Below are positions 1 to 64,000 of a DNA stretch of 64,000 nt, piece by piece (the stretch's first letter is position 1; the number at the start of each line of letters is the position of its first letter). The notes under the pieces were generated by a model, which saw only the letters and a program-made list of their open reading frames with translations, was not told where the DNA came from and ran no database searches. The DNA comes from Agarivorans sp. Toyoura001 (GTDB taxonomy: Bacteria > Pseudomonadota > Gammaproteobacteria > Enterobacterales > Celerinatantimonadaceae): NCBI RefSeq assembly GCF_005405585.1, contig NZ_BJEQ01000004.1, positions 62,001 through 126,000 of the forward strand. The letters run 5' to 3'. A program made the translations under genes and the position numbers.

Positions 1-596
1 ACGCCAAGCAAGCAGGTTTTGATGGCGTAGAAGTGCATGCAGCCAATGGCTATTTGTTAGATCAGTTTCTTAAAGATGGCACTAATCAGCGTAGCGATAA
101 CTATGGTGGCTCTATCGAAAATAGAGCGCGTTTGACGCTTGAAGTTACTGCTGCCGTTGCTGAAGTATGGGGGAGCGGGAGAGTTGGAGTTCGCATCTCG
201 CCAACCGGTACTTTCAACTCAATGTCTGATAGCAAGCCTCAAGCTCTTTTTAACCACTTAACTGAGCAGTTAAGCCCAATGAATTTGGCTTACTTACACG
301 TTGTTGAGAACTTCGCTGGCGCGAGTAACGAAGGCTTTAGCTTTGCCCAAATACGCAGTCGTTTTGCAGGTGCATACATGGCAAACGGTGGCTATGGCGC
401 AGAGAGTGCAGAACAAGCGATTGCAAATGATAGTACTGACGTGGTGTCTTTTGGCGCGCCATTTATTGCTAACCCCGATTTACCAGAGCGCTTTAAACAA
501 GGCGCGGATCTGAATGAATTAGATCAAGATACTTTATATGGTGGTAGCGCCAAGGGGTATACCGATTACCCAAGCCTAGTAACCGTAAGTTCTTAA
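1..596 (+). CDS. Old yellow enzyme family NADH:flavin oxidoreductase (C-terminal part)
   Basis: The gene runs in from the left edge; the first whole codon is at base 3, so the N-terminal half is missing. The visible part begins GFDGVEVHAANGYLLDQFL, the conserved alkene-reductase segment, followed by NQRSDNYGGSIENRARL, a hallmark of the OYE/NemA family. The end has GAPFIANPDLPERF and YPSL-type motifs usual at the C-terminus of FMN-dependent ene-reductases. The family reduces electrophilic C=C bonds with NAD(P)H in the cytoplasm. A T-tailed hairpin follows. Substrate cannot be assigned. Confidence 0.93.
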   Translation, partial: AKQAGFDGVEVHAANGYLLDQFLKDGTNQRSDNYGGSIENRARLTLEVTAAVAEVWGSGRVGVRISPTGTFNSMSDSKPQALFNHLTEQLSPMNLAYLHVVENFAGASNEGFSFAQIRSRFAGAYMANGGYGAESAEQAIANDSTDVVSFGAPFIANPDLPERFKQGADLNELDQDTLYGGSAKGYTDYPSLVTVSS

Positions 597-664
597 AGTT
601 TCATTTTTTGCGAAAAAGCTAAAGCAAAAAATGTTTGTGCAAGTCCACATTCCCTGTGGTGTTT

Positions 665-690
665 GGCCTCGCTTGCGAGGCCTTTTTTTT
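665..690 (+). terminator. Rho-independent terminator of the OYE gene
   Basis: GGCCTCGC and GCGAGGCC form a perfect inverted repeat around TT, followed by eight T. It lies 69 bases after the OYE stop and directly before the end of the convergent IalB-like gene. Confidence 0.88.
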
Positions 691-692
691 GC

Positions 693-1151
693 TTATTGAA
701 TAGAGCCATAAGCTTGTTTAAAGCCAGTGAGTATTACCGGAAATGCGGTTTGTTGCTGGTTACTTTTAAGGATGTAAGCAATCGACATCAATTTTCCGTT
801 CTGTAGATCTTCTATCAATTGCCTATCGGCGACTACATTAACTTCGCAAAGCTTGTTGTCACAGGTAGTGATAGGCAAATGAAGGGCTTTTTGCTCATCG
901 ATTTTTAATCCCAAGCCCTTTTTAGGCTCAGCGTTTGCGCTAATTCTAATTTTTAAAATGGGTTGTTCTGCATGGTTGAAGTAGCTCACTCCGGCTATAA
1001 CGTTTGCTGCATCGCCTTGTTTCTTCATAATCATTTGAGTGATTACGCAGGGCTTACCCGGTGGGCATTTAACTGTCCACGCTTCAAAATCTTCAGCTAA
1101 GGTGGTGCTAGTGATAAGCAATGAAAATAAAGCGATAAATACATTTTTCAT
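693..1151 (-). CDS. IalB-like (invasion-associated locus B family) periplasmic protein
   Basis: A 152-residue protein with a signal peptide (residues 1-19, ending TTLAED). The pattern of an early FEAWTVKC, a CVITQ motif and paired cysteines (TTCDNKLC) matches the small secreted beta-sandwich proteins of the IalB family, whose biochemical role is mostly unknown. It lies head-to-tail behind the PEP-CTERM gene. A terminator hairpin sits only 15 bases upstream of its ATG, so it depends on readthrough or on a promoter inside the preceding gene. Family assignment is by pattern only. Confidence 0.7.
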   Translation of the reverse strand: MKNVFIALFSLLITSTTLAEDFEAWTVKCPPGKPCVITQMIMKKQGDAANVIAGVSYFNHAEQPILKIRISANAEPKKGLGLKIDEQKALHLPITTCDNKLCEVNVVADRQLIEDLQNGKLMSIAYILKSNQQQTAFPVILTGFKQAYGSIQ

Positions 1152-1164
1152 AAGTTGTCCGTAA

Positions 1165-1190
1165 CAAAAAAGGGAGCCTTAAGCTCCCTT
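1165..1190 (-). terminator. Terminator after the PEP-CTERM gene, inside the leader of the IalB-like gene
   Basis: On the minus strand AGGGAGC and GCTCCCT pair across a 5-nt loop and are followed by a run of T (plus-strand A at 1165-1171). It ends the nidogen/PEP-CTERM transcript just upstream of the next start codon. Confidence 0.8.
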
Positions 1191-1207
1191 ACTTTTAACC
1201 GCTTAGC

Positions 1208-2446
1208 TTATGCAGGCATTAAGCTTATTGGTGCAGAGTTGCTGCGTTTTCGAGAGCTAAGTAACAATACTACTGCTACTAACATCAACAACCAAGTGCT
1301 AGGTTCTGGTACTGCGTTACCTGGGCCAGGAATAAACTCTAGAATTGGTAATTGGCGCATGGCAACGGTGCCTGAACCAGCAAAAGTTAATCCGGTAACA
1401 AATGCTAGTTCGTCATTTGGGTCCAGCTCGTTTGACGTGTCAATGCCTGTTACGCGGAAACGGTCAACACCATCAACACCAAAGTCATAAACATCACCAG
1501 CAGCTAAATTGGCAACTTGTTCCCAATCTACGCCAGTCCATAACCAGATAAAGAACATATCGTCGTCGAAACCAGCAGGTAGCGTAACCGTGCGAATGTT
1601 TGGACCTGAATCAACAATGTAGTCGTAACCAACCGCTACATCTGGATCAATAAAGACTAATTCATCGGCATCTACGTTGAATTCAAAACCCCAACCGCCA
1701 TCTACTACTACTGGCATTATTGGGTTGTCAGGGGTTGCACCTGGTAACGCGCCTTCGCGAATAGCAAAGCGCCATACGCCGTCTTCGCCAGTATTAGAGC
1801 TTGAAACGAGATCTAAAATATTCTCGCTAAATGAACCAGGCAGAGCGAAAAAGTTTTCGCCGTCACCAGCATCATAACCTGCTTGAGCGGGGGTGCCGCC
1901 TAAGCCGTTTGATCCGTTAGAGGCATCACCAGTAGTCCATTCTAATTTGTCGTAACGAAATTCAACATCAAAGTTGCCAGCACCTGTATCTGAACGGTCG
2001 ATCAGTACAGCTTGGAAGCTGTTAGCTTTGTCTGAGTTTTCATCGTAGTAACCCACGTTATCCCAAGTAACTGCTACTACACCGTCAGAAGGGCTACCTA
2101 CATATACTTCTCCACATTCAGCACAGCCGGTATCTACATCAGCCCAAAATGGCGCAATCATTGGCTGCTCAGCAACGGGGAAGGCGACTGGAGTGAAGCC
2201 ATCTAATGCGCTTTCGAAAGTAATGTTCCCGTTGTTGTTTACGAAAAACTGATTGTAACTATTGCCAAAGTAGTTAATTTCAAAGGGTAGGTCGAGTTGA
2301 TTCGATGAACCATCATCATTTCTGCCCATGGCTAGCTCACCGTAACCAGCGTCTCCACCAAATCCGCTTAACATGGTGGCTTGAGCGGTAAAGGACCCAA
2401 GGAGGAGGCTCGCTGTTGTGATTAATGCTAAAGATGTCTTTTGCAC
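1208..2446 (-). CDS. Nidogen-domain PEP-CTERM surface protein
   Basis: A 412-residue exported protein. Residues 1-23 are a signal peptide ending AQA. A NIDO-type extracellular domain follows: LPFEINYFGNSYNQFFVNNN, then MIAPFWADVDT and AVTWDNVGYY, as in nidogen. The C-terminus is a PEP-CTERM sorting tag: VPEPSTW, a hydrophobic stretch (LLMLVAVVLLLSS) and basic RKR. Such tags are cut and anchored by an exosortase, usually with exopolysaccharide genes; no exosortase is in this window. The protein is acidic and rich in Gly/Asp. Likely a cell-surface or matrix protein; its ligand is unknown. Confidence 0.88.
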   Translation of the reverse strand: MQKTSLALITTASLLLGSFTAQATMLSGFGGDAGYGELAMGRNDDGSSNQLDLPFEINYFGNSYNQFFVNNNGNITFESALDGFTPVAFPVAEQPMIAPFWADVDTGCAECGEVYVGSPSDGVVAVTWDNVGYYDENSDKANSFQAVLIDRSDTGAGNFDVEFRYDKLEWTTGDASNGSNGLGGTPAQAGYDAGDGENFFALPGSFSENILDLVSSSNTGEDGVWRFAIREGALPGATPDNPIMPVVVDGGWGFEFNVDADELVFIDPDVAVGYDYIVDSGPNIRTVTLPAGFDDDMFFIWLWTGVDWEQVANLAAGDVYDFGVDGVDRFRVTGIDTSNELDPNDELAFVTGLTFAGSGTVAMRQLPILEFIPGPGNAVPEPSTWLLMLVAVVLLLSSRKRSNSAPISLMPA

Positions 2447-2738
2447 AAGTATATTCCTTCAATGTTGTTACAAAGATGCTTAGTTAAACCAATGATTTAT
2501 AGTTATTTTTCGAATTACGACTTAGCAAGAATCAAGCCCTATATAACTATCCTTTATTTTTCATGTAGTTAAGGTTTAAGGTAAGACTTAATATTTGTCT
2601 TATGTAAAATTTATCGACATAAATATTTATAAATAAAAAACTTTATTTATACCCAGAAGTCACCGCATTAATGTGGGTTTGCTTGTTTAGGACTTAACTG
2701 CTAAATTCGCCAGCCATTTTTCAATCAGCTAAATCTCT

Positions 2739-3281
2739 ATGCGCTTACTCAAATCAACCATTCATTCCGATTTAGGCTCTCTTACCGGTAGTGCCTTAGA
2801 GCGTATTGCGGCACGTGCGATTGTGTTGAAGGGTGACGATATCTTGCTGATGTATACCGAGCGCTATCATGATTACACACTACCTGGTGGTGGCGTGGAT
2901 CAAGGTGAAGACCTTATTACTGGCTTAAAGCGGGAATTGAGTGAAGAAACTGGTGCACAAAATATTCGCAATATAGAAGCCTTTGGCTGCTATGAAGAAT
3001 ATCGCCCCTGGTATAAAGATGATGCCGACTATATGCATATGCTGTCTTATTGTTATCTGTGTGAAATTGACGATGAGCTGGGCAACAATGCCTTAGAAGA
3101 CTATGAAATCAACAATGGCATGAAGCCAGTTTGGTTAAACATTCATCACGCTATTCAGCACAACCTAGACACCATAGCAAACAACCCGAAAGCGGGGATG
3201 TCGGTTGAGCGAGAAACCTTTTTGTTGCAACAAATTTTGGCAGAATGCCTAAGCGAAAATTCACTTAAAGCGGCGGTGTAA
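2739..3281 (+). CDS. Nudix hydrolase
   Basis: A 180-residue cytoplasmic enzyme with a full Nudix box, GGGVDQGEDLITGLKRELSE followed by ETGA (about residues 50-72), which fits GX5EX7REUXEEXGU. Nudix enzymes cleave nucleoside diphosphates linked to another moiety. An N-terminal segment of about 25 residues precedes the fold. The substrate is not predictable. The gene converges on the methyltransferase with only 6 bases between stops, and a hairpin covers both ends. Confidence 0.9.
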   Translation: MRLLKSTIHSDLGSLTGSALERIAARAIVLKGDDILLMYTERYHDYTLPGGGVDQGEDLITGLKRELSEETGAQNIRNIEAFGCYEEYRPWYKDDADYMHMLSYCYLCEIDDELGNNALEDYEINNGMKPVWLNIHHAIQHNLDTIANNPKAGMSVERETFLLQQILAECLSENSLKAAV

Positions 3282-3288
3282 ACACCGC
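3273..3288. terminator. Hairpin spanning the convergent Nudix/methyltransferase stops
   Basis: GCGGTGT-AA-ACACCGC is a perfect 7-bp stem. It contains the Nudix stop codon and reaches the first base of the methyltransferase stop. No proper T-tract follows, so it may be a weak terminator or an RNA 3'-end stabiliser. Confidence 0.4.
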
Positions 3289-3914
3289 TATTCTGCCTTT
3301 GGTTTTCGAGCGACTATAAAGCTAGAAATGGCTTTATTAGGTCGCCATTGCTGTTCAATGCTAAAACCTTGCTGAATAAAACTACTCAGCAATTCTTGCT
3401 CGGTAAATACCTTAACCAAAGGCATTAGGCCTAGTGCTTTACCTATAGGGCCTATTACCTTAAAAAACTTCATTCTGTCGCCTAAACAAGGGGTACTGGT
3501 AATCAATACGCCGCCCGGTTTTAGCCAGGTCATTATTTTGCCAATGGCGGTATCTTTGTCTTCGAGAAGGTGAATTAGGTTAAGTGCTAACACAACATCT
3601 ACCGGTTCGTTTACATCTAAATCTTCAATTGTTGCTTGCTTAAAATCTACGTTCTCGATGTTTTGCTGCTGGCGTTTTTGTTCGGCAATGTCTAGCATTC
3701 CCGACGATAAATCGGTAGCAAGTAAATGTTTAAGGTGAGGGGCGTGCAACAGCGCTGTTGAGCCGGTTCCACAACCTACTTCTATAGCGGTGGCTTGCTT
3801 GGAAAAATACTGGCGACTTTGGTCTAGCTTGTATTGGTAAGCTTGGTTATCTGCAATTACTCGCTTGGCATAGCCCTTAGCATGTTTATCCCAAAATTTA
3901 ACGTTAGCCGCCAT
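3288..3914 (-). CDS. Class I SAM-dependent methyltransferase
   Basis: A 208-residue protein with the SAM-binding motif I AIEVGCGTGSTALL, an acidic motif II (LLATDLSSGMLDIA) and motif IV DVVLALNLIHLL, the UbiE/Methyltransf_11 layout. AGGAAG lies a suitable distance before the ATG. It is a stand-alone gene between convergent Nudix and divergent LysR genes. Methyl acceptor unknown (small molecule or lipid likely). Confidence 0.88.
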   Translation of the reverse strand: MAANVKFWDKHAKGYAKRVIADNQAYQYKLDQSRQYFSKQATAIEVGCGTGSTALLHAPHLKHLLATDLSSGMLDIAEQKRQQQNIENVDFKQATIEDLDVNEPVDVVLALNLIHLLEDKDTAIGKIMTWLKPGGVLITSTPCLGDRMKFFKVIGPIGKALGLMPLVKVFTEQELLSSFIQQGFSIEQQWRPNKAISSFIVARKPKAE

Positions 3915-4021
3915 CGAGTTCTTCCTTTTAATATTTGCTTTGTCTTGCTAATGGGTAAATAGTAACCATGCAATAAAGCTATAACAATGTAGTTTTATGT
4001 ATCTTAGGTATGCATATTCGA

Positions 4022-4906
4022 ATGGATTGGCGTTCAATAAACTTTGATTGGAATCGGGCAAGAGCCTTCTTGGTGACTGCAGAAGAGGGCTCTTTGTCGG
4101 CTGCGGCGCGAGCTTTGAATATGACGCAACCTACACTTGGGCGGCAAGTTAGCGCCTTAGAGCAAGAGCTGGGTGTGTCGCTGTTTGAAAGGGTGAGTGG
4201 GCGCTTACAACTTACTGGCAGTGGGCTGGAGCTGCTGGCACACGTAAAGGCGATGGGCGATGCGGCGAACAGTTTGTCGTTATCTGCATCTGGTCGCGCA
4301 GAAGCGATTGAGGGCGATGTGTGTATTTCAGCATCGGAAGCGGTCGCAGCTTACATTTTACCGCCAATTATTGCTAAGTTGCGAGATCATGCTCCAGGTA
4401 TCCGTGTAGAAATCATTGCCAGTAATGACAGCAGTGATTTATTGCGACGAGAAGCTGATATTGCCATTCGCGCCTATCAACCCAAAGAGCTTGAACTGAT
4501 TGCGCGTAAGCTCAAAGATATTAATGTGCATATGTACGCTGCGCGGGCTTATCTTCAGCAGTGGCCCCAGCCGCGTACGATAACAAGTTTAGCTAAGGCG
4601 GATTTTTTGGGTTTTAGTAAAAGTGATGAATTAATCGACGAGTTAAGTAAATCCGGCTTTGCGCTTGAGCAAAGCAACTTTCCGGTGTCGGTGAGTAATC
4701 ACCTTGTGCAATGGGAGTTGGTTAAACAAGGTTTAGGCATAGGCTTTATGCTGGAGAACGTAGGAGACAAGGAGCCCTTAGTTGAGCGCGCTTTTGCGGA
4801 TTTACCCGCCTTTGCTACGCCGTCTTGGTTGGTGGTACATCGTGAGCTCAATACCAGTAGGCGCTTGCGCATGGTGTATGATTTTTTGGCCAAGCACCTT
4901 AATTAA
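4022..4906 (+). CDS. LysR-family transcriptional regulator
   Basis: An N-terminal winged HTH (FLVTAEEGSLSAAARALNM, then TQPTLGRQVSALEQELG) is followed by a LysR-type effector domain that starts at GDVCISASEAVAAYILPP. The in-frame ATG at 4010 gives four extra residues (MHIR); the ATG at 4022 is equally plausible and closer to the usual family N-terminus. It converges on the ureidoglycolate lyase gene with one base between stops. Control of the ureide genes is possible, but position alone does not show it. Effector unknown. Confidence 0.9.
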   Translation: MDWRSINFDWNRARAFLVTAEEGSLSAAARALNMTQPTLGRQVSALEQELGVSLFERVSGRLQLTGSGLELLAHVKAMGDAANSLSLSASGRAEAIEGDVCISASEAVAAYILPPIIAKLRDHAPGIRVEIIASNDSSDLLRREADIAIRAYQPKELELIARKLKDINVHMYAARAYLQQWPQPRTITSLAKADFLGFSKSDELIDELSKSGFALEQSNFPVSVSNHLVQWELVKQGLGIGFMLENVGDKEPLVERAFADLPAFATPSWLVVHRELNTSRRLRMVYDFLAKHLN

Positions 4907-4907
4907 G

Positions 4908-5396
4908 CTAAGCGATTAAACGTATCGCCGCACTTAAGGTTTTTTCAACGCAGTTAGCTTCTTTGCCGCTGCGGTCAATAACTAAAAAGTCACTGGTTTG
5001 CTGCAAGCTGATAAGAGGGTGATGCCAAACTCCACTATGGTAATTTACCCCTTGATTACCTTGAGCTAAAAAAGCGCGAATGTGTTGTTCTTTGAGTGCT
5101 CCAGCACTGGCCACCACAACCACATAGGGGCGAGCAGATAACGGCATAAATAACTGGCTACCAAAGGGGTGGTGCTCCATCATCGAAATAGTGAGTGGCA
5201 GCTCAAATGCTTGACCACGAAAGATAGAGCAAATCATTGCTGAGTGGCTGCCGCTGTGCTGCAATTTAGCTAAATCGTGATAACGCTGGGTAGAGCCGCC
5301 ATTTATCGCAAAGTGCTCTGTGTTCTTGGTTTCTATCACGTCACCAAAAGCAGCAAAAGCCGCTTTGGTGAGCGGTTCGAGTGTTAGCTCCAACAT
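4908..5396 (-). CDS. allA: Ureidoglycolate lyase
   Basis: A 162-residue AllA-type cupin. It shows EPLTKAAFAAFGDVIE at the start, the central MMEHHPFGSQLFMPL motif and the HSGVWHHPL segment of the ureidoglycolate lyase family. The enzyme splits ureidoglycolate to glyoxylate and urea, the step after allantoicase. Its ATG overlaps the allantoicase stop (TAATG), so the two are translationally coupled and act in sequence. Confidence 0.93.
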   Translation of the reverse strand: MLELTLEPLTKAAFAAFGDVIETKNTEHFAINGGSTQRYHDLAKLQHSGSHSAMICSIFRGQAFELPLTISMMEHHPFGSQLFMPLSARPYVVVVASAGALKEQHIRAFLAQGNQGVNYHSGVWHHPLISLQQTSDFLVIDRSGKEANCVEKTLSAAIRLIA

Positions 5397-6412
5397 TAAT
5401 TATTACCTTTTACTTTGCCCCAAAGTCGTACTCGGCTAATCCCACCATCGGGGAAAATGTTTATCCGAATATGGCTAATAGTACCTAAGGGATTTAATTC
5501 GCTAAAGTGATGATCGTTGTCGGCACTTAAAGTCTGGGGCGCCAGTAACTCTTCCCAAAACATACTCTGGCTGATTAAACTCAAATCGTTAGGGTCGCTG
5601 ATATTGGCGGCTTGAATAGACAGTTTATCGGGAAAGTTACCTTTAAAGTGAGTGGTCGCAATATCGATGTCTTCAACACTACCTGCTTGGCCTAGCGCGA
5701 TAATACACCAGTCGTTGCCCGGTTCGCGGCGGCGGCGGGTTTCCCAGCCATCTCCCATGTTTACCCCTTTGCCTGGTGCTAATAAGTTGCTTGGTGTGCC
5801 GTAGTGGGCATCGTTAAAACCAACCACTCGGCCACCATTTTTAAGGGCGATTAAATCAATGCGTTGGTCACTGTTCGCGGTGGCAGCAGGTTGACCAAAT
5901 ATTCTAAGCCTTGCGATACCGCCATCAGGGAAAATATTTACTCTCACGTGGCTAATGGCTTGCTCGGTGCTTACTTCAAAAAAGTGGCTGTTGTCGGCAC
6001 TTAAGGCGCTGGCCGGCACTAGTGCTTGCCACTGGGTATCGCTTGCCGGTAAATCACTTTCGCAATGGCAAACCTCAATACTTATTGCGGGCGCATAGTT
6101 ACCGGTGAAAAAACTGGTGTCTATTTGTAAGCCTTTAACGCTGCCAGCTACGCCAAGTTTAACAATGCTCCAATCGTGGCCTGAGTCGCGGCGGCGACGG
6201 CTTTCCCAGCCATCCATCCATTTACCATTATCATCGTATTTATCGGGATAAAATTCGGCCGGCAGGTGGTTAAGCATACGATCAGCAGCCGCAAAAAAAT
6301 CATCACTTACCGCTACCACTTTACTGCCTAAACGTTGGTCGGCTAGGTTAATAAACTGCTGACTAAATGCGGGGGCATTGGCTGGCTGCTCGGCAATCAT
6401 TACTTGGCTCAT
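5396..6412 (-). CDS. alc: Allantoicase
   Basis: A 338-residue protein with the two tandem allantoicase repeats. Each carries a W-E-(S/T)-RRRR motif (DGWESRRRRDSGHDWSIV near residue 70; DGWETRRRREPGNDWCII near 220) and a repeat-ending INIFPDGGI(S/A)R(V/L)R motif. It hydrolyses allantoate to ureidoglycolate and urea. It is first in a two-gene unit with allA. A sequence resembling one before the ABC operon lies 83-98 bases upstream of its start and is a candidate RpiR site. No allantoinase is in the window. Confidence 0.94.
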   Translation of the reverse strand: MSQVMIAEQPANAPAFSQQFINLADQRLGSKVVAVSDDFFAAADRMLNHLPAEFYPDKYDDNGKWMDGWESRRRRDSGHDWSIVKLGVAGSVKGLQIDTSFFTGNYAPAISIEVCHCESDLPASDTQWQALVPASALSADNSHFFEVSTEQAISHVRVNIFPDGGIARLRIFGQPAATANSDQRIDLIALKNGGRVVGFNDAHYGTPSNLLAPGKGVNMGDGWETRRRREPGNDWCIIALGQAGSVEDIDIATTHFKGNFPDKLSIQAANISDPNDLSLISQSMFWEELLAPQTLSADNDHHFSELNPLGTISHIRINIFPDGGISRVRLWGKVKGNN

Positions 6413-6494
6413 GTGTATCCTTATTTATCGAGTTTTATGTGGTTATACGGTGGCGTTTTTTTATGAGCTAACTGGCTCTTAATTTAAGATTTTG

Positions 6495-6510
6495 GTTCAA
6501 TTGTTTCATT
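6495..6510 (-). promoter_or_regulatory. Candidate RpiR operator upstream of alc-allA
   Basis: On the minus strand AATGAAACAATTGAAC matches 13 of 16 bases of AATGAAACGAATGAAT found before the ABC importer operon. The inference is that both are bound by the RpiR protein encoded between them; nothing else proves it. Confidence 0.4.
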
Positions 6511-6563
6511 GCTGTTTACTGTTTCTCTCTGTTTTGTGTCAGGGAATAGGGAACAACAGGCTG

Positions 6564-7391
6564 TTAGTTGTGTGGTTCTAGTTCGTCTAATAATTGATAA
6601 TTGTTACTGATTTGGTGGCTATGAGTGTGCGCCGAGTGTGCCAAATAATCGTAGACCTTATTGCTTAAATGGGCGAGTAAACTCATGGGGGCTGCGTAAC
6701 TGTCTAGGGGCGAATGGTTGCTCATTGGGCACACTAGCAAGTGTTTTACTTTAGAGCGATAGCATTGGCCGCTTTGGTCGGTGATCAGCAAACAATTAAG
6801 GTGCTCTAATTGGTCAATGAGCGCTGAAAATATTTTAGGACGGCGGCGAATGCCAATCAGAATCACCAAATCTTTATCGTCAAACTGCACTAGTTCTTCA
6901 CCAATACTTTGTCCGGGAATAGGCAGTAAATGTACCTGCTTACGGCATTGCATTAGCTGCTGACGAAAGTGCATGGCCAGCGGAAAGCTGTTGCGGTAAC
7001 CAATAATGGTGACACGCTTGGCTTGGCCGATTTGCTGCACTAGCGCCTCGCAATCCATTTGTTCTAGCTGCTTGAACACCTGGCTAATGGCCGCTAAATC
7101 ACTATGTTCGCTAGTATCACTGGGCTCACTGGTGAGTAGCGGCTGGCCCCATTCGCGCTCTTGTCTAAGCTCGTCACATACTTGTTGGTGATCTTGGTAA
7201 TCTAGCTGGCGAAAAAAACGGCTAACACTAGCTTTAGAGACTTGGCAAGCATTGGCAATTTCTGCGGTAGATTGAATCAACACTTTATCGGGATGATGCT
7301 GTAAATAGTCGGCCACTAAACGCGCTTTAGCAGAAAGTTGCGAATAGTGTTCAACAATACGTTGGTTAAACGCACAGGCCGATGTAGTCAT
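6564..7391 (-). CDS. MurR/RpiR-family transcriptional regulator
   Basis: A 275-residue regulator. The N-terminal HTH_6 domain (about residues 5-80) contains LSAKARLVADYLQHHPDKV and a recognition helix near ACQVSKASVSRFFRQL. A SIS sugar-phosphate isomerase-type domain (about 105-240) follows with VTIIGYRNSFPLAMHFRQQL and DLVILIG. Such proteins often control neighbouring catabolic genes and respond to a metabolite bound by the SIS domain. It lies between alc-allA and the importer operon on the same strand, so it is the natural candidate regulator of both. The short C-terminal tail is His-rich. Confidence 0.9.
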   Translation of the reverse strand: MTTSACAFNQRIVEHYSQLSAKARLVADYLQHHPDKVLIQSTAEIANACQVSKASVSRFFRQLDYQDHQQVCDELRQEREWGQPLLTSEPSDTSEHSDLAAISQVFKQLEQMDCEALVQQIGQAKRVTIIGYRNSFPLAMHFRQQLMQCRKQVHLLPIPGQSIGEELVQFDDKDLVILIGIRRRPKIFSALIDQLEHLNCLLITDQSGQCYRSKVKHLLVCPMSNHSPLDSYAAPMSLLAHLSNKVYDYLAHSAHTHSHQISNNYQLLDELEPHN

Positions 7392-7396
7392 AAATG

Positions 7397-7412
7397 ATTC
7401 ATTCCTTTTACG
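7397..7412 (-). promoter_or_regulatory. Possible operator overlapping the rpiR ribosome-binding site
   Basis: The minus-strand sequence CGTAAAAGGAATGAAT matches the importer-operon motif at 12 of 16 bases, with its last eight identical. It also contains the AAAGGA Shine-Dalgarno sequence, so part of the match may be coincidental. If real it would give autoregulation. Confidence 0.28.
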
Positions 7413-7430
7413 AGATTGGTTTGCTAAAGC

Positions 7431-8159
7431 TTAGAGTACTGCTGAGATAAAGCTTTGTAATTCTGTGGTTTGCGGCTGAGCAAAAACCTGTTTGCTGTCA
7501 CCGGTTTCCCACACTTTTCCTTGATGCATAAACACCACTCTATCGCCTACATCGCGGGCAAAATTCATTTCGTGGGTCACCAATATTAAGGTCATGCCAT
7601 CGGCGGCCAGTTGCTCAAGCACCTTAAGCACTTCGCCCACCAGTTCAGGATCTAAGGCCGAGGTAATTTCGTCACACAGCAATACTTTGGGCGACATAGC
7701 TAACGAGCGCGCAATGGCTACCCGCTGCTGCTGTCCGCCAGACATACTGGTGGGGTATTGATCAAACTTGTCCGCTAAACCCACTTTTTCGAGTACTTCT
7801 TTGGCTAGCGTTAGGCATTCTTGCTTGTTTTTCCCCAGTACTAATTTGGGGGCCAACATAATATTTTCGCCGGCTGTCATATGGGGGAATAAATTAAAGT
7901 TTTGAAACACCATGCCTACACTGCGGCTCAGTTGCCTAAGCTGTTTTTCATCTTCACTTACGGCTTGTTTATCTACAATTATCGCACCGCTTTGAAAAGG
8001 CTCTAAGCCGTTCACACAGCGTAATAAAGTGCTTTTACCCGAACCACTGCGGCCGATGATAGAGATAACTTCGCCCGCTTTTATTTTTAGATCTATACCT
8101 TTTAATACGTGGTGTTGGCCATAATATTTATGAATGTTTTCGATACTAACCAGTGACAT
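7431..8159 (-). CDS. Amino-acid-type ABC transporter ATP-binding protein
   Basis: A 242-residue GlnQ-like ATPase with Walker A GRSGSGKST, signature SGGQQQRVAIARSLA, Walker B VLLCDEITSALD and switch VTHEM. It energises the two adjacent permeases. It is last in the operon, and its start overlaps the end of the upstream permease by 14 bases. Substrate class follows the polar amino acid uptake family; the neighbouring allantoicase suggests a ureide such as allantoate, by inference only. Confidence 0.95.
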   Translation of the reverse strand: MSLVSIENIHKYYGQHHVLKGIDLKIKAGEVISIIGRSGSGKSTLLRCVNGLEPFQSGAIIVDKQAVSEDEKQLRQLSRSVGMVFQNFNLFPHMTAGENIMLAPKLVLGKNKQECLTLAKEVLEKVGLADKFDQYPTSMSGGQQQRVAIARSLAMSPKVLLCDEITSALDPELVGEVLKVLEQLAADGMTLILVTHEMNFARDVGDRVVFMHQGKVWETGDSKQVFAQPQTTELQSFISAVL

Positions 8160-8802
8160 TGAGTTTCTTCTCCAAATGCTTGCTGTACAGCGACAGCGGG
8201 AAACACAATAAAAAGTACAGTACAGCCACTAAGGCAAATACTTTAAAGGGTTGGAAGGTGGCATTGTTTAACATGGTGCCAGCCTTGGTTAACTCTACAA
8301 AGCCGATGATTGACGTAAGTGCGGTGCCTTTTACTACTTGCACTGAAAACCCCACGGTGGGGGCAATAGCAACTTTTAATGCCTGCGGCAAAATGATGTA
8401 ACGCATAGTTTGAAAAAAGCTTAGACCTAAGGTTCTAGCAGCCTCCCAATGCCCTTTGGGTAAGGACTCTATACAACCGCGCCATATTTCACATAAGAAG
8501 GCACTGGTGAATAGGGTTAAGCCAATAATGGCAGCGGTCCAAGCGCTAACATCTAAACCTATTAGCGATAACCCAAAAAAGATAATAAACAGCTGCATTA
8601 ATAAAGGCGTGCCCTGAAACAGCTCCACATAACCCTTTACCAGTGCGGCTAAAACAGGGTTGTTGCTAATGCGCATAAAGGTAAGCATTAGCGCGACTAA
8701 GCCGCCGCTAGCAAAGGCGACAAGGGACAGCAATATGGTCCAGCGAGCGGCGAGTAGCAGGTTGCGTAAAATGTCCCAATCAGTAAATTGCATCATAAAC
8801 AT
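8146..8802 (-). CDS. ABC transporter permease (polar amino acid type), second
   Basis: A 218-residue HisM/GlnP-type inner-membrane subunit with about five hydrophobic segments. It carries the family's PLLMQLFIIFFGL segment and a cytoplasmic EAA loop with the usual G near EAARTLGLSFFQTMRYIILPQ. AGGAG precedes the start. Six bases separate it from the first permease, and it overlaps the ATPase gene. Confidence 0.93.
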   Translation of the reverse strand: MFMMQFTDWDILRNLLLAARWTILLSLVAFASGGLVALMLTFMRISNNPVLAALVKGYVELFQGTPLLMQLFIIFFGLSLIGLDVSAWTAAIIGLTLFTSAFLCEIWRGCIESLPKGHWEAARTLGLSFFQTMRYIILPQALKVAIAPTVGFSVQVVKGTALTSIIGFVELTKAGTMLNNATFQPFKVFALVAVLYFLLCFPLSLYSKHLEKKLNVTG

Positions 8803-8808
8803 TGGCTC

Positions 8809-9477
8809 CTACAAGACCGGGTTTTTAAATAAACGCCTAGCGCTTAACTCGAACAACTGGCGCATGGCAATGGCGAGCAATAAGTAAATCAGTGCCGTCA
8901 CTAAATAGGATTCAAAGCTGAGAAAATTGCGCGATTGTATAAAGTTGGCAGAAAAGGTGAGCTCTTCTACCGATATCTGCGATACCACGGCAGAGCCCAG
9001 CATGACTATGATGCATTGGCTTACTAGCGCAGGATAAATTCTTTGAATAGCGGTAGGAAGTACGATGCGACTAAAAATGTGCCAGTGACTTAACCCTAAG
9101 GTTTTACCCGCTTCCCATTGGCCTTTTGGTGTGGCTTCAATCCCCGCGCGAATAATTTCGGTGAGGTAAGCGCCAAGGTTTATTACCATCGCCAAACAGC
9201 CTGCTTGCCATGCGCTAAGTTTAAGCCCTAGCGCTGGCAGGCCAAAAAAGATAAAGAATAACTGCACAATAAAGGGGGTATTTCGAATCACTTCTACATA
9301 GGCGCTAATCAGCCACCGCAACCAAGCTTTGTTACTTATTCTCCCTGCCGCACCTGCAGTGCCAAGCAGTATTCCTGCAAAGGTGGAATACACGGTTAGC
9401 TCGGCGGTGGTTAATAAACCTTTGGCGAGCTCGGGTAAGTAGGGCAGTAGGCCGCTAAAGTCCAGTTGGTAGCTCAT
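8809..9477 (-). CDS. ABC transporter permease (polar amino acid type), first
   Basis: A 222-residue permease paralogous to its neighbour: NTPFIVQLFFIFFGLPALG and an EAA loop, EAGKTLGLSHWHIFSRIVLP. The two permeases would pair as a heterodimer. It lies 15 bases downstream of the substrate-binding protein gene. It does not show the specificity by itself. Confidence 0.93.
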   Translation of the reverse strand: MSYQLDFSGLLPYLPELAKGLLTTAELTVYSTFAGILLGTAGAAGRISNKAWLRWLISAYVEVIRNTPFIVQLFFIFFGLPALGLKLSAWQAGCLAMVINLGAYLTEIIRAGIEATPKGQWEAGKTLGLSHWHIFSRIVLPTAIQRIYPALVSQCIIVMLGSAVVSQISVEELTFSANFIQSRNFLSFESYLVTALIYLLLAIAMRQLFELSARRLFKNPVL

Positions 9478-9492
9478 TATGCGCTCCTTGTC

Positions 9493-10278
9493 TTATAGTT
9501 CTTTAGGCAACGAGGTTTTAAACCAGGCCAGTGATAGGCGCTCTAGCTCACCACTGCTTTTCGCTTGGGCAATTAAGCCGTTCACTTTGTCTACTAAAGC
9601 TTGCTCGCCTTTAAGTACACCAACATAACAAGGTGAGTTTTTAAGTAAAAACTTGGTTTCAGGCTTGCGGGTAGGCACGCGCTTGGCGATTTCAGTGGCG
9701 ACCAAGTTACCGGTAGCAATCAGTTCAACTTGGCCAGATAGGTAAGCAGAAAGGGTGGTGTTGTTATCTTCAAAGCGCTTAATGGTCGTGGTGTTGTCGA
9801 CCAGTTTACTTAACTCAATATCTTCAACAGCGCCACGGGTTACGCCTATGGTTTTGCCTGCAAGTTCTTGGGCTGAGCTTACCGTTACGTCTTCAGCACC
9901 AAATACCCCTAAGAAAAAAGGCGCGTAGGCTTCACTAAAGTCGATGGCTTTTTCGCGCTCTGGGTTTTTACCAAGGCTAGAAATTACCAAATCTACCTTA
10001 CGTGTTTGTAAGTAAGGGATGCGGTTGGCGCTGGTCACCGGCACTAGCTCCAGCTTTACATCCAGTTGTTCGGCTAAATAACGCGCCATATCAATGTCAT
10101 AACCCATCGGTTGTAGGTCACTGCCCACAGAGCCAAAAGGAGGGAAATCCTGAGGTACCGCCACTTTTAGTACACCGCGTTCCATAAGTGTTGATAGTTG
10201 GTCGGCTTGACTTACGGTGCTGGTTAGGGCGCAGACTAGGATAGCGGCGCTAGCAATCAATTTTTTTAAAGTAAACAT
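9493..10278 (-). CDS. Periplasmic substrate-binding protein of the ABC importer
   Basis: A 261-residue SBP_bac_3 protein with a signal peptide ending VSQA (about residue 25). The mature part begins with the family pattern GVLKVAVPQDFPPFGSVG, then PMGYDIDMARYLAEQLDVKL and LQTRKVDLVISSLGKNPER. First gene of the four-gene importer operon. AAGGAAG precedes the ATG. In a ureide neighbourhood allantoate, ureidoglycolate or a related compound is a plausible ligand; the family itself mostly binds polar amino acids. Confidence 0.93.
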   Translation of the reverse strand: MFTLKKLIASAAILVCALTSTVSQADQLSTLMERGVLKVAVPQDFPPFGSVGSDLQPMGYDIDMARYLAEQLDVKLELVPVTSANRIPYLQTRKVDLVISSLGKNPEREKAIDFSEAYAPFFLGVFGAEDVTVSSAQELAGKTIGVTRGAVEDIELSKLVDNTTTIKRFEDNNTTLSAYLSGQVELIATGNLVATEIAKRVPTRKPETKFLLKNSPCYVGVLKGEQALVDKVNGLIAQAKSSGELERLSLAWFKTSLPKEL

Positions 10279-10304
10279 AGGGCTTCCTTAGCGGATTAAA
10301 TTTA

Positions 10305-10349
10305 AATGAAACGAATGAATCTATATTTCTATCGTTGCAACGAATGAGC
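10305..10349 (-). promoter_or_regulatory. Promoter region and candidate tandem RpiR operators of the importer operon
   Basis: AATGAAACGAATGAAT at 10305-10320 is followed 29 bases later by a partial copy at 10334-10349 that shares AACGAATGA exactly. They lie 27-71 bases upstream of the binding-protein ATG, where a repressor would act. A close relative occurs before alc. Confidence 0.45.
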
Positions 10350-10461
10350 CTAAGATCATCTGTATGAATAACTATTTAGCTAATTGTTTAATAACAATGG
10401 CTTAGCGTATTTTTGTAGGCTGTTGTTTGCTTTGGGATTGGAGAGTACGCAGATTATTCAC

Positions 10462-10492
10462 CCACTTTGGTGCCGAGTAACGACCAAAGTGG
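10462..10492. repeat. Inverted repeat CCACTTTGGT/ACCAAAGTGG
   Basis: Perfect 10-bp arms at 10462-10471 and 10483-10492 with an 11-bp spacer, a geometry typical of dimeric regulator operators. It lies 230-260 bases before the spondin operon start. Confidence 0.5.
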
Positions 10493-10495
10493 TGC

Positions 10496-10523
10496 AATGA
10501 ATACCACTAAAGTGGTATTCATT
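10496..10523. repeat. Near-perfect palindrome AATGAATACCACT-AA-AGTGGTATTCATT
   Basis: 13-bp arms with a 2-base centre. It lies four bases after the preceding inverted repeat and shares the AAGTGG core with it. No T-tract follows, so a protein-binding site fits better than a terminator. Confidence 0.55.
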
Positions 10524-10720
10524 ATTGCTGTTTAAGTCAGTAGATATTTATCTGTACCGTTATAAAAGGAATATTTTTAATTAAGTTTTAGTCTTAACTA
10601 TTTGATTTAAATTGAAAATGTATTCTGTGATGAAAAAGTGATAACTCTGTGAATTGGTTGGGACATGTGCTTCTTATACTGGATTTGACTGTTAAATAAG
10701 GACCGCAAAAGGAGCGAACC

Positions 10721-11419
10721 ATGGATCTCAAGTCATCGTTGTTAGCAATGCCATTGATTGCTGTAAGTACATTAAGCCAAGCCGCAGTGGTAGACGTTAA
10801 AATCACTAACCTTACCCAAGGTATCTATTACACACCGCTATTAGTTACTGCACATACCTCTGACGCACATTTGTTCGAAGTAGGCCAAACCGCCTCTTCA
10901 GCTCTGCAAGCAATGGCTGAAGGTGGCGATATCTCTGGTCTACAAACCATTGCCGACGGTATATCTGCTGTTTCATCGGCTAACCCTGCTGGTGGCTTAC
11001 TTGCCCCAACTGAATACGCAATGGTTAGTGATTTAGACACTGGCAGTAATACTCACCTCAGTATCGTGGCAATGTTATTGCCAACTAACGATGGTTTTGT
11101 GGGTAAAGATAGCTGGGAAATTCCGAGCGAAGCCGGCACTTATACCTTCTACATGAATGGTTATGACGCTGGTACCGAAGCCAACGATGAAATTGTAAAC
11201 GGTGGTGGTATGTCTGGTGTTCCAGGTATTCCAGCTAACCCCGGCATGAACGGAGGTACTGGTGGTAGCGGCGTAGCAACCGCTTCAGCTAATACTAAAA
11301 TTCATATTCACCCTGGTAACGTAGGTGACCAAGACGCAGCTGGCGGCATGAGCGATTTAGATAGCCGCATTCACCGTTGGTTAAACCCAGTGGCTAAAGT
11401 AGTTGTTACCGTTAAGTAA
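10721..11419 (+). CDS. Secreted spondin-domain protein (first copy)
   Basis: A 232-residue protein with a signal peptide (cut after TLSQA, about residue 21) and a Spondin_N domain: VDVKITNLTQGIYYTPLLVT, HLFEVGQTAS, LQAMAEGGD and the closing DLDSRIHRWLNPVAKVVVTV. A Gly/Pro-rich insert near residues 163-185 follows YDAGTEANDE. Spondin_N domains are known from animal matrix proteins; bacterial versions have no settled role. The next gene is a lipoprotein paralogue 13 bases on, and a two-component system follows. Probably periplasmic or released. Confidence 0.85.
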   Translation: MDLKSSLLAMPLIAVSTLSQAAVVDVKITNLTQGIYYTPLLVTAHTSDAHLFEVGQTASSALQAMAEGGDISGLQTIADGISAVSSANPAGGLLAPTEYAMVSDLDTGSNTHLSIVAMLLPTNDGFVGKDSWEIPSEAGTYTFYMNGYDAGTEANDEIVNGGGMSGVPGIPANPGMNGGTGGSGVATASANTKIHIHPGNVGDQDAAGGMSDLDSRIHRWLNPVAKVVVTVK

Positions 11420-11432
11420 TTAAGGAGGATCT

Positions 11433-12140
11433 ATGGCTATCTCAAGTTTTGCAAAGAGAGCCTTGGCCGTAGCGGTAATGGCGGCAGGACTAAGTGCATG
11501 TGGCAGTGATGATGACACCATTGTTGTATTGCCACCCGATACACTAGACTTTGAAGTCACCGTGTACAACGACACCGCGGCACAACCTTTATCACCAGTA
11601 GTGGTAGGTATACACGGTGCTACGATGAGTTTGTGGTCGGTAGGTTTATCTGCGAGTGTACCCTTAGAAACCATGGCTGAAGGCGGAAACGCTGCCGACT
11701 TAGCGGCGATGTTTACCGATACTAACGTTGCAGTACTAGGTGCAGGGGCTATTGGCCCAGGTAATTACGAAAAACTAATGATTAGTGCTGAAGATCGCAC
11801 TGAGATGAAATTATCCCTAGCAAGCATGATGGTAAACACAAATGATGCGTTTACTGGTTTGAATGCTATTGATGTTTCAGGCTTAATGGTAGGCGACAGC
11901 ATGAGTTACACGCTACCCGCTTACGATGCTGGCACGGAAGCAAACAGTGAAGCAATGGGTTCTATTCCTGGCCCAGCAGACGGCGGCGAAGGCTTTAACG
12001 CAGCCCGAGATGATACGATGAACAAAGTTTCTCGCCATCCCGGTCTAGTAACCCAAGCCGACGACGCAATGTCAGTATTGCTGCCTGATCATCGAATCTC
12101 AGGCACTGTTGGGCGCGTAGTCATTACTCGTACCAACTAA
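11433..12140 (+). CDS. Spondin-domain lipoprotein (second copy)
   Basis: A 235-residue paralogue of the upstream protein. The lipobox LSAC (Cys 23) is followed by GSDDD, which predicts outer-membrane anchoring. The domain shows FEVTVYNDTAAQPLSPVVVG, ETMAEGGN, PAYDAGTEANSEAMG, SRHPGLVTQADDA and DHRISGTVGRVVITR, matching the first copy block by block. AAGGAGG precedes the ATG. A membrane-bound and a soluble copy side by side suggest a binding or sensing pair. No enzymatic motif is seen. Confidence 0.85.
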   Translation: MAISSFAKRALAVAVMAAGLSACGSDDDTIVVLPPDTLDFEVTVYNDTAAQPLSPVVVGIHGATMSLWSVGLSASVPLETMAEGGNAADLAAMFTDTNVAVLGAGAIGPGNYEKLMISAEDRTEMKLSLASMMVNTNDAFTGLNAIDVSGLMVGDSMSYTLPAYDAGTEANSEAMGSIPGPADGGEGFNAARDDTMNKVSRHPGLVTQADDAMSVLLPDHRISGTVGRVVITRTN

Positions 12141-12152
12141 TACTGTTTGTTA

Positions 12153-12180
12153 TTACGCCCGTGCTGCGGTGCGGGCGTAA
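12153..12180 (+). terminator. Hairpin between spondin genes and the two-component system
   Basis: TTACGCCCG and CGGGCGTAA form a perfect 9-bp stem with a 10-base loop, 13 bases after the lipoprotein stop. There is no T-run, so it could reduce rather than end transcription into the regulator genes. Confidence 0.5.
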
Positions 12181-12219
12181 CTATTTGGTCTGTCTATAAA
12201 TACAAGGAAAGGAGCCTGT

Positions 12220-12921
12220 ATGTCCCCTCGGATCCTGGTCATTGAAGACGACCACGATATTAATAACCTGATCACCATGAACCTGAGTGACATGATGTAT
12301 CAGGTAGAAAGTTGTGAAAACGGTTCGGAAGGTTTTGCCAAAGCCAGCCAAGACAACTTTGATTTAATCGTTCTCGACTTAATGTTGCCCGGCATGGATG
12401 GCCTAGATATTTGCCGCCAACTGCGCGCGCAACAACAAAACACCCCAATTTTAATGCTTACCGCTCGAGACTCTGAAGCCGACCGTGTGGTGGGTTTAGA
12501 AATGGGCGCAGACGACTACCTCACCAAACCCTTTAGTGTACGGGAGCTACAAGCGCGGGTTAAAGCCATGTTGCGCCGAGTAGATATGTTGATTCAAAGT
12601 CAAAACCAGCCTGCACCCAGTGTGATGCAATGGAAAGATTTAACTATCGATGTCGCCCGCCGCTTAGTGTCGGTGCGCGACCAAGCCGTTGAACTTACCT
12701 CTACCGAGTTTGATTTACTGCATCACTTAGCCAAGTCACCCGGTTTGGTATTTAGTCGCGCACAGCTGCTTGACCAAGTGTGGGGATATAAACACAGTGG
12801 ATACGAACATACGGTGAACTCTCATATCAACCGCTTACGCACTAAATTAGAAAGCGATCCGTCTAATCCTGAATATGTGCTCACCGTGTGGGGAGTAGGG
12901 TACAAGTTTAATGATGTTTAA
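12220..12921 (+). CDS. OmpR-family response regulator
   Basis: A 233-residue regulator. The receiver domain starts ILVIEDDHD; the phosphoacceptor is Asp53 in LIVLDLMLPGMDG, with Thr in LMLTARD and Lys in DYLTKPF. The C-terminal Trans_reg_C winged helix ends VLTVWGVGYKFND. AAGGAGCC precedes the ATG. Its end overlaps the histidine kinase start by 11 bases, so the two form a coupled pair. The nearest candidate targets are the spondin genes upstream and their inverted repeats. Confidence 0.96.
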   Translation: MSPRILVIEDDHDINNLITMNLSDMMYQVESCENGSEGFAKASQDNFDLIVLDLMLPGMDGLDICRQLRAQQQNTPILMLTARDSEADRVVGLEMGADDYLTKPFSVRELQARVKAMLRRVDMLIQSQNQPAPSVMQWKDLTIDVARRLVSVRDQAVELTSTEFDLLHHLAKSPGLVFSRAQLLDQVWGYKHSGYEHTVNSHINRLRTKLESDPSNPEYVLTVWGVGYKFNDV

Positions 12922-14404
12922 ATTTATTAGTTCTTTTTACAGCAAACTAATGCTGGCGGTAGTAGTGTGCTTTATCCTTGCCGGTGGCCTGTTGTTAGGT
13001 TTGGCTCACCAAAGCTCGCAGCAATACCAAAATGAAATTGAGCAGAAGCTGCACCTACAATTGGCCGAACATTTGGTGCACGACAGCCAGTTATTCAAAG
13101 ACGGGCAGCTTGACCCCAAAGCAATTAAACAAGCTTTTCATTCAATGATGATTCTTGGCCCTAGCTTTGAGTTTTATATTCTCGACACCAGCGGCAACGT
13201 GGTGACCTACTCAGCAGATCCCAGTAAAATTAAACGTAAGCAAGTAGCCTTAAAACCGATCCGTCACTTTATTAATGGCGACAGCGCCATGCCGATTATT
13301 GGAGACGACCCGCGCTCCAGCAGCCGACGAAAGATTTTTTCGGTGGCCGAAATTCATGAAGGAAGCAAAGTTAAAGGTTACTTGTACATCATTATTGGTG
13401 GTGAGATATACGATAGCGTGGCCGAGCTATTGCAGGGCAGCCACATAATGAAGCTGAGCATGCTGGGCTTACTGTTCATCCTTGGATTTAGTTTGCTGGT
13501 GGTATTTCTTATATTTGGTTTGCTCACCAAACCCTTGCGCCGCTTGGCTAAAGATATCGATCAATTCCAGCATGTGGGTTTGGAACAAAGCTCGAACATA
13601 GCGGGGCATTGGCAAGATAACTCACACGACGAAGTACAAAAGTTGGGGGCGGCATTTAGCGATATGGCCACCACCATTAAAGGCCAATACCAAAAGGTAA
13701 AAGATACCGATCAATTGCGCCGCGAGCTTATTTCTTATGTATCTCACGATTTACGTACACCACTTGCATCGCTGCAGGGCTATTTAGAAACTTGGCAATT
13801 AAAACATAAAGATTTGTCGGCCGAAGAAGGCGAGCAATTGATTAAAGTGGCATTGAGTAGCGCCCGTAAAACCTCTAGTTTGGTGGAACAGCTATTTGAA
13901 CTCGCTCACCTCGACAGTGACTCCGCCACCATTAACGAAGAGCCAGTGGCCATTGCAGAGCTGGCACAAGATGTCATTCAAAAGCTCGAGTTAGCGGCTC
14001 ATAAAAAGAACGTAAGCATGCGTGTGGACCCGCAAGACCCATCGCTGCTCGCGTGTGCTGATATTCAACGCATTGAGCGGGTATTTACTAACTTACTGGA
14101 AAACTCGATTCGCCATTGTAGTGATGGAGATGAAATTAAGGTGCTAATTAGTCCAGCACAGCAAAGTGACAAACTGTTAATTACCGTGAGTGATACCGGC
14201 ACCGGTATACCCGCCGATGACTTACCGCATATTTTTGACGCCCACTATCGCGCGGCTAATCGCGCGAAAGATAAAAGTTCGCACGGGGGTTTAGGTTTGG
14301 CAATTGCTAAGCGAATTGTGCAATTGCATCGGTCTTCTATTAGTGTTGAGTCAACCTTAGGCGAGGGCACTCGCTTTAGTTTTAGCTTAGACAAACCCAT
14401 GTAA
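12911..14404 (+). CDS. Membrane sensor histidine kinase
   Basis: A 497-residue kinase: TM1 (about 13-31), a periplasmic sensor region of about 145 residues, TM2 (about 179-205), HAMP, then HisKA with phosphoacceptor His279 in SYVSHDLRTPL, and HATPase with N box NLLENSIRH, G1 DTGTGIP and G2 GGLGLAIAKRIVQLH. The sensor region resembles no ligand-binding fold I recognise. It partners the overlapping response regulator and would signal an envelope or extracellular cue, possibly linked to the spondin proteins. Confidence 0.95.
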   Translation: MMFKFISSFYSKLMLAVVVCFILAGGLLLGLAHQSSQQYQNEIEQKLHLQLAEHLVHDSQLFKDGQLDPKAIKQAFHSMMILGPSFEFYILDTSGNVVTYSADPSKIKRKQVALKPIRHFINGDSAMPIIGDDPRSSSRRKIFSVAEIHEGSKVKGYLYIIIGGEIYDSVAELLQGSHIMKLSMLGLLFILGFSLLVVFLIFGLLTKPLRRLAKDIDQFQHVGLEQSSNIAGHWQDNSHDEVQKLGAAFSDMATTIKGQYQKVKDTDQLRRELISYVSHDLRTPLASLQGYLETWQLKHKDLSAEEGEQLIKVALSSARKTSSLVEQLFELAHLDSDSATINEEPVAIAELAQDVIQKLELAAHKKNVSMRVDPQDPSLLACADIQRIERVFTNLLENSIRHCSDGDEIKVLISPAQQSDKLLITVSDTGTGIPADDLPHIFDAHYRAANRAKDKSSHGGLGLAIAKRIVQLHRSSISVESTLGEGTRFSFSLDKPM

Positions 14405-14433
14405 GCGCCCCTACCTGACACGTATACACTAAC

Positions 14434-14460
14434 AAGCCAGCGAATACTCGCTGGCTTTTT
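14434..14460 (+). terminator. Terminator of the spondin/two-component operon
   Basis: AAGCCAGCGA and TCGCTGGCTT form a 10-bp stem around ATAC, followed by T residues, 29 bases after the kinase stop. Confidence 0.88.
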
Positions 14461-14635
14461 GGTTTTGCTTAGCGTTTATTTCAGCGTTGTTTTATAGGGC
14501 GAAATACACAAACGCTGCCTAACAAATAAACTATGCGCTCACTGCATAACTTAAGTGACAAAAATTCATTTGGAACATGTCATCGACTTCCTTACACTCC
14601 GCGCTTCTTTTTATTGTTTGTAACTAATAACGCCC

Positions 14636-14827
14636 ATGTTTTCGCAATCTACCCTTGCTCAAGTATTAAGAATACTCACCTTATTGAGTTTGTCTTTGCT
14701 GCTGGTACATCACTCGCCAAGCTTATTAAAGCTGTTGGCCGAGCAAGCTATGAATAGCGGTTGCCACCAAATGAATGATGAAGGCATGCATAGCAGCCAC
14801 CATCACTCTCATCATCAACATCATTAA
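14636..14827 (+). CDS. Small His-rich membrane protein
   Basis: A 63-residue protein: one hydrophobic helix (about residues 8-31, ILTLLSLSLLLVHHSPSLL), then a polar tail with Cys43 and the terminal cluster HSSHHHSHHQHH. The tail looks like a metal-binding stretch. It ends 18 bases before the MFS gene and is probably co-transcribed with it. An alternative overlapping frame (14533-14757) has no comparable features. I do not recognise the family; a role in binding metal for the transporter is speculation. Confidence 0.55.
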   Translation: MFSQSTLAQVLRILTLLSLSLLLVHHSPSLLKLLAEQAMNSGCHQMNDEGMHSSHHHSHHQHH

Positions 14828-14845
14828 AGTAAGTAAGAAGGCACA

Positions 14846-16054
14846 ATGAGTATTTTTCGATTTCCCATTCTAGTTTGGCTTGGCATTGGCATTCTGGTGA
14901 TATGCCTAGGTATTAGGCAGTCTTTTGGCATATTTATGATGCCAGTGTCTGAGCACTTTCAACTGGGTAGAGAGTTCTTTAGTTTTGCTATTGCGCTGCA
15001 AAATTTACTGTTTGGCGTATTTCAGCCCTTTGTGGGCATGGCTGCCGACAAATGGGGCGCTAAAAGAGTGATTATTTTAGGTGCTATTGCTTACGCTTTA
15101 GGCCTGTATTTAAGCTCTATCGCAGCTGAACCAAGCATGCTGTATTTGTCGCTAGGGGTATTAGTTGGGGCGGGGCTAAGCGCCACCAGTTATGTGATTG
15201 TATTAGGCGCAGTGGCTAAGGTAGTACCGGCCAAACATGCCGCCAAAGCCTTTGGGTTAACCACCGCTGCAGGCTCTTTTGGTATGTTTGCAATGATACC
15301 AGGTGCCCAACTAATGATGAGCCAAGTAGGCTGGCAGGGAGCACTTCAAGGCTTTGCCTTGTTATGTGCAGTAATGATTGCCTTTGCCATGTTCATGAAA
15401 ACGGCAAAACCTAGCACTGACAATCAAACTGTATTAGACGACAAGCAAACGCTAAAAGAGTCCTTATCAGAGGCGTTTTCTCATAAAGGCTATTGGCTGA
15501 TTCACGCGGGCTTTTTTGTGTGTGGTTTTCATGTGATGTTTATTGCTACGCACTTACCGAGCTACTTGGCCGATAAAAATTTAAGCGCAACCACCGGGGC
15601 AATGGCTTTAGCCTATGTGGGTATCTTCAATATTTTTGGTTCGTATTTCTGGGGCGTAATGGGCGATAGGTTTAGTAAGCGCCATGTTATGTCGGCCTTG
15701 TACCTAATGCGAACCCTAGTCATCGCCGGATTTGTCACCCTACCGGTTACCGAGAGCAGCGCGGCTATTTTTGGTGGGGCAATTGGCTTTTGTTGGTTGG
15801 GTACAGTGCCATTAACCTCTGGATTGGTGAGACAAATGTTTGGTGCACGGTATCTCTCTACCTTATACGGTTTAGTATTTTTTACCCATCAGGTAGGCAG
15901 TTTTCTGGGCGCCTGGGCAGGCGGGCGTATTTATGATTACTACGGTTCTTACGAACCTATCTGGTGGTCAACTGTAGCACTGGCTTTTATCGCTGCACTG
16001 ATTCATTTACCGATTAATGATAAACCGGTCATGCGTTTGGCAGCTGCGAGTTAA
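14846..16054 (+). CDS. MFS transporter
   Basis: A 402-residue inner-membrane carrier with twelve predicted helices. The loop 2-3 motif is present as GMAADKWGAKRVIILG and its counterpart in the second half as GVMGDRFSKRHVMS. The opening RQSFGIFMMPVSEHF resembles the oxalate/formate antiporter-like and monocarboxylate-type MFS groups. AAGAAGG precedes the ATG. The upstream His-rich mini-protein is a likely operon partner. Substrate unknown. Confidence 0.9.
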   Translation: MSIFRFPILVWLGIGILVICLGIRQSFGIFMMPVSEHFQLGREFFSFAIALQNLLFGVFQPFVGMAADKWGAKRVIILGAIAYALGLYLSSIAAEPSMLYLSLGVLVGAGLSATSYVIVLGAVAKVVPAKHAAKAFGLTTAAGSFGMFAMIPGAQLMMSQVGWQGALQGFALLCAVMIAFAMFMKTAKPSTDNQTVLDDKQTLKESLSEAFSHKGYWLIHAGFFVCGFHVMFIATHLPSYLADKNLSATTGAMALAYVGIFNIFGSYFWGVMGDRFSKRHVMSALYLMRTLVIAGFVTLPVTESSAAIFGGAIGFCWLGTVPLTSGLVRQMFGARYLSTLYGLVFFTHQVGSFLGAWAGGRIYDYYGSYEPIWWSTVALAFIAALIHLPINDKPVMRLAAAS

Positions 16055-16098
16055 GCCTGTTTAGGCATGTATCTGGTCATAAGTGAATCAGCTTAGAC

Positions 16099-16197
16099 AT
16101 TAACGCCGCAAGCACGGGCAAAGGACAGCGGCTTGCCGTGTCGTGGCCTTTGTCTCCGAGGAGCGTAGCGACGAGTTAGTGACTTGCATTGTTATAT
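16099..16197 (-). other. attC-like recombination site of the DUF2971 cassette (attC-1)
   Basis: On the minus strand it runs from TATAACAATGCAAGTCAC to GTGCTTGCGGCGTTAATG. The arms pair as GCAAGtCAC with GTGCTTGC, leaving one extrahelical base, a hallmark of attC hairpins. The outer cores TAAC and GTTA pair, and an inner stem-forming stretch (around CAAAGG/CCTTTG) fills the centre. The DUF2971 stop codon TAA is part of the TAAC core, as is usual in integron cassettes. Confidence 0.75.
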
Positions 16198-16911
16198 TCT
16201 TTCGAAGTCCAAAGCATATTTTGTTTTCGACTTAACTGCTTGATACCACTTCACGTGGGACCATTCTGTACCGGATATCATCTCTCTTAACGTCGATTTA
16301 TCTCGAGCCTCCATTCGAAGCCCAAAGGCGATAGAATTAACTGCTTCTGGATCGAATTGCTTTGCTTCGGATCTATAGAACACAAGCCTGCGTTCTCGCT
16401 CATAGCGCCAACTCGAATACTTGGTGCCCAGAATTGAGTAAAGAATATCGCCAGCGACACTATCTACGTTATTCTCTCCAGGGAGCTGTTCGAAGTACTT
16501 GAAGCGCTCGATAATCTCTTCAAAAGGATACTCGTCTTGGTAAGTCACATCTATTGGTGCGATTGATGAACCTTCTGGCCTTAAAATATGCTCCTTAAAG
16601 CCAATACATACCCCTCTGTGTTCATCAGCATAGTGAGACCACATGAGCTGGTTTTTACGAGCTTTGCTAAATGAGCAGATACCAGTTTTGGCAAGTTGTT
16701 CTTCGATCTTTCTCTTGTACTTCTCGCGTTGCGACGAAGGAAATGGGTAGTGTTCCCAAACTGCATTCAATACTTCATTGAATGATGCTTCACCCTCAAA
16801 CGGATCGTTCAGTGAAGCTGGGGTAGCAAACCATAGCTCACGGTTAAGTAATAACTCCAAACACCCTTTGTCGAACTTGCGGTATTTAAAGAGAATTTTA
16901 GGAAATAACAT
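16192..16911 (-). CDS. DUF2971 protein in an integron-type gene cassette
   Basis: The protein has 239 residues from ATG 16911. The DUF2971 signature is clear: ILFKYRKFDKGCLELLLNRE, then LWFATPASLNDPFEGEA, later LMWSHYADEHRGVCIGF and YSSWRYERERRLVFY. The family's biochemical role is unknown. An upstream in-frame ATG (17052) would make the protein read through an attC site; AGAGGG lies five bases before 16911, so the shorter form is chosen. The stop overlaps attC-1. The cassette would be driven from outside, as none of its own promoter elements are evident. Confidence 0.88.
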   Translation of the reverse strand: MLFPKILFKYRKFDKGCLELLLNRELWFATPASLNDPFEGEASFNEVLNAVWEHYPFPSSQREKYKRKIEEQLAKTGICSFSKARKNQLMWSHYADEHRGVCIGFKEHILRPEGSSIAPIDVTYQDEYPFEEIIERFKYFEQLPGENNVDSVAGDILYSILGTKYSSWRYERERRLVFYRSEAKQFDPEAVNSIAFGLRMEARDKSTLREMISGTEWSHVKWYQAVKSKTKYALDFERI

Positions 16912-16928
16912 AAACCCTCTGGTAAATA

Positions 16929-17014
16929 TAACGCCCCTAAACAGTGGCGAGTTTACGAGTCCAATGCCCGCCGCGCTAGCGGGAAAAGCGGGCATGAACT
17001 GCTTTGGTTTGTTA
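16929..17014 (-). other. attC-like site of the upstream cassette (attC-2)
   Basis: On the minus strand it runs from TAACAAACCAAAGCAGT to ACTGTTTAGGGGCGTTA. CAAA(G)CAGT pairs imperfectly with ACTGTTTAG, and an inner perfect stem ATGCCCGC/GCGGGCAT is present. Length is about 86 bases. The stop codon of the 88-residue cassette protein is embedded in its TAAC core. The neighbouring DUF2971 start lies 18 bases past the GTTA core. Confidence 0.78.
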
Positions 17015-17278
17015 TGTGATTGACTTGCATTTAAATTGAAGAAAATACTCATTCATTTCTACGACTTCCCAGCCATCAGATTCATGTACTGGCATTAGAA
17101 ATACCCAATCCATTTTATTTTCATGAATAGTATATTTAAGATGAGCATCACTTCCGTCTAGTTTATGCCAAATATCAGCTACTTTTGTTTCTTGAAACCT
17201 TTCTTCTGCTGTAATGTATAAATTACCACTCAGAACTACATCTTGAGGTTTTTTTACTAAGCCAAATTCAACGATCAC
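17012..17278 (-). CDS. Cassette-borne hypothetical protein
   Basis: An 88-residue acidic protein with a GTG start and AAGGA at good spacing. It has no signal peptide or membrane segment. Two aromatic stretches (KMDWVFLMPV and DGWEVVEMNEYFLQF) suggest a small beta-rich fold. The stop lies in attC-2 and the start is 21 bases from a GTTATG core at 17299-17302, so the gene fills a complete cassette. I do not recognise a family; many integron cassettes encode such orphans. Confidence 0.7.
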   Translation of the reverse strand: MIVEFGLVKKPQDVVLSGNLYITAEERFQETKVADIWHKLDGSDAHLKYTIHENKMDWVFLMPVHESDGWEVVEMNEYFLQFKCKSIT

Positions 17279-17607
17279 TGATTAATCCTTTTCTCACATA
17301 ACAACTTATCATACATTTTAAAAGACCAAGGTATCACTTTTCCTAAGCTGCATCAGCCACCTAGCTCGAAAAATAACAAAAGCATCAGCACGAAAGAATG
17401 CAAGCCTTTGCGGAAAGAAGGAATCACAGTTCGCATGTGTATAAATACAGAGCTTCGTCCAAAAATAGAAAATTGAGGGTTGCATAGCTTTATTAAGAGT
17501 AGTGTTTTGGGAGCGGCAACTCGTAATGGGGCAAAAACATTTCATACATTCGACAGCCAAGACTGTGCTTTTAAATCCCATTATCTTCGCCGAGTCGCGC
17601 AAATGAA

Positions 17608-17662
17608 CAAGGGAGCAGAGTTGAAGTCTGTTTGAGCATAGCGAGTTACTTCAACTCCCTTG
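17608..17662. repeat. Interrupted inverted repeat
   Basis: CAAGGGAG-CAGA-GTTGAAGT (17608-17627) pairs with ACTTCAACTCCCTTG (17648-17662), leaving four bases bulged. GCGCA and TGCGC flank the arms and extend the pairing. The loop is about 20 bases. Confidence 0.6.
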
Positions 17663-17717
17663 TGAATGCGCAACGGAGGATCTAAGAAGATGCAGGGCGA
17701 GTTTTCTTTTTGCTTCG

Positions 17718-17760
17718 TTTTTCTTTGCTCGTCAAAGAAAAATGACGTCGCCGCAGGCGA
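17718..17760. repeat. Two adjacent hairpins (TTTTTCTTTG/CAAAGAAAAA and TCGCC/GGCGA)
   Basis: The first has perfect 10-bp arms at 17718-17727 and 17733-17742. The second has 5-bp arms at 17748-17752 and 17756-17760. Together with the inverted repeat at 17608 they form a compact hairpin cluster. Confidence 0.5.
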
Positions 17761-17861
17761 AAGCTTTTACTCTATAGCTAACACATAGAAGGGCATAAGC
17801 GAGCTATCCATTACCTTAGCTAAACCTAGTCATCTACAATTTGTTGTTTTTAAAACATAAA

Positions 17862-17886
17862 AAAGGCCGCTTAACTAGCGGCCTTT
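17862..17886 (-). terminator. Terminator of the PL7 alginate lyase gene
   Basis: AAAGGCCGCT and AGCGGCCTTT pair around TAACT; on the minus strand a T-run follows. It lies 32 bases past the stop codon. Confidence 0.88.
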
Positions 17887-17917
17887 GTCTGCTTGTTAGA
17901 TACTCTGAAAGCTCAAC

Positions 17918-19366
17918 TTATGGGTTGTAGTTATCGTGAGTATTGGTCAATTTATAGAACGTTACTTTTGCGTAGTCACTATCGTTACTGCTGTTGTCTT
18001 GCAGGTAGATGCCGGCTTTAAAGTACATGTAGTTGCTGGAATCATCATATCCACTGCCAGACATGTTGATCGTTTTGCTGGCGAGTTGGCTGCCATTTTG
18101 GCTGATCTTGGCAGTAAGTGAGTCGCCATTCACCGTAATGGTATAAGAGAACTCTTCGTTCAAGGCGATACCGTTTGATGGGTTAGAGGTGCTGTTTAAA
18201 TCACCGTTTGAACTCACCATGCTGCCTAGTAGGTTGTACCACGTTTCGTTACCACCGTCTGATTTCGACGTTTCGTGGGCAAAGTAAATAGCACCATTAC
18301 TGTTACCCGGTAGTTTGTGGTAGTAAAGGCGGATAGGTTCGTTCCCTTCTGCATGAATTTGCCCAATCACAATTCGCCCCACTTGCTCGTTGTTTGAGCT
18401 TGTTGTGGTCACGTGATTTACCGCAAGGGTTGCGTCTAGTACGCCGTCAATGCCGCCAAAAGCGCTTTGGCTGCTGCTTGGTATGCTTGAAAACGCCCAG
18501 TTGTTGTCTTTTCCGCTGGTAGAATACGAGGTATTTCCGCGGCGCAACATTTCACGCAATTCGGTGCGTACATACTTTGTGCCGCTTGAGGTGGTGACCC
18601 CTTTAACCGGCGTGTAAAACACCATGCCGCCATCACTACCGGTATAAAAATAGGCATCTTCGTAACTGGCAGCTAGCTCAACTTCTTTTATCGAGGTGGC
18701 GTAACCATCACCCTCATCTTTTGGAATGCTTAAGTACCAATCCAATAAATCAAAATTTGCAGAAGGTGCTTTAGAGGCATCTAAGTTGTAGTCACCACCG
18801 CCGCTGCCGCCACCAGATGTATCATCGGTTCTGGTGAGTTCCCATTGCTGGTTAACATTGCTGCTACTTGAGTTCCAAAGGTAGAGTGATTGGCGTAAAG
18901 CCCCACCGCTATTACCATCAATAGAAAAGCCCGGAGCATTACGTTTTTCGATACGGTAGATTTCGGTACCACTGGTGACTTTTACTTTTTTCCAGTGTTG
19001 GTCATAGTTGCTTGCGTCACATGCTTCTAATGTAACGGCTTGATTTTTTGCACCGCCAGAACCACCGTCCCAACAAAGGCTGGTGCCTTCTTTTTTATAG
19101 GAGTAGTAACCATCACCATGGCTAATTTGCACCCAGTTTTGGTTGGTATTGGTGGTTTTGGTTGTCCATAGGTAAAGCTGCTGTCCTTCAACAGCACCGC
19201 CGTTTCCGTCTATAGAGTAGCCCGTTTCATTTTTTTGCATGTTGAACGTTGCAGCAGTTGCTAACGAAGAAGATAGCGCTAGAACAACAAAGCACACTGA
19301 TTTTTTCAGGGTGTTGTTGTTTAACAGGAACTTGTTCGATGCAGCGTGTTTATCAATAGGTTTCAT
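17918..19366 (-). CDS. Secreted PL7 alginate lyase with ricin-type lectin (CBM13-like) domain
   Basis: A 482-residue secreted enzyme from ATG 19366, chosen because AAGGATA precedes it; an upstream frame extension adds 16 residues without a ribosome-binding site. A signal peptide ends near SLATA. Residues about 40-180 form a ricin-B-type domain (repeated GYSIDGNGGAVEGQQLYLW and GFSIDGNSGGALRQSLYLW, each before QxW). A Gly/Ser linker leads to the PL7 catalytic domain with the three diagnostic motifs RTELREM, QIH and YFKAGIYLQ. It cleaves alginate by beta-elimination. It has its own terminator and no operon partner. Confidence 0.94.
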   Translation of the reverse strand: MKPIDKHAASNKFLLNNNTLKKSVCFVVLALSSSLATAATFNMQKNETGYSIDGNGGAVEGQQLYLWTTKTTNTNQNWVQISHGDGYYSYKKEGTSLCWDGGSGGAKNQAVTLEACDASNYDQHWKKVKVTSGTEIYRIEKRNAPGFSIDGNSGGALRQSLYLWNSSSSNVNQQWELTRTDDTSGGGSGGGDYNLDASKAPSANFDLLDWYLSIPKDEGDGYATSIKEVELAASYEDAYFYTGSDGGMVFYTPVKGVTTSSGTKYVRTELREMLRRGNTSYSTSGKDNNWAFSSIPSSSQSAFGGIDGVLDATLAVNHVTTTSSNNEQVGRIVIGQIHAEGNEPIRLYYHKLPGNSNGAIYFAHETSKSDGGNETWYNLLGSMVSSNGDLNSTSNPSNGIALNEEFSYTITVNGDSLTAKISQNGSQLASKTINMSGSGYDDSSNYMYFKAGIYLQDNSSNDSDYAKVTFYKLTNTHDNYNP

Positions 19367-19886
19367 CGCTAATATCCTTAATTGGAAAACCTTGTTGCTA
19401 AAGTAAATGTACATTTAGGTAAACTAAGACGAGCGGTTTTATCCTTAGCTTGCCCCACTATTTGTAGACCTACTGCTTACCTGCTTCTGTTAAGTAAATG
19501 GCCCTGTCATAAAATTGATAATCAACTTATGAAATTTAATGTTAGCGAGCTTAGTGATTAAAAAATCAGCTATTCATTGCAAAAGATAATTTTATAATAC
19601 AAAAATGCTTGTTTTGTGAACTAGTCATACAAATACGGAGGTGAACCTTGCTTGATGAGTATTTTGTACTATTGGGCTAGCAGTGTGAGTAGTGGTAGGT
19701 TTTTGTTGGCTAAGCTTTGGTATAAAGGTTTACTCAGCGTTTAACTTAGAGCTTAAGTGATTGTTTTCGTTAGTTCGCTACGGCGTTATTTATCTGTATT
19801 TGTATGATGTTTGTTGGTGTATGGATTGCCAGAAAAATCACCTGTTTGAAGTCAGTATCACCGAGCGTGAAATTTTGAATAACGGA

Positions 19887-19906
19887 GTTACTTAAGCTTA
19901 AGTAAC
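19887..19906. promoter_or_regulatory. Perfect 20-bp palindrome GTTACTTAAGCTTAAGTAAC before the SatD operon
   Basis: It reads identically on both strands and lies 73-92 bases upstream of the satD-like ATG, where an operator is expected. A related site follows 21 bases later. No T-tract is attached, so it is not a terminator. Confidence 0.6.
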
Positions 19907-19927
19907 TTTAAATGGTTACATTTGATT

Positions 19928-19949
19928 AAGTAACTAATTTGGGTTACTT
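19928..19949. promoter_or_regulatory. Second GTAAC/GTTAC inverted repeat before the SatD operon
   Basis: AAGTAAC and GTTACTT face each other across 8 bases. The half-site AAGTAAC/GTTACTT is the same as in the palindrome at 19887-19906, which supports binding by one protein at both places. Confidence 0.5.
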
Positions 19950-19978
19950 TTGTTCTATCAGTAAATACAGGCCTGAAT

Positions 19979-20641
19979 ATGCAACAAGTAGCAGTGCTTA
20001 CCGGAGACTTAGTTGGCTCTAGTGAGCTGAGTAGCGAAGACTTCGCCAAAGTTTTACAACGTTTAAGTGAACACTTAGCGCAAGCGAGTGAGCAATATCA
20101 GTGTCGCTACGAGATTTTTCGGGGTGATGCTTTTCAGTTAGTGCTAAACGACCCACGCAATGCCCTAGAGTGCGCGCTAAGCATTCGCTTAGGTTTAAAA
20201 GCTTATGGCAGTAATGCACAAAATTTTGATGCGCGAATAGGCATTGGTATTGGTAAAATTGACCCGTTGGCGGAGTATGTTTCTCGCTCAAATGGCGAAG
20301 CTTTTATTCTTTCTGGGCGCGGGCTTGATAGTTTAAAGCGCCATTACTTAGGCATTTTTAATAACAATGAGCAGTTTGTGCAGCGTATTGCCTTGTTAAC
20401 CAAGTTTGCCGATCGTCAAATACAAGAACTTACCGTTAGGCAGGCTAAGGCCTTATTCTTATATTGGCAATTGGCCGAGCCTAGCCATGCTGCCTTGGCC
20501 GAGCAACTAAGCAGTTCGCGGGTAAATGCCACTAAGCTGCTTAATCAGTCGCAATATCAATTGCTAGACGAGTACAAACACTTTTTTAAACAACTTATGG
20601 ATGAGTTTTACTATGGAACAGCTAGCACAATTCGCTCTTAG
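19979..20641 (+). CDS. SatD-family protein: cyclase-like domain plus probable HTH
   Basis: A 220-residue cytoplasmic protein. Residues 1-130 resemble a class III nucleotidyl cyclase homology domain: LTGDLVGSSEL (Asp10), EIFRGDAFQLVL (Asp50), RIGIGIGKI and GEAFILSGRGLDSL. Both metal-binding aspartates align, but the substrate Lys before GD and the Asn of the usual N-x3-R are replaced, so catalysis is doubtful. Residues about 155-210 (LTVRQAKALFLYWQL, LAEQLSSSRVNATKLLNQSQ) look like a winged HTH. It is first in an apparent operon with DUF3307 and RecQ genes. It may be a nucleotide-sensing regulator of that operon; this is inference. Confidence 0.8.
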   Translation: MQQVAVLTGDLVGSSELSSEDFAKVLQRLSEHLAQASEQYQCRYEIFRGDAFQLVLNDPRNALECALSIRLGLKAYGSNAQNFDARIGIGIGKIDPLAEYVSRSNGEAFILSGRGLDSLKRHYLGIFNNNEQFVQRIALLTKFADRQIQELTVRQAKALFLYWQLAEPSHAALAEQLSSSRVNATKLLNQSQYQLLDEYKHFFKQLMDEFYYGTASTIRS

Positions 20642-21356
20642 CATCGGCTTGGCCTATGTCTTGTTTGAGTTTTATTGTATACCTGCTAACTGGGCTAGCA
20701 ATATTCAGCAATTAAAATTTGCTGCGCCCAATTTATATGGCCGAGCACTGGTTCTAAGCTTGATATTTATATTGCTGGCTTGGGCTTTAATAGGTGCCAG
20801 TGTGTCTTTACTGGTAGCTACCGCAGCGCTGCTGGTGGCGAGTATATTAATTGGTGGCGTGAGCGCGTATTTACCCGATACAAGCCGCTACTTTATAGGC
20901 CGACAATTAGCGCAAATGCTGGTGTTATTGTTGCTGGTGGTAGAGTTAACGCAGTCATGGGAACAGGTAGACGAGTTAAGCCAAAAACTACTAGAACCAG
21001 GCCCTTTAGTTATTGCTTTAGCGTATCTACTGATACTTAGCCCAAGTTCTAAATTGTTGGCGTTAGTTCTACAGCGTTGGAGCCCAATTACCCATCAACC
21101 AGAGCAAAATTTGCCTATGGCTGGCCAGGCAATTGGCATGGTTGAGCGCAGCTTAGTTGTAACCTGTGTGTTGCTGCATCAGTTTGCGGCCATTGGTTTT
21201 ATTGTGGCGGCCAAATCAATCTTTAGGTTTGGTGACTTAACCGGGCAGTCAGACCGTAAACTCACCGAATACGTTATGCTGGGCACTTTGCTAAGTGTGG
21301 CTATTAGCGTATTTACTGGCTTAGCCGCGCACGCTTTGTACGATGCTTTTAGCTAA
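20613..21356 (+). CDS. DUF3307 family membrane protein
   Basis: A 247-residue polytopic inner-membrane protein with about six hydrophobic segments. The C-terminal block IGFIVAAKSIFRFGDL followed by DRKLTEYVMLGTLLS is diagnostic of DUF3307; the usual N-terminal His/Asp motif of that family is degenerate here. The start overlaps satD by 29 bases (an alternative ATG at 20601 overlaps by 41), which indicates coupling. SatD and DUF3307 proteins are known as neighbours in other bacteria; the function of the pair is not established. Confidence 0.82.
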   Translation: MEQLAQFALSIGLAYVLFEFYCIPANWASNIQQLKFAAPNLYGRALVLSLIFILLAWALIGASVSLLVATAALLVASILIGGVSAYLPDTSRYFIGRQLAQMLVLLLLVVELTQSWEQVDELSQKLLEPGPLVIALAYLLILSPSSKLLALVLQRWSPITHQPEQNLPMAGQAIGMVERSLVVTCVLLHQFAAIGFIVAAKSIFRFGDLTGQSDRKLTEYVMLGTLLSVAISVFTGLAAHALYDAFS

Positions 21357-21391
21357 ATTTTCTTTTTAAACACTCAACGAGTAAACACAAC

Positions 21392-23341
21392 ATGAGCGAC
21401 GCTTTATTATTCCAGTTACAACAAACCTTTGGCTTTGAAAGCTTCCGCCATGGGCAAGCCCCAGTGGTAGAACGTTTGCTGGAACAGCGCTCGTGTTTAG
21501 CGATATTTCCCACCGGTTCTGGTAAATCCTTGTGTTACCAATTCACCGCTTTACAGCTACCACACCTTACTTTGGTGGTGTCGCCTTTATTAGCTTTAAT
21601 TAAAGATCAGTTGGAGTTTTTACAAGCTAAAGGAATCGCCGCAGCCAGTTTAGATTCAACCCTAAGCCCAGAGCAAAGCAAGCAGGTAATGAGTGATATT
21701 CGTAGCGGTAAAACCAAGATTTTAATGGTCTCGGTAGAGCGTTTTAAAAATGAGCGTTTTCGCCAGTTTATTCAATCGGTGCCTATGTCGATGTTGGTGG
21801 TTGACGAAGCGCACTGTATTTCTGAGTGGGGCCATAACTTTCGACCAGATTACCTAAAGCTGCCACAGTATCGCCAAGAGCTTAATATTCCACTGGTGCT
21901 GCTGTTAACCGCCACCGCCACTAAAAAAGTAAAGTTAGATATGGCTGCGCGGTTTGCGATTAATGAGCAAGACATTGTACAAACTGGTTTCTATCGTCCT
22001 AATTTAGATTTGTCGGTGCAAGCCTGTAGCAGTGCCGACAGACATCAAACCTTAAGCCAATTTGTTAACCAGCAAAGTGGGGCAGGGATTGTTTACGTTA
22101 CCTTGCAGCACACCGCAGAAGAGGTGGCTAAACACCTGCAACAGCAAGGCATAAATGCGGTGGCCTACCATGCCGGTTTTGCCAACGAACAGCGCCAGCA
22201 AACTCAAAATGATTTTATGAATGACAAGGTGCAAGTGGTGGTAGCTACCATTGCCTTTGGCATGGGGGTAGATAAAAGCAATATTCGTTTTGTGGTGCAT
22301 TATGATCTGCCGAAGTCGATTGAGAATTACAGCCAAGAGATTGGCCGGGCAGGGCGCGATGGGCAATTGTCGCAGTGTTTAACGCTAGCAAATTTAGACG
22401 GCTTAACCACTGTAGAGAACTTTGTTTATGGTGATACGCCAGAATTAAGCGGCGTGGAGAGTGTGCTAAACACTATACGAGAAGAAAGCCAAAACCAGCA
22501 GTGGGAAGTACAAATAAATACCCTGTGCAACCTAAGCAATATTCGCCAATTACCCTTAAAAACCTTGTTGGTGCAGTTAGAAATACAAGGTTTAGTTAAA
22601 CCTTTATATGCTTACTATGCCGATTTTAAATACAAATTCTTACAAGACAAAAATGCCGTATTAGCGCGCTTTTCTGGCGAGCGCTTGCAATTCATTCAAG
22701 CCATTTTTGAACATACCCAAATGAAGAAAATTTGGGGAAGCCTTAATTTTGATACGCTGTATCAGCAATACCAAGCCGAGCGCTCAAGAGTCGTTGCCGC
22801 CTTAGAGTATTTGGCGGAGCAGGGCCTAATTGAACTGGAAACCAAAAAAATTACCGAAGTGTATCAAGTGAATACCCAAGCCTTAGCAGAGCCAGAATTA
22901 GCTAGCCGTTTAAGTGCTTACTTTAATGATACCCAAACCAAAGAGATAAAACGGATTGCTCAGCTCGTCCGCTTTTTTGAGCTAGATAGCTGCTTAAGCT
23001 ACCAGTTAGCGCGTTATTTTGATGATAACAATGCACCCCAGCAATGTGGCCATTGCAGCGTGTGCCGAGGTCAAGTGGTTAAATTAGCTTATTCCACCGC
23101 AAGCGTTGCATTAAACGACGGGCAAATACTGAGTGACTTACAAGCTTTACACCTGCACCTTAGTACTGGCAACAAAGCCAAGCTAAGCCCGATTATGGCC
23201 TGCCGCTTCTTAACCGGCATTACCAGCCCTTGGTCTACCAAATTTAAGCTACGTCAACTCAGTGGGTTTGGCCGTTGTGAGCACTTACCTTACGCAAGTA
23301 CGCTTCAGCAGGTAGAGCGACTTTGGCCGCAATTGGCTTAG
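21392..23341 (+). CDS. RecQ-family ATP-dependent DNA helicase
   Basis: A 649-residue SF2 helicase. Motif I is FPTGSGKS (Lys45), motif II is DEAH (138-141) followed by the aromatic-rich loop CISEWGHNFRPDY, motif III is TATAT and motif VI is QEIGRAGRDG. A zinc-binding RecQ-C-type module has Cys534, Cys552, Cys555 and Cys558 (CGHCSVC). No HRDC domain is evident at the end. It follows the DUF3307 gene by 35 bases on the same strand. RecQ enzymes unwind DNA 3'-5' in repair. Whether it is the cell's main RecQ or an accessory one cannot be told here. Confidence 0.93.
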   Translation: MSDALLFQLQQTFGFESFRHGQAPVVERLLEQRSCLAIFPTGSGKSLCYQFTALQLPHLTLVVSPLLALIKDQLEFLQAKGIAAASLDSTLSPEQSKQVMSDIRSGKTKILMVSVERFKNERFRQFIQSVPMSMLVVDEAHCISEWGHNFRPDYLKLPQYRQELNIPLVLLLTATATKKVKLDMAARFAINEQDIVQTGFYRPNLDLSVQACSSADRHQTLSQFVNQQSGAGIVYVTLQHTAEEVAKHLQQQGINAVAYHAGFANEQRQQTQNDFMNDKVQVVVATIAFGMGVDKSNIRFVVHYDLPKSIENYSQEIGRAGRDGQLSQCLTLANLDGLTTVENFVYGDTPELSGVESVLNTIREESQNQQWEVQINTLCNLSNIRQLPLKTLLVQLEIQGLVKPLYAYYADFKYKFLQDKNAVLARFSGERLQFIQAIFEHTQMKKIWGSLNFDTLYQQYQAERSRVVAALEYLAEQGLIELETKKITEVYQVNTQALAEPELASRLSAYFNDTQTKEIKRIAQLVRFFELDSCLSYQLARYFDDNNAPQQCGHCSVCRGQVVKLAYSTASVALNDGQILSDLQALHLHLSTGNKAKLSPIMACRFLTGITSPWSTKFKLRQLSGFGRCEHLPYASTLQQVERLWPQLA

Positions 23342-23773
23342 CGTGTAGCGAATTTGACACTGCTGATACGGCCTTAAAATCTTTAAGTTAAACATATACT
23401 GCTAATTTAATAATATATTTGAATTTTTATTCGATTGATTGTTATTAATATTTTTGTTCATAAAATAAATAATTGTTGGTAAAAAGGTCACTGTTGATCG
23501 TTGATAGCCTTTTCAAAAAGGAGTTCGGCGTTTTCAACACCACAAATAAAAACAAAAATATACAAGCAATAGGTCAACTAGCTTTTCAATTTCGGTGGCT
23601 ATTCACTGTTTTTGCATAGATTTTCCTAGTTTATACGTTCTTTGGTCACCACCATTTGGGTGGCCGGTTTAGTGCTAACTGATCTCACCCTAGTGGTGAG
23701 CTAATCGGTGCTGCGTAAGTTTGCACTAATCATTTATGCCGCAATACAGCGGTGATATTTAAGGACGAAGATC
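23342..23773. other. Upstream control region of the agarase gene
   Basis: 432 bases without a gene; the left half is very AT-rich. The right half holds two small inverted repeats, CCACC-ATTTG-GGTGG (23649-23663) and CTCACC-CTAGT-GGTGAG (23684-23700), 75-125 bases before the ATG. AAGGACGA serves as ribosome-binding site. These repeats could bind a regulator of agar use. Confidence 0.5.
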
Positions 23774-26737
23774 ATGTTTACCAAATGGCCCAAGACGCCA
23801 ATTGCTCTCGCAGTATCTAGTGCTGTGGCACTGGTATTTAGCAGTACACCAGTGAACGCAATCTATACCCCCTGGGAAGGCTCATTTCATCAATACCCCG
23901 ATAGCTACTACGATGCTGACGGCCAATTGACAGAAGAAGCTTATGAAGAGCCTGAACAAGTGCCCGGAAATGGCTTATCTCCTTGGGATCCTGCCGATGC
24001 AGTTAAGCGTACTAGCCCTGAACATCAAAACTATCCGCTATCAGATTTAGCCAACCAAGGTGGTTGGACAATGGTAGAAAAACTTAGTGATGAATTTGAT
24101 AGCCCTCAGTTTAATGAGTACAACCTTATCGGCAAAGAAGCCGGTAAATGGTTACCTAATAATCATATTTGGGGTGGAAGAGCGCCAGCAGTATTTGCGC
24201 CTAAAAATGTTAAGCAAGAAGGCGGCAAACTACACCTCAGCATTAGCAGCGACGAAGCCTATACGCCACACGGTTTTTGGAATGAGTGGTATTACGGTTG
24301 GACGTCGGCCAGTGTGCAAAACGTAAACCCTATTCGTTATGGTTATTTTGAAGTTAAATCTAAAGTGGGCATTGGTTCTAGTGGCTTCTGGTTGTATGCC
24401 GAAACCTTAGAAGATAAGGAGTTTTTATCGCAGTTTAACGAGCCGGGACACGTTAAGAGTAAATTGGAGTTAGATGTTTATGAGCAGTCAGGTCGACGCT
24501 CAGAATGGGCTCCTTATTACAATATGAACTCGTGGGTCTTTATTCACCAAGGCGAAGAAATGTCTTACGTGAATGAAGAAGGCAATGAATACACGGCGTA
24601 TCAAAACGGTGGCCACTGGAAAGCCGACATCGATTTTGCTGATGATTTCCATGTCTACGGTTTTTACTGGGGACCTGAGGAAATCATCTGGTACTTCGAC
24701 GGCAAGCCTATTCGCTCAATGAAAAACCGTTACTACCATACACCGCTGTACTTGTTGTTGGATACCGAAACCATGCCTGATTGGTTTGGTATGCCAAGTG
24801 CCAATGAGCTAGATTTTGCTCACCAGATTGAATACGTGAGAGTGTGGACAAACGAACAAACTGAGCAAAATTGGCGTGGTCGTTACTTTATGGATCCCAC
24901 CATTAAAAGTGGTGACGGCTTAAACGGAAAACCCGGTGAGAACCGTGTAGCCGCAGAATACGGCGGTAGCGAAGCGTATCGTGAAAAATGGGGCAACCCT
25001 GTCAGTGGTTCGCCTGAAGTGATCACCTTGCAAGATATAGCGGCTAAGCAGAGCCATATCGAGATTCAAAGTGATATTCCTTATGTTTTAGTTCCACAAT
25101 TCACTCCAAGCAATGTTACCGATAAGCAAATGAACTGGGTGTCTAGCGACCCAAGTATTGCTGATATTAATCGCTCTGGCATGGTCACAACAAAAACAGC
25201 TGGTAGTGTCACCTTCACTGGTTCCCATGCCGACCTTCCAAGCAAGAGCATTAGTGTTAGTGCAGACATTTTGCAAATTGGTAAGCGTTTTGATTTGGAG
25301 TTGGTTAACTACGGTGCAACCGGTAAAGACGGGGAAGAGGTTGAGAACGACAACGTGTTTGGCTGGGGCGTAGGCAACGGCGTAATTACCTTTAATACCC
25401 GTGGCGACTATGGAGACTTCTTTGACGTTGATTTTGGCAGTGGTGGCACTTACATGGCAGGAGTCTCTGCTGGCACCGACATTGCTAACGGCATTGGTGT
25501 AACGATATTCATTGATGGCGTTGAAGTTCTTAGCGGTGACATTGCTTCCTCAGGGAATTGGAACGTGAATAAACGCACTGATCTGGCAGGCTTGTTTGAG
25601 GTAGAACCCGGTACTCATACTGTTCGAGTGATGAGTTCAGGTAGTTCTGGTTGGCAGTGGAATGGCGCCCGCGCGCACTTTACTCAAGTATTAGAGGGGG
25701 ATGTTGACCCAGGCGATGGCGGCACAGACCCTGGTGATGGCGGCACAGACCCTGGTGATGGCGGCACAGACCCTGGTGATGGCGGAACAGATCCAGGTGA
25801 TGGTGGCACAGACCCAGGTGACGGTGGCACAGATCCAGGTGACGGCGGCACAGACCCAGGTGACGGTGGCACAGATCCAGGTGACGGTGGTACAGATCCC
25901 GTTGCAGTGACACTGCAAGCTCAAAACTTTGTCGCAACCGGAGGCGACAATGGTGGTTTTGAGGTGTATGACATTGCTGGCGGCCAAGGTATCAACTTTA
26001 ATCAAACTGGCGACTATGCAGACTATACAGTAGAGTTGGCTGCGGCTAGTTATACGGTGACGTTGCGAGCGGGTACCACCATGGCTAATGCGGGTGTAGA
26101 GCTGCTTGTTAATGGTCAATCTGCGGGCGTGACTAGCATTAATGCCACCGGTGGTTGGGATGCTTTTCAAGACTTTGTAATCGCAGATAATCTATTGATT
26201 GACGCTAGTGGTGAACAAAGTATTCGCTTAATTAGTGTTGGTGAACCCAATGCGTGGCAATGGAACGCCGACAACCTAGTGTTTACACCCATTAGTGATA
26301 GTGGTGGCACTGAGCCCGGCACCGACCCAACCCCCGATGAACAAGTCATAGAGATAGAAGCTGAAAGCTTTAGCGCAACAGGAGGCGCTTATGATGGCTT
26401 CCAAACCTACAACGTTAATGGTGGTTCAGCGATTAACTTCAATCAAACCGGTGATTATGCCGACTACGTGATTAGCGTTAATGAGGCTGGGGTTTATCGT
26501 TTAAGCATTGATGCTGGCACAACAATGCCTAATGCGGGCATTGAGGTTTTAGTCGATGGGCAATCAGTAGCAACGGCTGTCATTAGCAATAACGGCTCTT
26601 GGGATGAATTTGTGGCTAACCTGATTAGCGACAGCGTGACGCTGAGCGAAGGCCAGCATACTATTCGTATTATGAGTATCGGTGAAGCGGGTGACTGGCA
26701 ATGGAATGCGGATAAATTTTCGCTAACTAAAAGCTAG
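23774..26737 (+). CDS. Secreted GH16 agarase-type enzyme with Big_2-like and three CBM6-like domains
   Basis: A 987-residue secreted enzyme. A signal peptide ends at PVNA (about residue 29). The GH16 domain (about 85-375) has the catalytic motif ELDVYE with nucleophile Glu232, Asp234 and acid/base Glu237, and YGYFEVKSKVGIGSSGFWLY. A Big_2-like domain lies near 420-505 (WVSSDPSIADINRSGMVTT). A first CBM6-like module (about 510-640), a linker of nine DPGDGGT units (645-707), and two further CBM6 modules (about 712-850, 860-987) with GDYADY and WQWNAD motifs complete it. Sequence near the active site favours beta-agarase or porphyranase; the window's context favours agar. Own terminator; single gene. 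Confidence 0.93.
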   Translation: MFTKWPKTPIALAVSSAVALVFSSTPVNAIYTPWEGSFHQYPDSYYDADGQLTEEAYEEPEQVPGNGLSPWDPADAVKRTSPEHQNYPLSDLANQGGWTMVEKLSDEFDSPQFNEYNLIGKEAGKWLPNNHIWGGRAPAVFAPKNVKQEGGKLHLSISSDEAYTPHGFWNEWYYGWTSASVQNVNPIRYGYFEVKSKVGIGSSGFWLYAETLEDKEFLSQFNEPGHVKSKLELDVYEQSGRRSEWAPYYNMNSWVFIHQGEEMSYVNEEGNEYTAYQNGGHWKADIDFADDFHVYGFYWGPEEIIWYFDGKPIRSMKNRYYHTPLYLLLDTETMPDWFGMPSANELDFAHQIEYVRVWTNEQTEQNWRGRYFMDPTIKSGDGLNGKPGENRVAAEYGGSEAYREKWGNPVSGSPEVITLQDIAAKQSHIEIQSDIPYVLVPQFTPSNVTDKQMNWVSSDPSIADINRSGMVTTKTAGSVTFTGSHADLPSKSISVSADILQIGKRFDLELVNYGATGKDGEEVENDNVFGWGVGNGVITFNTRGDYGDFFDVDFGSGGTYMAGVSAGTDIANGIGVTIFIDGVEVLSGDIASSGNWNVNKRTDLAGLFEVEPGTHTVRVMSSGSSGWQWNGARAHFTQVLEGDVDPGDGGTDPGDGGTDPGDGGTDPGDGGTDPGDGGTDPGDGGTDPGDGGTDPGDGGTDPGDGGTDPVAVTLQAQNFVATGGDNGGFEVYDIAGGQGINFNQTGDYADYTVELAAASYTVTLRAGTTMANAGVELLVNGQSAGVTSINATGGWDAFQDFVIADNLLIDASGEQSIRLISVGEPNAWQWNADNLVFTPISDSGGTEPGTDPTPDEQVIEIEAESFSATGGAYDGFQTYNVNGGSAINFNQTGDYADYVISVNEAGVYRLSIDAGTTMPNAGIEVLVDGQSVATAVISNNGSWDEFVANLISDSVTLSEGQHTIRIMSIGEAGDWQWNADKFSLTKS
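25706..25894 (+). repeat. Nine tandem 21-bp units encoding the DPGDGGT linker
   Basis: 189 bases divide exactly into nine 21-base units. The first four are nearly identical, later ones differ at third codon positions. The array keeps frame, so unit gain or loss would change linker length only. It separates the catalytic half from the last two CBM6 modules. Confidence 0.95.
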
Positions 26738-26756
26738 GGTTGATTGATTCACAGCT

Positions 26757-26787
26757 AAAGCCATGACAATTGGTCATGGCTTTTTTT
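26757..26787 (+). terminator. Terminator of the agarase gene
   Basis: GCCATGAC and GTCATGGC pair around AATTG, followed by seven T, 23 bases past the stop. Confidence 0.92.
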
Positions 26788-26796
26788 GTCGCTAAG

Positions 26797-27186
26797 TTAT
26801 AGCTCCGATTCAAATCGTGCTAGCCTTGCTTCTGCCAGCGTACAATCTGTTAATTCGATGAGTTCGCTTAAAGTAATATTAGGTTTCTCACTCACTAAAC
26901 GCAGTAACCTATCGCGTTTAGGCTCTTGCTGTTCTTGAAAAGCCTTGAGCTGTTCATCTAGCTTAGTCACTAAGTAGCGCATGCCTTCATTTTGCAAGTC
27001 TCTTAAGCTTTTTAAGAGTTTTATAGCGGCTTGTTCCGAGCCTATTAGCTGCCAATTACGTGAGCGGCGAATACGCTTTATTGCACAGCTATTTGCGTCT
27101 GCCAGTTGTTTGGCAAGTTTGGCATTGTTACCGCCAATTCTACGAATTAACGAGGGCAGTGGAATGTGTAGAGGTTCATCTTTCAT
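26797..27186 (-). CDS. Small basic RRF-like family protein
   Basis: A 129-residue protein. It begins HIPLPSLIRRIGGNNAKLAK and has a basic stretch IKRIRRSRNWQLIG, a pattern I associate with the Vibrio-type 'ribosome recycling factor family' small proteins, which are not true RRF. The C-terminal third (TLSELIELTDCTLAEARLARF) looks like a small HTH. The start at 27186 matches family length; an in-frame ATG at 27222 adds 12 residues. Function unknown; nucleic-acid binding is plausible from charge. Confidence 0.6.
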   Translation of the reverse strand: MKDEPLHIPLPSLIRRIGGNNAKLAKQLADANSCAIKRIRRSRNWQLIGSEQAAIKLLKSLRDLQNEGMRYLVTKLDEQLKAFQEQQEPKRDRLLRLVSEKPNITLSELIELTDCTLAEARLARFESEL

Positions 27187-27332
27187 CTGAAGGATCTTGC
27201 ATTTAAATCGGCTAAACATCAAACCTAAACGCGGGTTTTATTGCTTGTTGTTAATGCCGAGCAATTCGGCTTGAGTGTGCGCCAATCTTTACCATACTGG
27301 TAGTGCGAGTTTAGCTTAACAAGGAAGCACTT

Positions 27333-27713
27333 ATGACTATTCGCAGACACGGTATAACAGTGGGCATTGAGCGGCTAGAAACGCGCTTGTTGGTCTCATT
27401 TAAAGCTTGTGGCACCCTTACTCATCAAGATTATCAAACTATCACGCCGATTATTGAATCAGCTTTAGCCGAGGTTAAACACCCTCAAATTCGCGGTTTT
27501 TTTGATGCCAGTGAGCTTGAAGGCTGGGAAATGCGCGCTGCCTGGGATGATTTAAAGCTGGGATTGAAACATGGCCATAGCTTTGAAAAAATGGCCATAT
27601 TAGGCCATCAGCAGTGGCTTGAGTGGGCCTCAAAAGTAGGTAAATGGTTTATTGCTGGTGAGGTGCGAGTATTTAAAGACGAGCAGGCCGCCTTGGCATG
27701 GCTAGAAGACTAG
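27333..27713 (+). CDS. SpoIIAA-like (STAS-fold) protein
   Basis: A 126-residue cytoplasmic protein. It has the SpoIIAA-like layout: a beta-rich start (LLVSFKACGTLTHQDYQTI), the RGFFDASELEGWEMRAAWDD segment and a closing KVGKWFIAGEVRVFKDEQAA. The family adopts a STAS-like fold and may bind lipids or small ligands; its role is undefined. AAGGAAG precedes the ATG. Single gene with a terminator shared with betT. Confidence 0.83.
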   Translation: MTIRRHGITVGIERLETRLLVSFKACGTLTHQDYQTITPIIESALAEVKHPQIRGFFDASELEGWEMRAAWDDLKLGLKHGHSFEKMAILGHQQWLEWASKVGKWFIAGEVRVFKDEQAALAWLED

Positions 27714-27735
27714 GCTTCCCCCTAGAGCTAAATAA

Positions 27736-27763
27736 AAAAGCCAGATCAAAAGATCCGGCTTTT
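27736..27763. terminator. Bidirectional terminator between SpoIIAA-like gene and betT
   Basis: AAAAGCCaGATC and GATCcGGCTTTT pair around AAAA with one mismatch; A- and T-runs on the two sides allow function in both directions. Confidence 0.85.
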
Positions 27764-27777
27764 AATATTTTCATATG

Positions 27778-29784
27778 TTAGCTCGCGCTTTGCGCCTCAT
27801 ACTGAGCTTGTTGCATTGGGCTCTCTTCTTTCTCTAAAATCTCAGAGCTGGCCAAGTATAAAAAGTGCAAATGGCGTTCATACTGGCTAATAACGTCTGC
27901 AATAATTTGGTCTTCGGTATAGCCAAATACGTCATATTGCTGACCGCCTTGCAGTAAAAACACTTCGGCTCGGTAGTAATCGTTGTGCTTTTCATCGGCG
28001 TAGCTTGGCAGCATAAAGTGACGTAAACGCACCCCGTAAGCAAAGTTCTCCGCTTCTTCTTTGTAAATCGTTAAGCGAATCTTGTCGCTGTCTTCAATCA
28101 ATTTAGCGTTGAGCCCGTTCTCGGTAAATTGCTCTACCAATTGGGTAAGTGCTGGGCGCACTACGTCACTTACAAAGTTTTCGGCTTCTGGCTTAAGCGG
28201 GTGAACCAACAGCGAATCTAGGCGTTCTTTCCAAGAGATATTGGCTTTTGAAAATTGCACTGAAGTATTGTGGGTTTGCACACTATTTTGCAGCATGTAG
28301 TCGTGTTTAAGTGCTTTAAATAAGCCATAACAGAAACACAATAAAACAAACATAAACGGGAATGCCGAGGCAATGGTTAAGGTTTGTAGTGCCGACAACC
28401 CACCAGCAAATAGCAATGCAGCGGCAATAAAACCAATTACTGAGGTCCAGAAAATACGTTGCCATACTGGTGTATTGGTTTCACCGCCAGCGGTAATAGT
28501 ATCAATCACCAAGGCACCTGAATCTGCAGAGGTAATAAAGAAGGTGGTAATAAGCAGTACCGCAATGGCCGATAATAACGACGATAGTGGCAGCTGTTCA
28601 AAGAACACAAAAATGGCAGTGGCTACATCATTGTTCACTGCTAAAGCTAATGAGCTAGCAGCGTCTCCAGCAATCATATGAATGGCGGTATTACCAAATA
28701 CGGTCATCCATAAAAAGGTGAAACCAGTAGGAATAAATAGCACGCCCACTATAAATTCACGAATGGTGCGGCCGCGAGAAACCCGCGCAATAAAGGTTCC
28801 CACAAACGGAGACCAAGATACCCACCAACCCCAGTACAATAAGGTCCAGCCGCCAATCCAATCTTCTTTACGGTCGTAGGCGTATAAGTTGAAAGTACTG
28901 TTCACCAACTCGCTCATATAGGTGCCGGTATTTTGCACGTAAGATTGCAATAACAACTCGGTAGGGCCAAAGATTAATACCGCAACCAGCAGGGCGACTG
29001 CCAGAATAATGTTGAGGTTAGATAAACGCTTAATGCCGCCGTCTAAACCTAGCACTACCGACACCGTGGCTAAGGCGATAACCACGACGACAAGTACCAA
29101 TTGTATCCATTCGGTTTGCGGTAAACCAAATAGATAATGTAGGCCAGCGTTTAGCTGCTGAACGCCAAAGCCTAATGAAGTGGCTACGCCAAATAGGGTG
29201 CCTACCACCGCAAAAGTATCGGTAGCATGGCCAATAGAACCATGAATTTTATCGCCAATCAGTGGGTACAAGGCAGAGCGAGGCAGTAAAGGTAGTTTAT
29301 GGCGGTAGCTAAAATAGGCCAATGCTAAAGCGACTACTGCGTATATGCCCCAAGCATGCAAACCCCAATGGAAGAAGGTTATACGCATGGCGTCTTGCGC
29401 CGCGGCAATGCTTATGGCATCGCCCACTGGCGGAGACATGTAGTGCATCACGGGTTCGGCCACACCAAAGAACATTAAACCAATGCCCATTCCTGCGGAA
29501 AACAACATAGAAAACCAAGATACATTGCTGTAGTCAGGTTCAGAGTGGTCGGGGCCTAACTTAATATCGCCGAGCCGACTTACCATAACAAATACAACAA
29601 ACATTAAGAAAATAGCGACTGACAATACGTAAAGCCAACTTACGTTTGTACTTAGCCAGGTTTGAATGTGATTAAAGCTAGCGCCAGAGATATCAGGGAA
29701 GATCGCAGCAAATAGAGCAATCGTTAAAGCAATAATTAACGATGAGTAAAAAACGGGTGGGTTGATTTGTTTAGAGGTGTTCAT
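27778..29784 (-). CDS. betT: BCCT-family choline/betaine transporter, BetT-like
   Basis: A 668-residue transporter with twelve predicted helices. Family signatures are GMGIGLMFFGVAEPV and WTLLYWGWWVSWSPFVGTF followed by IARVSRGRTIREF. The C-terminal cytosolic domain of about 170 residues ends in a DVISQYERHLHFLYL segment closely like E. coli BetT, which supports choline as substrate and osmotic control through the tail. The glycine-betaine synthesis genes (betA, betB) are not nearby. The promoter region of about 280 bases holds an inverted repeat TTAGCGC-N6-GCGCTAA. Confidence 0.88.
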   Translation of the reverse strand: MNTSKQINPPVFYSSLIIALTIALFAAIFPDISGASFNHIQTWLSTNVSWLYVLSVAIFLMFVVFVMVSRLGDIKLGPDHSEPDYSNVSWFSMLFSAGMGIGLMFFGVAEPVMHYMSPPVGDAISIAAAQDAMRITFFHWGLHAWGIYAVVALALAYFSYRHKLPLLPRSALYPLIGDKIHGSIGHATDTFAVVGTLFGVATSLGFGVQQLNAGLHYLFGLPQTEWIQLVLVVVVIALATVSVVLGLDGGIKRLSNLNIILAVALLVAVLIFGPTELLLQSYVQNTGTYMSELVNSTFNLYAYDRKEDWIGGWTLLYWGWWVSWSPFVGTFIARVSRGRTIREFIVGVLFIPTGFTFLWMTVFGNTAIHMIAGDAASSLALAVNNDVATAIFVFFEQLPLSSLLSAIAVLLITTFFITSADSGALVIDTITAGGETNTPVWQRIFWTSVIGFIAAALLFAGGLSALQTLTIASAFPFMFVLLCFCYGLFKALKHDYMLQNSVQTHNTSVQFSKANISWKERLDSLLVHPLKPEAENFVSDVVRPALTQLVEQFTENGLNAKLIEDSDKIRLTIYKEEAENFAYGVRLRHFMLPSYADEKHNDYYRAEVFLLQGGQQYDVFGYTEDQIIADVISQYERHLHFLYLASSEILEKEESPMQQAQYEAQSAS

Positions 29785-29931
29785 AAAAACTCTACATTGG
29801 ATCGCGTATTCAGAATATTGAATAGCGGTGACTGCTGTACCATTCGTTCAAACTCGAGGTTATCTATGAATGTGTAAGCTTTGCGCAGGATTGAACCACG
29901 CGGAGTAAACAGCCAAATAAAGCACGTGATA

Positions 29932-29951
29932 TTAGCGCCTATATGCGCTAA
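29932..29951. promoter_or_regulatory. Inverted repeat TTAGCGC-CTATAT-GCGCTAA upstream of betT
   Basis: Perfect 7-bp arms with a 6-bp spacer, 148-167 bases upstream of the betT start. Candidate regulator site; no matching regulator is adjacent. Confidence 0.4.
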
Positions 29952-30062
29952 CACATCACTTACATGTGCATTGGTGGGAGAGGATTATAGCAGATTATAG
30001 AATTAATCGGCTGGTTTCTGAGCGATAATTTAACTTTCACAATATATATAGCTATTTTATTT

Positions 30063-30365
30063 TTAGTTTATAACAAAAAACACTGCCATACTGATTACTG
30101 TGGTGATTAAAGCATTGCGGGTGCTTACCGCTAAAATAGTCGCGAGTATCGCGCACAGTAGGTAAGGGTTATCTAGGCCAATACTTAGCTCTTCTTCACG
30201 AATAAATACAATAGGAGCAAATATAGAGGTAAGCACCGCTGGCGCAGAATAACTTAAGAATTGCAGCGCCGTTTTGCTTAAGCGCAGCGGTATTTTGGGC
30301 TCTAGGAACAAATAACGACTAGCAAATACAATGGCGGCCATGGCAAAAATACTTAACCAAATCAT
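30063..30365 (-). CDS. azlD: AzlD family branched-chain amino acid exporter subunit
   Basis: A 100-residue protein with three to four membrane helices: MIWLSIFAMAAIVFASRYLF, LSYSAPAVLTSIFAPIVF and NALITTVISMAVFFV, the AzlD layout. The longer frame (from 30494) reads through azlC and is rejected. The ATG overlaps the azlC stop by four bases (ATGA), typical of this pair. AzlC and AzlD together export branched-chain amino acids or analogues. Confidence 0.9.
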   Translation of the reverse strand: MIWLSIFAMAAIVFASRYLFLEPKIPLRLSKTALQFLSYSAPAVLTSIFAPIVFIREEELSIGLDNPYLLCAILATILAVSTRNALITTVISMAVFFVIN

Positions 30366-31084
30366 TGTTCTTCTCCTCGCCATTTTGCATACATGGTGGC
30401 CAAACCCATGGCTAAGATCGCCGAGATGAGCAAACCACCCGGAATCGCCAATAACTCGCAGAAGACTGAACTCACCAAGGCAATTAATACACACAATAAG
30501 CCAGATGGCTGCTTGATGTTAGGCACCACAATGGCAATAAAGGTAGCGGCAATGGCAAAATCTAAGCCCCAGCTATCTAGGCCTTCAATGTTAGCGCCAG
30601 CAATAATGCCCACCGCCGAAGCTATGTTCCACCCCAAATAAAAGCTTAAACCGCCCCCCAGTGCATACCACGGATCAAAGCGTTGTCCTTTGTTTTTATT
30701 GGCAATGGCAAACAGTTCATCGGTAAGTAAATACCCCAATAACAAACGCCATTTTAAGGGAAGTGGACTAATTTGAGGGCGCATGGCCATGCTGTACAAA
30801 AAATGCCGGGAAGTGATAAGCATCGTGGTGAGCAACATACTCATTAATCCAGCACCCAGCTTAAACATGCCGGTAGCGACCAGTTGGGCAGAGCCCGCAA
30901 ATAAAATGGCCGACATTGCTTGGCTTTGCAGCGGGCTTAAGCCTGCTTCTACCGCATAAGAGCCTGCCAAAATACCCCAGGGAATGACCGCTATGGTTAA
31001 GGGTAAAACGGCTAATGCGCCTTTGGCAAAAGCTTTACACTTGCTTGGCCAATTGAGATGAAGAATGGTTTCTGTACTATTCAC
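30362..31084 (-). CDS. azlC: AzlC family branched-chain amino acid exporter subunit
   Basis: A 240-residue inner-membrane protein. It has the AzlC signatures LPLTIAVIPWGILAGSYAVE, SAILFAGSAQLVATGM, TSRHFLYSMAM and LLTDELFA. It lies upstream of azlD in a translationally coupled pair, and downstream of an AraC-type regulator on the same strand, an arrangement common for AzlCD. Confidence 0.92.
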   Translation of the reverse strand: MNSTETILHLNWPSKCKAFAKGALAVLPLTIAVIPWGILAGSYAVEAGLSPLQSQAMSAILFAGSAQLVATGMFKLGAGLMSMLLTTMLITSRHFLYSMAMRPQISPLPLKWRLLLGYLLTDELFAIANKNKGQRFDPWYALGGGLSFYLGWNIASAVGIIAGANIEGLDSWGLDFAIAATFIAIVVPNIKQPSGLLCVLIALVSSVFCELLAIPGGLLISAILAMGLATMYAKWRGEEQ

Positions 31085-31118
31085 ATTGTTCCTTGAAAAA
31101 GCGGCTGGTTGGAAAGGC

Positions 31119-31943
31119 CTAAGCCTGAAATTCTTTAGCGTAACGACCAGGCGTAATGCCTAATGCGCGTTTAAAGTGGCGGCTAAAGTGGCTTTGGTCA
31201 TGAAAACCGCAATCTAGTGCTACATCGAGTTGTTTGTTACCTTGGCGTAAAAAGGACTTAGCTAAACGCAGCCTAGCCTGAATTTGGTAGGCATGGGGCG
31301 GAATGCCATATTGCTTTAAGAACTGTTTAACTAAATAACAAGGGCTTAAGTTAACCAGGTTTGCCAGTTCACTTAAGGATACGTCTGCTTCGGGTTGTTC
31401 ATCTAAAAACTGCTTCACTATGCTTAGCTTGCTGTCAGCCACTTTCTTTAGCACCGATAGCGGGCGAGTTTTGCTGTGCCTAGACAACAATAAACTCAAG
31501 CTAGAATAGACCATGCTCTCGCGTAATAAGCGATTGCTGGAGTGTTCAAGAGTCGCAATGGTATTGCGTAACGAATTAGCTACCAGCGCATCTTCTACCA
31601 CGGCTTGTGAGAAATAAGGCGCACCTTGAGACTTAATACCTAACTCTTGGCTGAGTTGTTCAAATTGTTCGGGCGTAGGATACATAGCTTGATAGGACCA
31701 TCCGCCTTCAGAGGCTGAGCAACCAGTATGAACTTCATCGGCATTCACCAAAATAATGCTATCTTGTGGCGCAATATGGTTGCCGCCAGTACGGTAGAAT
31801 TGTTGAGCACCAGATTGAATCACACCTATGGTGTAGCCTTCGTGGCTATGGCGAGAAAAGTTTTGTTTCTCGTAGCGGGCATTAAGAATTTCTATGCCAC
31901 CCAGCTCTTCGGCAAGCTGATAACGTGCTTGTTCTGCTGCCAT
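31119..31943 (-). CDS. AraC-family regulator with cupin sensing domain
   Basis: A 274-residue regulator. The N-terminal cupin (about 10-150) has FSRHSHEGYTIGVIQSG and a metal-site-like H-x-H. The C-terminal double HTH has VSLSELANLVNLSPCYLVKQ and QLDVALDCGFHDQSHFSRHF before GITPGRYAKEF. The start is 31943 because AAGGAGG lies eight bases before it; the frame extends 23 residues further but without support. It lies 34 bases before azlCD and probably controls it in response to an amino acid. Confidence 0.92.
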   Translation of the reverse strand: MAAEQARYQLAEELGGIEILNARYEKQNFSRHSHEGYTIGVIQSGAQQFYRTGGNHIAPQDSIILVNADEVHTGCSASEGGWSYQAMYPTPEQFEQLSQELGIKSQGAPYFSQAVVEDALVANSLRNTIATLEHSSNRLLRESMVYSSLSLLLSRHSKTRPLSVLKKVADSKLSIVKQFLDEQPEADVSLSELANLVNLSPCYLVKQFLKQYGIPPHAYQIQARLRLAKSFLRQGNKQLDVALDCGFHDQSHFSRHFKRALGITPGRYAKEFQA

Positions 31944-32084
31944 TGGCTTACCTCCTTGCTGGCCTGATTGAACGTTCATCATAACGTAGATCAAGCTGAA
32001 GGTTTTGTACAAAATTGTTCGTTTTCAGTTTAAATTCGCTGGGGCGTTTATCTACCTACAGCGATTGTTTTCCCTATCCAGATA

Positions 32085-34493
32085 CTACACACATTCAAGC
32101 TGTGCCTCTTTTGATGGCTTAAAAGGAGAGTGCTCATGCGTAGGTTGTACTTCCATGCATAGCTGACTGAGTTCGGCACATAGCCAATAATGTTTGTACC
32201 TAGCGGCTTTATAGCTTTGCTCACAAATATACATATATTGCGATGGAGGCGTTGTAGGAGAAAACTCAAGCACGCCACCACTCCAACCCTCAATAAACTC
32301 TGCAAGGTTGGGGTATTTAGGGTCCGGCAAACTGACATTTTTGGCTTCAATAGCTAAACGGTTTGATTCCAAGGCACATAAGTTAGCCTGGCCTAATAAG
32401 CGCGAATGAATCTTGTCCTGCCACTGGTCGTCCAAATTAACTAGGGTGTCGAGTATAAAGTGAAAACACTCGAGGTTATTAATAATCGGATCTAACTTGG
32501 CCATGCCTTGCAACGCGCTGAGCAGGCTATCTAATCTGGCACTTTGCTGCGCAGACATTAAAGCGCGACTTAAAAAGATGCGATGATAAAGCAGCTTATC
32601 AAAGTGCTTAAACTCATTTTGGTGTTGCTTTATTGCGGCTTTTGATTCGGTGATAAGGTTCGCGACATCTACCCGGTTATTGGCCGGTAAATCAAAGTCT
32701 TTAGGCTCTACGGGTAGATTAGCTTCGTAGTAAATCTTGAGCAGTGAACTTTCTCGCAAGGTGTCTAGCTGTTTAAAGTAGTTTTGTTCTTGAGTCGCAA
32801 CGTGGGCATAGCGAGTATTTATTTGCTCGATACAATCGGCTAAACCCTGAGGTTTACTTTCTACCAGGGTAGAAAGATTGAAAAAGCGTCCGCTATACAT
32901 ATCGCCAAAAAACAGTTTTAGGTATTCGCCGCTTTGCTGTTTTTGTTGCTCATTTTCAATTAGCGTATCATTACTTACCATGTAATTACTGGGTTGTTTT
33001 ATGCCCTGGCTGGTGTAAGAAAAAGCACTAACCGATTCACACAAGGTTTCTATATCAGTAATTAACAGCGATGCCGGTAATTCGCTCTTAAATATCCCTT
33101 TGTCGTTACGCTCTGTAACAAATGTTATGCGGTCTATATCCGCAGGGTGGCTATCCCAAGGAGAGCTTTCGCCACGTTGAATTTGTTGCTCAATTTTACT
33201 CAACTGCGTTTTGCTGGTTTGTGCCGCTAAATTGGCAATCGCCAACGGTATATTGGCGAGTAGCTTGTTGTCATTCCACGCTAATTTATTGGTATCAGAT
33301 ACTTTTTGGGCGGCTAGCGCGAGTTTGCGTAACTCAATGGCGGTATTCTCAAATTGATCGCTGCCAACAAAGCGGCTCTCGTAGCTGTCGGCGTCAAACT
33401 CCATAGCGCGAGACATATACTGGGTTAAGCGAAAGTTTAGTTTAAAGAGGCCACTAAATATAAAGCGAGTAAGGCGAATCGAGAACTTAGCGGCGATAAT
33501 CCCTATATGCATAACCAAGGGCATGTGCTCTTGCGCAGCCCATTTTTCTAGGCGTAAATCCCACTCATCAGCGTGGTATGCGCGGCTGTAAAACCAGTTG
33601 TTAGTGGTTTGCACAATGTAGCGCGTTTGCATTGCTTGCGCCTGAGCAAAATGGCCAAATTCGTGGGCTAAAATACCACTAAGCTGGCGCATATTCATAC
33701 CGGTCAATAAAGGTAAACCAATGGTTAAGCGTAGTTCGCCATTACGTAAGCTCATTAGCCCGTCTAATCCGCCAGCCGAAGCATTTACCTCGGTGTCTAA
33801 GCAAATCTCGCTAGGGCGAGGCACTGAAAGTTTGTCACACATTACATATACCAAGTTAAAAAGGGCGGGGGCTCTTTTTGCTTGAAGGCGGTAACGCTTG
33901 GGTTGTTGGTAAGTGGCAAACAAAGGTTTAAGTAAAAATAAGATCAGTACGGCAACGATAAAGTAGGGCACCACCAGTAAAGCTTGAATCGCTATGCCAT
34001 TAGAAAAATCACCAATGTTGCTGACCAGTACAGAGAAGTAAAACACTGAGAAGCTAATTAAGCCCAGCAACATGGCTAAGTAAATAACCGGCGCAATCAT
34101 ACTGATGAGTAGGGTGCAAACCATACCAATACGGTATTCACGGCTTACGCTAGAGCGCGGGAATTCGCCGCTTAATAGTTTTATAAAATCGGCTTTTAGT
34201 TTGGGAGTGGTATTTTGCTTAGTCGTCTCGGTATGGCTTTTGGCTTTAGCTAACTCCGCATCACTGATGGCCATTTCTCTAAGCTCTACCTGTAAGCCAT
34301 GCTCGCTAAAAACTTCGGCTAAGCTTTTGGCCAAACTTAAAGACAGGTTCTCTTTAAGCACATTGCCTTCTAGCAGGTATTTTTGCGCTGCTGCTGGTGT
34401 AATGTCTAAGGCCTTACATAGCTTAGCCACCACGTAATTATCACGATTATTGCCATTTTGCGCGCCTAAACTTACTAGCTCATACTTAGCCAC
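32085..34493 (-). CDS. Large membrane M48-family metallopeptidase
   Basis: An 802-residue protein. About 90 N-terminal residues (a small helical unit, AKLCKALDITPAAAQKYLLEG) precede two to three membrane helices (about 125-215). The M48 peptidase domain has zinc motif HEFGH (His277, Glu278, His281) and third ligand Glu365 in AMEFDAD. A 400-residue C-terminal region, mostly helical and without a recognised domain, follows. HtpX-type enzymes degrade or check membrane proteins; this long version is more like uncharacterised M48 proteins. Single gene. Confidence 0.88.
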   Translation of the reverse strand: MAKYELVSLGAQNGNNRDNYVVAKLCKALDITPAAAQKYLLEGNVLKENLSLSLAKSLAEVFSEHGLQVELREMAISDAELAKAKSHTETTKQNTTPKLKADFIKLLSGEFPRSSVSREYRIGMVCTLLISMIAPVIYLAMLLGLISFSVFYFSVLVSNIGDFSNGIAIQALLVVPYFIVAVLILFLLKPLFATYQQPKRYRLQAKRAPALFNLVYVMCDKLSVPRPSEICLDTEVNASAGGLDGLMSLRNGELRLTIGLPLLTGMNMRQLSGILAHEFGHFAQAQAMQTRYIVQTTNNWFYSRAYHADEWDLRLEKWAAQEHMPLVMHIGIIAAKFSIRLTRFIFSGLFKLNFRLTQYMSRAMEFDADSYESRFVGSDQFENTAIELRKLALAAQKVSDTNKLAWNDNKLLANIPLAIANLAAQTSKTQLSKIEQQIQRGESSPWDSHPADIDRITFVTERNDKGIFKSELPASLLITDIETLCESVSAFSYTSQGIKQPSNYMVSNDTLIENEQQKQQSGEYLKLFFGDMYSGRFFNLSTLVESKPQGLADCIEQINTRYAHVATQEQNYFKQLDTLRESSLLKIYYEANLPVEPKDFDLPANNRVDVANLITESKAAIKQHQNEFKHFDKLLYHRIFLSRALMSAQQSARLDSLLSALQGMAKLDPIINNLECFHFILDTLVNLDDQWQDKIHSRLLGQANLCALESNRLAIEAKNVSLPDPKYPNLAEFIEGWSGGVLEFSPTTPPSQYMYICEQSYKAARYKHYWLCAELSQLCMEVQPTHEHSPFKPSKEAQLECV

Positions 34494-34652
34494 TCACATT
34501 TCCTTGTGTTAATAGTGATAAATCTGTCGCCAGGATTTTTGCAAATAAGCCGCTTATATTCAATAGCTTGGCACTATGCATTACCCACTAGTTGCCAACT
34601 CTTAGCGCTAGAACAAGATTTGGGTAAGGGAAATAAAATCAGACTGCTGCAA

Positions 34653-34680
34653 CCCTACTGACAGTAAGCTGTCAGTAGGG
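34653..34680. repeat. Perfect 12-bp-arm inverted repeat before the VOC/WYL genes
   Basis: CCCTACTGACAG-TAAG-CTGTCAGTAGGG. No T-tract on either side. It lies 65-92 bases before the VOC start, so an operator or a leader hairpin is more likely than a terminator. Confidence 0.55.
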
Positions 34681-34744
34681 GGTGTTTATAGTGTTAACAC
34701 CTGCTGGCCATGGGGGCTAAGTAGGTAACAGCAAGGAGTTAATT

Positions 34745-35128
34745 ATGTTAGCAGTAGCACCGTTAGTATGGGGCGAGATCGCCGTCGCCGATATGGACCG
34801 CGCCTTAGCCTTTTACGCTGAGCACTTCGACTTAACCTTTCGCCGTGAGAATATGGGCGATATGGAGATGGCCATTCTAGAGACCGAAGATCCAGAAGCC
34901 GCCAGCATTGGCCTATGCAAACATGAAATGATGAAGCCAAGTTTAGATGGCAGTACTTTGTACTTGCACTTAAGTGAAAAACTTAGCCCGCTAGTAAACA
35001 AAATTACTGACGCTGGTGTGCAAATCTTGCTACCTCTTACTGCGATTAATGAAGGTGAGCATGGTTACATTGCTTTGTTTGTAGACAGCGAAGGTAACAA
35101 AGTAGGTTTATGGTCAAAGGTTGAATAG
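34745..35128 (+). CDS. VOC/glyoxalase-fold protein
   Basis: A 127-residue protein with one vicinal-oxygen-chelate domain pair: VWGEIAVADMDRALAFYAEH at the start and GYIALFVDSEGNKVGLWS at the end, the usual bacterial VOC layout. AAGGAG precedes the ATG. It stands upstream of a WYL-type regulator on the same strand, a common pairing in which the regulator controls the VOC gene. Substrate unknown. Confidence 0.9.
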   Translation: MLAVAPLVWGEIAVADMDRALAFYAEHFDLTFRRENMGDMEMAILETEDPEAASIGLCKHEMMKPSLDGSTLYLHLSEKLSPLVNKITDAGVQILLPLTAINEGEHGYIALFVDSEGNKVGLWSKVE

Positions 35129-35226
35129 ACTCAAATTAGTAAAGATTGAATGATGCGCAGCAAATTTAGCTAGCTCAGCCTGCAGGTCTGGGCTAGTGTT
35201 TGCTCTTCAAGCAAAATGGAAAAACT

Positions 35227-35907
35227 ATGAGACGGGCAGACAGGCTATTTCAAATAGTACAAATCCTTCGAATGCGGCGTTTAACCACCGCCCAAGATTT
35301 AGCCGAGCGCCTTGAAGTTTCCACCCGAACCATCTACCGAGATATACAAGACCTCTGCTTAAGTGGCATTCCTATTGAAGGCGAAGCGGGTGTAGGTTAT
35401 TTATTACGCCAAGAGGTGAATGTGCCACCGCTCATGTTTAACGAACACGAGCTAGAAGCCATTCAAATTGGCATGCGAATGGTGCAAACCTGGGCGGGTA
35501 AAGAACTTTCCTCGGCGGCCAAGCAGGCCATGATAAAAGTGGAAGCGGTGTTACCACAGCGCTTACAGGCTTACCAATCACTCATGTTTGCCCCCGATTT
35601 CTATATTGATAGAGATGAATTTAAATACCTCGATCCCTTGCGTATTGCTGCTCAGCAACGTGAATACTTAGAGATTAGCTATAAAGATGCCAAGGCCGAT
35701 GATAGCAAACGCATCATACGCCCCTTAGCTATCTATTTTTGGCGCGGTACTTGGACGCTATTAGCATGGTGTGAATTACGCGACGCTTTTCGCAATTTCC
35801 GCATTGATAGAATCACCGAACTCACCCATCTAGAACGTGTATTTAGTCATTCCCCAGGAAAGGAACTCGATGATTTTGTAGAGAAAATGGAGAATGAAGG
35901 GCACTAA
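35227..35907 (+). CDS. YafY-type HTH/WYL-domain transcriptional regulator
   Basis: A 226-residue regulator. The HTH_11 domain is MRRADRLFQIVQILRMRR, then LAERLEVSTRTIYRDIQDL. A WYL-type ligand domain follows with LEISYKDAK and RPLAIYFWRGTWTLLAWCEL. The longest frame uses a TTG at 35200; the ATG at 35227 begins at the usual MRRADRLF start and is preferred. It lies downstream of the VOC gene and probably regulates it. WYL domains may sense nucleotides or other ligands. Confidence 0.92.
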   Translation: MRRADRLFQIVQILRMRRLTTAQDLAERLEVSTRTIYRDIQDLCLSGIPIEGEAGVGYLLRQEVNVPPLMFNEHELEAIQIGMRMVQTWAGKELSSAAKQAMIKVEAVLPQRLQAYQSLMFAPDFYIDRDEFKYLDPLRIAAQQREYLEISYKDAKADDSKRIIRPLAIYFWRGTWTLLAWCELRDAFRNFRIDRITELTHLERVFSHSPGKELDDFVEKMENEGH

Positions 35908-36144
35908 GTGCGGGTTTAAATACTCTATTGGTCGTTTCTTTAATCTGTGTCATCTTCTCTTGTGATGTTTTTATCAATTAAATTTGAGTTTGCTGATGTT
36001 TTCTAGATAATGCTTTGGAGTAAATACAGAATATTTCTCTCTAAAGCTTGCTAACACAATCTGTTAGTCGGTGATGATATGAAGAAATTTTTCCGTGTAT
36101 TTAAGAGCTTAAGGTTTTATCAGCAGTTAACATGGAGTTGAAGC

Positions 36145-36381
36145 GTGACCAGACAATTTTGCCAACAGTGTGAGAAAGTAACCGAACACAAAGAAATCGT
36201 TAAACAAAAGCCTTCTAAATATGGCAACAGTAAAATGGAGCAATTTAAAGCCTTTTTAGAAGGCTTTTTTGGCGGCACTGCTAGCACAGTGGGCGCGTCC
36301 TTAGACCTTGTTGACCGTTATGTTGAATGTGAAAAATGTCAACTACGTACTTTAGAAAACCATGGTGAAGAATTTCAATAA
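36145..36381 (+). CDS. Small zinc-ribbon-like protein
   Basis: A 78-residue protein starting at GTG, seven bases after GGAG. Two CxxC pairs (CQQC near residue 6, CEKC near 63) bracket a helical GFFGGTASTVGASLDL stretch and could hold one zinc ion. No family is recognised. It is flanked by a short hairpin shared with the next, opposing gene. Confidence 0.65.
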   Translation: MTRQFCQQCEKVTEHKEIVKQKPSKYGNSKMEQFKAFLEGFFGGTASTVGASLDLVDRYVECEKCQLRTLENHGEEFQ

Positions 36382-36404
36382 TTAAGGCTAAATAGCAGCC
36401 TTAA
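36382..36404. terminator. Weak bidirectional terminator-like hairpin
   Basis: TTAAGGCT and AGCCTTAA pair across seven bases between two convergent small genes; the stem includes the stop codon of the minus-strand gene. No long T-run. Confidence 0.45.
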
Positions 36405-36904
36405 AATCCACAAGCCCATTTGTCGTAATCGCTAATAACATCAAGCTCTTGTTGAGTTTTAGGCTTAGGGAAATACGGCAAAGCAAATAACTTTGTAGAA
36501 GGCAGCAATTGCCAATCTGGAGTTATTTTTAAACGGCTTAATTGTTGATTACTGGTGTTTCTTAAGTACATGTAATAGCCGTCGCTATGGGTATTGGCAT
36601 AGCTGGCTATTTGGGCTATTTCTCCCGAAGGTAGCTTTACTTTTCGACCAAGAGGGTAAAGCTGATGCAGTGCAAAGCTCACATGAGCATCTTCTAGATA
36701 ACCTTGCTTAAAGCGATATAAACCAATAGCGGTGGAAGTGCTTCGGTGTGTCCAGCCCACTAACAACAGGCTACGTAGTGAGTCTTTGAATGGCTGACCT
36801 TTTTTAAGACCCTCGTTAGAAATAAACTGTACAACAAGCTTATCGCCATCTTCTTCGAGAATAGTAAGGAATTGCTCACCGGTTTTATCTGCAAGTAGTT
36901 TCAT
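36401..36904 (-). CDS. Hypothetical protein, 167 residues
   Basis: A cytoplasmic protein without signal peptide or membrane segment. It is rich in beta-prone stretches (QFLTILEEDGDKLVVQFIS, GYYMYLRNTS) and ends in a short aromatic tail (YDKWACGF). I recognise no family. It lies between the zinc-ribbon gene (convergent) and the acetyltransferase gene (divergent). Codon use is like its neighbours, so it is probably an ordinary resident gene. Confidence 0.7.
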   Translation of the reverse strand: MKLLADKTGEQFLTILEEDGDKLVVQFISNEGLKKGQPFKDSLRSLLLVGWTHRSTSTAIGLYRFKQGYLEDAHVSFALHQLYPLGRKVKLPSGEIAQIASYANTHSDGYYMYLRNTSNQQLSRLKITPDWQLLPSTKLFALPYFPKPKTQQELDVISDYDKWACGF

Positions 36905-37098
36905 TGCTGCTTAACACTTAAGAGGTAACAAGTACTTATTCTATCTCATCAAAATACGCACACAAAGCCTTATCATCATTAAGGTTTTAAGACTTTTTTG
37001 CTCACAGAACATTCATCAAAATATCATTGATATGAAAACGCCAAAAGTGCCGAAATGCGGTATTATCTATTGATTAGAACGCACAAAGACTCAACAAA

Positions 37099-37524
37099 AT
37101 GATTAGACCTTTCCAACATCAAGATACTCAGCAGGTATTGGATATTTGGTTAGACGCTTCAATAAAAGCACATGACTTTGTAAAAGCCAGCTTTTGGCGA
37201 GACCAACTAGACAATATGCGAGACCTTTATTTACCTAATGCCGAAACCTATGTGTACGAGCAAGCGGGCAAGGTGCTTGGCTTTTACGCCTTGAGTGAGA
37301 AACATATTGCTGCAATATTTGTGGAGCCAACTTGCCAAGGGCAGGGAATAGGTAAGCAACTTATTGCTCATGCTAAACAACAGCGCAGCATTTTAACCTT
37401 GGCGGTTTATAAGCAAAATGTTGCGAGTTACCAGTTTTATTTATCGCAGGGCTTTAGTGTAGTGGGTGAACAGATAGATCAACATACAGGCTTGCTTGAG
37501 TACACCATGAGTACGGGTATTTAA
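37099..37524 (+). CDS. GNAT-family N-acetyltransferase (YjaB-like)
   Basis: A 141-residue enzyme. The acetyl-CoA loop is GQGIGKQLIAHA, preceded by AAIFVEPTCQ; the last strand is ASYQFYLSQGFSVVGE. The N-terminal IWLDASIKAHDFV matches the YjaB type. The acceptor is unknown. A bidirectional terminator follows. Confidence 0.9.
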   Translation: MIRPFQHQDTQQVLDIWLDASIKAHDFVKASFWRDQLDNMRDLYLPNAETYVYEQAGKVLGFYALSEKHIAAIFVEPTCQGQGIGKQLIAHAKQQRSILTLAVYKQNVASYQFYLSQGFSVVGEQIDQHTGLLEYTMSTGI

Positions 37525-37553
37525 ACGCCCAAATTATGCGACTAAATGTAAAT

Positions 37554-37580
37554 AAAAAGCCGCTATTAAGCGGCTTTTTT
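37554..37580. terminator. Bidirectional terminator between GNAT and DUF1254 genes
   Basis: AAAAAGCCGCT and AGCGGCTTTTT pair around ATTA; T-runs occur on both strands. Confidence 0.92.
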
Positions 37581-37608
37581 ATGGTTGTTTTGGTCTTGTT
37601 AGCTAGAC

Positions 37609-38676
37609 CTAATTAACACTTTTTACTCGTGGCACAATGCGATAACCATCTACTTTAATCATGTCGCTAGGCTGATAATGTCGTACGCCTAGGTTAAACA
37701 CCCCGGTGTCGTTGGCGGTCTTAATGTTGTTAATGGCGTCTTCGCCACAACCAAAGCCAATGGTATACGTACCATCGCTATTTGGCTTAGCGTTATTTGA
37801 ACTTAGGTTGGCTAAGTCGTTAAACATAAAACCCGCTTTGTTGTACACCGTAATAGACCAAAACGCGTGGTTTTTGGGGTCTTTAAAGGTGGCTTGATGA
37901 CAGGTATCAGCAGGATAATTGCCCGACAGTTCATAAATGTTGTCTGCTTGTTGTGCGCCGCCCCATCCAACCGCTGCACCTACTTGGTATTTCTCTTGGG
38001 TATACAGTTTGTTGGAATCGTCGTTTGGTGCGGTAAACATGCCTGTAAGGGCGTTTTTACCATCACGCTCAGAAATAGCGAGCATTTGCGCTTTGAGTTC
38101 ATCTTCTACTTTTTTGAAAGACTGTTGATTAACTGGCTCTGCACTAAAAGCCTTAGCGCTGTTGGCCTTAAGCTGCATGTGATCTTGAATCTTCGCCGCT
38201 TGTTCTTCACTTAAGGTCGCGTCTAAACGCACAACCAGATAAAGGTGGTCACCGCTGTGAGTGCTTAACTCATAGGTGCCAGCGCCGTAATACATTGGCT
38301 GAATCCGGTGATCCTCAGTGACCGGTTGTACCGATACATATTTTCCTTCCGGCATCTTAGGAATGATGATGCTAGCACCTTTAGAGACATCAACAACTGC
38401 CATTGAATAGTAGGTATCGCGGTTCATACGTACTACTGGCTGGTTATCGGTAGGGGTGAGCTGGCGCTTGTGCAAAAAAGTATTCACGCCTGCCAAATCT
38501 TGGTTTTTAAGCATTTGATGAGAGGTTTCATCAGTAGGGTAACTGGCCGGAGTAACTTGTTCGCCTTGCTCAGAGAAGAAACCGTCTAAAGAGCTCACCG
38601 GTTGCGCGAAGGCAGCAGTGCTAGAAATAGTGATAATGGTTGCACTCAGGGTTTTGCTTAATGCTGATAGCTTCAT
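37609..38676 (-). CDS. DUF1254/DUF1214 secreted protein
   Basis: A 355-residue protein with a signal peptide (cut after AAFA, about residue 24). The DUF1254 part has PVVRMNRDTYYSMAVVDVSK and KYVSVQPVTEDHR; the C-terminal DUF1214 part has FWSITVYNKAGFM and GFGCGEDAINNI. The family is widespread in the periplasm and has no known activity. The ATG at 38676 gives a clean signal peptide; the longer frame adds 17 residues upstream. It lies downstream of the SYLF gene on the same strand, separated by a hairpin. Confidence 0.88.
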   Translation of the reverse strand: MKLSALSKTLSATIITISSTAAFAQPVSSLDGFFSEQGEQVTPASYPTDETSHQMLKNQDLAGVNTFLHKRQLTPTDNQPVVRMNRDTYYSMAVVDVSKGASIIIPKMPEGKYVSVQPVTEDHRIQPMYYGAGTYELSTHSGDHLYLVVRLDATLSEEQAAKIQDHMQLKANSAKAFSAEPVNQQSFKKVEDELKAQMLAISERDGKNALTGMFTAPNDDSNKLYTQEKYQVGAAVGWGGAQQADNIYELSGNYPADTCHQATFKDPKNHAFWSITVYNKAGFMFNDLANLSSNNAKPNSDGTYTIGFGCGEDAINNIKTANDTGVFNLGVRHYQPSDMIKVDGYRIVPRVKSVN

Positions 38677-38730
38677 GGTAGGTGTCCGATAAATAGGAAA
38701 TAGAGAGTGAGAAATGTTTATTAGCAAAAC

Positions 38731-38755
38731 TAGCTTTAGTTGTTGGCTAAAGCTA
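38731..38755 (-). terminator. Terminator-like hairpin after the SYLF gene
   Basis: TAGCTTTAG and CTAAAGCTA form a perfect 9-bp stem across seven bases, followed on the minus strand by GTTTTG. Confidence 0.6.
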
Positions 38756-38770
38756 GCTTACCTAGTTATT

Positions 38771-39334
38771 TCAGTTTAAATCTTTATCTTTCCAGAACTT
38801 AGTGCCTTTAACGGTAGCTTCTAACGATAAACCTGCTTCAGTCATTTGGTAGATTTCTACATCGCCTACCGCGCCTTCGCTTTCTGCAGAGCCACCTTTG
38901 TCACCCGCTTTAGCAGAAGCATCTGCTTGTGCACCAAATAACCACCCTGATTCTACAAACTTGTCGTAGGATTCTCGGGTTTTAAATACCATTAGCGCTC
39001 TAAAGTCTTTAACCCCTGCACCAAATCCTACACCCGCTTCGCCCATGTTCATGTAAGTACGTTTACCACTGATGTTATCTATAGCCACCCCATGGCCGCC
39101 GCCAGCGGAAATAACAAACAAGTTGATGCCTGCATTACTAAATACCGCATACCCCACCGCACCGTTAATTTTGCCGGCCAATTCGCCATTTTCTTTTTTA
39201 AAGTCGGCCAAACTTTCTTGAACCATTTGGTCTGACTCAGCGCGTTCTTCAGCAGCACTTTTACTCAATGCTGGCATGCTGACGCATAGGTTAAGCAAGG
39301 TAATGGCGAAAATAGTTTTAAGTGTTCTAGTCAT
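38771..39334 (-). CDS. SYLF (Ysc84-type) domain exported protein
   Basis: A 187-residue protein with a signal peptide (cut near PALS, about residue 24). The SYLF domain follows: AVGYAVFSNAGINLFVISAG, then GGHGVAIDN and FGAGVKDFRALMVF. SYLF domains bind phosphoinositides in eukaryotes; bacterial secreted versions have an unknown role. It is divergent from an AraC-type regulator 37 bases away. Confidence 0.9.
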   Translation of the reverse strand: MTRTLKTIFAITLLNLCVSMPALSKSAAEERAESDQMVQESLADFKKENGELAGKINGAVGYAVFSNAGINLFVISAGGGHGVAIDNISGKRTYMNMGEAGVGFGAGVKDFRALMVFKTRESYDKFVESGWLFGAQADASAKAGDKGGSAESEGAVGDVEIYQMTEAGLSLEATVKGTKFWKDKDLN

Positions 39335-39371
39335 TATTGATCCTAAATATATGCTGTGTATGGACAGCTAA

Positions 39372-40493
39372 ATGAACAATCTGAAATACAACTCGGCCTT
39401 TCAACTTGCAGCTATTTTAATCGCTTTAAGATATGAAATTGACTTTTTACGAATAAGCGAGATACTTGAATGGTTGAGTTCAAGGATGGAGCGCAAAGTG
39501 AAAGAATATCTATTTCAAGTATCAGCCTTTCAATCAATAGTCGAACTGCTGGAACAGCAAGGCTTTGATAAATACCGCTTACTCGCAGCTGCAGATATCT
39601 CGCCCACGTTATTACGCCGCGATAGTGGTTTGATTAGCCAACTTAACGTTGCTCGTTTGTTTAATGTAGTCGATCAGTATGCCGACAATCCTTTGGTGAG
39701 CGCGATTTGTGGTTTGAACATGCCGTTACGCAAACAAGGCGTGTTGGCCATAGCGGTTCAGCAAATGCCCAATCTCGATGCGATGATCCATATGTTAAAG
39801 GCCTTTCTTAATGCGCAATCTAGTGGCACTGACTTAGCGTTAGAAAGCAGTAAAGATTCTTTACGAACAGTATTTCGTTTACGTTTTGCCGATAAGCTTA
39901 ACTGTGACTCGATGCACCGTGCTCAGCTATGTAATTTATTTAGAACCTTAAAAACCTTATTCGGTGAGGAATGGACACCACGAGAGGTTTGGCTAGATCA
40001 TTCCTTCTCTCACGTGCAAGAGCTTTCAGCCTTACTAAGTTGCCCAGTAAAAACTAATCAGCCTAAAAATGCATTGATGTTTGATAAGCGCTGGGAACAT
40101 GTTACTGGAGCGCAAGTGTTTCCTGGCAACGAGCTGGGTAAAGAAAGCTCTGAAGCCTTGAGTAAAATAGAAAATATTGACGATCTCATCTATCAAATAT
40201 TACCCCCATTGATCTACGACGGCAGAACCAGTATAGAGCAGGTTGCGCAGCTATTTGGCGTGCAGGTGAGAGTGTTACAGAAGCGTTTAAAGTCAAAAGG
40301 GACGCGTTACTCAAGGTTACTTGAAGATGCTAGAAAAACCATGGCAGTAGATTTGTTGGTTGATAGCGAATTGGCCATTAGTGATATTTCTCTGCAATTG
40401 GGTTATCAAGAACCGGCTATTTTTATTCGCAGTTTTAAGAAGTGGTTTAAGCAAACGCCACTGCAATGGCGTAAGTCAGTTCGAGTAGCTTGA
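39372..40493 (+). CDS. AraC-family regulator with Arabinose_bd-type N-domain
   Basis: A 373-residue regulator. The N-terminal domain has VELLEQQGFDKYRLLAAADI and LGEEW-like blocks of the OruR/ArgR-type AraC group. The C-terminal HTH has IEQVAQLFGVQVRVLQKRLK and ISDISLQLGYQEPAIFIRSF followed by KWFKQTPLQWRK. The first 38 residues are not typical; a start at 39486 (MERKVKEY) would be closer to family length. It is divergent from the SYLF gene and may control it. Confidence 0.88.
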   Translation: MNNLKYNSAFQLAAILIALRYEIDFLRISEILEWLSSRMERKVKEYLFQVSAFQSIVELLEQQGFDKYRLLAAADISPTLLRRDSGLISQLNVARLFNVVDQYADNPLVSAICGLNMPLRKQGVLAIAVQQMPNLDAMIHMLKAFLNAQSSGTDLALESSKDSLRTVFRLRFADKLNCDSMHRAQLCNLFRTLKTLFGEEWTPREVWLDHSFSHVQELSALLSCPVKTNQPKNALMFDKRWEHVTGAQVFPGNELGKESSEALSKIENIDDLIYQILPPLIYDGRTSIEQVAQLFGVQVRVLQKRLKSKGTRYSRLLEDARKTMAVDLLVDSELAISDISLQLGYQEPAIFIRSFKKWFKQTPLQWRKSVRVA

Positions 40494-40626
40494 ATGAGCT
40501 TGTTCTTATACTGTGCTTTATAATAATTGCTATTTTGGTGCGTTAAATTAGTGATTAACGCTCTATTTTGGATCTTTATATTATTTTAGTTTTGTCATAT
40601 GACTGAAATATATGGTTTTTATATTT

Positions 40627-40640
40627 GGCACTAAAAGTGC
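40627..40640 (+). promoter_or_regulatory. Candidate sigma-54 promoter before a Sel1 gene
   Basis: TGGCACTAAAAGTGC has GG and GC elements ten bases apart, as in the -24/-12 consensus TGGCAC-N5-TTGC, with one mismatch in the -12 box (GTGC). It would start transcription about 57 bases before the ATG. It also forms a short inverted repeat, so a coincidence is possible. Confidence 0.3.
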
Positions 40641-40649
40641 GAGGTAGAT

Positions 40650-40661
40650 CGCGTTAACGCG
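40650..40661. repeat. 12-bp palindrome CGCGTTAACGCG
   Basis: Perfect palindrome 48-59 bases before the Sel1 start and just downstream of the candidate -12 box. Possible operator. Confidence 0.35.
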
Positions 40662-40708
40662 GTTTCCGCCTTAACCCACATGCACTTTATTGCTGAAGGA
40701 TAAACATC

Positions 40709-41350
40709 ATGAATAGACTAATCATTTGGTGTGTAGCTTGCTCCATATTGCTAGTCGGCACCGTATTTAACGCCACTGCAGAAACAGATCTGACTAGCCA
40801 ACAACTTAAAAAGTGGTGTGCTAAACCTAATCAAGAACAACGCTGTTATTTAATGCACAAGCAATTAGCCGATGACGGTCGAGCTGAATCTGCTTATTGG
40901 GTTGGTAAAGTAATCGCTCGAGGTGTTTATCAACCAGCCGATCTTGAAAAAGCCGCTGACTATTACAAAGTTGCCAGCGACAGTTTGCACCCTAGCGCTA
41001 GCCGCGAATTAGGTTTGCTTTATTACCATGGCGTGTATGGCGAGCGAGAGTTTAGGAAAGCGCAAAAGATGTTTGAGCAAGCCATGCAAAACGGCAATAG
41101 CGAGGGCATGTGGGCGTTGGCCAGAATGTATCATTACGGGCGTGGAGTAGAGCAGAGCTATCAAAAGGCCTTTGAGCTATTTAGCTTAGCTGCGGAACAA
41201 GGTTCAAAACCTGCTGCTAACACCTTGGCCTATTATTACCGGGTAGGTTTAGGCACCGAGGTAAACCCTCGATTAGCCAGCTATTGGCAAAGTAAGGCAA
41301 ATGCGAAAGGCTTAGTCACTTGGAATCGCTCGATTCCTGATTATCGCTAA
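40709..41350 (+). CDS. Periplasmic Sel1-repeat protein
   Basis: A 213-residue protein with a signal peptide (cut after NATA, about residue 24). About four Sel1 repeats follow, for example ASRELGLLYYHGVYGEREFR and GMWALARMYHYGRGVEQSYQ. Sel1 repeats are TPR-like scaffolds for protein contacts. It resembles the lipoprotein at 42.9 kb, and a GDPD lipoprotein lies between them. Own terminator. Confidence 0.9.
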   Translation: MNRLIIWCVACSILLVGTVFNATAETDLTSQQLKKWCAKPNQEQRCYLMHKQLADDGRAESAYWVGKVIARGVYQPADLEKAADYYKVASDSLHPSASRELGLLYYHGVYGEREFRKAQKMFEQAMQNGNSEGMWALARMYHYGRGVEQSYQKAFELFSLAAEQGSKPAANTLAYYYRVGLGTEVNPRLASYWQSKANAKGLVTWNRSIPDYR

Positions 41351-41369
41351 AAGCCCTTAAGGTACTAAC

Positions 41370-41397
41370 AAGGCCAGCTTAATAAGCTGGCCTTTTT
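41370..41397 (+). terminator. Terminator of the first Sel1 gene
   Basis: AAGGCCAGCTTA and TAAGCTGGCCTT pair around a single A, followed by T residues. Confidence 0.93.
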
Positions 41398-41527
41398 ATT
41401 TAGTCTTTTGTTACTAAATTCAGCGACATAAATTCAACATCAATTGTTCATCATTTTGCAATCAATCCCCACTTAACTGGGTGGCTAGTAAACCAACTCA
41501 ATAAACTAAAAATAAGGATATTAGCCA

Positions 41528-42700
41528 ATGAAACTCACTCACTTAGGCATGCTTCTCTGCCCACTTGTTCTTCTTAGCGCCTGTAATGACGATGACAATC
41601 CGGTACAAGTTGCTAAGTCTGGGGCTATTTCAAAGGTACAGCTTGGTCCTCGCCCAGCCTTTTTGGTGGATCAGCTTGCTGAGGGAGAGTTAAAAGACAC
41701 CCTAAAAGCTTGTGTAGACAATATGAACAGCTACGCAGTGAGTGACTTTTCAATCGGTCACCGTGGTGCGCCATTAATGTTTCCTGAGCATACGCGTGAA
41801 AGCTATGTTGCCGCAGCCCGTATGGGCGCTGGCGTATTAGAATGTGACGTTGCCTTTACCAAAGATGCTGAGTTGGTTTGTCGTCATTCGCATGCTGATT
41901 TACACACGACTACCGATGTATTGGCAGTGCCTGAGCTAGCGGCTAAATGTTCTATTCCATTTATACCTGCTGATGCGGTAAATGGGGTAGATGCCACTGC
42001 GGAATGTCGTACTTCAGATTTCACCCTCGCAGAGTATAAATCCTTACAAGGTAAAATGGATGCCGCCAACAAACAAGCGACAACTGTTGAAGAATATATG
42101 GATGCCACACCGAGTTTTCGTAGCGATTTATATGCCGATACTGGCACCTTGTTATCTCACAAAGAGAGCATTGCCTTGTTTAAGGAGCTGGGTGTGAAAA
42201 TGACCCCAGAACTGAAAACGCCTAGCGCCCAAGACTTAGCAGCAGCTGGCATTACTCAGCAAGAGTTCGCTCAGAAAATGATCGACGAATACATTGAAGC
42301 AGGCATTGAGCCAAGCCAAGTATACGTTCAGTCTTTTTCTATTGAAGATGTGGAGTTTTGGATTGCTAACAACCCAGAATTTGGTGAACAAGCGGTTTAC
42401 CTTATTTACTTACTCGACGGTGTACCAAGCCCCGCTGAGATTGCCGCAAAAGGTATCAAGATTGTTGCGCCAATTTACACGTCTTTGGTTGAGCAGCAAG
42501 CCGGAGTGGTTGTAGCGACCGATTACGCTAAAGAGCTTAAGGCCGAAGGTTTAGACTTAATTACGTGGACCATTGAACGTCGTTACACCGACTACCCAGA
42601 ACTTGAAGTACTTAATGTACTAAAGAAAGAGCTGGAGTTAGTGGGGGTATTTTCCGATTGGCCAGCCACCGTTACCTTTTTTGATAACTGCGTAAAATAG
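41528..42700 (+). CDS. Glycerophosphodiester phosphodiesterase-family lipoprotein
   Basis: A 390-residue lipoprotein with lipobox LLSAC (Cys 19). The GDPD barrel has SIGHRGAPLMFPEHTRESY (catalytic His78), metal residues in ECDVAFTKD, a second His in CRHSHADLH, and ELKTPS. It would hydrolyse glycerophosphodiesters or related extracellular phosphodiesters to a sn-glycerol-3-phosphate and alcohol. Insertions near residues 140-180 make it longer than enteric GlpQ. Own terminator. Confidence 0.9.
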   Translation: MKLTHLGMLLCPLVLLSACNDDDNPVQVAKSGAISKVQLGPRPAFLVDQLAEGELKDTLKACVDNMNSYAVSDFSIGHRGAPLMFPEHTRESYVAAARMGAGVLECDVAFTKDAELVCRHSHADLHTTTDVLAVPELAAKCSIPFIPADAVNGVDATAECRTSDFTLAEYKSLQGKMDAANKQATTVEEYMDATPSFRSDLYADTGTLLSHKESIALFKELGVKMTPELKTPSAQDLAAAGITQQEFAQKMIDEYIEAGIEPSQVYVQSFSIEDVEFWIANNPEFGEQAVYLIYLLDGVPSPAEIAAKGIKIVAPIYTSLVEQQAGVVVATDYAKELKAEGLDLITWTIERRYTDYPELEVLNVLKKELELVGVFSDWPATVTFFDNCVK

Positions 42701-42719
42701 ACGTTTTATTCACTTTAAG

Positions 42720-42750
42720 GTTGCTGCTAAAGCCGATTAGCAGCAACTTT
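42720..42750 (+). terminator. Terminator of the GDPD gene
   Basis: GTTGCTGCTAA and TTAGCAGCAAC form an 11-bp stem around AGCCGA, followed by TTT. Confidence 0.8.
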
Positions 42751-42900
42751 GTGATCTTAACACCTGTTTCTTTATTTTTTCTCTCCTAGTTGATTCATCG
42801 CAAATAAGTATTTATTCACTATTTTCTAAAGGGATTAGTGTGTTAGCTTTGCCGCGTTGTCTTATTTGGTCATTAGGCAACGGTCAACAAAGGATAAAAA

Positions 42901-43587
42901 ATGAAAAAAACAATGTATTGCCTAGCAAGCTGTATTGCAGCGGCGTTTATTGTCGGTTGTAGCAGTTCAGATAATGCTAGTGATAGTTCAAACCAACAAG
43001 TACCAGCCGTAGAATGTTCGCAAGAGTGCGCTCAAGCAGAATTCGAATTAGCTCAACAGTTTCATAAGGGCGAAGGCGTAGAACAAAGCTACGATACCGC
43101 TTTGGCTCATTATTTAACTTCTGCTACTGCGGGTAACCCTGCAGCAATGACTCAACTTGCGGTGTTGTACCGTGAAGGCTTGAGCAGCCAAGGAGTACAA
43201 GCTGAGGAAGCGGTTAAGTGGCTAACCGCTGCGGCTAAGCAACAAGATGGTGAAGCGCAGTTTCTATTGGCTGAGCATTACTGGGACGGCTTAGGCACAG
43301 AGCAAGATTTTGGTCAGGCTGAATACTGGTATAACCAAGCAGCTTTAAACAAACAAAAAGATGCGGCTTATCTATTAGGCTTACGCTACTTTGAAGGCGA
43401 AAATATGGATGAAGATCCAGAACAAGCCTATGTATGGATGTCTATTGCAGCCTTGTTAGGCCACGGTAATGCACCTGGCGACCGTGACTTTTTAATTGGC
43501 GAAGAGCTTGATATGACGCAAAAGAAATCTGCGTGGAAAGAAGTGGCTCGCTTAATTGAAAAAATGGGTATTGAGGTACCGTGGTAA
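42901..43587 (+). CDS. Sel1-repeat lipoprotein
   Basis: A 228-residue lipoprotein: lipobox FIVGC (Cys 20), then SSSDN linker, then four Sel1 repeats, e.g. FELAQQFHKGEGVEQSYDTA and FLLAEHYWDGLGTEQDFGQA. An early CSQEC pair may form a disulfide. A scaffold for envelope protein contacts by family. AAAGGA precedes the ATG. Confidence 0.9.
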   Translation: MKKTMYCLASCIAAAFIVGCSSSDNASDSSNQQVPAVECSQECAQAEFELAQQFHKGEGVEQSYDTALAHYLTSATAGNPAAMTQLAVLYREGLSSQGVQAEEAVKWLTAAAKQQDGEAQFLLAEHYWDGLGTEQDFGQAEYWYNQAALNKQKDAAYLLGLRYFEGENMDEDPEQAYVWMSIAALLGHGNAPGDRDFLIGEELDMTQKKSAWKEVARLIEKMGIEVPW

Positions 43588-43747
43588 GCGCGATACTCGC
43601 CTAAGATCACACAAATAACACCAATTAGGTGTGGATAAAGAGTTAGTGTTGAAATGAGGTTAACTTGGTCATAATTTCAGCAACATTAACTCCTTTTTAA
43701 CTGGCTTTATTGTATAGTAGTTCTACCCCTTAAGTGGAGGAATGACG

Positions 43748-44677
43748 ATGCTATATCTGATAGAGTTTTTGTTGTTTTTACTGCTACTGGCAGCCCTTGC
43801 CTTACCTTTCTACCGTAACCAAGAAGTCTTTGAACTTGACGAATTGGAGCCGGAGGATCTCCCTGGTCAGCATGTTCAATTAAGCCTCGGTGTAGTGCAT
43901 TTTCATCGAGTAGGGCAGAAAACCGCTCCTACGGTGATATTGGTGCACGGCTTTGCCGCATTCTCATATGTGTGGGAGCGCAACGTGAATAGCCTTGTTC
44001 AGCAAGGTTACCAAGTGATTAGTCTTGATTTGTATGGTCGAGGATACTCCGCAAGGCCTAATACCAGCTACAGTCGCCAATTGTTTGTTGATCAAATCTT
44101 AGAGTTGCTAGACGACCAAGAGATTCAAGAGCCGGTATATTTGGCAGGTCTCTCTATGGGTGGGGCAATTTGTGTGAGTTTTGCAGAGCAATACCCACAT
44201 CGGGTTGCAGGCTTGATTTTGCTCGCGCCACTGAATACCCCTCCTCATATCTCACCGATGCCGACGCCAATAATAGGCGAGTATATTGCCTACAGCTTTT
44301 TTGTACCGAACTTGGCTAAAAAGCAGCTAGAGGATTTATCGAATCCTGAAAACGCCTTGGATTGGGCGCAGCAGTTTGAGCCACCGTTACGTTACTTTGG
44401 CTATCGGCGCGCTTTATTGGCTACCCTGCGCGACTTAATGCAAGAGCCTATGATGGCGAGCTATTACGCCTTAGCAGACAAAAATATCCCATGTTTATTA
44501 CTATGGGGGACGGCCGATAAGCAGCTACCAGTTTCACAGGCTGGCAAAGTAAAAGAAGCCTTAGGCAGTCATTGTGAACTAGTGTTGGTGCAGGGAGCGG
44601 GTCATGCTTTGCAATATGAATACAGTGAGCAAGTAAATCAGCACATTGCAGGCTTTTTAGCTATCCAGCCCAAATAG
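43748..44677 (+). CDS. Membrane-anchored alpha/beta hydrolase
   Basis: A 309-residue protein with an N-terminal hydrophobic anchor (LIEFLLFLLLLAALALPF). The catalytic triad is visible as Ser136 in GLSMGG, Asp in LLWGTADKQLP and His in QGAGHALQYE; the oxyanion motif is LVHGFAAFSYVW. The start at 43748 has GGAGG seven bases before it; the ATG at 43742 is too close. Esterase/lipase-type activity likely, substrate unknown. Own terminator. Confidence 0.9.
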   Translation: MLYLIEFLLFLLLLAALALPFYRNQEVFELDELEPEDLPGQHVQLSLGVVHFHRVGQKTAPTVILVHGFAAFSYVWERNVNSLVQQGYQVISLDLYGRGYSARPNTSYSRQLFVDQILELLDDQEIQEPVYLAGLSMGGAICVSFAEQYPHRVAGLILLAPLNTPPHISPMPTPIIGEYIAYSFFVPNLAKKQLEDLSNPENALDWAQQFEPPLRYFGYRRALLATLRDLMQEPMMASYYALADKNIPCLLLWGTADKQLPVSQAGKVKEALGSHCELVLVQGAGHALQYEYSEQVNQHIAGFLAIQPK

Positions 44678-44694
44678 AAGCGTTAATACGTATT

Positions 44695-44733
44695 AGCCGC
44701 CATAGCGATATCTCAGTCTATGGCCGGCTTTTT
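44695..44733 (+). terminator. Terminator of the alpha/beta hydrolase gene
   Basis: AGCCGCCATAG pairs with CTATGGC(C)GGCT with one bulged base, followed by five T. Confidence 0.8.
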
Positions 44734-44745
44734 ACATTTCTTTAA

Positions 44746-44766
44746 TTGTTTCATTTAGTGAAACAA
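44746..44766. repeat. Inverted repeat TTGTTTCA-TTTAG-TGAAACAA
   Basis: Perfect 8-bp arms, 155-175 bases before the small secreted protein gene. Its left side contains the 12-mer AATTGTTTCATT (44744-44755), also found at 6499-6510 in the alc control region. Confidence 0.4.
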
Positions 44767-44920
44767 CCCTTGTCACTCAGCCGCCTTAATCCACTGCTCC
44801 TCTCTAGGTATTCTATTGCCCGTTGTAGAGCCTTGCTTGGCTTTCGCGTTGAAAAGGGCGGGTAAAACTTGTCCTTATATTAATGCCCGGAGTTTGGGCA
44901 ATTTTTTTGTGGATTAAACA

Positions 44921-45130
44921 ATGACTAAACGTGTTTATAAAAGAATAGCAATCGCCCTGTTTGTCAGTGTTGTTCAGCTTAATAGTGCGAATGCTTTTTC
45001 TTTTGACAGTATTCGAGGTTCTGCGACAGGGAGTTATTGCGTATCGATGGATGGGCGAAACACTCCATTAACATTTAGTAGTTCGGTATGCCCAAACGGT
45101 TATCGATGGGTAGGACTATTTACCAAATAG
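44921..45130 (+). CDS. Small secreted protein
   Basis: A 69-residue protein: a signal peptide (cut after ANA, about residue 25), then a 44-residue mature part with two cysteines (SYCVSMDG and SSVCPNGYRW), probably one disulfide. Unknown family. It lies 68 bases before the outer-membrane protein gene on the same strand. The ribosome-binding site is weak, which lowers confidence. Confidence 0.5.
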   Translation: MTKRVYKRIAIALFVSVVQLNSANAFSFDSIRGSATGSYCVSMDGRNTPLTFSSSVCPNGYRWVGLFTK

Positions 45131-45197
45131 CTTAGCTTTGATTAGAGCTAGCATACCGTCACCTAGTGACATTATAAAAATAAAGAAGAGAATCATT

Positions 45198-45932
45198 TTG
45201 AATAAATCCGTAATCGCCTTAACTGTTTTAGGCGCTACCTCATTGACTGTTAATGCCGCCGATATCGAGAATCAATATAACCCCGATTTTGGTGCCTATC
45301 TTCAGTATAACGACAGTGGTGTTTGGGAAGGTGGTGTGAGCATCGCGCTATCGGAACAGGCGCGACTGCAATTAATGATGGATGATGATGGTTGGGCAGC
45401 ATTAGAAGTGAGCGGCACGGTAGATATTGATGATACCCGCCATATGTGGTTTGCCGCAGAATATGGCCGTTTTGACGCGCCGCAAGAATTTGAACATAGC
45501 AGCGATAACTATTTTATGGCTACCGCTTTGTTTAACCAACAACTCGGTGAGCATTTCAGCTTCTACCTAGGTGGTGCTTGGGAGCAAGGTAAAGGCAGCA
45601 CTGTCGTGTATGGTGATGAGACGAGCTTTGGCGAATCAACCGATTATACCGACTTACAAGCTAAGGCTGGTATAGCGGTAGATTTAACGCATAGCATTAC
45701 TATGGCTTATGACTACACCCACCATAATGTCACGCGAGATGATGTATTTGCGATGCAAGGGATTGTGGACGACAGGCATCGCTGGAATGAACATGAGCTC
45801 GGCTTTTATGCGCAAAACGTAGCAGGCTCTAACATTTCACCTTACATAAAGGCAGTGCACTACAACGGTAATGGCGGTTCACCAATAGAGACTGATACCA
45901 GCGTCTGGTTAGGTGTTGCGGTAGGTTTTTAA
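45198..45932 (+). CDS. Probable outer-membrane beta-barrel protein
   Basis: A 244-residue protein from TTG 45198, after AAGAAGAGA. This start gives a clean signal peptide (NKSVIALTVLGATSLTVNA). The mature part alternates polar and hydrophobic residues in strand-length blocks (FGAYLQYNDSGVWEGGVSIA, HFSFYLGGAWEQGKGSTVVY) and ends in a terminal Phe (WLGVAVGF), as outer-membrane barrels do. The frame could extend to a TTG at 45138, which breaks the signal peptide. Beside LuxR and sulfatase genes it could be a porin for sulfated sugars; specificity is unknown. Confidence 0.75.
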   Translation: MNKSVIALTVLGATSLTVNAADIENQYNPDFGAYLQYNDSGVWEGGVSIALSEQARLQLMMDDDGWAALEVSGTVDIDDTRHMWFAAEYGRFDAPQEFEHSSDNYFMATALFNQQLGEHFSFYLGGAWEQGKGSTVVYGDETSFGESTDYTDLQAKAGIAVDLTHSITMAYDYTHHNVTRDDVFAMQGIVDDRHRWNEHELGFYAQNVAGSNISPYIKAVHYNGNGGSPIETDTSVWLGVAVGF

Positions 45933-45947
45933 ACTTGGATGAAGGCC

Positions 45948-46727
45948 TTAGTCGGCAATTAAATCATGCTGAGCTGCAAACTTGACCAGCTCAGTATTGG
46001 TTTTAACGCCTATCGCTTCCATGATGCGATACTTATGGGTTTCAACAGTGCGGTGACTAAGGTTAAGCAGCTCTGCGCATTGCTTAGCCGTGCGGCCAGC
46101 AGCTAGATGACTAAGTACCTGCAGTTGCCGTTTACTTAAGGCTGCGAGGGGATCTATTACGTAGTTTATCTCGTTAGACTCTTTGCTGAGGTTACGCGAC
46201 AAAATCGCGTAGCGCCATGAACATACCCATAACTGACATAGTAGTTTCAAGCGTAACAGCTGTTCATGATCAGGTGCTTGTATTTTTTCATCGTAACTAC
46301 TTACGGATAAACCTCCCCACAGCTTTCCATGAATTTCTAATGGGATCATTGCGTGCCAACGAACCCCTTCTTTATCCAAGCGTTTAAGTACGGCATTGTT
46401 GGTTTTAGCAAAATCATCCGCAGAAAAGGTAGTAACGCTTTTCAGTTTACGTAACGAGTCAAAATAGCTCTCAGCATCATCTTCATAAAACGATAGCTGA
46501 AAGTTAGGAATGCCAGCAGCACGGGTCATAGTAATGTATTGCTTGAGGTTTACCTGTGGCCGACTAGCAGGATACAAACTTAGCCTATCTAAGTTAAACA
46601 GCTCTAGTGCTTCTACAGCAGATTTCTCCAACATCTTTTCAAATTGCTGGTTGGGCAACTCGATTAAACGCGAGGTGTGCGTAAGCAATAATTGCTCAAA
46701 CTGGGCGTCAAAACTCTGCTTAGTCAT
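45948..46727 (-). CDS. LuxR-type transcriptional regulator
   Basis: A 259-residue regulator. The N-terminal 185 residues look like a GAF/autoinducer-binding-type sensor domain (VRWHAMIPLEIHGKLWGGLS). The C-terminal LuxR HTH has LSKRQLQVLSHLAAGRTAKQ and LLNLSHRTVETHKYRIMEAI. It is divergent from the sulfatase operon and convergent with the outer-membrane protein gene. A nonamer repeated three times at its start and upstream is a candidate operator. Likely regulator of sulfate-ester use. Confidence 0.88.
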   Translation of the reverse strand: MTKQSFDAQFEQLLLTHTSRLIELPNQQFEKMLEKSAVEALELFNLDRLSLYPASRPQVNLKQYITMTRAAGIPNFQLSFYEDDAESYFDSLRKLKSVTTFSADDFAKTNNAVLKRLDKEGVRWHAMIPLEIHGKLWGGLSVSSYDEKIQAPDHEQLLRLKLLCQLWVCSWRYAILSRNLSKESNEINYVIDPLAALSKRQLQVLSHLAAGRTAKQCAELLNLSHRTVETHKYRIMEAIGVKTNTELVKFAAQHDLIAD

Positions 46728-46772
46728 TCTATCTGCTTAGTGGAAGGGCTCGCGGCGATTCTAACTAAGCAG
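46716..46772. promoter_or_regulatory. Triple CTGCTTAGT nonamer in the LuxR/sulfatase divergent region
   Basis: CTGCTTAGT occurs at 46716-46724 and 46733-46741, and its complement ACTAAGCAG at 46764-46772. The first copy overlaps the first codons of the LuxR gene. The last two face each other across 22 bases. A control site for the LuxR protein is likely. Confidence 0.5.
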
Positions 46773-46958
46773 GGCTGGGCATGCAATTTAGTGTCTGCAA
46801 GGTTTCTCCATTACTGGCGATAGCCCGCAAAAAACATGATCTAAACAACATTGGCGGTGAATACTGTTTTTTTTTACGTAGTTCTACTGATTACAGCTTA
46901 CAGCCAGCTTACTAGAGTAGCGTTTCCTTGTTGTTTTGATGACTGTAAAGGCAATTCC

Positions 46959-48545
46959 ATGCTGATAACTAAAAAAAGAAGCTTAATTCAAATGGCGGTA
47001 GGGCTTGCGTTAGCCTCTACGGCTACTGCGAGTTTCGCCACTACCGATACATCTCGACCAAACATTCTCGCCATTTGGGGCGATGATATTGGGATAGACA
47101 ACCTTAGCGCATATACGCGCGGTCAAGCAGGGCACTGGACGCCAAACATCGATCGTATCGCCAATGAAGGCGTATTGTTCACCGACTTTTACGGTGAAAA
47201 CTCTTGTACTGCAGGTCGCTCAGCGTTTATTACTGGCCAGCACCCAATGCGCACAGGTTTAACCAAAGTAGGTTTACCGGGCGCTAAAGAAGGCATGCGC
47301 CCTGAAGACCCAACGCTAGCTACTATGCTTAAAGATAAAGGCTACGTTACCGGTCAGTTTGGTAAAAACCACCTTGGTGACCTTGATGAGCAATTGCCTA
47401 CTGCCCACGGCTTTGATGAGTTCTTTGGTAACCTTTACCATTTGAATGCTGAAGAAGAGCCTGAGCACGAAGATTACCCGAAAGAAGCTTGGTTCAAGAA
47501 AAAATTTGGCCCTCGTGGGGTGATTCACTCATACGCTGATGGCCGAATTGAGGATACTGGTTCACTAACGCGTAAGCGTATGGAAACCGTAGACGAAGAG
47601 TTTTTAGCGGCAACTTTGCAGTTTATCGACAAAGCACACCAAGATAAAAAACCATTCTTTGTTTGGTTTAACTCAACCCGTATGCACGTTTGGACTCACT
47701 TAAAAGAAGAGTCTAAAGGTTTATCTAAGCGTGGCGGTTTGTACGGTGACGGTTTAGTTGAACACGATAATATGGTTGGCCAACTGCTTGATAAGCTTGA
47801 CGAGCTAGAAATTGCTGACAATACCATTGTGTCTTACACCACCGATAACGGCGCAGAAAAATTCTCATGGCCTGATGGCGCAACAGCGCGTTACCGCGGC
47901 GAGAAAAACAGTACTTGGGAAGGCGGTTTCCGTGTACCTGCAATGATTCGCTGGCCAGGACAGATTCCAGCTGGTCAGGTGGTTAACGAAATCGGCGCAC
48001 ATAATGACTGGATGCCAACCTTTATGGCGGCAGTAGGCGAAGAAAATATTGCTGCCGATCTTAAAAAAGGCACCAAGCTTGATGGGAAAGACTACAAAGT
48101 TCACCTAGACGGCTACAACCTACTACCTAAGCTAAAAGAAGCAAAAAGTACCACCGCTGACGACAACAGCGATTGGCCGCGTAAGTCGTTCTTCTACGTA
48201 ACTGATGGTGGTGATATTTCTGGCGTTCGAGTAGGTGACTGGAAAATCCTTTACAGTGTTCAAGAATGTACAGGCCTAGAAGTATGGCAGTGTCCGATGA
48301 AGGAGCTACGAGTTCCTTATATTTTCAACCTTCGCCAAGACCCATATGAAGCAGCTCAAACTGGTTCTGGTTTCTATGAATCATGGATGTTTGACCATGT
48401 ACCTTATTTATACATGGGCGCAGCGGTTACCGGTGAGTGGCTACAAACTTTTAATGAGTTCCCGCCGCGACAAGTTCCAGGTTCATTTAGCATCGATAAG
48501 ATTGTTGAAAAAATGAATATTTGGCAACGAGCTCAATACAAATAG
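46959..48545 (+). CDS. Exported sulfatase (Cys-type, formylglycine dependent)
   Basis: A 528-residue enzyme from ATG 46959 (AAAGG upstream; the longer frame adds 36 residues). A signal peptide ends near ASFA. RPNILAIWGDDIGIDNLSAY starts the type I sulfatase fold with metal-binding Asp residues. Cys83 in NSCTAGRSAF is the residue to be converted to formylglycine; C-x-A-x-R is the form accepted by anaerobic maturases. It hydrolyses sulfate esters, here probably of algal polysaccharides or related compounds. A partial terminator separates it from the maturase gene. Confidence 0.94.
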   Translation: MLITKKRSLIQMAVGLALASTATASFATTDTSRPNILAIWGDDIGIDNLSAYTRGQAGHWTPNIDRIANEGVLFTDFYGENSCTAGRSAFITGQHPMRTGLTKVGLPGAKEGMRPEDPTLATMLKDKGYVTGQFGKNHLGDLDEQLPTAHGFDEFFGNLYHLNAEEEPEHEDYPKEAWFKKKFGPRGVIHSYADGRIEDTGSLTRKRMETVDEEFLAATLQFIDKAHQDKKPFFVWFNSTRMHVWTHLKEESKGLSKRGGLYGDGLVEHDNMVGQLLDKLDELEIADNTIVSYTTDNGAEKFSWPDGATARYRGEKNSTWEGGFRVPAMIRWPGQIPAGQVVNEIGAHNDWMPTFMAAVGEENIAADLKKGTKLDGKDYKVHLDGYNLLPKLKEAKSTTADDNSDWPRKSFFYVTDGGDISGVRVGDWKILYSVQECTGLEVWQCPMKELRVPYIFNLRQDPYEAAQTGSGFYESWMFDHVPYLYMGAAVTGEWLQTFNEFPPRQVPGSFSIDKIVEKMNIWQRAQYK

Positions 48546-48572
48546 TACTTAGCGACTAAATTGAGAACAAGG

Positions 48573-48608
48573 ACGTTACCTCTAATCTATTTGGGGGTAG
48601 CGTTTTTT
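48573..48608 (+). terminator. Imperfect terminator between sulfatase and maturase
   Basis: ACGTTACC pairs with GGTAGCGT (one G-T pair), followed by a T-run. It may lower expression of downstream genes relative to the sulfatase. Confidence 0.65.
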
Positions 48609-48636
48609 ATTTAAGAATTAATGATGGTAACGCGTG

Positions 48637-49929
48637 ATGACAAGTTCAACAGCTCAACTTTTTCAGGGAAAACCAGTACAACGGATGAACATAATGACCA
48701 AGCCAATTGGTCCAAAGTGCAACATCGACTGTAAGTATTGTTACTACCTCTCAAAAGAGCAGTTACTTGACTACGAAAAAGGGTGCAGTCCGGCAATGGA
48801 TGCTGAGATGTTAGAAACCTATATTCGCAGTTACATTGAACAACATAATTTTCCAGAAATTGTATTTCATTGGCAGGGCGGCGAACCCACCTTGCTCGGT
48901 GTCGACTTTTTCCGTGATGTGGTGCGTTTGCAAAAGCAATACTGCCCACCGGGTGTCAGTATTGAAAACAACCTGCAAACCAATGGCACCTTATTAACCC
49001 CAGAGTGGGGGCGTTTTTTAGCCAAGCATAAGTTTTTAGTGGGCTTAAGCATCGACGGCCCAGAGCTTATTCACAATACCTATCGAACCAATAAGGCGGG
49101 GCGTGGTACCTTTCGTCAAACCATGAAAGGCCTAGAGGTATTACACAAATATAAAGTCAATTTTGCCACCCTGACCTGTGTTAACAATGTATCGGCCAAT
49201 GCGCCAGTAGAGATTTATCGTTTCTTACGCGATGTGGTTAAGTCACCGCAAATGCAGTTTATTCCTATTGTTGAACCTAAAAGCTTTCGCAATACCGCTC
49301 CTCAATTTTGGTCTGCCAGTGAAACGCCGTTTGTAGGTATGCCGGAAACTGACCCTAGTCACCCAGATTCAATCATGGAGGCGTGGTGCGTTTCGGCCAA
49401 GCAGTGGGGCGATTTTTTATGTGCCGTATTCGACGAGTGGTTTCAAACCGACGTTGGCGTAATCAACGTACCCTATTTTGAAGCTTGCATTGAAACATGG
49501 ATGGGACGAGTTAACCCCTTATGTACCCACGCACCTATGTGTGGCAAGGGCTTAGCGATTGAATCTAACGGTGATGTATTTTCTTGCGATCACTATGTTT
49601 ATCCCGAATACAAGCTAGGCAACATTAACGATAGCAGCTTAGAGCAGCTACAGTTTTCAGATAAACAGCAGCAGTTTGGCAAAGCCAAAGAAGCCAGCCT
49701 ACCGAAGCAATGCCGTCAATGTGATTACCAATTTGCTTGTTTTGGAGAGTGTCCGAAAAACCGAATACTTAAAACCCTAGAGGGTGAGCGCGGGCTAAGT
49801 TACTTGTGTACGGGTTGGAAGCAATTCTATCGCCACATAGACCCGTACATCACCATTATGGTGAAAGCCATGGGTTACCCGGTACACAAAAAAATTAACA
49901 GCACAGCAATGGCCTTAACCTTCAAGTAA
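48637..49929 (+). CDS. Anaerobic sulfatase-maturating enzyme (radical SAM)
   Basis: A 430-residue cytoplasmic enzyme. The radical-SAM cluster motif is CNIDCKYC (Cys28, Cys32, Cys35), followed by FHWQGGEPTLLGVDFF and LVGLSIDGPELIHNTYR. The C-terminal SPASM region carries CGKGLAIESNGDVFSCDH and CRQCDYQFACFGECPKNR for two auxiliary clusters. It converts the sulfatase cysteine to formylglycine before export. The start is uncertain: GTG at 48634, ATG at 48637, or ATG at 48685 just before the conserved part. Confidence 0.95.
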   Translation: MTSSTAQLFQGKPVQRMNIMTKPIGPKCNIDCKYCYYLSKEQLLDYEKGCSPAMDAEMLETYIRSYIEQHNFPEIVFHWQGGEPTLLGVDFFRDVVRLQKQYCPPGVSIENNLQTNGTLLTPEWGRFLAKHKFLVGLSIDGPELIHNTYRTNKAGRGTFRQTMKGLEVLHKYKVNFATLTCVNNVSANAPVEIYRFLRDVVKSPQMQFIPIVEPKSFRNTAPQFWSASETPFVGMPETDPSHPDSIMEAWCVSAKQWGDFLCAVFDEWFQTDVGVINVPYFEACIETWMGRVNPLCTHAPMCGKGLAIESNGDVFSCDHYVYPEYKLGNINDSSLEQLQFSDKQQQFGKAKEASLPKQCRQCDYQFACFGECPKNRILKTLEGERGLSYLCTGWKQFYRHIDPYITIMVKAMGYPVHKKINSTAMALTFK

Positions 49930-49941
49930 GCGGAACAAAAA

Positions 49942-50448
49942 ATGAAAAAATTTATTCTAGTAACAGTATTGCTGGGCTTATTACAGCCAGCTTTAGCTAC
50001 GGCAAATGAGTTGTTTCCGCAAGAAGCGCTCAGCGAGAAAACCAGCTTAGCCTACCAAACCATGTCTAGCCGTTACACTGCCTATGCGCAGTTATTTAAT
50101 GGCTGCCAAAACCGCGAGCAGCAGTTACCCGAGTGCCAAGAACCTTTTCAAAAAGCCCAAACCGCTTACATTCAAGCGAAAAGCAATTACGACACCATAG
50201 AGATGATGGAGCATCCTAGCTTTAAAGCATTATTAGCACCTAGTGCCGCGTTGCCAGAGCTGGCTAGTGACCTAAACTTGTTAGGTTACTTAGATAATCA
50301 GTTGTCTATCAGTGAAATGACTCAAACCGAACTATTATATGGATTAAACCAATGGTTACAGGATAACCGCTTCCCTAAAACCGACCAGATCTACTTGTTG
50401 CATAGTCAGTTAGTTAGCACCGAACGTTTAGCGAAACAGACACCGTAA
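49942..50448 (+). CDS. Hypothetical exported protein of the sulfatase operon
   Basis: A 168-residue protein with a signal peptide (cut after TATA/ALA, about residue 22). The mature part is helical and has two cysteines (NGCQNREQQLPEC). I recognise no family. It lies 12 bases after the maturase gene and 31 bases before the HEAT/TPR gene, so it is an operon member. A role in handling the sulfatase or its substrate in the periplasm is a guess. Confidence 0.72.
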   Translation: MKKFILVTVLLGLLQPALATANELFPQEALSEKTSLAYQTMSSRYTAYAQLFNGCQNREQQLPECQEPFQKAQTAYIQAKSNYDTIEMMEHPSFKALLAPSAALPELASDLNLLGYLDNQLSISEMTQTELLYGLNQWLQDNRFPKTDQIYLLHSQLVSTERLAKQTP

Positions 50449-50479
50449 CGAATAATTCTCTGGTTTAGGAGTGTATTGA

Positions 50480-51490
50480 ATGACACCGTTTTTATCACTG
50501 AAAAGTTTGTGTTTAAACCTCGCATTAGCTTGCTTTGCAATAAGTGGCCCGGCAATAAGTAGCCAACAAAATACGCAAGATTCATCTGAATTAGCGTTAT
50601 CGCAGTTGGCTCAAGACATCAATAAATCAGTTGAACATCGTAGCGAAGCCGTTCGCCAATTAGGGCAGTTTTCTGGAGCGAATGCCTTAATAGCGATTGC
50701 ACGAGCCAGCCGCGATCAGCATGTTGAGCTGCGCTTGGCATCTATCGACGCTGTTGAGCAATGGAGTGAGGTGGCTAAATGGGACGTCGTTTCTCCATTG
50801 GTGAACGATTCATCTGGCGAGGTGCAAGCCGCAGCAGGTAGAAGCCTGGTGCCGCTATGGTCAAAATTAAACAGTCAGCAGCAACAAGCTATTCAGCCGG
50901 CCGTTGACCACTATCTGAGACAAATTCAGCAAGCTGATGACAGCGTTGCAACCTGGCTAGAAGTTGCGTTAGTGGCTCAATATCAGCAGCGCAATCTTAC
51001 TGCCATTAAAGCCTATCAAAAAGTGTTATCGGTAGAGCCTAAAACTGAACAGGCGGTGATTCAAATGGCCGAGACTTACCGTGTGGAAGGAAGTAACAGT
51101 AAAGCGACTAAAACTTTGTTGAGCGGTTTAGAGGAAATGCCCAAAAGTGGTGCTATTGCTCATAGCTTGGGTTTGTCTTTTTACCGAGAACAACAGCTTA
51201 AACAAGCCGGTATTTTACTGAAGCGCGCGGTAGAGCTTAGCCCCAATAACCCGCAATTTTCTTATGTTTATGCCTTGTTTATTCAGCAAAATGCACCGCA
51301 GCAAGCAATAGCACTGCTTAAACATGCCGTTGAAAACAGCCAATCACCTCAACATCTTTATGCCTTATGTGATTTGTATATCCAGCAAAAGGATCCCTTG
51401 GCAAAGCCTTGCTTAGCCAAACTTAAATCATTAGCGCCGGCGTCAATCTATCAGGAATTACAGAACAAATATTCTCAATCTACCTTGTAG
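50480..51490 (+). CDS. Exported HEAT/TPR-repeat protein
   Basis: A 336-residue protein. A signal peptide (about residues 1-27) is followed by a HEAT-like section (about 45-135: HRSEAVRQLGQFSGANALIA, VELRLASIDAVEQWSEV) and then TPR units (about 155-320: AIKAYQKVLSVEPKTEQAVI, GILLKRAVELSPNNPQFSYV). It is a protein-binding scaffold in the periplasm. It directly precedes the MoxR gene and is likely a partner of that module. Confidence 0.8.
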   Translation: MTPFLSLKSLCLNLALACFAISGPAISSQQNTQDSSELALSQLAQDINKSVEHRSEAVRQLGQFSGANALIAIARASRDQHVELRLASIDAVEQWSEVAKWDVVSPLVNDSSGEVQAAAGRSLVPLWSKLNSQQQQAIQPAVDHYLRQIQQADDSVATWLEVALVAQYQQRNLTAIKAYQKVLSVEPKTEQAVIQMAETYRVEGSNSKATKTLLSGLEEMPKSGAIAHSLGLSFYREQQLKQAGILLKRAVELSPNNPQFSYVYALFIQQNAPQQAIALLKHAVENSQSPQHLYALCDLYIQQKDPLAKPCLAKLKSLAPASIYQELQNKYSQSTL

Positions 51491-51556
51491 TTTTTGCGGC
51501 TTACTTTCGTACTCTTTGGGGTAAGTAATGCCAGTATTTTATATTTTGGAGGTTTT

Positions 51557-52540
51557 GTGGAACACACTCAATTAGCCGTTAACTCGTTAATATCTCAAGT
51601 TGAACAAGCGGTAATTGGTCAGCGCCATGTGGTTGAATCGCTGGTGATTGGTTTGCTAACCAATGGCCATGTATTGCTTGAAGGTTTGCCCGGTACGGCT
51701 AAAACTCGTTCGATTAAAGCACTGGCAGATGTGCTAGATACCTCCTTTGGGCGAATCCAGTTTACGCCTGATTTACTGCCATCAGATGTTACCGGCACCG
51801 AGGTTTACCAAGAGCTAAACGGCAAACCCCAGCTGCATTTTCAAGCTGGCCCAGTGTTTAACTCTATTGTCTTGGCTGATGAAATTAACCGAGCGCCAGC
51901 TAAAGTACAGGCAGCACTGCTCGAAGCCATGGCCGAGGGCACCATTACAGTCGGTGATAAAACTCATCAACTACCGCCACTGTTTATGGTACTTGCTACC
52001 CAAAACCCAGTTGAGCAAGAGGGCACGTATCCGCTGCCAGAGGCGCAAATGGATCGCTTCATTATGAAAGTGGAGGTGAGTTACCCCGACGACCAGGCTG
52101 AGCGTGAGATTATTCGTTTAGTACGTGGCGAAGAATCGGCCAAGCAGTTAGCGAAGCAACAGCAGCAAATTAAACACATTTCACCAGAGATGATTTTAGC
52201 TGGGCGAGCCGAGTTAGCAGAGATTGAGGTATCTGAAGTAGTGGAGAACTACATTGTAGCGTTAGTGATGGCCACACGTCATCCGCAACGCTACCCAGAG
52301 ACATCTCTTGCCCAATGGATTGAAGTCGGGGCCAGCCCGCGCGCATCCATTGCTTTAGATAAATGTGCACGTGCCCATGCCTGGCTAAAAGGGCGTAAGC
52401 ATGTATTACCAGACGATGTACGCGCTGTTGCTCACGCTGTTTTAGGCCATAGAATTAGCCTAAGTTACCAAGCCTTAGCCGATGGTTGTGACGCCAAGCA
52501 GCTGGTCAATGACTTGCTCGATAATGTGTTAATTGCCTAG
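51557..52540 (+). CDS. MoxR-type AAA+ ATPase
   Basis: A 327-residue protein from GTG 51557, chosen because TGGAGG lies five bases before it; the TTG at 51494 extends it without support. Walker A is GLPGTAKT (43-50), Walker B is IVLADEINRAP, and sensor/arginine motifs follow (ATQNPVEQEGTYPLPEAQMD). MoxR proteins act with VWA-domain proteins as chaperones for metal insertion or complex assembly. First of a complete MoxR-DUF58-DUF4381-VWA-VWA-BatD set. Confidence 0.94.
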   Translation: MEHTQLAVNSLISQVEQAVIGQRHVVESLVIGLLTNGHVLLEGLPGTAKTRSIKALADVLDTSFGRIQFTPDLLPSDVTGTEVYQELNGKPQLHFQAGPVFNSIVLADEINRAPAKVQAALLEAMAEGTITVGDKTHQLPPLFMVLATQNPVEQEGTYPLPEAQMDRFIMKVEVSYPDDQAEREIIRLVRGEESAKQLAKQQQQIKHISPEMILAGRAELAEIEVSEVVENYIVALVMATRHPQRYPETSLAQWIEVGASPRASIALDKCARAHAWLKGRKHVLPDDVRAVAHAVLGHRISLSYQALADGCDAKQLVNDLLDNVLIA

Positions 52541-52548
52541 GAGTTTCT

Positions 52549-53520
52549 ATGGTCGAGGCTAGCAATCAGGGCTTGTTAAAACCGCAATCACATAATAGTG
52601 ATGGGCGAATTTACGCCCAGTATTCTCGTTTAATTAAGCTGCGTGGCCAAATTGGCGCATTTTCCTTATTGCCGCATCTAAAGTCGGGCAGTGTATTAAG
52701 CGGCCGCCATAGTTCTAAGTTTCGTGGGCGAGGACTTAACTTTGAAGAGTTGCGCCATTATCAGCAAGGTGACGATATTCGAAACCTAGATTGGAAAGTG
52801 ACCCTGCGCACTGGTAAACCACATGTACGTACTTATACCGAAGAGAAAGATCGCAGTGTGATGCTGTGTGTAGACCAAGGCAGTAGCATGTTTTTTTCTT
52901 CTTTAGATACCATGAAGTCGGTAGTGGCTGCTGAACTAGCGGCACTGGTCGCATGGCGAAGCTTGAAAGATAACGACCGCGTAGCGTGGATGATCAACGG
53001 CAGTGACGGGTTTAGTTCAATAAAGCCACAGCGTGCTCAAGCACGTTTACTCGCAGCGTTGGAGTGTTTAAGTCAACACAACCAAGCTTTAAGCGCACAT
53101 AGCAAAGACATTCAAACATCTAGCCTAAGTGCCAGCTTACAACAGCTTATGCGTTTAAAGCTTAAAGATAACATCATTGTGATACTGAGCGACTGGCAGC
53201 ATACCAGCGAGCAAGAATTGTCTCAATTCAAGTACCTACAGCAACATAACGATGTATTGGCAGTATTGATTAGTGACCCTATGGAATACGCAGTGCCGAG
53301 CCAGAGTAAAGGTTGGGTGATGAGTGACGGCCAATCACAAATTAACTTACAAGGTGGTGCAAAGCTGGCTAAAGCCAACCAACAACTGGCTAAGCAAGGT
53401 GAATTAAAACACAGCCAGCTAAAACAGCTAATGGCTTTAAAAAACTTACCGCTGATTGAAGTGGATACTAGCGGTGAGCACATTAGTCAGTTTTGTAAAA
53501 GCTTGGGAGGCTTGAAATGA
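52549..53520 (+). CDS. DUF58 protein of the MoxR module
   Basis: A 323-residue protein with the DUF58 core FEELRHYQQGDDIRNLDWKV and RTYTEEKDRSVMLCVDQGSS; this DQGSS segment is a VWA-like metal site. No membrane helix is evident. It follows MoxR by eight bases and overlaps the next gene by four (ATGA). Confidence 0.92.
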   Translation: MVEASNQGLLKPQSHNSDGRIYAQYSRLIKLRGQIGAFSLLPHLKSGSVLSGRHSSKFRGRGLNFEELRHYQQGDDIRNLDWKVTLRTGKPHVRTYTEEKDRSVMLCVDQGSSMFFSSLDTMKSVVAAELAALVAWRSLKDNDRVAWMINGSDGFSSIKPQRAQARLLAALECLSQHNQALSAHSKDIQTSSLSASLQQLMRLKLKDNIIVILSDWQHTSEQELSQFKYLQQHNDVLAVLISDPMEYAVPSQSKGWVMSDGQSQINLQGGAKLAKANQQLAKQGELKHSQLKQLMALKNLPLIEVDTSGEHISQFCKSLGGLK

Positions 53521-54092
53521 GCACTCATATTCCGCCTAGCTCTTACATGCTAAAAAACTTTGCTGAAATTGATGTTTTACCAGTGGTGAGCTGGTGGCCG
53601 CAAACCCTGGGTTGGCAATTGCTCGCCCTTTGTTTGGTATTGTATGCGGTTTTTCACCTGGCGAAGTACTTACATTTTTGTTGGTTGAACCGTTATCGAA
53701 AAGAAGCCTTAAGCGCCTTAGCTGGCGTTGGCGAGTTACCCACAGAGCAGCAAGCAACACGAGTATTTTTTGTTCTGAAAACCGTATTGGCTTATTTGGA
53801 GCCTAGTATGGCTAAAGCCAGTGGCCATGAGTTTTTAGGGCTACTTGATGAAAAACTCGTGGCTGAGCATCCGTCGTCAACAGTCCCAAACAATCAGTTT
53901 TTCGATGGAGGCTTTAACAAGCCACTCGGCGAACGCTGGCAGCGTAGTTTGTTTGATTCTTCGCAAGTGTTGAGCGAGCCGCAGTTGAGCGACTTATTGT
54001 TACTGAGCGAGCATTGGTTAAACCACCACCAAGGGCCTAAGGCATTTTCTCTGCGGGCGTTTTGGCGTAAACAGGCGGCGCATCATGCTTAG
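53517..54092 (+). CDS. DUF4381 membrane protein of the MoxR module
   Basis: A 191-residue protein with one hydrophobic helix (about 29-53, LGWQLLALCLVLYAVFHLAK) and a cytosolic helical part (YRKEALSALAGVGELPTEQQ). The layout and position match DUF4381, which always sits between DUF58 and VWA genes in these clusters. It overlaps both neighbours. Confidence 0.85.
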   Translation: MSTHIPPSSYMLKNFAEIDVLPVVSWWPQTLGWQLLALCLVLYAVFHLAKYLHFCWLNRYRKEALSALAGVGELPTEQQATRVFFVLKTVLAYLEPSMAKASGHEFLGLLDEKLVAEHPSSTVPNNQFFDGGFNKPLGERWQRSLFDSSQVLSEPQLSDLLLLSEHWLNHHQGPKAFSLRAFWRKQAAHHA

Positions 54093-55104
54093 TATTGCTT
54101 GGGTGAATACCCTAGAGTTTACGGCACCGCTGTGGTTTTTGGTGTTGCCACTGCCGCTATTGGTTTATCGCTTACTGCCTGCTTATCGCACCAAGCAAAG
54201 CGCAATTCGAGTACCTTTTTTTTCTTCTTTACTGCAAGCCTTAGATGAAAAACCCAGCTCTGGTGCCAGTGAATTACGGCCGCATTGGTGGCAACGGGTG
54301 ATTTTGCTACTGAGTTGGTTATTAGTGGTTAGTGCGTTAGCTAAGCCGGTGTTATTGGGCGAAGCGCAAACTCGAGAGCAGTTAGGACGAGATGTAATGA
54401 TGGTATTAGATCTTTCTGGCTCTATGGATGAACGAGACTTTATGTCGCCACAAGGGCAAGTTATTAGTCGTTTAGATGCCGCTAAAGGCGTGCTGAATAA
54501 CTTTGCCGAACAGCGTAAAGGCGACCGACTAGGGTTGATTTTATTTGGCGACGCGGCGTTTATTCAAAGCCCATTTACCGCCGACTTAACGGTTTGGCAA
54601 GCCTTGTTGCAACAAGCTGAAGTCGCAATGGCGGGGCAGAGTACCTATTTAGGAGATGCAGTGGGTTTAGCGATTAAAAGCTTTGAAAATAGCGATGATG
54701 CCGACCGCGAAAAAGTAGTGATTGTATTAACCGATGGTAATGACAGTGGCAGCTTTGTAGAGCCCTTAGATGCAGCCAAGGTAGCTGCCGCCAAAGGTGT
54801 GCGTATTCATAGCATTGCCATGGGTGACCCAAATACCGTTGGAGAAGCAGCCTTAGATATGGATGTCATCAATAGATTGGCCAGTTTAAGCGGCGGTCGC
54901 TCTTTTCAAGCCTTAGACCAGCAACAGTTAAATGAGGCTTACCAACAAGTTGATGAGTTGGAACCCCAGTTGTTTAACAGTATTAGTTACCGACCCAAAC
55001 AAGCCGTGCATTTTTACCCAATAGCGCTGGTGTTAGTGATGTATTTGCTGGCCTTTTCAGTGATGACCTTTCGCCAGCTAGTGAGAGGTAACACCGATGT
55101 TTGA
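54085..55104 (+). CDS. VWA-domain membrane protein (BatA-like)
   Basis: A 339-residue protein: one or two N-terminal helices (about 8-28, 70-88), then a VWA domain with MIDAS motif DLSGSMD (Asp109), TYLGDAVGLA and IVLTDGNDSGS, and a C-terminal helix (about 310-330). It would bind a divalent cation and a client on the outer face of the inner membrane. It overlaps the genes on both sides by eight bases. Confidence 0.93.
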   Translation: MLSIAWVNTLEFTAPLWFLVLPLPLLVYRLLPAYRTKQSAIRVPFFSSLLQALDEKPSSGASELRPHWWQRVILLLSWLLVVSALAKPVLLGEAQTREQLGRDVMMVLDLSGSMDERDFMSPQGQVISRLDAAKGVLNNFAEQRKGDRLGLILFGDAAFIQSPFTADLTVWQALLQQAEVAMAGQSTYLGDAVGLAIKSFENSDDADREKVVIVLTDGNDSGSFVEPLDAAKVAAAKGVRIHSIAMGDPNTVGEAALDMDVINRLASLSGGRSFQALDQQQLNEAYQQVDELEPQLFNSISYRPKQAVHFYPIALVLVMYLLAFSVMTFRQLVRGNTDV

Positions 55105-56776
55105 TGGATTATTTTGGCAACAAATAATAAGCCAGTTTCATTTTATTCGCCCATGGTGGTTACTGTGTTTACTGCCATTTTCGGCCATTGTATGGGTTCG
55201 TTGGCAACGCGAGCAGCAGAGCCAAGCACTGGTTGACTTACCTAAACACCTACGTAAAGCCTTAACTGTTGGGGATGCGGGGTGGAAAAAGTTATTGCCA
55301 CTTAAGTTGTTAGCGCTAATGGCTCTGCTGGCTATTGTAATGAGTGCAGGCCCAACGTGGCAGCGACAGGCCTCGCCTTTTGGTGAAGACAAAGCCTCGT
55401 TATTGATTGTACTCGACAACAGTTTATCTATGCTGGAGCAAGATATTGCCCCCAGTCGTATTGAGCGGGCAAAACAGAAAGTGTCTGATTTATTAGCGCT
55501 GCGTGCAGGAGGTAAAACCGGTTTGGTGGTGTTTGCTGGCTCTGCTCATTTAGCCATGCCGCTCACCGAAGACAAAGCAGTGTTTGCGCCATTTTTAGCC
55601 GCTATTGACCCCGATATTATGCCACTAAGTGGTAAGTCTGCAGCCAGCGCATTACCGTTGATCGAACAGCAATTTGCAGCAAGCCAACAAACTGGGTCTG
55701 TGCTGTTAATTAGCGATGGCGTTGATACTGAAGCGATAAGTGCTTACCAGCAATTTTTTGCCAAACATCCACAGCAATTGTTGATACTCACTATGGCCAA
55801 CAGCAATAGTGGGCAAGCCGACATAGCCTCATTAAAACAGCTCGCAAATACCAGCAATGGGCGTATGCAGCCAGTCACTATCGACGCAGACGATGTTCAA
55901 TGGTTAAACCAACAAGTAGAGCGGCACATGCAGCTAAGTGGTGACTCCGCCATGCCATGGCAAGATATGGGGTATTACTTGTTGTTTCCATTTAGCATTT
56001 TGATTTTACTGTGGTTTAGGCGCGGTTGGTTAGTGCAATGGTGTTTAGTGGGGTGTGTCGGTTTATCGTTAGTCACCTCTCCGAATGCGTTTGCAACCAT
56101 GGTCGAAAGCAAGGCGCAAACACCTCTCGCCGAGGAAACGTTGTGGAGTAAAAGCCAACAAGCTTGGATGAGTTTGTGGCTAACCAGCGACCAACAAGGC
56201 CAATGGTATTTTAATCGATACCAATATGAAAAAGCAGCCGAGCGTTATACTCAACCATTGGATAAGGGCGTGGCTTACTACTATGCTAAGCGCTTCGATT
56301 TAGCGCACCAGTACTTCCTACAAGTAGAGTCTAGCGATGCTTTGTTTTATGCCGCCAACGCCTTAGCCCATCAGCGTGAGTATATTGCGGCGCGAAATCT
56401 CTATCAGCATATCTTAGATAAAACACCTGATCATTCAGCCGCTCAGCATAATCTGGTAGAAGTGCAAAAAATCATTGATGAAATTAACCAATTTAGTGAA
56501 AGCCAAACCAGTTCTCCAGATGAGCCTGAAGGCTCTATAGCGTTGCCCGATGACCAGCCACAAACTTCAGACGGTGCCGATGAGCAGGTAATGGCTCATG
56601 ATATGCGTAGCCAAACGCTGACCGCCGAACAGCTGCTTGGCAGTGAAGAGTTAGCCGACAAATGGTTACAGCGGGTTGAAGCCGATCCCAAGTTGTTTTT
56701 AAGAAGCAAATTTCGCGTTCAGCAACAACAAGCGGTGTCTAAAGCGGCTGAGCTAGCAAGCAAAGGAGAAGGGTGA
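55097..56776 (+). CDS. VWA plus TPR membrane protein (BatB/BatC-like fusion)
   Basis: A 559-residue protein: N-terminal helices, a VWA domain with MIDAS DNSLSM (Asp107) and SGKSAASALPLI, a membrane helix near 290-325, then TPR repeats (about 375-460: AYYYAKRFDLAHQYFLQVES) and an acidic Ser-rich tail. It corresponds to BatB and BatC joined in one chain. It ends one base into the BatD start. Confidence 0.9.
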   Translation: MFDGLFWQQIISQFHFIRPWWLLCLLPFSAIVWVRWQREQQSQALVDLPKHLRKALTVGDAGWKKLLPLKLLALMALLAIVMSAGPTWQRQASPFGEDKASLLIVLDNSLSMLEQDIAPSRIERAKQKVSDLLALRAGGKTGLVVFAGSAHLAMPLTEDKAVFAPFLAAIDPDIMPLSGKSAASALPLIEQQFAASQQTGSVLLISDGVDTEAISAYQQFFAKHPQQLLILTMANSNSGQADIASLKQLANTSNGRMQPVTIDADDVQWLNQQVERHMQLSGDSAMPWQDMGYYLLFPFSILILLWFRRGWLVQWCLVGCVGLSLVTSPNAFATMVESKAQTPLAEETLWSKSQQAWMSLWLTSDQQGQWYFNRYQYEKAAERYTQPLDKGVAYYYAKRFDLAHQYFLQVESSDALFYAANALAHQREYIAARNLYQHILDKTPDHSAAQHNLVEVQKIIDEINQFSESQTSSPDEPEGSIALPDDQPQTSDGADEQVMAHDMRSQTLTAEQLLGSEELADKWLQRVEADPKLFLRSKFRVQQQQAVSKAAELASKGEG

Positions 56777-58047
56777 TGAGAGAGGTAAACACTTACTATT
56801 GCTTGTTATTGTTGGTTGTTAGCGCAGTATTTTGTAGTTTTCCAAGTGTTGCCAACGAATTAGATTCACTGATTGCTAATAAGCAACTGGAAGTAAGGTC
56901 GTGGGTAGCATTAGGGGATAGCGATGAACCCTCTGATAAGGTGCTAAACGTTGCTGTAAAACAGCAGGCTGTTTTATACATAGAGGTGGCTACTACACGT
57001 TGGTTCACCAGTGGGACGCGCATCGGTAGTATCGATGTGCCTAACTTGATTGCTAAGCAGCGTAACTTACTGGCGACTAACTACACTGAGCGCCGCAATG
57101 GTGAAACATGGTCCCGTCAGCGCTGGGAGCTAACCTTATATCCGCAGGCTTCAGGTGAGTACACGCTTCCCGCGATCCCTCTGCAAATTAAAGTGTCTAC
57201 AGCGCCAGGTAAAGAGGCCAGCGGATTTGTGTACACTCAGCCACATAGGCTCAATGCGATGATGCCAACGGGTTTGCTTAATGAAAATGACCAGTGGACA
57301 GTGGCCAGCGATATAGAAATAAGCCAAGAGTGGGTGCTTAGTAATAGTGAGTTGGTTGCCGGTGATGCGATTACTCGACGGGTACAAATCACCGGGCAAA
57401 ATACCTTATCAATTCTGCTGCCCGATCTTTTAGATAATGAGCTCAATCAGCTTTATCAAATGTACCCCAAACCTAATCATCTCAACGATAGTAGTGCTCG
57501 TGGTGACTACCGTTCGCTTAAACAGCAAGAGCAAGTGTATTTGTTGCAAAGCGGTGGTGAGTTGGCGTTGCCGCCGTTAACGCTAAATTGGTGGGATACC
57601 TCAAGCAATAGTCTCAAGGTTCTGCGTCTGCCGGGGCGGAGTTTTAGTGTAAAACATAGTTTGAGTTCTTGGCTTCACGCTCATCAATATGGCTTAACTG
57701 TTAGCCTTGTGGTGTTGCTTGCAGTGGCGATATTACTTTGGCGAATAGGAGTTTATTACCGCCATCATCCTTTGCCTAGCAATGTAATGTTTGTGCAGGC
57801 TTTAGTGTCTAACAATCAACAACAGTTGCGCCGTTTGGTCTATCTACGATTAGCCAAGTACAGCACTACGCAGCAGCTGAGTGAATACCTGCGTACCGAT
57901 AAATGGGCCAGATTAGCCGAGCAAGCCCAGCAAACAGATTGCTCTCGTCTAACCTGGTGGTTTATTTGGCGACAAATACACTCGCTTAAGGTTAACAAGC
58001 TTTTAAAATGGAAAGCCTTGCCAAACTTACAAAAGCCGCCATGTTAG
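56776..58047 (+). CDS. BatD-like protein of the MoxR module
   Basis: A 423-residue protein from ATG 56776 (stop/start TGATG, with AAAGGAG nearby; a GTG at 56773 is the alternative). A signal peptide ends near SVANE. The outer part has beta-sandwich BatD motifs (FTSGTRIGSIDVPNLIAKQR, YTLPAIPLQIKVST, GDAITRRVQITGQN), then a helix (about 310-330) and a cytosolic tail. Last gene of the operon. Confidence 0.88.
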   Translation: MREVNTYYCLLLLVVSAVFCSFPSVANELDSLIANKQLEVRSWVALGDSDEPSDKVLNVAVKQQAVLYIEVATTRWFTSGTRIGSIDVPNLIAKQRNLLATNYTERRNGETWSRQRWELTLYPQASGEYTLPAIPLQIKVSTAPGKEASGFVYTQPHRLNAMMPTGLLNENDQWTVASDIEISQEWVLSNSELVAGDAITRRVQITGQNTLSILLPDLLDNELNQLYQMYPKPNHLNDSSARGDYRSLKQQEQVYLLQSGGELALPPLTLNWWDTSSNSLKVLRLPGRSFSVKHSLSSWLHAHQYGLTVSLVVLLAVAILLWRIGVYYRHHPLPSNVMFVQALVSNNQQQLRRLVYLRLAKYSTTQQLSEYLRTDKWARLAEQAQQTDCSRLTWWFIWRQIHSLKVNKLLKWKALPNLQKPPC

Positions 58048-58251
58048 CGAATGCCTCTGCCTTCGCAGAAAAGGTGCTTGCAAGGCTAGTTAACAATCAT
58101 GTTACATATGGACATATTTGTTATTAATAAACTTGCCATTTATTGACTTGCCGTAGATACTAAATTTGAATGATTGTTAACGGCAATACGATAACTAGGG
58201 TGTTGATTTAACAGCCAATAGTGAATCTTACGGCCAATGTAGAAGTTGGAT

Positions 58252-59211
58252 ATGCAAGCACCAAGTACACCAGTAAGTGAAGATAGTCGGCTTAAATCGT
58301 TAAAAGAGCTCGATATTTTGGACACTCAGCCAGAAGAGCGATTCGATCGCATTACGCGCATGGCTAAACGACTATTTGACGTGCCGATTGCCTTGGTGAG
58401 CTTGGTTGATGAAAACCGTCAGTGGTTTAAATCATGTTTCGGCGTTGATGCCAGTGAAACACCTCGCGACATCTCTTTTTGTGGCCATGCAATATTGGGT
58501 GATGAAACCTTCCAAATTGAAGACGCGCTTAGCGATCCTCGTTTTGCTGATAACCCTCTAGTTACCGGTTACCCGCACATTCGCTTTTATGCTGGTCATC
58601 CCTTATCCACCCCCGATGGCGAAAAAATTGGAACATTGTGCATTATTGACACTAAACCGAAAAGTTTAAGTGCCGACGATTTAGTCGCCCTAGACGACTT
58701 AGCGGTTATGGTGGAACAAGAGTTGGCAGCCTTACAGCTGGCCAGTACCGACGAGTTAACCTGTATTTCAAACCGACGTGGTTTTATGAAGTTGGCTGAC
58801 TACTCTTATGCCATGTGTCGTCGCCAAAAGATTTCCTTAGCTATTGCCTACATGGATTTAGACCAGTTTAAACCGATTAACGATGAGCATGGTCATGCTG
58901 AAGGAGACAGAGCGCTTAAACTATTTGCTGAGCAAATGTGTGGTTCGTTTCGCGAGTCTGATTTGTTTGCTCGTATGGGCGGCGATGAGTTTGTGGTGTT
59001 GTTTACCGACACCGAAGCTGCTGATGCCAAAGAGATTTTGCAGCGCTTTGCCGCAGATTTAGAAGCGGCTGCAGAAGAGAATAAGCTCGCGTATAAATTA
59101 CGTTTTAGCTTTGGCTTATTAGACGTAGATTTTGCTGCTTTCCCCAGCATTGAAAGTGCCTTAGAGCAAGCGGATCAATTAATGTATCAACAAAAGAGCA
59201 GTCAGCGTTAA
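58252..59211 (+). CDS. GAF-GGDEF diguanylate cyclase
   Basis: A 319-residue cytosolic enzyme from ATG 58252 (AGAAG seven bases before; TTG at 58246 is the upstream alternative). A GAF domain (about 20-165) has FDVPIALVSLVDENRQWFKS and FYAGHPLSTPDGEKIGTLCI. The GGDEF domain has the active motif GGDEF at 243-247 and an I-site RESD exactly five residues before it, so product inhibition is expected. It makes c-di-GMP. Single gene. Confidence 0.94.
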   Translation: MQAPSTPVSEDSRLKSLKELDILDTQPEERFDRITRMAKRLFDVPIALVSLVDENRQWFKSCFGVDASETPRDISFCGHAILGDETFQIEDALSDPRFADNPLVTGYPHIRFYAGHPLSTPDGEKIGTLCIIDTKPKSLSADDLVALDDLAVMVEQELAALQLASTDELTCISNRRGFMKLADYSYAMCRRQKISLAIAYMDLDQFKPINDEHGHAEGDRALKLFAEQMCGSFRESDLFARMGGDEFVVLFTDTEAADAKEILQRFAADLEAAAEENKLAYKLRFSFGLLDVDFAAFPSIESALEQADQLMYQQKSSQR

Positions 59212-59545
59212 CTAAAGGTCAGTTTGGTTAACCTTTTTTTGTTCACCTTCAAGATTCCCCCATTCAACAATACTTCCCTTTACCTAACGTAAACCAAGTC
59301 ATTGGTCTACTAATGCTCTAGCCTATATTTCACTATTTATTAGTGGTTTAGTTGGCTTTCTTTGCTCCTTAAGCATTGCTTATGGAAGATTGTAGTGATT
59401 GAGTTCTCAGTTTCATTATTAAAATAGATAAATAAAAATTTCTGCAGATAGGTTAACAAAAGATAAAATTGGTAATCCAATTATGTTCTTTTTGTTGATG
59501 AGTGGTGTTAGCTTTGCGTTGAATTTAACCAAAGGAGAGTCATTC
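59212..59545. other. Intergenic region before the beta-helix protein gene
   Basis: 334 bases. A weak terminator of the cyclase gene lies at 59214-59240 (AAAGGT/ACCTTT and seven T). The rest is AT-rich promoter sequence with no further structure that I can see, ending in AAAGGAGA before the ATG at 59546. Confidence 0.6.
59214..59240 (+). terminator. Weak terminator of the GGDEF gene
   Basis: AAAGGT and ACCTTT form a 6-bp stem with a long loop, followed by T residues. Confidence 0.45.
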
Positions 59546-60982
59546 ATGTCTATGATTGCGCATAAAAATTGGAATACATCTTTGTCACCTCGTTGCCTAT
59601 TTAAGCCCAGCTTAATTGCCTTGATGGCGGGTTTAGCACTTAGTCATGGAGTGAGCGCAGCAAACTTTACGGCAAATAGCGCATCTCAGTTATCAGCACG
59701 GTTAGCTGATGCCGCCAATAATGGACCTGGTGTTGACGTTATTACCATTCAAGGCAGCATATTTACTGGCCAACAGATTGATGTACAAACACCGGTGATA
59801 ATTCAAGGTGATTCAGGCTTTCGAGTGAGCAGGGTGATAAGAACGTCTACAGACGGTTTCCAGCCTTTGTTTAATATTCAAAGCCCTAACGTAACCATTC
59901 GCAACTTGCTGCTGATTGACCAAAATGGTCAAAATACCAATACACAAGTAGCTGCAGAGGCCGGTAACGATCATTCAAATGCGCGACTAATTAATATTCC
60001 TTACGAAGATGCTTACCAGCAAATTACTAATATCACCATTGAGAACAATACCTTTGAAAACACACCTGTGGGTATCGCATCTTCAGGTTTGATCCCTCAC
60101 AACCTCACCATTAGTAACAACGATTTTATAAAAGTGAATCGCAGCGTGGAACTGCTTCGCGATGTTGGTCGTGTTTACAATGTATGGAATGTGAATGCTG
60201 ATAACGTGGTGCTAAACGGCGGCACATTAAACATTTCTAATAACCGTATTCGTGGTAATCGAGTGCGTTTGGGGATCTCTGTAGATGCCGGTAACGACGG
60301 TGTGTACGTGCCACCAAGTTTTACCAATATTCCTTTCTTTGATGCAGCTGCTCGTGCTCAGTTTAGTGATAAACCAGTGGTATTTGCTAACGGATCTCAG
60401 GTTAACTCCAACATAGTGGAAGGGGCTAATGAGTTTGGTATTGCGCTGGCTACAGTGGCTAATTTAAGTGTGTCTGGTAACACCGTTAGCACCACTGAAG
60501 ATGATATTAATTCTTCAGCAGATATCGAAAATAACTTTACCGCTGGCATTAACGTAGAGCATAACGCTGCCAATATTGTTGTTGACAGTAATACCATTAC
60601 GGTGGGTGCGTCGGGTAACTTTGCCACTGGAATTAATGTATTGTCTTTTCAAGACCATCACGCACCGTTAAATCACGCACAAGCCAGTCAAAACATTACC
60701 TTGGTAAGAAATATCTTTAAGGGCACTGGTGAGAACACCATCTTAGGTTTTGGTTTTTCTAACTTGGTGATTCAAGACAATGATGCGTCGCAATTTACCA
60801 CGCGTAATCCTTATCAAGTTACCGCCTCATTTTACAATGTGCCTTGTGGCTTAAGCACAAGTACTGCACGTGGTACTAATACTAATATTCGCTACAACCA
60901 AAGTGCGTTTAACGGCACTGGTAATGCGCCGCAGTATTACGATAAAAACGGCAATGTTGTATCTGGTTACACCTGCCAATAG
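59546..60982 (+). CDS. Secreted right-handed beta-helix protein
   Basis: A 478-residue protein from ATG 59546, where AAAGGAGA gives clear support; the longer frame adds 21 residues. A signal peptide ends at VSA (about residue 38). The rest is a run of beta-helix turns (ITNITIENNTFENTPVGIAS, NLTISNNDFIKVN, NLSVSGNTVSTTEDD). Only one Cys pair is near the end. It resembles pectate-lyase-like folds but I see no catalytic signature. It is convergent with the PL6 lyase gene and may act on the same polymer. Confidence 0.82.
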   Translation: MSMIAHKNWNTSLSPRCLFKPSLIALMAGLALSHGVSAANFTANSASQLSARLADAANNGPGVDVITIQGSIFTGQQIDVQTPVIIQGDSGFRVSRVIRTSTDGFQPLFNIQSPNVTIRNLLLIDQNGQNTNTQVAAEAGNDHSNARLINIPYEDAYQQITNITIENNTFENTPVGIASSGLIPHNLTISNNDFIKVNRSVELLRDVGRVYNVWNVNADNVVLNGGTLNISNNRIRGNRVRLGISVDAGNDGVYVPPSFTNIPFFDAAARAQFSDKPVVFANGSQVNSNIVEGANEFGIALATVANLSVSGNTVSTTEDDINSSADIENNFTAGINVEHNAANIVVDSNTITVGASGNFATGINVLSFQDHHAPLNHAQASQNITLVRNIFKGTGENTILGFGFSNLVIQDNDASQFTTRNPYQVTASFYNVPCGLSTSTARGTNTNIRYNQSAFNGTGNAPQYYDKNGNVVSGYTCQ

Positions 60983-61033
60983 TGGCTAAGCAAATAGCTA
61001 ACTAATTGAATAGGCGTGTCGCTAAATAACAAT

Positions 61034-61062
61034 AAAGAGCAGTAGCTAGCTACTGCTCTTTT
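61034..61062. terminator. Bidirectional terminator: 28-bp perfect palindrome
   Basis: Arms AAAGAGCAGTAGCT and AGCTACTGCTCTTT with T-run on the plus strand and A-run on the other, between convergent beta-helix and PL6 genes. Confidence 0.88.
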
Positions 61063-61074
61063 GCTGGGGTGGGG

Positions 61075-63759
61075 CTAATCTTGACGGCTCATTAATCGAA
61101 TATCGTCAAAGTAACCTTCGCTAGCGCCATTCGGTGCTGCCGAGTAAGTTAAGCTAAATTCGTCAATTCGCACTTCCACTTCGTTGTCAGTAAATTGCTG
61201 GTGAGCATAAATTTCAGCCTCGCTGTAAGTGCTGGTATCTAGTGTCATGTAAGCAAACACTTCTAGGCTGGTATTGGCTGCAGAGTTAACACTTAAACTC
61301 ACCTGCTTAAAGCAGCTTTTTACATCGCCTTGTGGTGCATCATTAAGATCTTTTACATGAGCGAAAGCTTCAGCAACAATGTCGCCAGATGAATCTTTAA
61401 GCCCGTAATGTAATGTACTTAATGAGTTATCACCTTTGTTATCACAGTAATAAAGTGAATAGCGTAAATCTGTATTTTGCGGAATATTCGCCACCATTTG
61501 CGATAAACCAGGGGTAGCGGCAAAGTTGTGATTAGTGCCGCTTTTCTTAAAGCGGATCCGTGCCGAGCCACTGCTAGCAGAACCGCTATCACTAAAGGCG
61601 GTATCGCCTGAGCTGCCTACATCGCCTAAGCCTGCGCTGTCACCCTCATTTTGTAGCCAAACCGTACTTGAGCCACTGTTGCTGCGAAACTCACCTAAGT
61701 GACCGTCTGCTAGTTCGGTATCGGTGGTAATTTGCTCGGGCAAACTTAAGCTTATGTCTGCTTCGGTTACGCTGCCAGAGTTAAACTCGGCGCTTACCCA
61801 CTGATATTTACTGCTAGAAGCAACACCCGAGTGCTTGACCAAATCGCCCAAGGCAAGTTGATAACTGCCTTTAACAAAGGCCGATATTACATAAGGCGTA
61901 TTGGCCGTAAGTGAAACCGCTTGGCTTAGGTGACTAGTGCCACTCACCTTAGCGCTGGCGTTACGCGAAAAGGCCTCACTGCCATTCACTAACTCTGCGC
62001 CGCTGTTGTTCCAAGTTGTTAAACCATCATCAAAGGCGGGATTATTAATACTGGTCTCAAGCATGGTGGCTTTTGGTTTGCTCAAACGGTAGCTACTTGG
62101 GCCAACGTCTTCATAGCTCAACGGTGTTAAGGCAATGCTGCTAGACAGTGCTTCGTCGGCACCCACGCTGCTAATGGTTGAGCGTATTTGACCATCCATA
62201 TCTAGGCTAACATTGGCAAAATCTGCTTTGTTGTAGTCACTTACCGCATCCAAATTAGGGGAGCTAGCAGAAGGACGATATAAATCATCTGCGCCTTTTT
62301 CCAAGTTGGCACTGTAAAACTCAATGCCTGCTGTACCTAATGCTACGGCATCATCATCGGCAAAAGATTGGCCGTAAAAGATGTTTCCTACCACGTTAGA
62401 ATCGGGCAACATGCCGCGCTTAGCTTGGGTGATTACCGGCCCAATGGCGTGGTCTATCAAGTTGTTAGCTAAGTAAATATTCTTTGGCTGCTGAGGTTTA
62501 CCCCCACCATCAATATTTAAGCTATTTACGCTGTCTACAATGGTGTTGTTGGCAACGTGCACGTTTTCTACTTGCTGATAGCCGTTGTCGCCATCTCCCG
62601 CGCCATCATAACCAAGCAAAACAATGCCACCATGATGGCTGGTATCTTGATAACGCGCTCCCTCAATGTAGTTATTCACTACCGAGTGGCCGTCGTCAGC
62701 AATACGAATTCCCCCAGCGAGCGGGTAATCTTCACTAAGAATAAAGTTGTGTTCAATTTTGTTGCTGTTGCCATGGCGATTGGTGAGCGAGCCATAGCTA
62801 TTGCGAATGGTATTGTAAGCAATAAGGTTATTAGAGCCTTTGTTAGAGATAACCTCGGCTTCGCCTTGAATGCGTTCAAACACGTTTCGTACAATAAAAG
62901 AATCACCTGGGTAATGGTGGGTAAAACTTAAGCCGGTACGAATGGCTTCATAATCATTATCACTACTGCCCGCATACATTTTATTGTTTGCTGGCGGGCG
63001 GTTAGCAATGTAGTTGTTGTACACCACAATACCTTGCGCAAGCTCGGCCAGTTTAGTGGCTTCATCCCAAGCATCATCTACCCAACGGTTAAACGAAATC
63101 ATAGGGTTCGCCACGGTTTTACCGCTAATCACGCTATGATCAAGCCATACATCTTTGCCATAAATATGTACCAAAATGCCATAGTCATCTTGCGCCTTAG
63201 CATCAACAATGGTGATTTCGCTAATTCGGCAATGGCTACATAAATCGTTAGTACCAAAACGGGTGGCAATGAGGTTGCTGCCATATTCCACCCCATCAAA
63301 AATTAGGCCTTGTAGCTGGGTGTAAGTGCCGCCCATATTAATGCCCACTTCACCGCCTTTTAAAATCGCTTTACCGGGGTTTTGCGCAGCAATGGTAATG
63401 GGCTGTTCGAGTGTGCCAGCGCCGCCAAAGCTAAATGTAAAATCACCACTGTATTCTCCGTCGGCTAAGCAAAGGGTAGTGCCAGCTTCCATTTCTTCTG
63501 AGGTGGCATCTACCAGCGCTGATGTTGAATCAAATACTTGGCTACATGAAATATCTGGCACCGTGAGTACAGCTTCAGGTAAACCAAAGCTCGGTTCTAG
63601 AACGGTAGGATCTGGCGCAGAAGGATCGGGCTCAGTGGGTGGGTCTATCACCGCCGGCGGATCAACAGGGGCACTTGGCGTAGCAGGGGAATCGGTGCTG
63701 CTATTACATCCTACAAGAATTAAACCCAGAACAACGGATAAGCACTTTCTAGGGTACAT
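61075..63759 (-). CDS. PL6-family alginate lyase lipoprotein with C-terminal carbohydrate-binding regions
   Basis: An 894-residue lipoprotein with lipobox LVGC (Cys 18) and a Pro/Asp-rich linker. The PL6 beta-helix domain (about 70-520) has the catalytic Lys307 in EVISNKGSNN and Arg328 in SLTNRHGNSNKIEHN, as in chondroitinase B/alginate lyase enzymes. The last 330 residues look like two beta-sandwich modules (about 560-660 and 690-880), probably sugar-binding. Alginate is the likely substrate because of the PL7 gene nearby; dermatan-type activity cannot be excluded. Cell-surface location is predicted. Confidence 0.92.
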   Translation of the reverse strand: MYPRKCLSVVLGLILVGCNSSTDSPATPSAPVDPPAVIDPPTEPDPSAPDPTVLEPSFGLPEAVLTVPDISCSQVFDSTSALVDATSEEMEAGTTLCLADGEYSGDFTFSFGGAGTLEQPITIAAQNPGKAILKGGEVGINMGGTYTQLQGLIFDGVEYGSNLIATRFGTNDLCSHCRISEITIVDAKAQDDYGILVHIYGKDVWLDHSVISGKTVANPMISFNRWVDDAWDEATKLAELAQGIVVYNNYIANRPPANNKMYAGSSDNDYEAIRTGLSFTHHYPGDSFIVRNVFERIQGEAEVISNKGSNNLIAYNTIRNSYGSLTNRHGNSNKIEHNFILSEDYPLAGGIRIADDGHSVVNNYIEGARYQDTSHHGGIVLLGYDGAGDGDNGYQQVENVHVANNTIVDSVNSLNIDGGGKPQQPKNIYLANNLIDHAIGPVITQAKRGMLPDSNVVGNIFYGQSFADDDAVALGTAGIEFYSANLEKGADDLYRPSASSPNLDAVSDYNKADFANVSLDMDGQIRSTISSVGADEALSSSIALTPLSYEDVGPSSYRLSKPKATMLETSINNPAFDDGLTTWNNSGAELVNGSEAFSRNASAKVSGTSHLSQAVSLTANTPYVISAFVKGSYQLALGDLVKHSGVASSSKYQWVSAEFNSGSVTEADISLSLPEQITTDTELADGHLGEFRSNSGSSTVWLQNEGDSAGLGDVGSSGDTAFSDSGSASSGSARIRFKKSGTNHNFAATPGLSQMVANIPQNTDLRYSLYYCDNKGDNSLSTLHYGLKDSSGDIVAEAFAHVKDLNDAPQGDVKSCFKQVSLSVNSAANTSLEVFAYMTLDTSTYSEAEIYAHQQFTDNEVEVRIDEFSLTYSAAPNGASEGYFDDIRLMSRQD

Positions 63760-63911
63760 AGAATCTCCTTTTCTTTGTTTAGTGTTAGTTGAGCAGAAAA
63801 TAAGCTACCAATATCTTACTCAATAAATAGCAATTAAAAGTGATCGTATTAATATAATTTAATAATACATATAAATAATTTGTGAGCTTGGTTCAGATAC
63901 AGGCCTTAAGC

Positions 63912-64000
63912 ATGAAAGGCCTAACTATGCCGATAGCACCATTGAGGGACTTACCTAATAATCATACAAAAATGATGGGCTTAGCTTGGATTAAGCAAAA
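63912..64000 (+). CDS. Possible start of a gene running off the right edge
   Basis: An ATG at 63912 opens a frame that stays open for 29 codons to the window end (MKGLTMPIAPLRDLPNNHTK...). There is no strong ribosome-binding site and the product cannot be recognised. Divergent from the PL6 gene. Confidence 0.3.
   Translation, partial: MKGLTMPIAPLRDLPNNHTKMMGLAWIKQ

Follow-up and report, generated by a model that had tools for sequence, protein, structure and literature searches.

A SatD-DUF3307 gene pair with a candidate promoter array, followed by recQ in one genus

Three genes, encoding a SatD-like protein, a DUF3307-like membrane protein and a RecQ-family helicase, follow one another on a single strand of the 64,000-nt window (the whole stretch of DNA analyzed here), and the locus raises the question of whether they work as one module. 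The first-pass annotation had described the three genes with a 29-base overlap and a 35-base gap, and these were found as placed. The overlap between satD and the DUF3307 gene was 29 bases when counted from ATG 20613, the DUF3307 start common to the genus alignment, and 41 bases from ATG 20601; the gap between DUF3307 and recQ was 35 bases. The features of the locus are as follows.

19887..19947, no strand: candidate operator array in the satD promoter, GTTAC/GTAAC half-sites with a period of 28
19979..20641, + strand: satD-like gene, 220 aa, cyclase-fold domain at residues 1-130 and C-terminal HTH at about residues 150-195
20613..21356, + strand: gene of the DUF3307-like membrane protein (longest ORF 20601-21356, 251 aa)
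20613..20975, + strand: DUF3307 N-terminal domain, in which the family's ten near-invariant polar residues are all replaced
21096..21353, + strand: C-terminal domain of the membrane protein, which goes with SatD (IG..ER ... AAKSIFRFGDL ... TEYVxLGT)
21392..23341, + strand: RecQ-family helicase, 649 aa, second paralogue, a neighbor of the pair in the window's genus only

Pairing of satD with DUF3307 and the position of recQ

The gene order was examined in 80 pair loci out of at least 557 related ones. In 79 of the 80, satD was the gene immediately preceding DUF3307, and the remaining locus was cut by a contig end. The pairing was also seen in all 10 relatives having either gene and in all 12 of the Pseudomonadota genomes that gave a full-length match (two of them also among the 10 relatives), and SatD was upstream in each of the nine plasmid records examined out of 17 listed. 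A Fusobacterium pair scored above both Pfam cut-offs (SatD, 53.5 bits; DUF3307, 58.7 bits). The full-length DUF3307 form was patchy, occurring in 12 of 299 Pseudomonadota genomes. Mainly the N-terminal domain was detected in 12 of the 27 DUF3307-matching genomes, with no SatD found nearby, where the result for ten of the 12 came from a search that also overlooked the divergent SatD proteins of G271 and G340.

The helicase was assigned to the RecQ family by TIGR00614 (384.8 bits against a cut-off of 219.8), and a second RecQ-like frame of 606 aa was present elsewhere in the same genome. This recQ followed satD-DUF3307 in all seven genomes of the genus and only there. It was away from any such pair in 19 of the 26 genomes carrying this RecQ, including all three genomes outside the genus that have both RecQ and the pair. 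A recQ standing apart from satD-DUF3307 in relatives is the finding that the first-pass annotation had named as contradicting its reading. Counting recQ-type genes behind the pair in other genomes, a check proposed in the first-pass annotation, gave no RecQ-level neighbor at the 80 loci (of at least 557) over flanks of at most 7 kb, five loci having less than 2 kb downstream; a convergent gene for a helicase of 464-525 aa, scoring 61-66 bits, was found at 17 of the 80. The adjacency of the pair is thus beyond chance, while that of recQ is not, and recQ was rejected as a member of the unit. What is conserved, and widespread, is best taken to be satD-DUF3307 together with the array in its promoter rather than the whole three-gene set.

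The annotation had read the locus as an undescribed DNA-linked sensing system. The pair of SatD and membrane protein stood up to this comparison, and no description of it as a unit was found in the open-licence PMC literature searched, where a single paper names DUF3307; recQ dropped out, and 'DNA-linked' is therefore unsupported. A three-gene sensing or defense module in which RecQ is a functional component is consistent with the adjacency of the genes on one strand, the short gap and the retention of the order throughout the genus. The RecQ protein was also matched by 56 PADLOC models, including DpdF (435 bits) and PsyrT (374 bits), which we take to reflect the shared RecQ core. Such a module is nevertheless extremely improbable given the separate location of most RecQ relatives and the pair loci devoid of a RecQ-level neighbor. 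In addition, recQ of G006 shifts frame near codon 550, whereas satD (the TAG being its own stop) and DUF3307 stay open in that genome.

SatD and the array upstream of its gene

SatD gave 18.7 bits against Pfam PF16264, under the gathering cut-off of 29, and this model matched 41 of 72 SatD relatives at E<=0.1. The structure prediction that the annotation had called for yielded a model of high confidence (pLDDT 95.4) with a class III cyclase/GGDEF-type fold and a helical C-terminus. Its best match was 5mbg (Z 11.6, rmsd 3.1, 142 aligned), tied with GGDEF and GTP cyclohydrolase III structures within 1 Z; Foldseek gave a best E of 2.3e-6 (7yz9), and the structure matches included a cUMP synthase. 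Single HTH models matched up to 20 of the 72 relatives (E<=0.1). The class III cyclase-like fold and probable HTH noted from the sequence were thus confirmed by the model and the profile matches, as were the two metal-binding aspartates said to be retained: Asp10 and Asp50 aligned with the Asp residues of TDIEES and QGDGF in the cyclase Ma1120, and were invariant across the 72 SatD rows (a 90% identity cut left 72 SatD and 70 DUF3307 rows for the structure alignment). The reported lack of the substrate Lys also held, the Ma1120 position being Ile46 in SatD. The transition-state Asn was not seen and the Arg was not conserved, as judged by eye from the GEAF-LSGRGLD motif without residue alignment.

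These features suggested that SatD looks like a DNA-binding regulator with a nucleotide-type fold, whose cyclase-like sensing domain is probably catalytically dead. An active nucleotide cyclase signaling to a membrane effector in the manner of Pycsar would account for the fold, the cUMP synthase among the matches and both metal aspartates, but the substitution at Ile46, together with an Asn that seems to be missing and an Arg that seems variable in the motif, makes it very unlikely. To our knowledge, Pycsar also has no place for a DNA-binding HTH or an operator array.

The upstream region of satD contained five half-sites, GTTAC at 19887-19891, GTAAC at 19902-19906, GTTAC at 19915-19919, GTAAC at 19930-19934 and GTTAC at 19943-19947, alternately inverted with start-to-start spacings of 15, 13, 15 and 13, corresponding to a period of 28. 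This array was absent from the first-pass annotation, as was the replacement of the polar residues in DUF3307 described below. The lag-28 self-similarity averaged 14.4 upstream of satD and 0.4 in controls, and the signal was detected in 76% of 89 satD upstream regions (91 before removal of near-copies) against 6% of 614 controls, which include coding regions. Chains of at least four alternating half-sites were present in 48 of the 89 and in one of the 614; no chain of three was found in 22 of the 89, and 40 of the 614 controls had one. The same self-similarity score was reached at some lag by 108 of the 614 controls, five of these at 27-29. The promoter and terminator scan of the locus remained near chance level.

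The 28-bp period was kept across lineages with differing half-site letters. Exact copies of the array occurred at satD only, in the window's own genome and its genus, and all matches of a TTAGCC version were at satD in the six other genomes or plasmids carrying it (6/6). One-mismatch matches elsewhere numbered 11 across the seven genus genomes, compared with five for a control pattern. The identity of the SatD recognition helices was 58% between proteins with the same half-site and 29% between those with different ones, in non-independent pairs confounded by ancestry; the comparison covered four half-site words present in at least three loci each (38 loci), for pairs below 45% cyclase-domain identity. 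We defined a SatD-type regulator by the GD..xS and RGD.FQ motifs, a C-terminal HTH, a membrane partner downstream and a 28-bp array upstream, all of which were seen for the window SatD; a 213-aa ORF represents satD in G335. Judging from these sequence patterns, SatD most likely serves as a dedicated autoregulator. They strongly suggest that the HTH binds the alternating inverted half-sites in its own promoter, and SatD would therefore control mainly its own operon.

The membrane partner

The DUF3307-like protein scored 21.2 bits against Pfam PF11750, under the gathering cut-off of 23, with an alignable N-terminal domain, and its model (pLDDT 91.6) was all helical. No solved structure was matched by sequence, the best Foldseek E was 1.6, and the VIA Z of at most 6.6 was uninformative because the protein is helical. 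Kinship with YdjM/DUF457 metal-dependent hydrolases was considered for the N-terminal domain because the SHxxxD motif is common to both, and was rejected at an hhalign probability of 0.1% (66 rows against 19 YdjM proteins).

Among 91 DUF3307 proteins, the ten near-invariant polar residues were complete in 70 and nine were present in eight. They sit in four helices in the relatives, and their conservation and helix spacing indicate that they are possibly a membrane metal site. The window protein had none of the ten, and the genus rows (four of the seven genomes) likewise had none but kept the C-terminal domain. This domain changed slowly in the genus (dN 0.04-0.18); set against canonical pairs whose C-domain identity is comparable, the N-terminal domain there was not clearly relaxed, the comparisons with G006 being the exception. 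The C-terminal domain is outside the matched PF11750 range, and in three lineages SatD adjoined a protein with this domain but no recognizable DUF3307 domain. SatD was missing beside a single marginal protein with the C-domain, that of G233 (15 bits).

From comparison of the genes, we consider it probable that SatD is an autoregulator joined to its membrane partner via the C-terminal domain of the latter, with the polar site lost and recQ added in the window's genus. Because of the strict pairing, SatD may act together with that domain, which would hold, release or be controlled by SatD. In most relatives the membrane-embedded polar, possibly metal-binding, site of the partner would be the output, while the genus would have lost this site and kept the regulator, array and C-terminal domain. 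As the third gene there, recQ is probably co-transcribed, and its position would hence bring it under SatD control.

Possible roles and known systems

The role of the pair was considered from its settings. Small plasmids of 3.77 kb (six records) and 4.42 kb carried satD-DUF3307 as their main cargo, one plasmid of each size being examined. In two hand-picked island contexts, the pair on a Sphingomonas plasmid adjoined a Pycsar system (cyclase plus effector) in a region that also carries TIR and ImmA genes, and SatD on pAt was near HEPN, HipA and antitoxin genes. According to passages of PMC11323703, satD of Streptococcus pyogenes is essential in the strains that were tested but is carried by 178 of 249 genomes. 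The plasmid cargo and this essential but accessory gene, if it belongs to the same module, make a toxin-antitoxin or defense function a live rival, on grounds other than those given in the first-pass annotation for a stress or defense module. SatD would be an autoregulating antitoxin or sensor and the membrane protein with intact site a toxin or abortive-infection effector, tamed in the genus by loss of the site. The regulator-first order, the often overlapping genes, the multi-site operator and the presence of SatD at all 79 uncut DUF3307 loci (among 80 of at least 557) agree with this. On the other hand, no PADLOC model matched SatD or DUF3307 at E<=1, one Proteus DUF3307 query found no match in 50,697 phage records, and none was confirmed in viral contigs. 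DUF3307 without nearby SatD exists, and 17 of the 24 Pseudoalteromonas loci (among the 80 of at least 557) share one chromosomal setting, unlike islands. A blastn search of E. coli complete genomes with the pEC34A pair gave no match. We regard this function as possible but not the likeliest, and somewhat more doubtful still is its extended form, a mobile module, toxin-antitoxin-like or anti-phage in nature, found in both bacteria and archaea, in which a nucleotide-sensing pseudo-cyclase represses through the 28-bp array and restrains a membrane metalloenzyme, disarmed in the genus copy. The toxin-antitoxin reading is compatible with the autoregulated pair and names its purpose.

An unlikely alternative is envelope or acid-stress homeostasis, in which DUF3307 would be a metal enzyme or transporter of the membrane that some strains require, and SatD its transcription factor. 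It accords poorly with the patchy distribution of the full-length form and with a genus that has lost the site but retained the pair, and the title of the S. mutans study (Kremer 2001) reportedly credits Ffh. The conserved polar residues in four helices of a membrane protein, the DUF3307 domains occurring alone and the suggestive sat name (secretion and acid tolerance) favor it, and passages of PMC12077213 and PMC11323703 tie the sat genes to acid tolerance in Streptococcus mutans; in the passages found on SatD it carries just a family or acid-tolerance label.

Two orphan families become a single testable module through the strict pairing, a 28-bp rule that outlives half-site change and a membrane site that can be removed. 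Such a module may account for the essential yet non-universal satD of S. pyogenes (PMC11323703, in part). The operator geometry can be used to search for further modules of this kind and to match SatD variants to their DNA targets.

Among known families, the window RecQ shares the RecQ core and zinc-binding domain with RecQ helicases and differs as a second paralogue for which Pfam reported no HRDC. The N-terminus of SatD weakly matches PF16264, but falls below the cut-off, and its setting differs from the streptococcal sat operon, in which satCDE occurs with ffh and ylxM (PMC12077213, as excerpted). The membrane protein shares an alignable N-terminal domain with PF11750, but is below the cut-off and lacks all ten polar residues. 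Pycsar likewise combines a cyclase fold with a neighboring membrane protein, and one pair stands beside such a system; SatD differs in its replaced substrate Lys and its HTH, and no PADLOC model matched it. Type II toxin-antitoxin operons have the regulator first, overlapping genes, a multi-site palindromic operator and plasmid cargo. The SatD pair, with its candidate operator, shares all four, and differs in its membrane partner and in a cyclase-like protein that would be an unusual antitoxin.

The three genes and the place of recQ

The first-pass annotation had joined a satD-like gene, a DUF3307 membrane protein gene and a recQ-type helicase gene into one operon, proposed as a DNA-linked sensing, stress or defence module. 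The coordinates and common strand of the three genes were confirmed, as were the 35-base gap between the DUF3307 gene and recQ and, given the DUF3307 start common to the genus alignment, the 29-base overlap of the first two genes.

19887-19947: half-site array of five alternating sites, with spacings of 15, 13, 15 and 13 bp
19979-20641, + strand: satD-like gene
20613-21356, + strand: DUF3307-like gene (longest ORF from 20601)
21392-23341, + strand: recQ

A Pfam search of the window proteins gave a strong match for RecQ and scores under the cut-offs for SatD and DUF3307. The locus is real, but its boundaries had been drawn wrongly: the unit is a SatD-membrane protein pair with a putative self-operator array, present here as a variant without the conserved polar residues of DUF3307, and located upstream of a second recQ. 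A 606-aa RecQ-like frame occurs elsewhere in the same genome (G000:C15).

A search of 60 genomes, among them that of the window, detected SatD in 10 and DUF3307 in the identical 10, with the two genes adjacent in every case. A near-full-length relative of the window RecQ (at least 690 bits; in G006 the match reaches residue 552 only) was present in 26 of the 60. It directly followed the pair in seven genomes, all of the window's genus, lay on another contig or more than 1 Mb off in three pair-bearing genomes outside the genus (G033, G041, G050), and occurred in 16 genomes in which no pair was found. The recQ of G006 (locus L017, from 7611) showed a frame change near codon 550, caused by sequencing error or decay. 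No RecQ-level neighbour was found in 80 DUF3307 loci (of at least 557 related loci) with flanks of up to 7 kb, five of which had less than 2 kb of downstream sequence; a convergent helicase in 17 of these 80 loci, all Pseudoalteromonas, reached merely 61-66 bits. The three genes were, however, kept together in 7/7 genus genomes. RecQ is a neighbour of the pair and not a conserved member, and its proposed role as a working member was not borne out, as its relatives occur away from the pair or without it. The window RecQ matched the PADLOC models DpdF and PsyrT, probably owing to the common RecQ core.

Downstream of recQ, a gene for a 987-aa protein whose linker consists of DPGDGGT repeats (23774-26737) had a relative at the equivalent place in one genus member (G005, locus L016) and was absent from the compared stretches of the other five.

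The SatD-DUF3307 pair and its proteins

SatD stood directly 5' of DUF3307 in 79 of the 80 loci, the 80th beginning at a contig end, and the loci covered Alteromonas, Pseudoalteromonas, Proteus, Vibrio, Halomonas, Marinomonas, Flavobacterium and Bacteroides, among others. Both genes of a Fusobacterium pair exceeded the Pfam cut-offs, and a haloarchaeal plasmid carried the pair, annotated as SatD family protein and DUF3307. The SatD/DUF3307 pair is the unit. The DUF3307 profile matched 27 of 299 Pseudomonadota genomes. Twelve had the full-length protein, with SatD adjoining in all 12, and three (G254, G271, G340) had the C-terminal domain but no DUF3307 domain that could be recognised, with a SatD-like gene adjoining in all three. 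In the remaining 12, matched mainly in the N-terminal domain, adjacent SatD was not found, by direct inspection in G286 and G233 and in the other ten by a search that missed the SatD of G271 and G340; G233 had a marginal C-domain match of 15 bits, again with no adjacent SatD found. This distribution indicated that the C-terminal domain is the part associated with SatD and that the DUF3307 domain proper is separable. In Aerococcus tenax (locus L169), a SatD-like gene, preceded by a ribonuclease/barstar pair, was followed by a different membrane partner, a 644-aa DUF975 protein.

The predicted SatD structure (pLDDT 95.4) consisted of a class III cyclase/GGDEF-type domain, as the annotation had suggested, and a helical C-terminus, which HTH profiles matched in relatives, in agreement with the suggested HTH. 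Both SatD aspartates aligned with the metal-binding ones of the cyclase Ma1120 and the Ma1120 lysine aligned with Ile46, consistent with the reported retention of the metal site and loss of the substrate lysine.

The DUF3307 model was all helical (pLDDT 91.6), and structure comparison gave no convincing solved relative. Ten polar residues of the N-terminal domain (H19, D23, Q27, H48, H52, H81, D85, K88, D101, H105) were each present in 62-66 of 66 non-genus rows and may bind metal. They fall within four predicted helices or at a helix end, most of them with a spacing of four residues. Nine or ten of these polar residues were kept in 78 of 91 DUF3307/C-domain proteins, none in the four genus rows tested, and one, two, four, five, six and seven in loci L138, L020, L126, L069, L109 and L103, respectively; the remaining three were the G254, G271 and G340 proteins, which have the C-domain. 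The rows lacking the residues require at least two changes on the SatD tree, where L020 groups with the half-decayed L069, apart from the window's genus. The tested C-terminal residues were intact in all full-length site-less or decayed rows. Within the genus, dN was 0.04-0.18 for the C-terminal and 0.32-0.68 for the N-terminal domain, with dS mostly saturated, and relaxation of the N-terminal domain is not proven, as canonical pairs of like C-domain identity showed a similar rate contrast. The kept locus with a lost polar site suggests that the copy in this genus has been disarmed or re-used.

The array upstream of satD

A dyad search of 67 satD upstream regions detected GTAAC-N8-GTTAC in 24 and GTTAC-N10-GTAAC in 22, whereas no 5-base dyad exceeded three regions in 20 base shuffles. 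The self-similarity of 89 dereplicated satD upstreams peaked at lag 28, with a mean of 14.4 versus 0.4 for 614 controls (upstreams of genes other than satD at these loci, coding DNA included) and a signal in 76% versus 6% of regions, and echoes were seen at lags 29, 56 and 58. In 60 of the 89, the best lag was 28 or 29 and scored 12 or more; 108 of the 614 controls reached 12 at some lag, five of them at 27-29. A chain of four or more alternating half-sites was found in 48/89 satD upstreams versus 1/614 controls, and one of three or more in 67/89 versus 40/614. Spacings between neighbouring half-sites were mainly 13 (102) and 15 (82), summing to 28. The half-site letters varied by lineage (27 words in 67 loci, some being shifted registers of one site), and the pitch stayed at 28-29 despite these differences.

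All three exact matches of the array in the own genome were at satD, with a single one-mismatch match away from it and two-mismatch matches about as frequent as those of the control pattern. In the seven genus genomes, all exact matches were likewise at satD, and 11 one-mismatch matches lay off it versus five for the control pattern. For the TTAGCC-type array, allowing up to two mismatches, every match in six genomes or plasmids was at satD and the control matched none. The array is nearly exclusive to satD. Among distant SatD pairs, identity in the recognition helix was 58% for the same half-site versus 29% for different ones, when compared with 37% versus 33% in the cyclase domain and 33% versus 27% in the linker. 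These sequence comparisons, in which shared ancestry remains a component of the helix values, point to SatD as the predicted binder of the array, acting chiefly on its own operon. SatD would bind the array, and the DUF3307 partner may modulate SatD.

Comparison with toxin-antitoxin and defence systems

A toxin-antitoxin or defence unit fits the pair, and such a purpose may be what it serves, although no PADLOC model matched SatD or DUF3307, stand-alone DUF3307 domains exist, and 17 of 24 Pseudoalteromonas loci (among the 80 of at least 557) have one chromosomal setting in common. For the Ralstonia jumbo phage RsoM2USA, a stand-alone 134-aa DUF3307 protein is listed, ORF187 (PMC8504454). Short forms of this type are apparently distant relatives of those paired with SatD, since tblastn with a Proteus DUF3307 found no relative in 50,697 phage records. 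Among the plasmid and island contexts, which were hand-picked, plasmids of 3.77 and 4.42 kb from E. coli and Klebsiella carried the pair as their main cargo; NC_019077.1 (L120) and NZ_LR890364.1 (L127) encode SatD and a 332-aa DUF3307 protein with an insert between its two domains. On a Sphingomonas insulae plasmid (L123), the pair adjoins a Pycsar cyclase/effector, with TIR and ImmA/IrrE genes nearby, and on pAt, SatD and a small partner lie near HEPN, HipA and antitoxin genes. The main text of a Streptococcus pyogenes essentiality study (PMC11323703) does not contain the word antitoxin, and reports satD as the sole accessory gene to fall within the top quartile for essentiality. The tested emm1, emm28 and emm49 strains required satD, yet the gene was present in 178 of 249 genomes, and an essential but accessory gene of this kind is in line with a toxin-antitoxin or defence unit.
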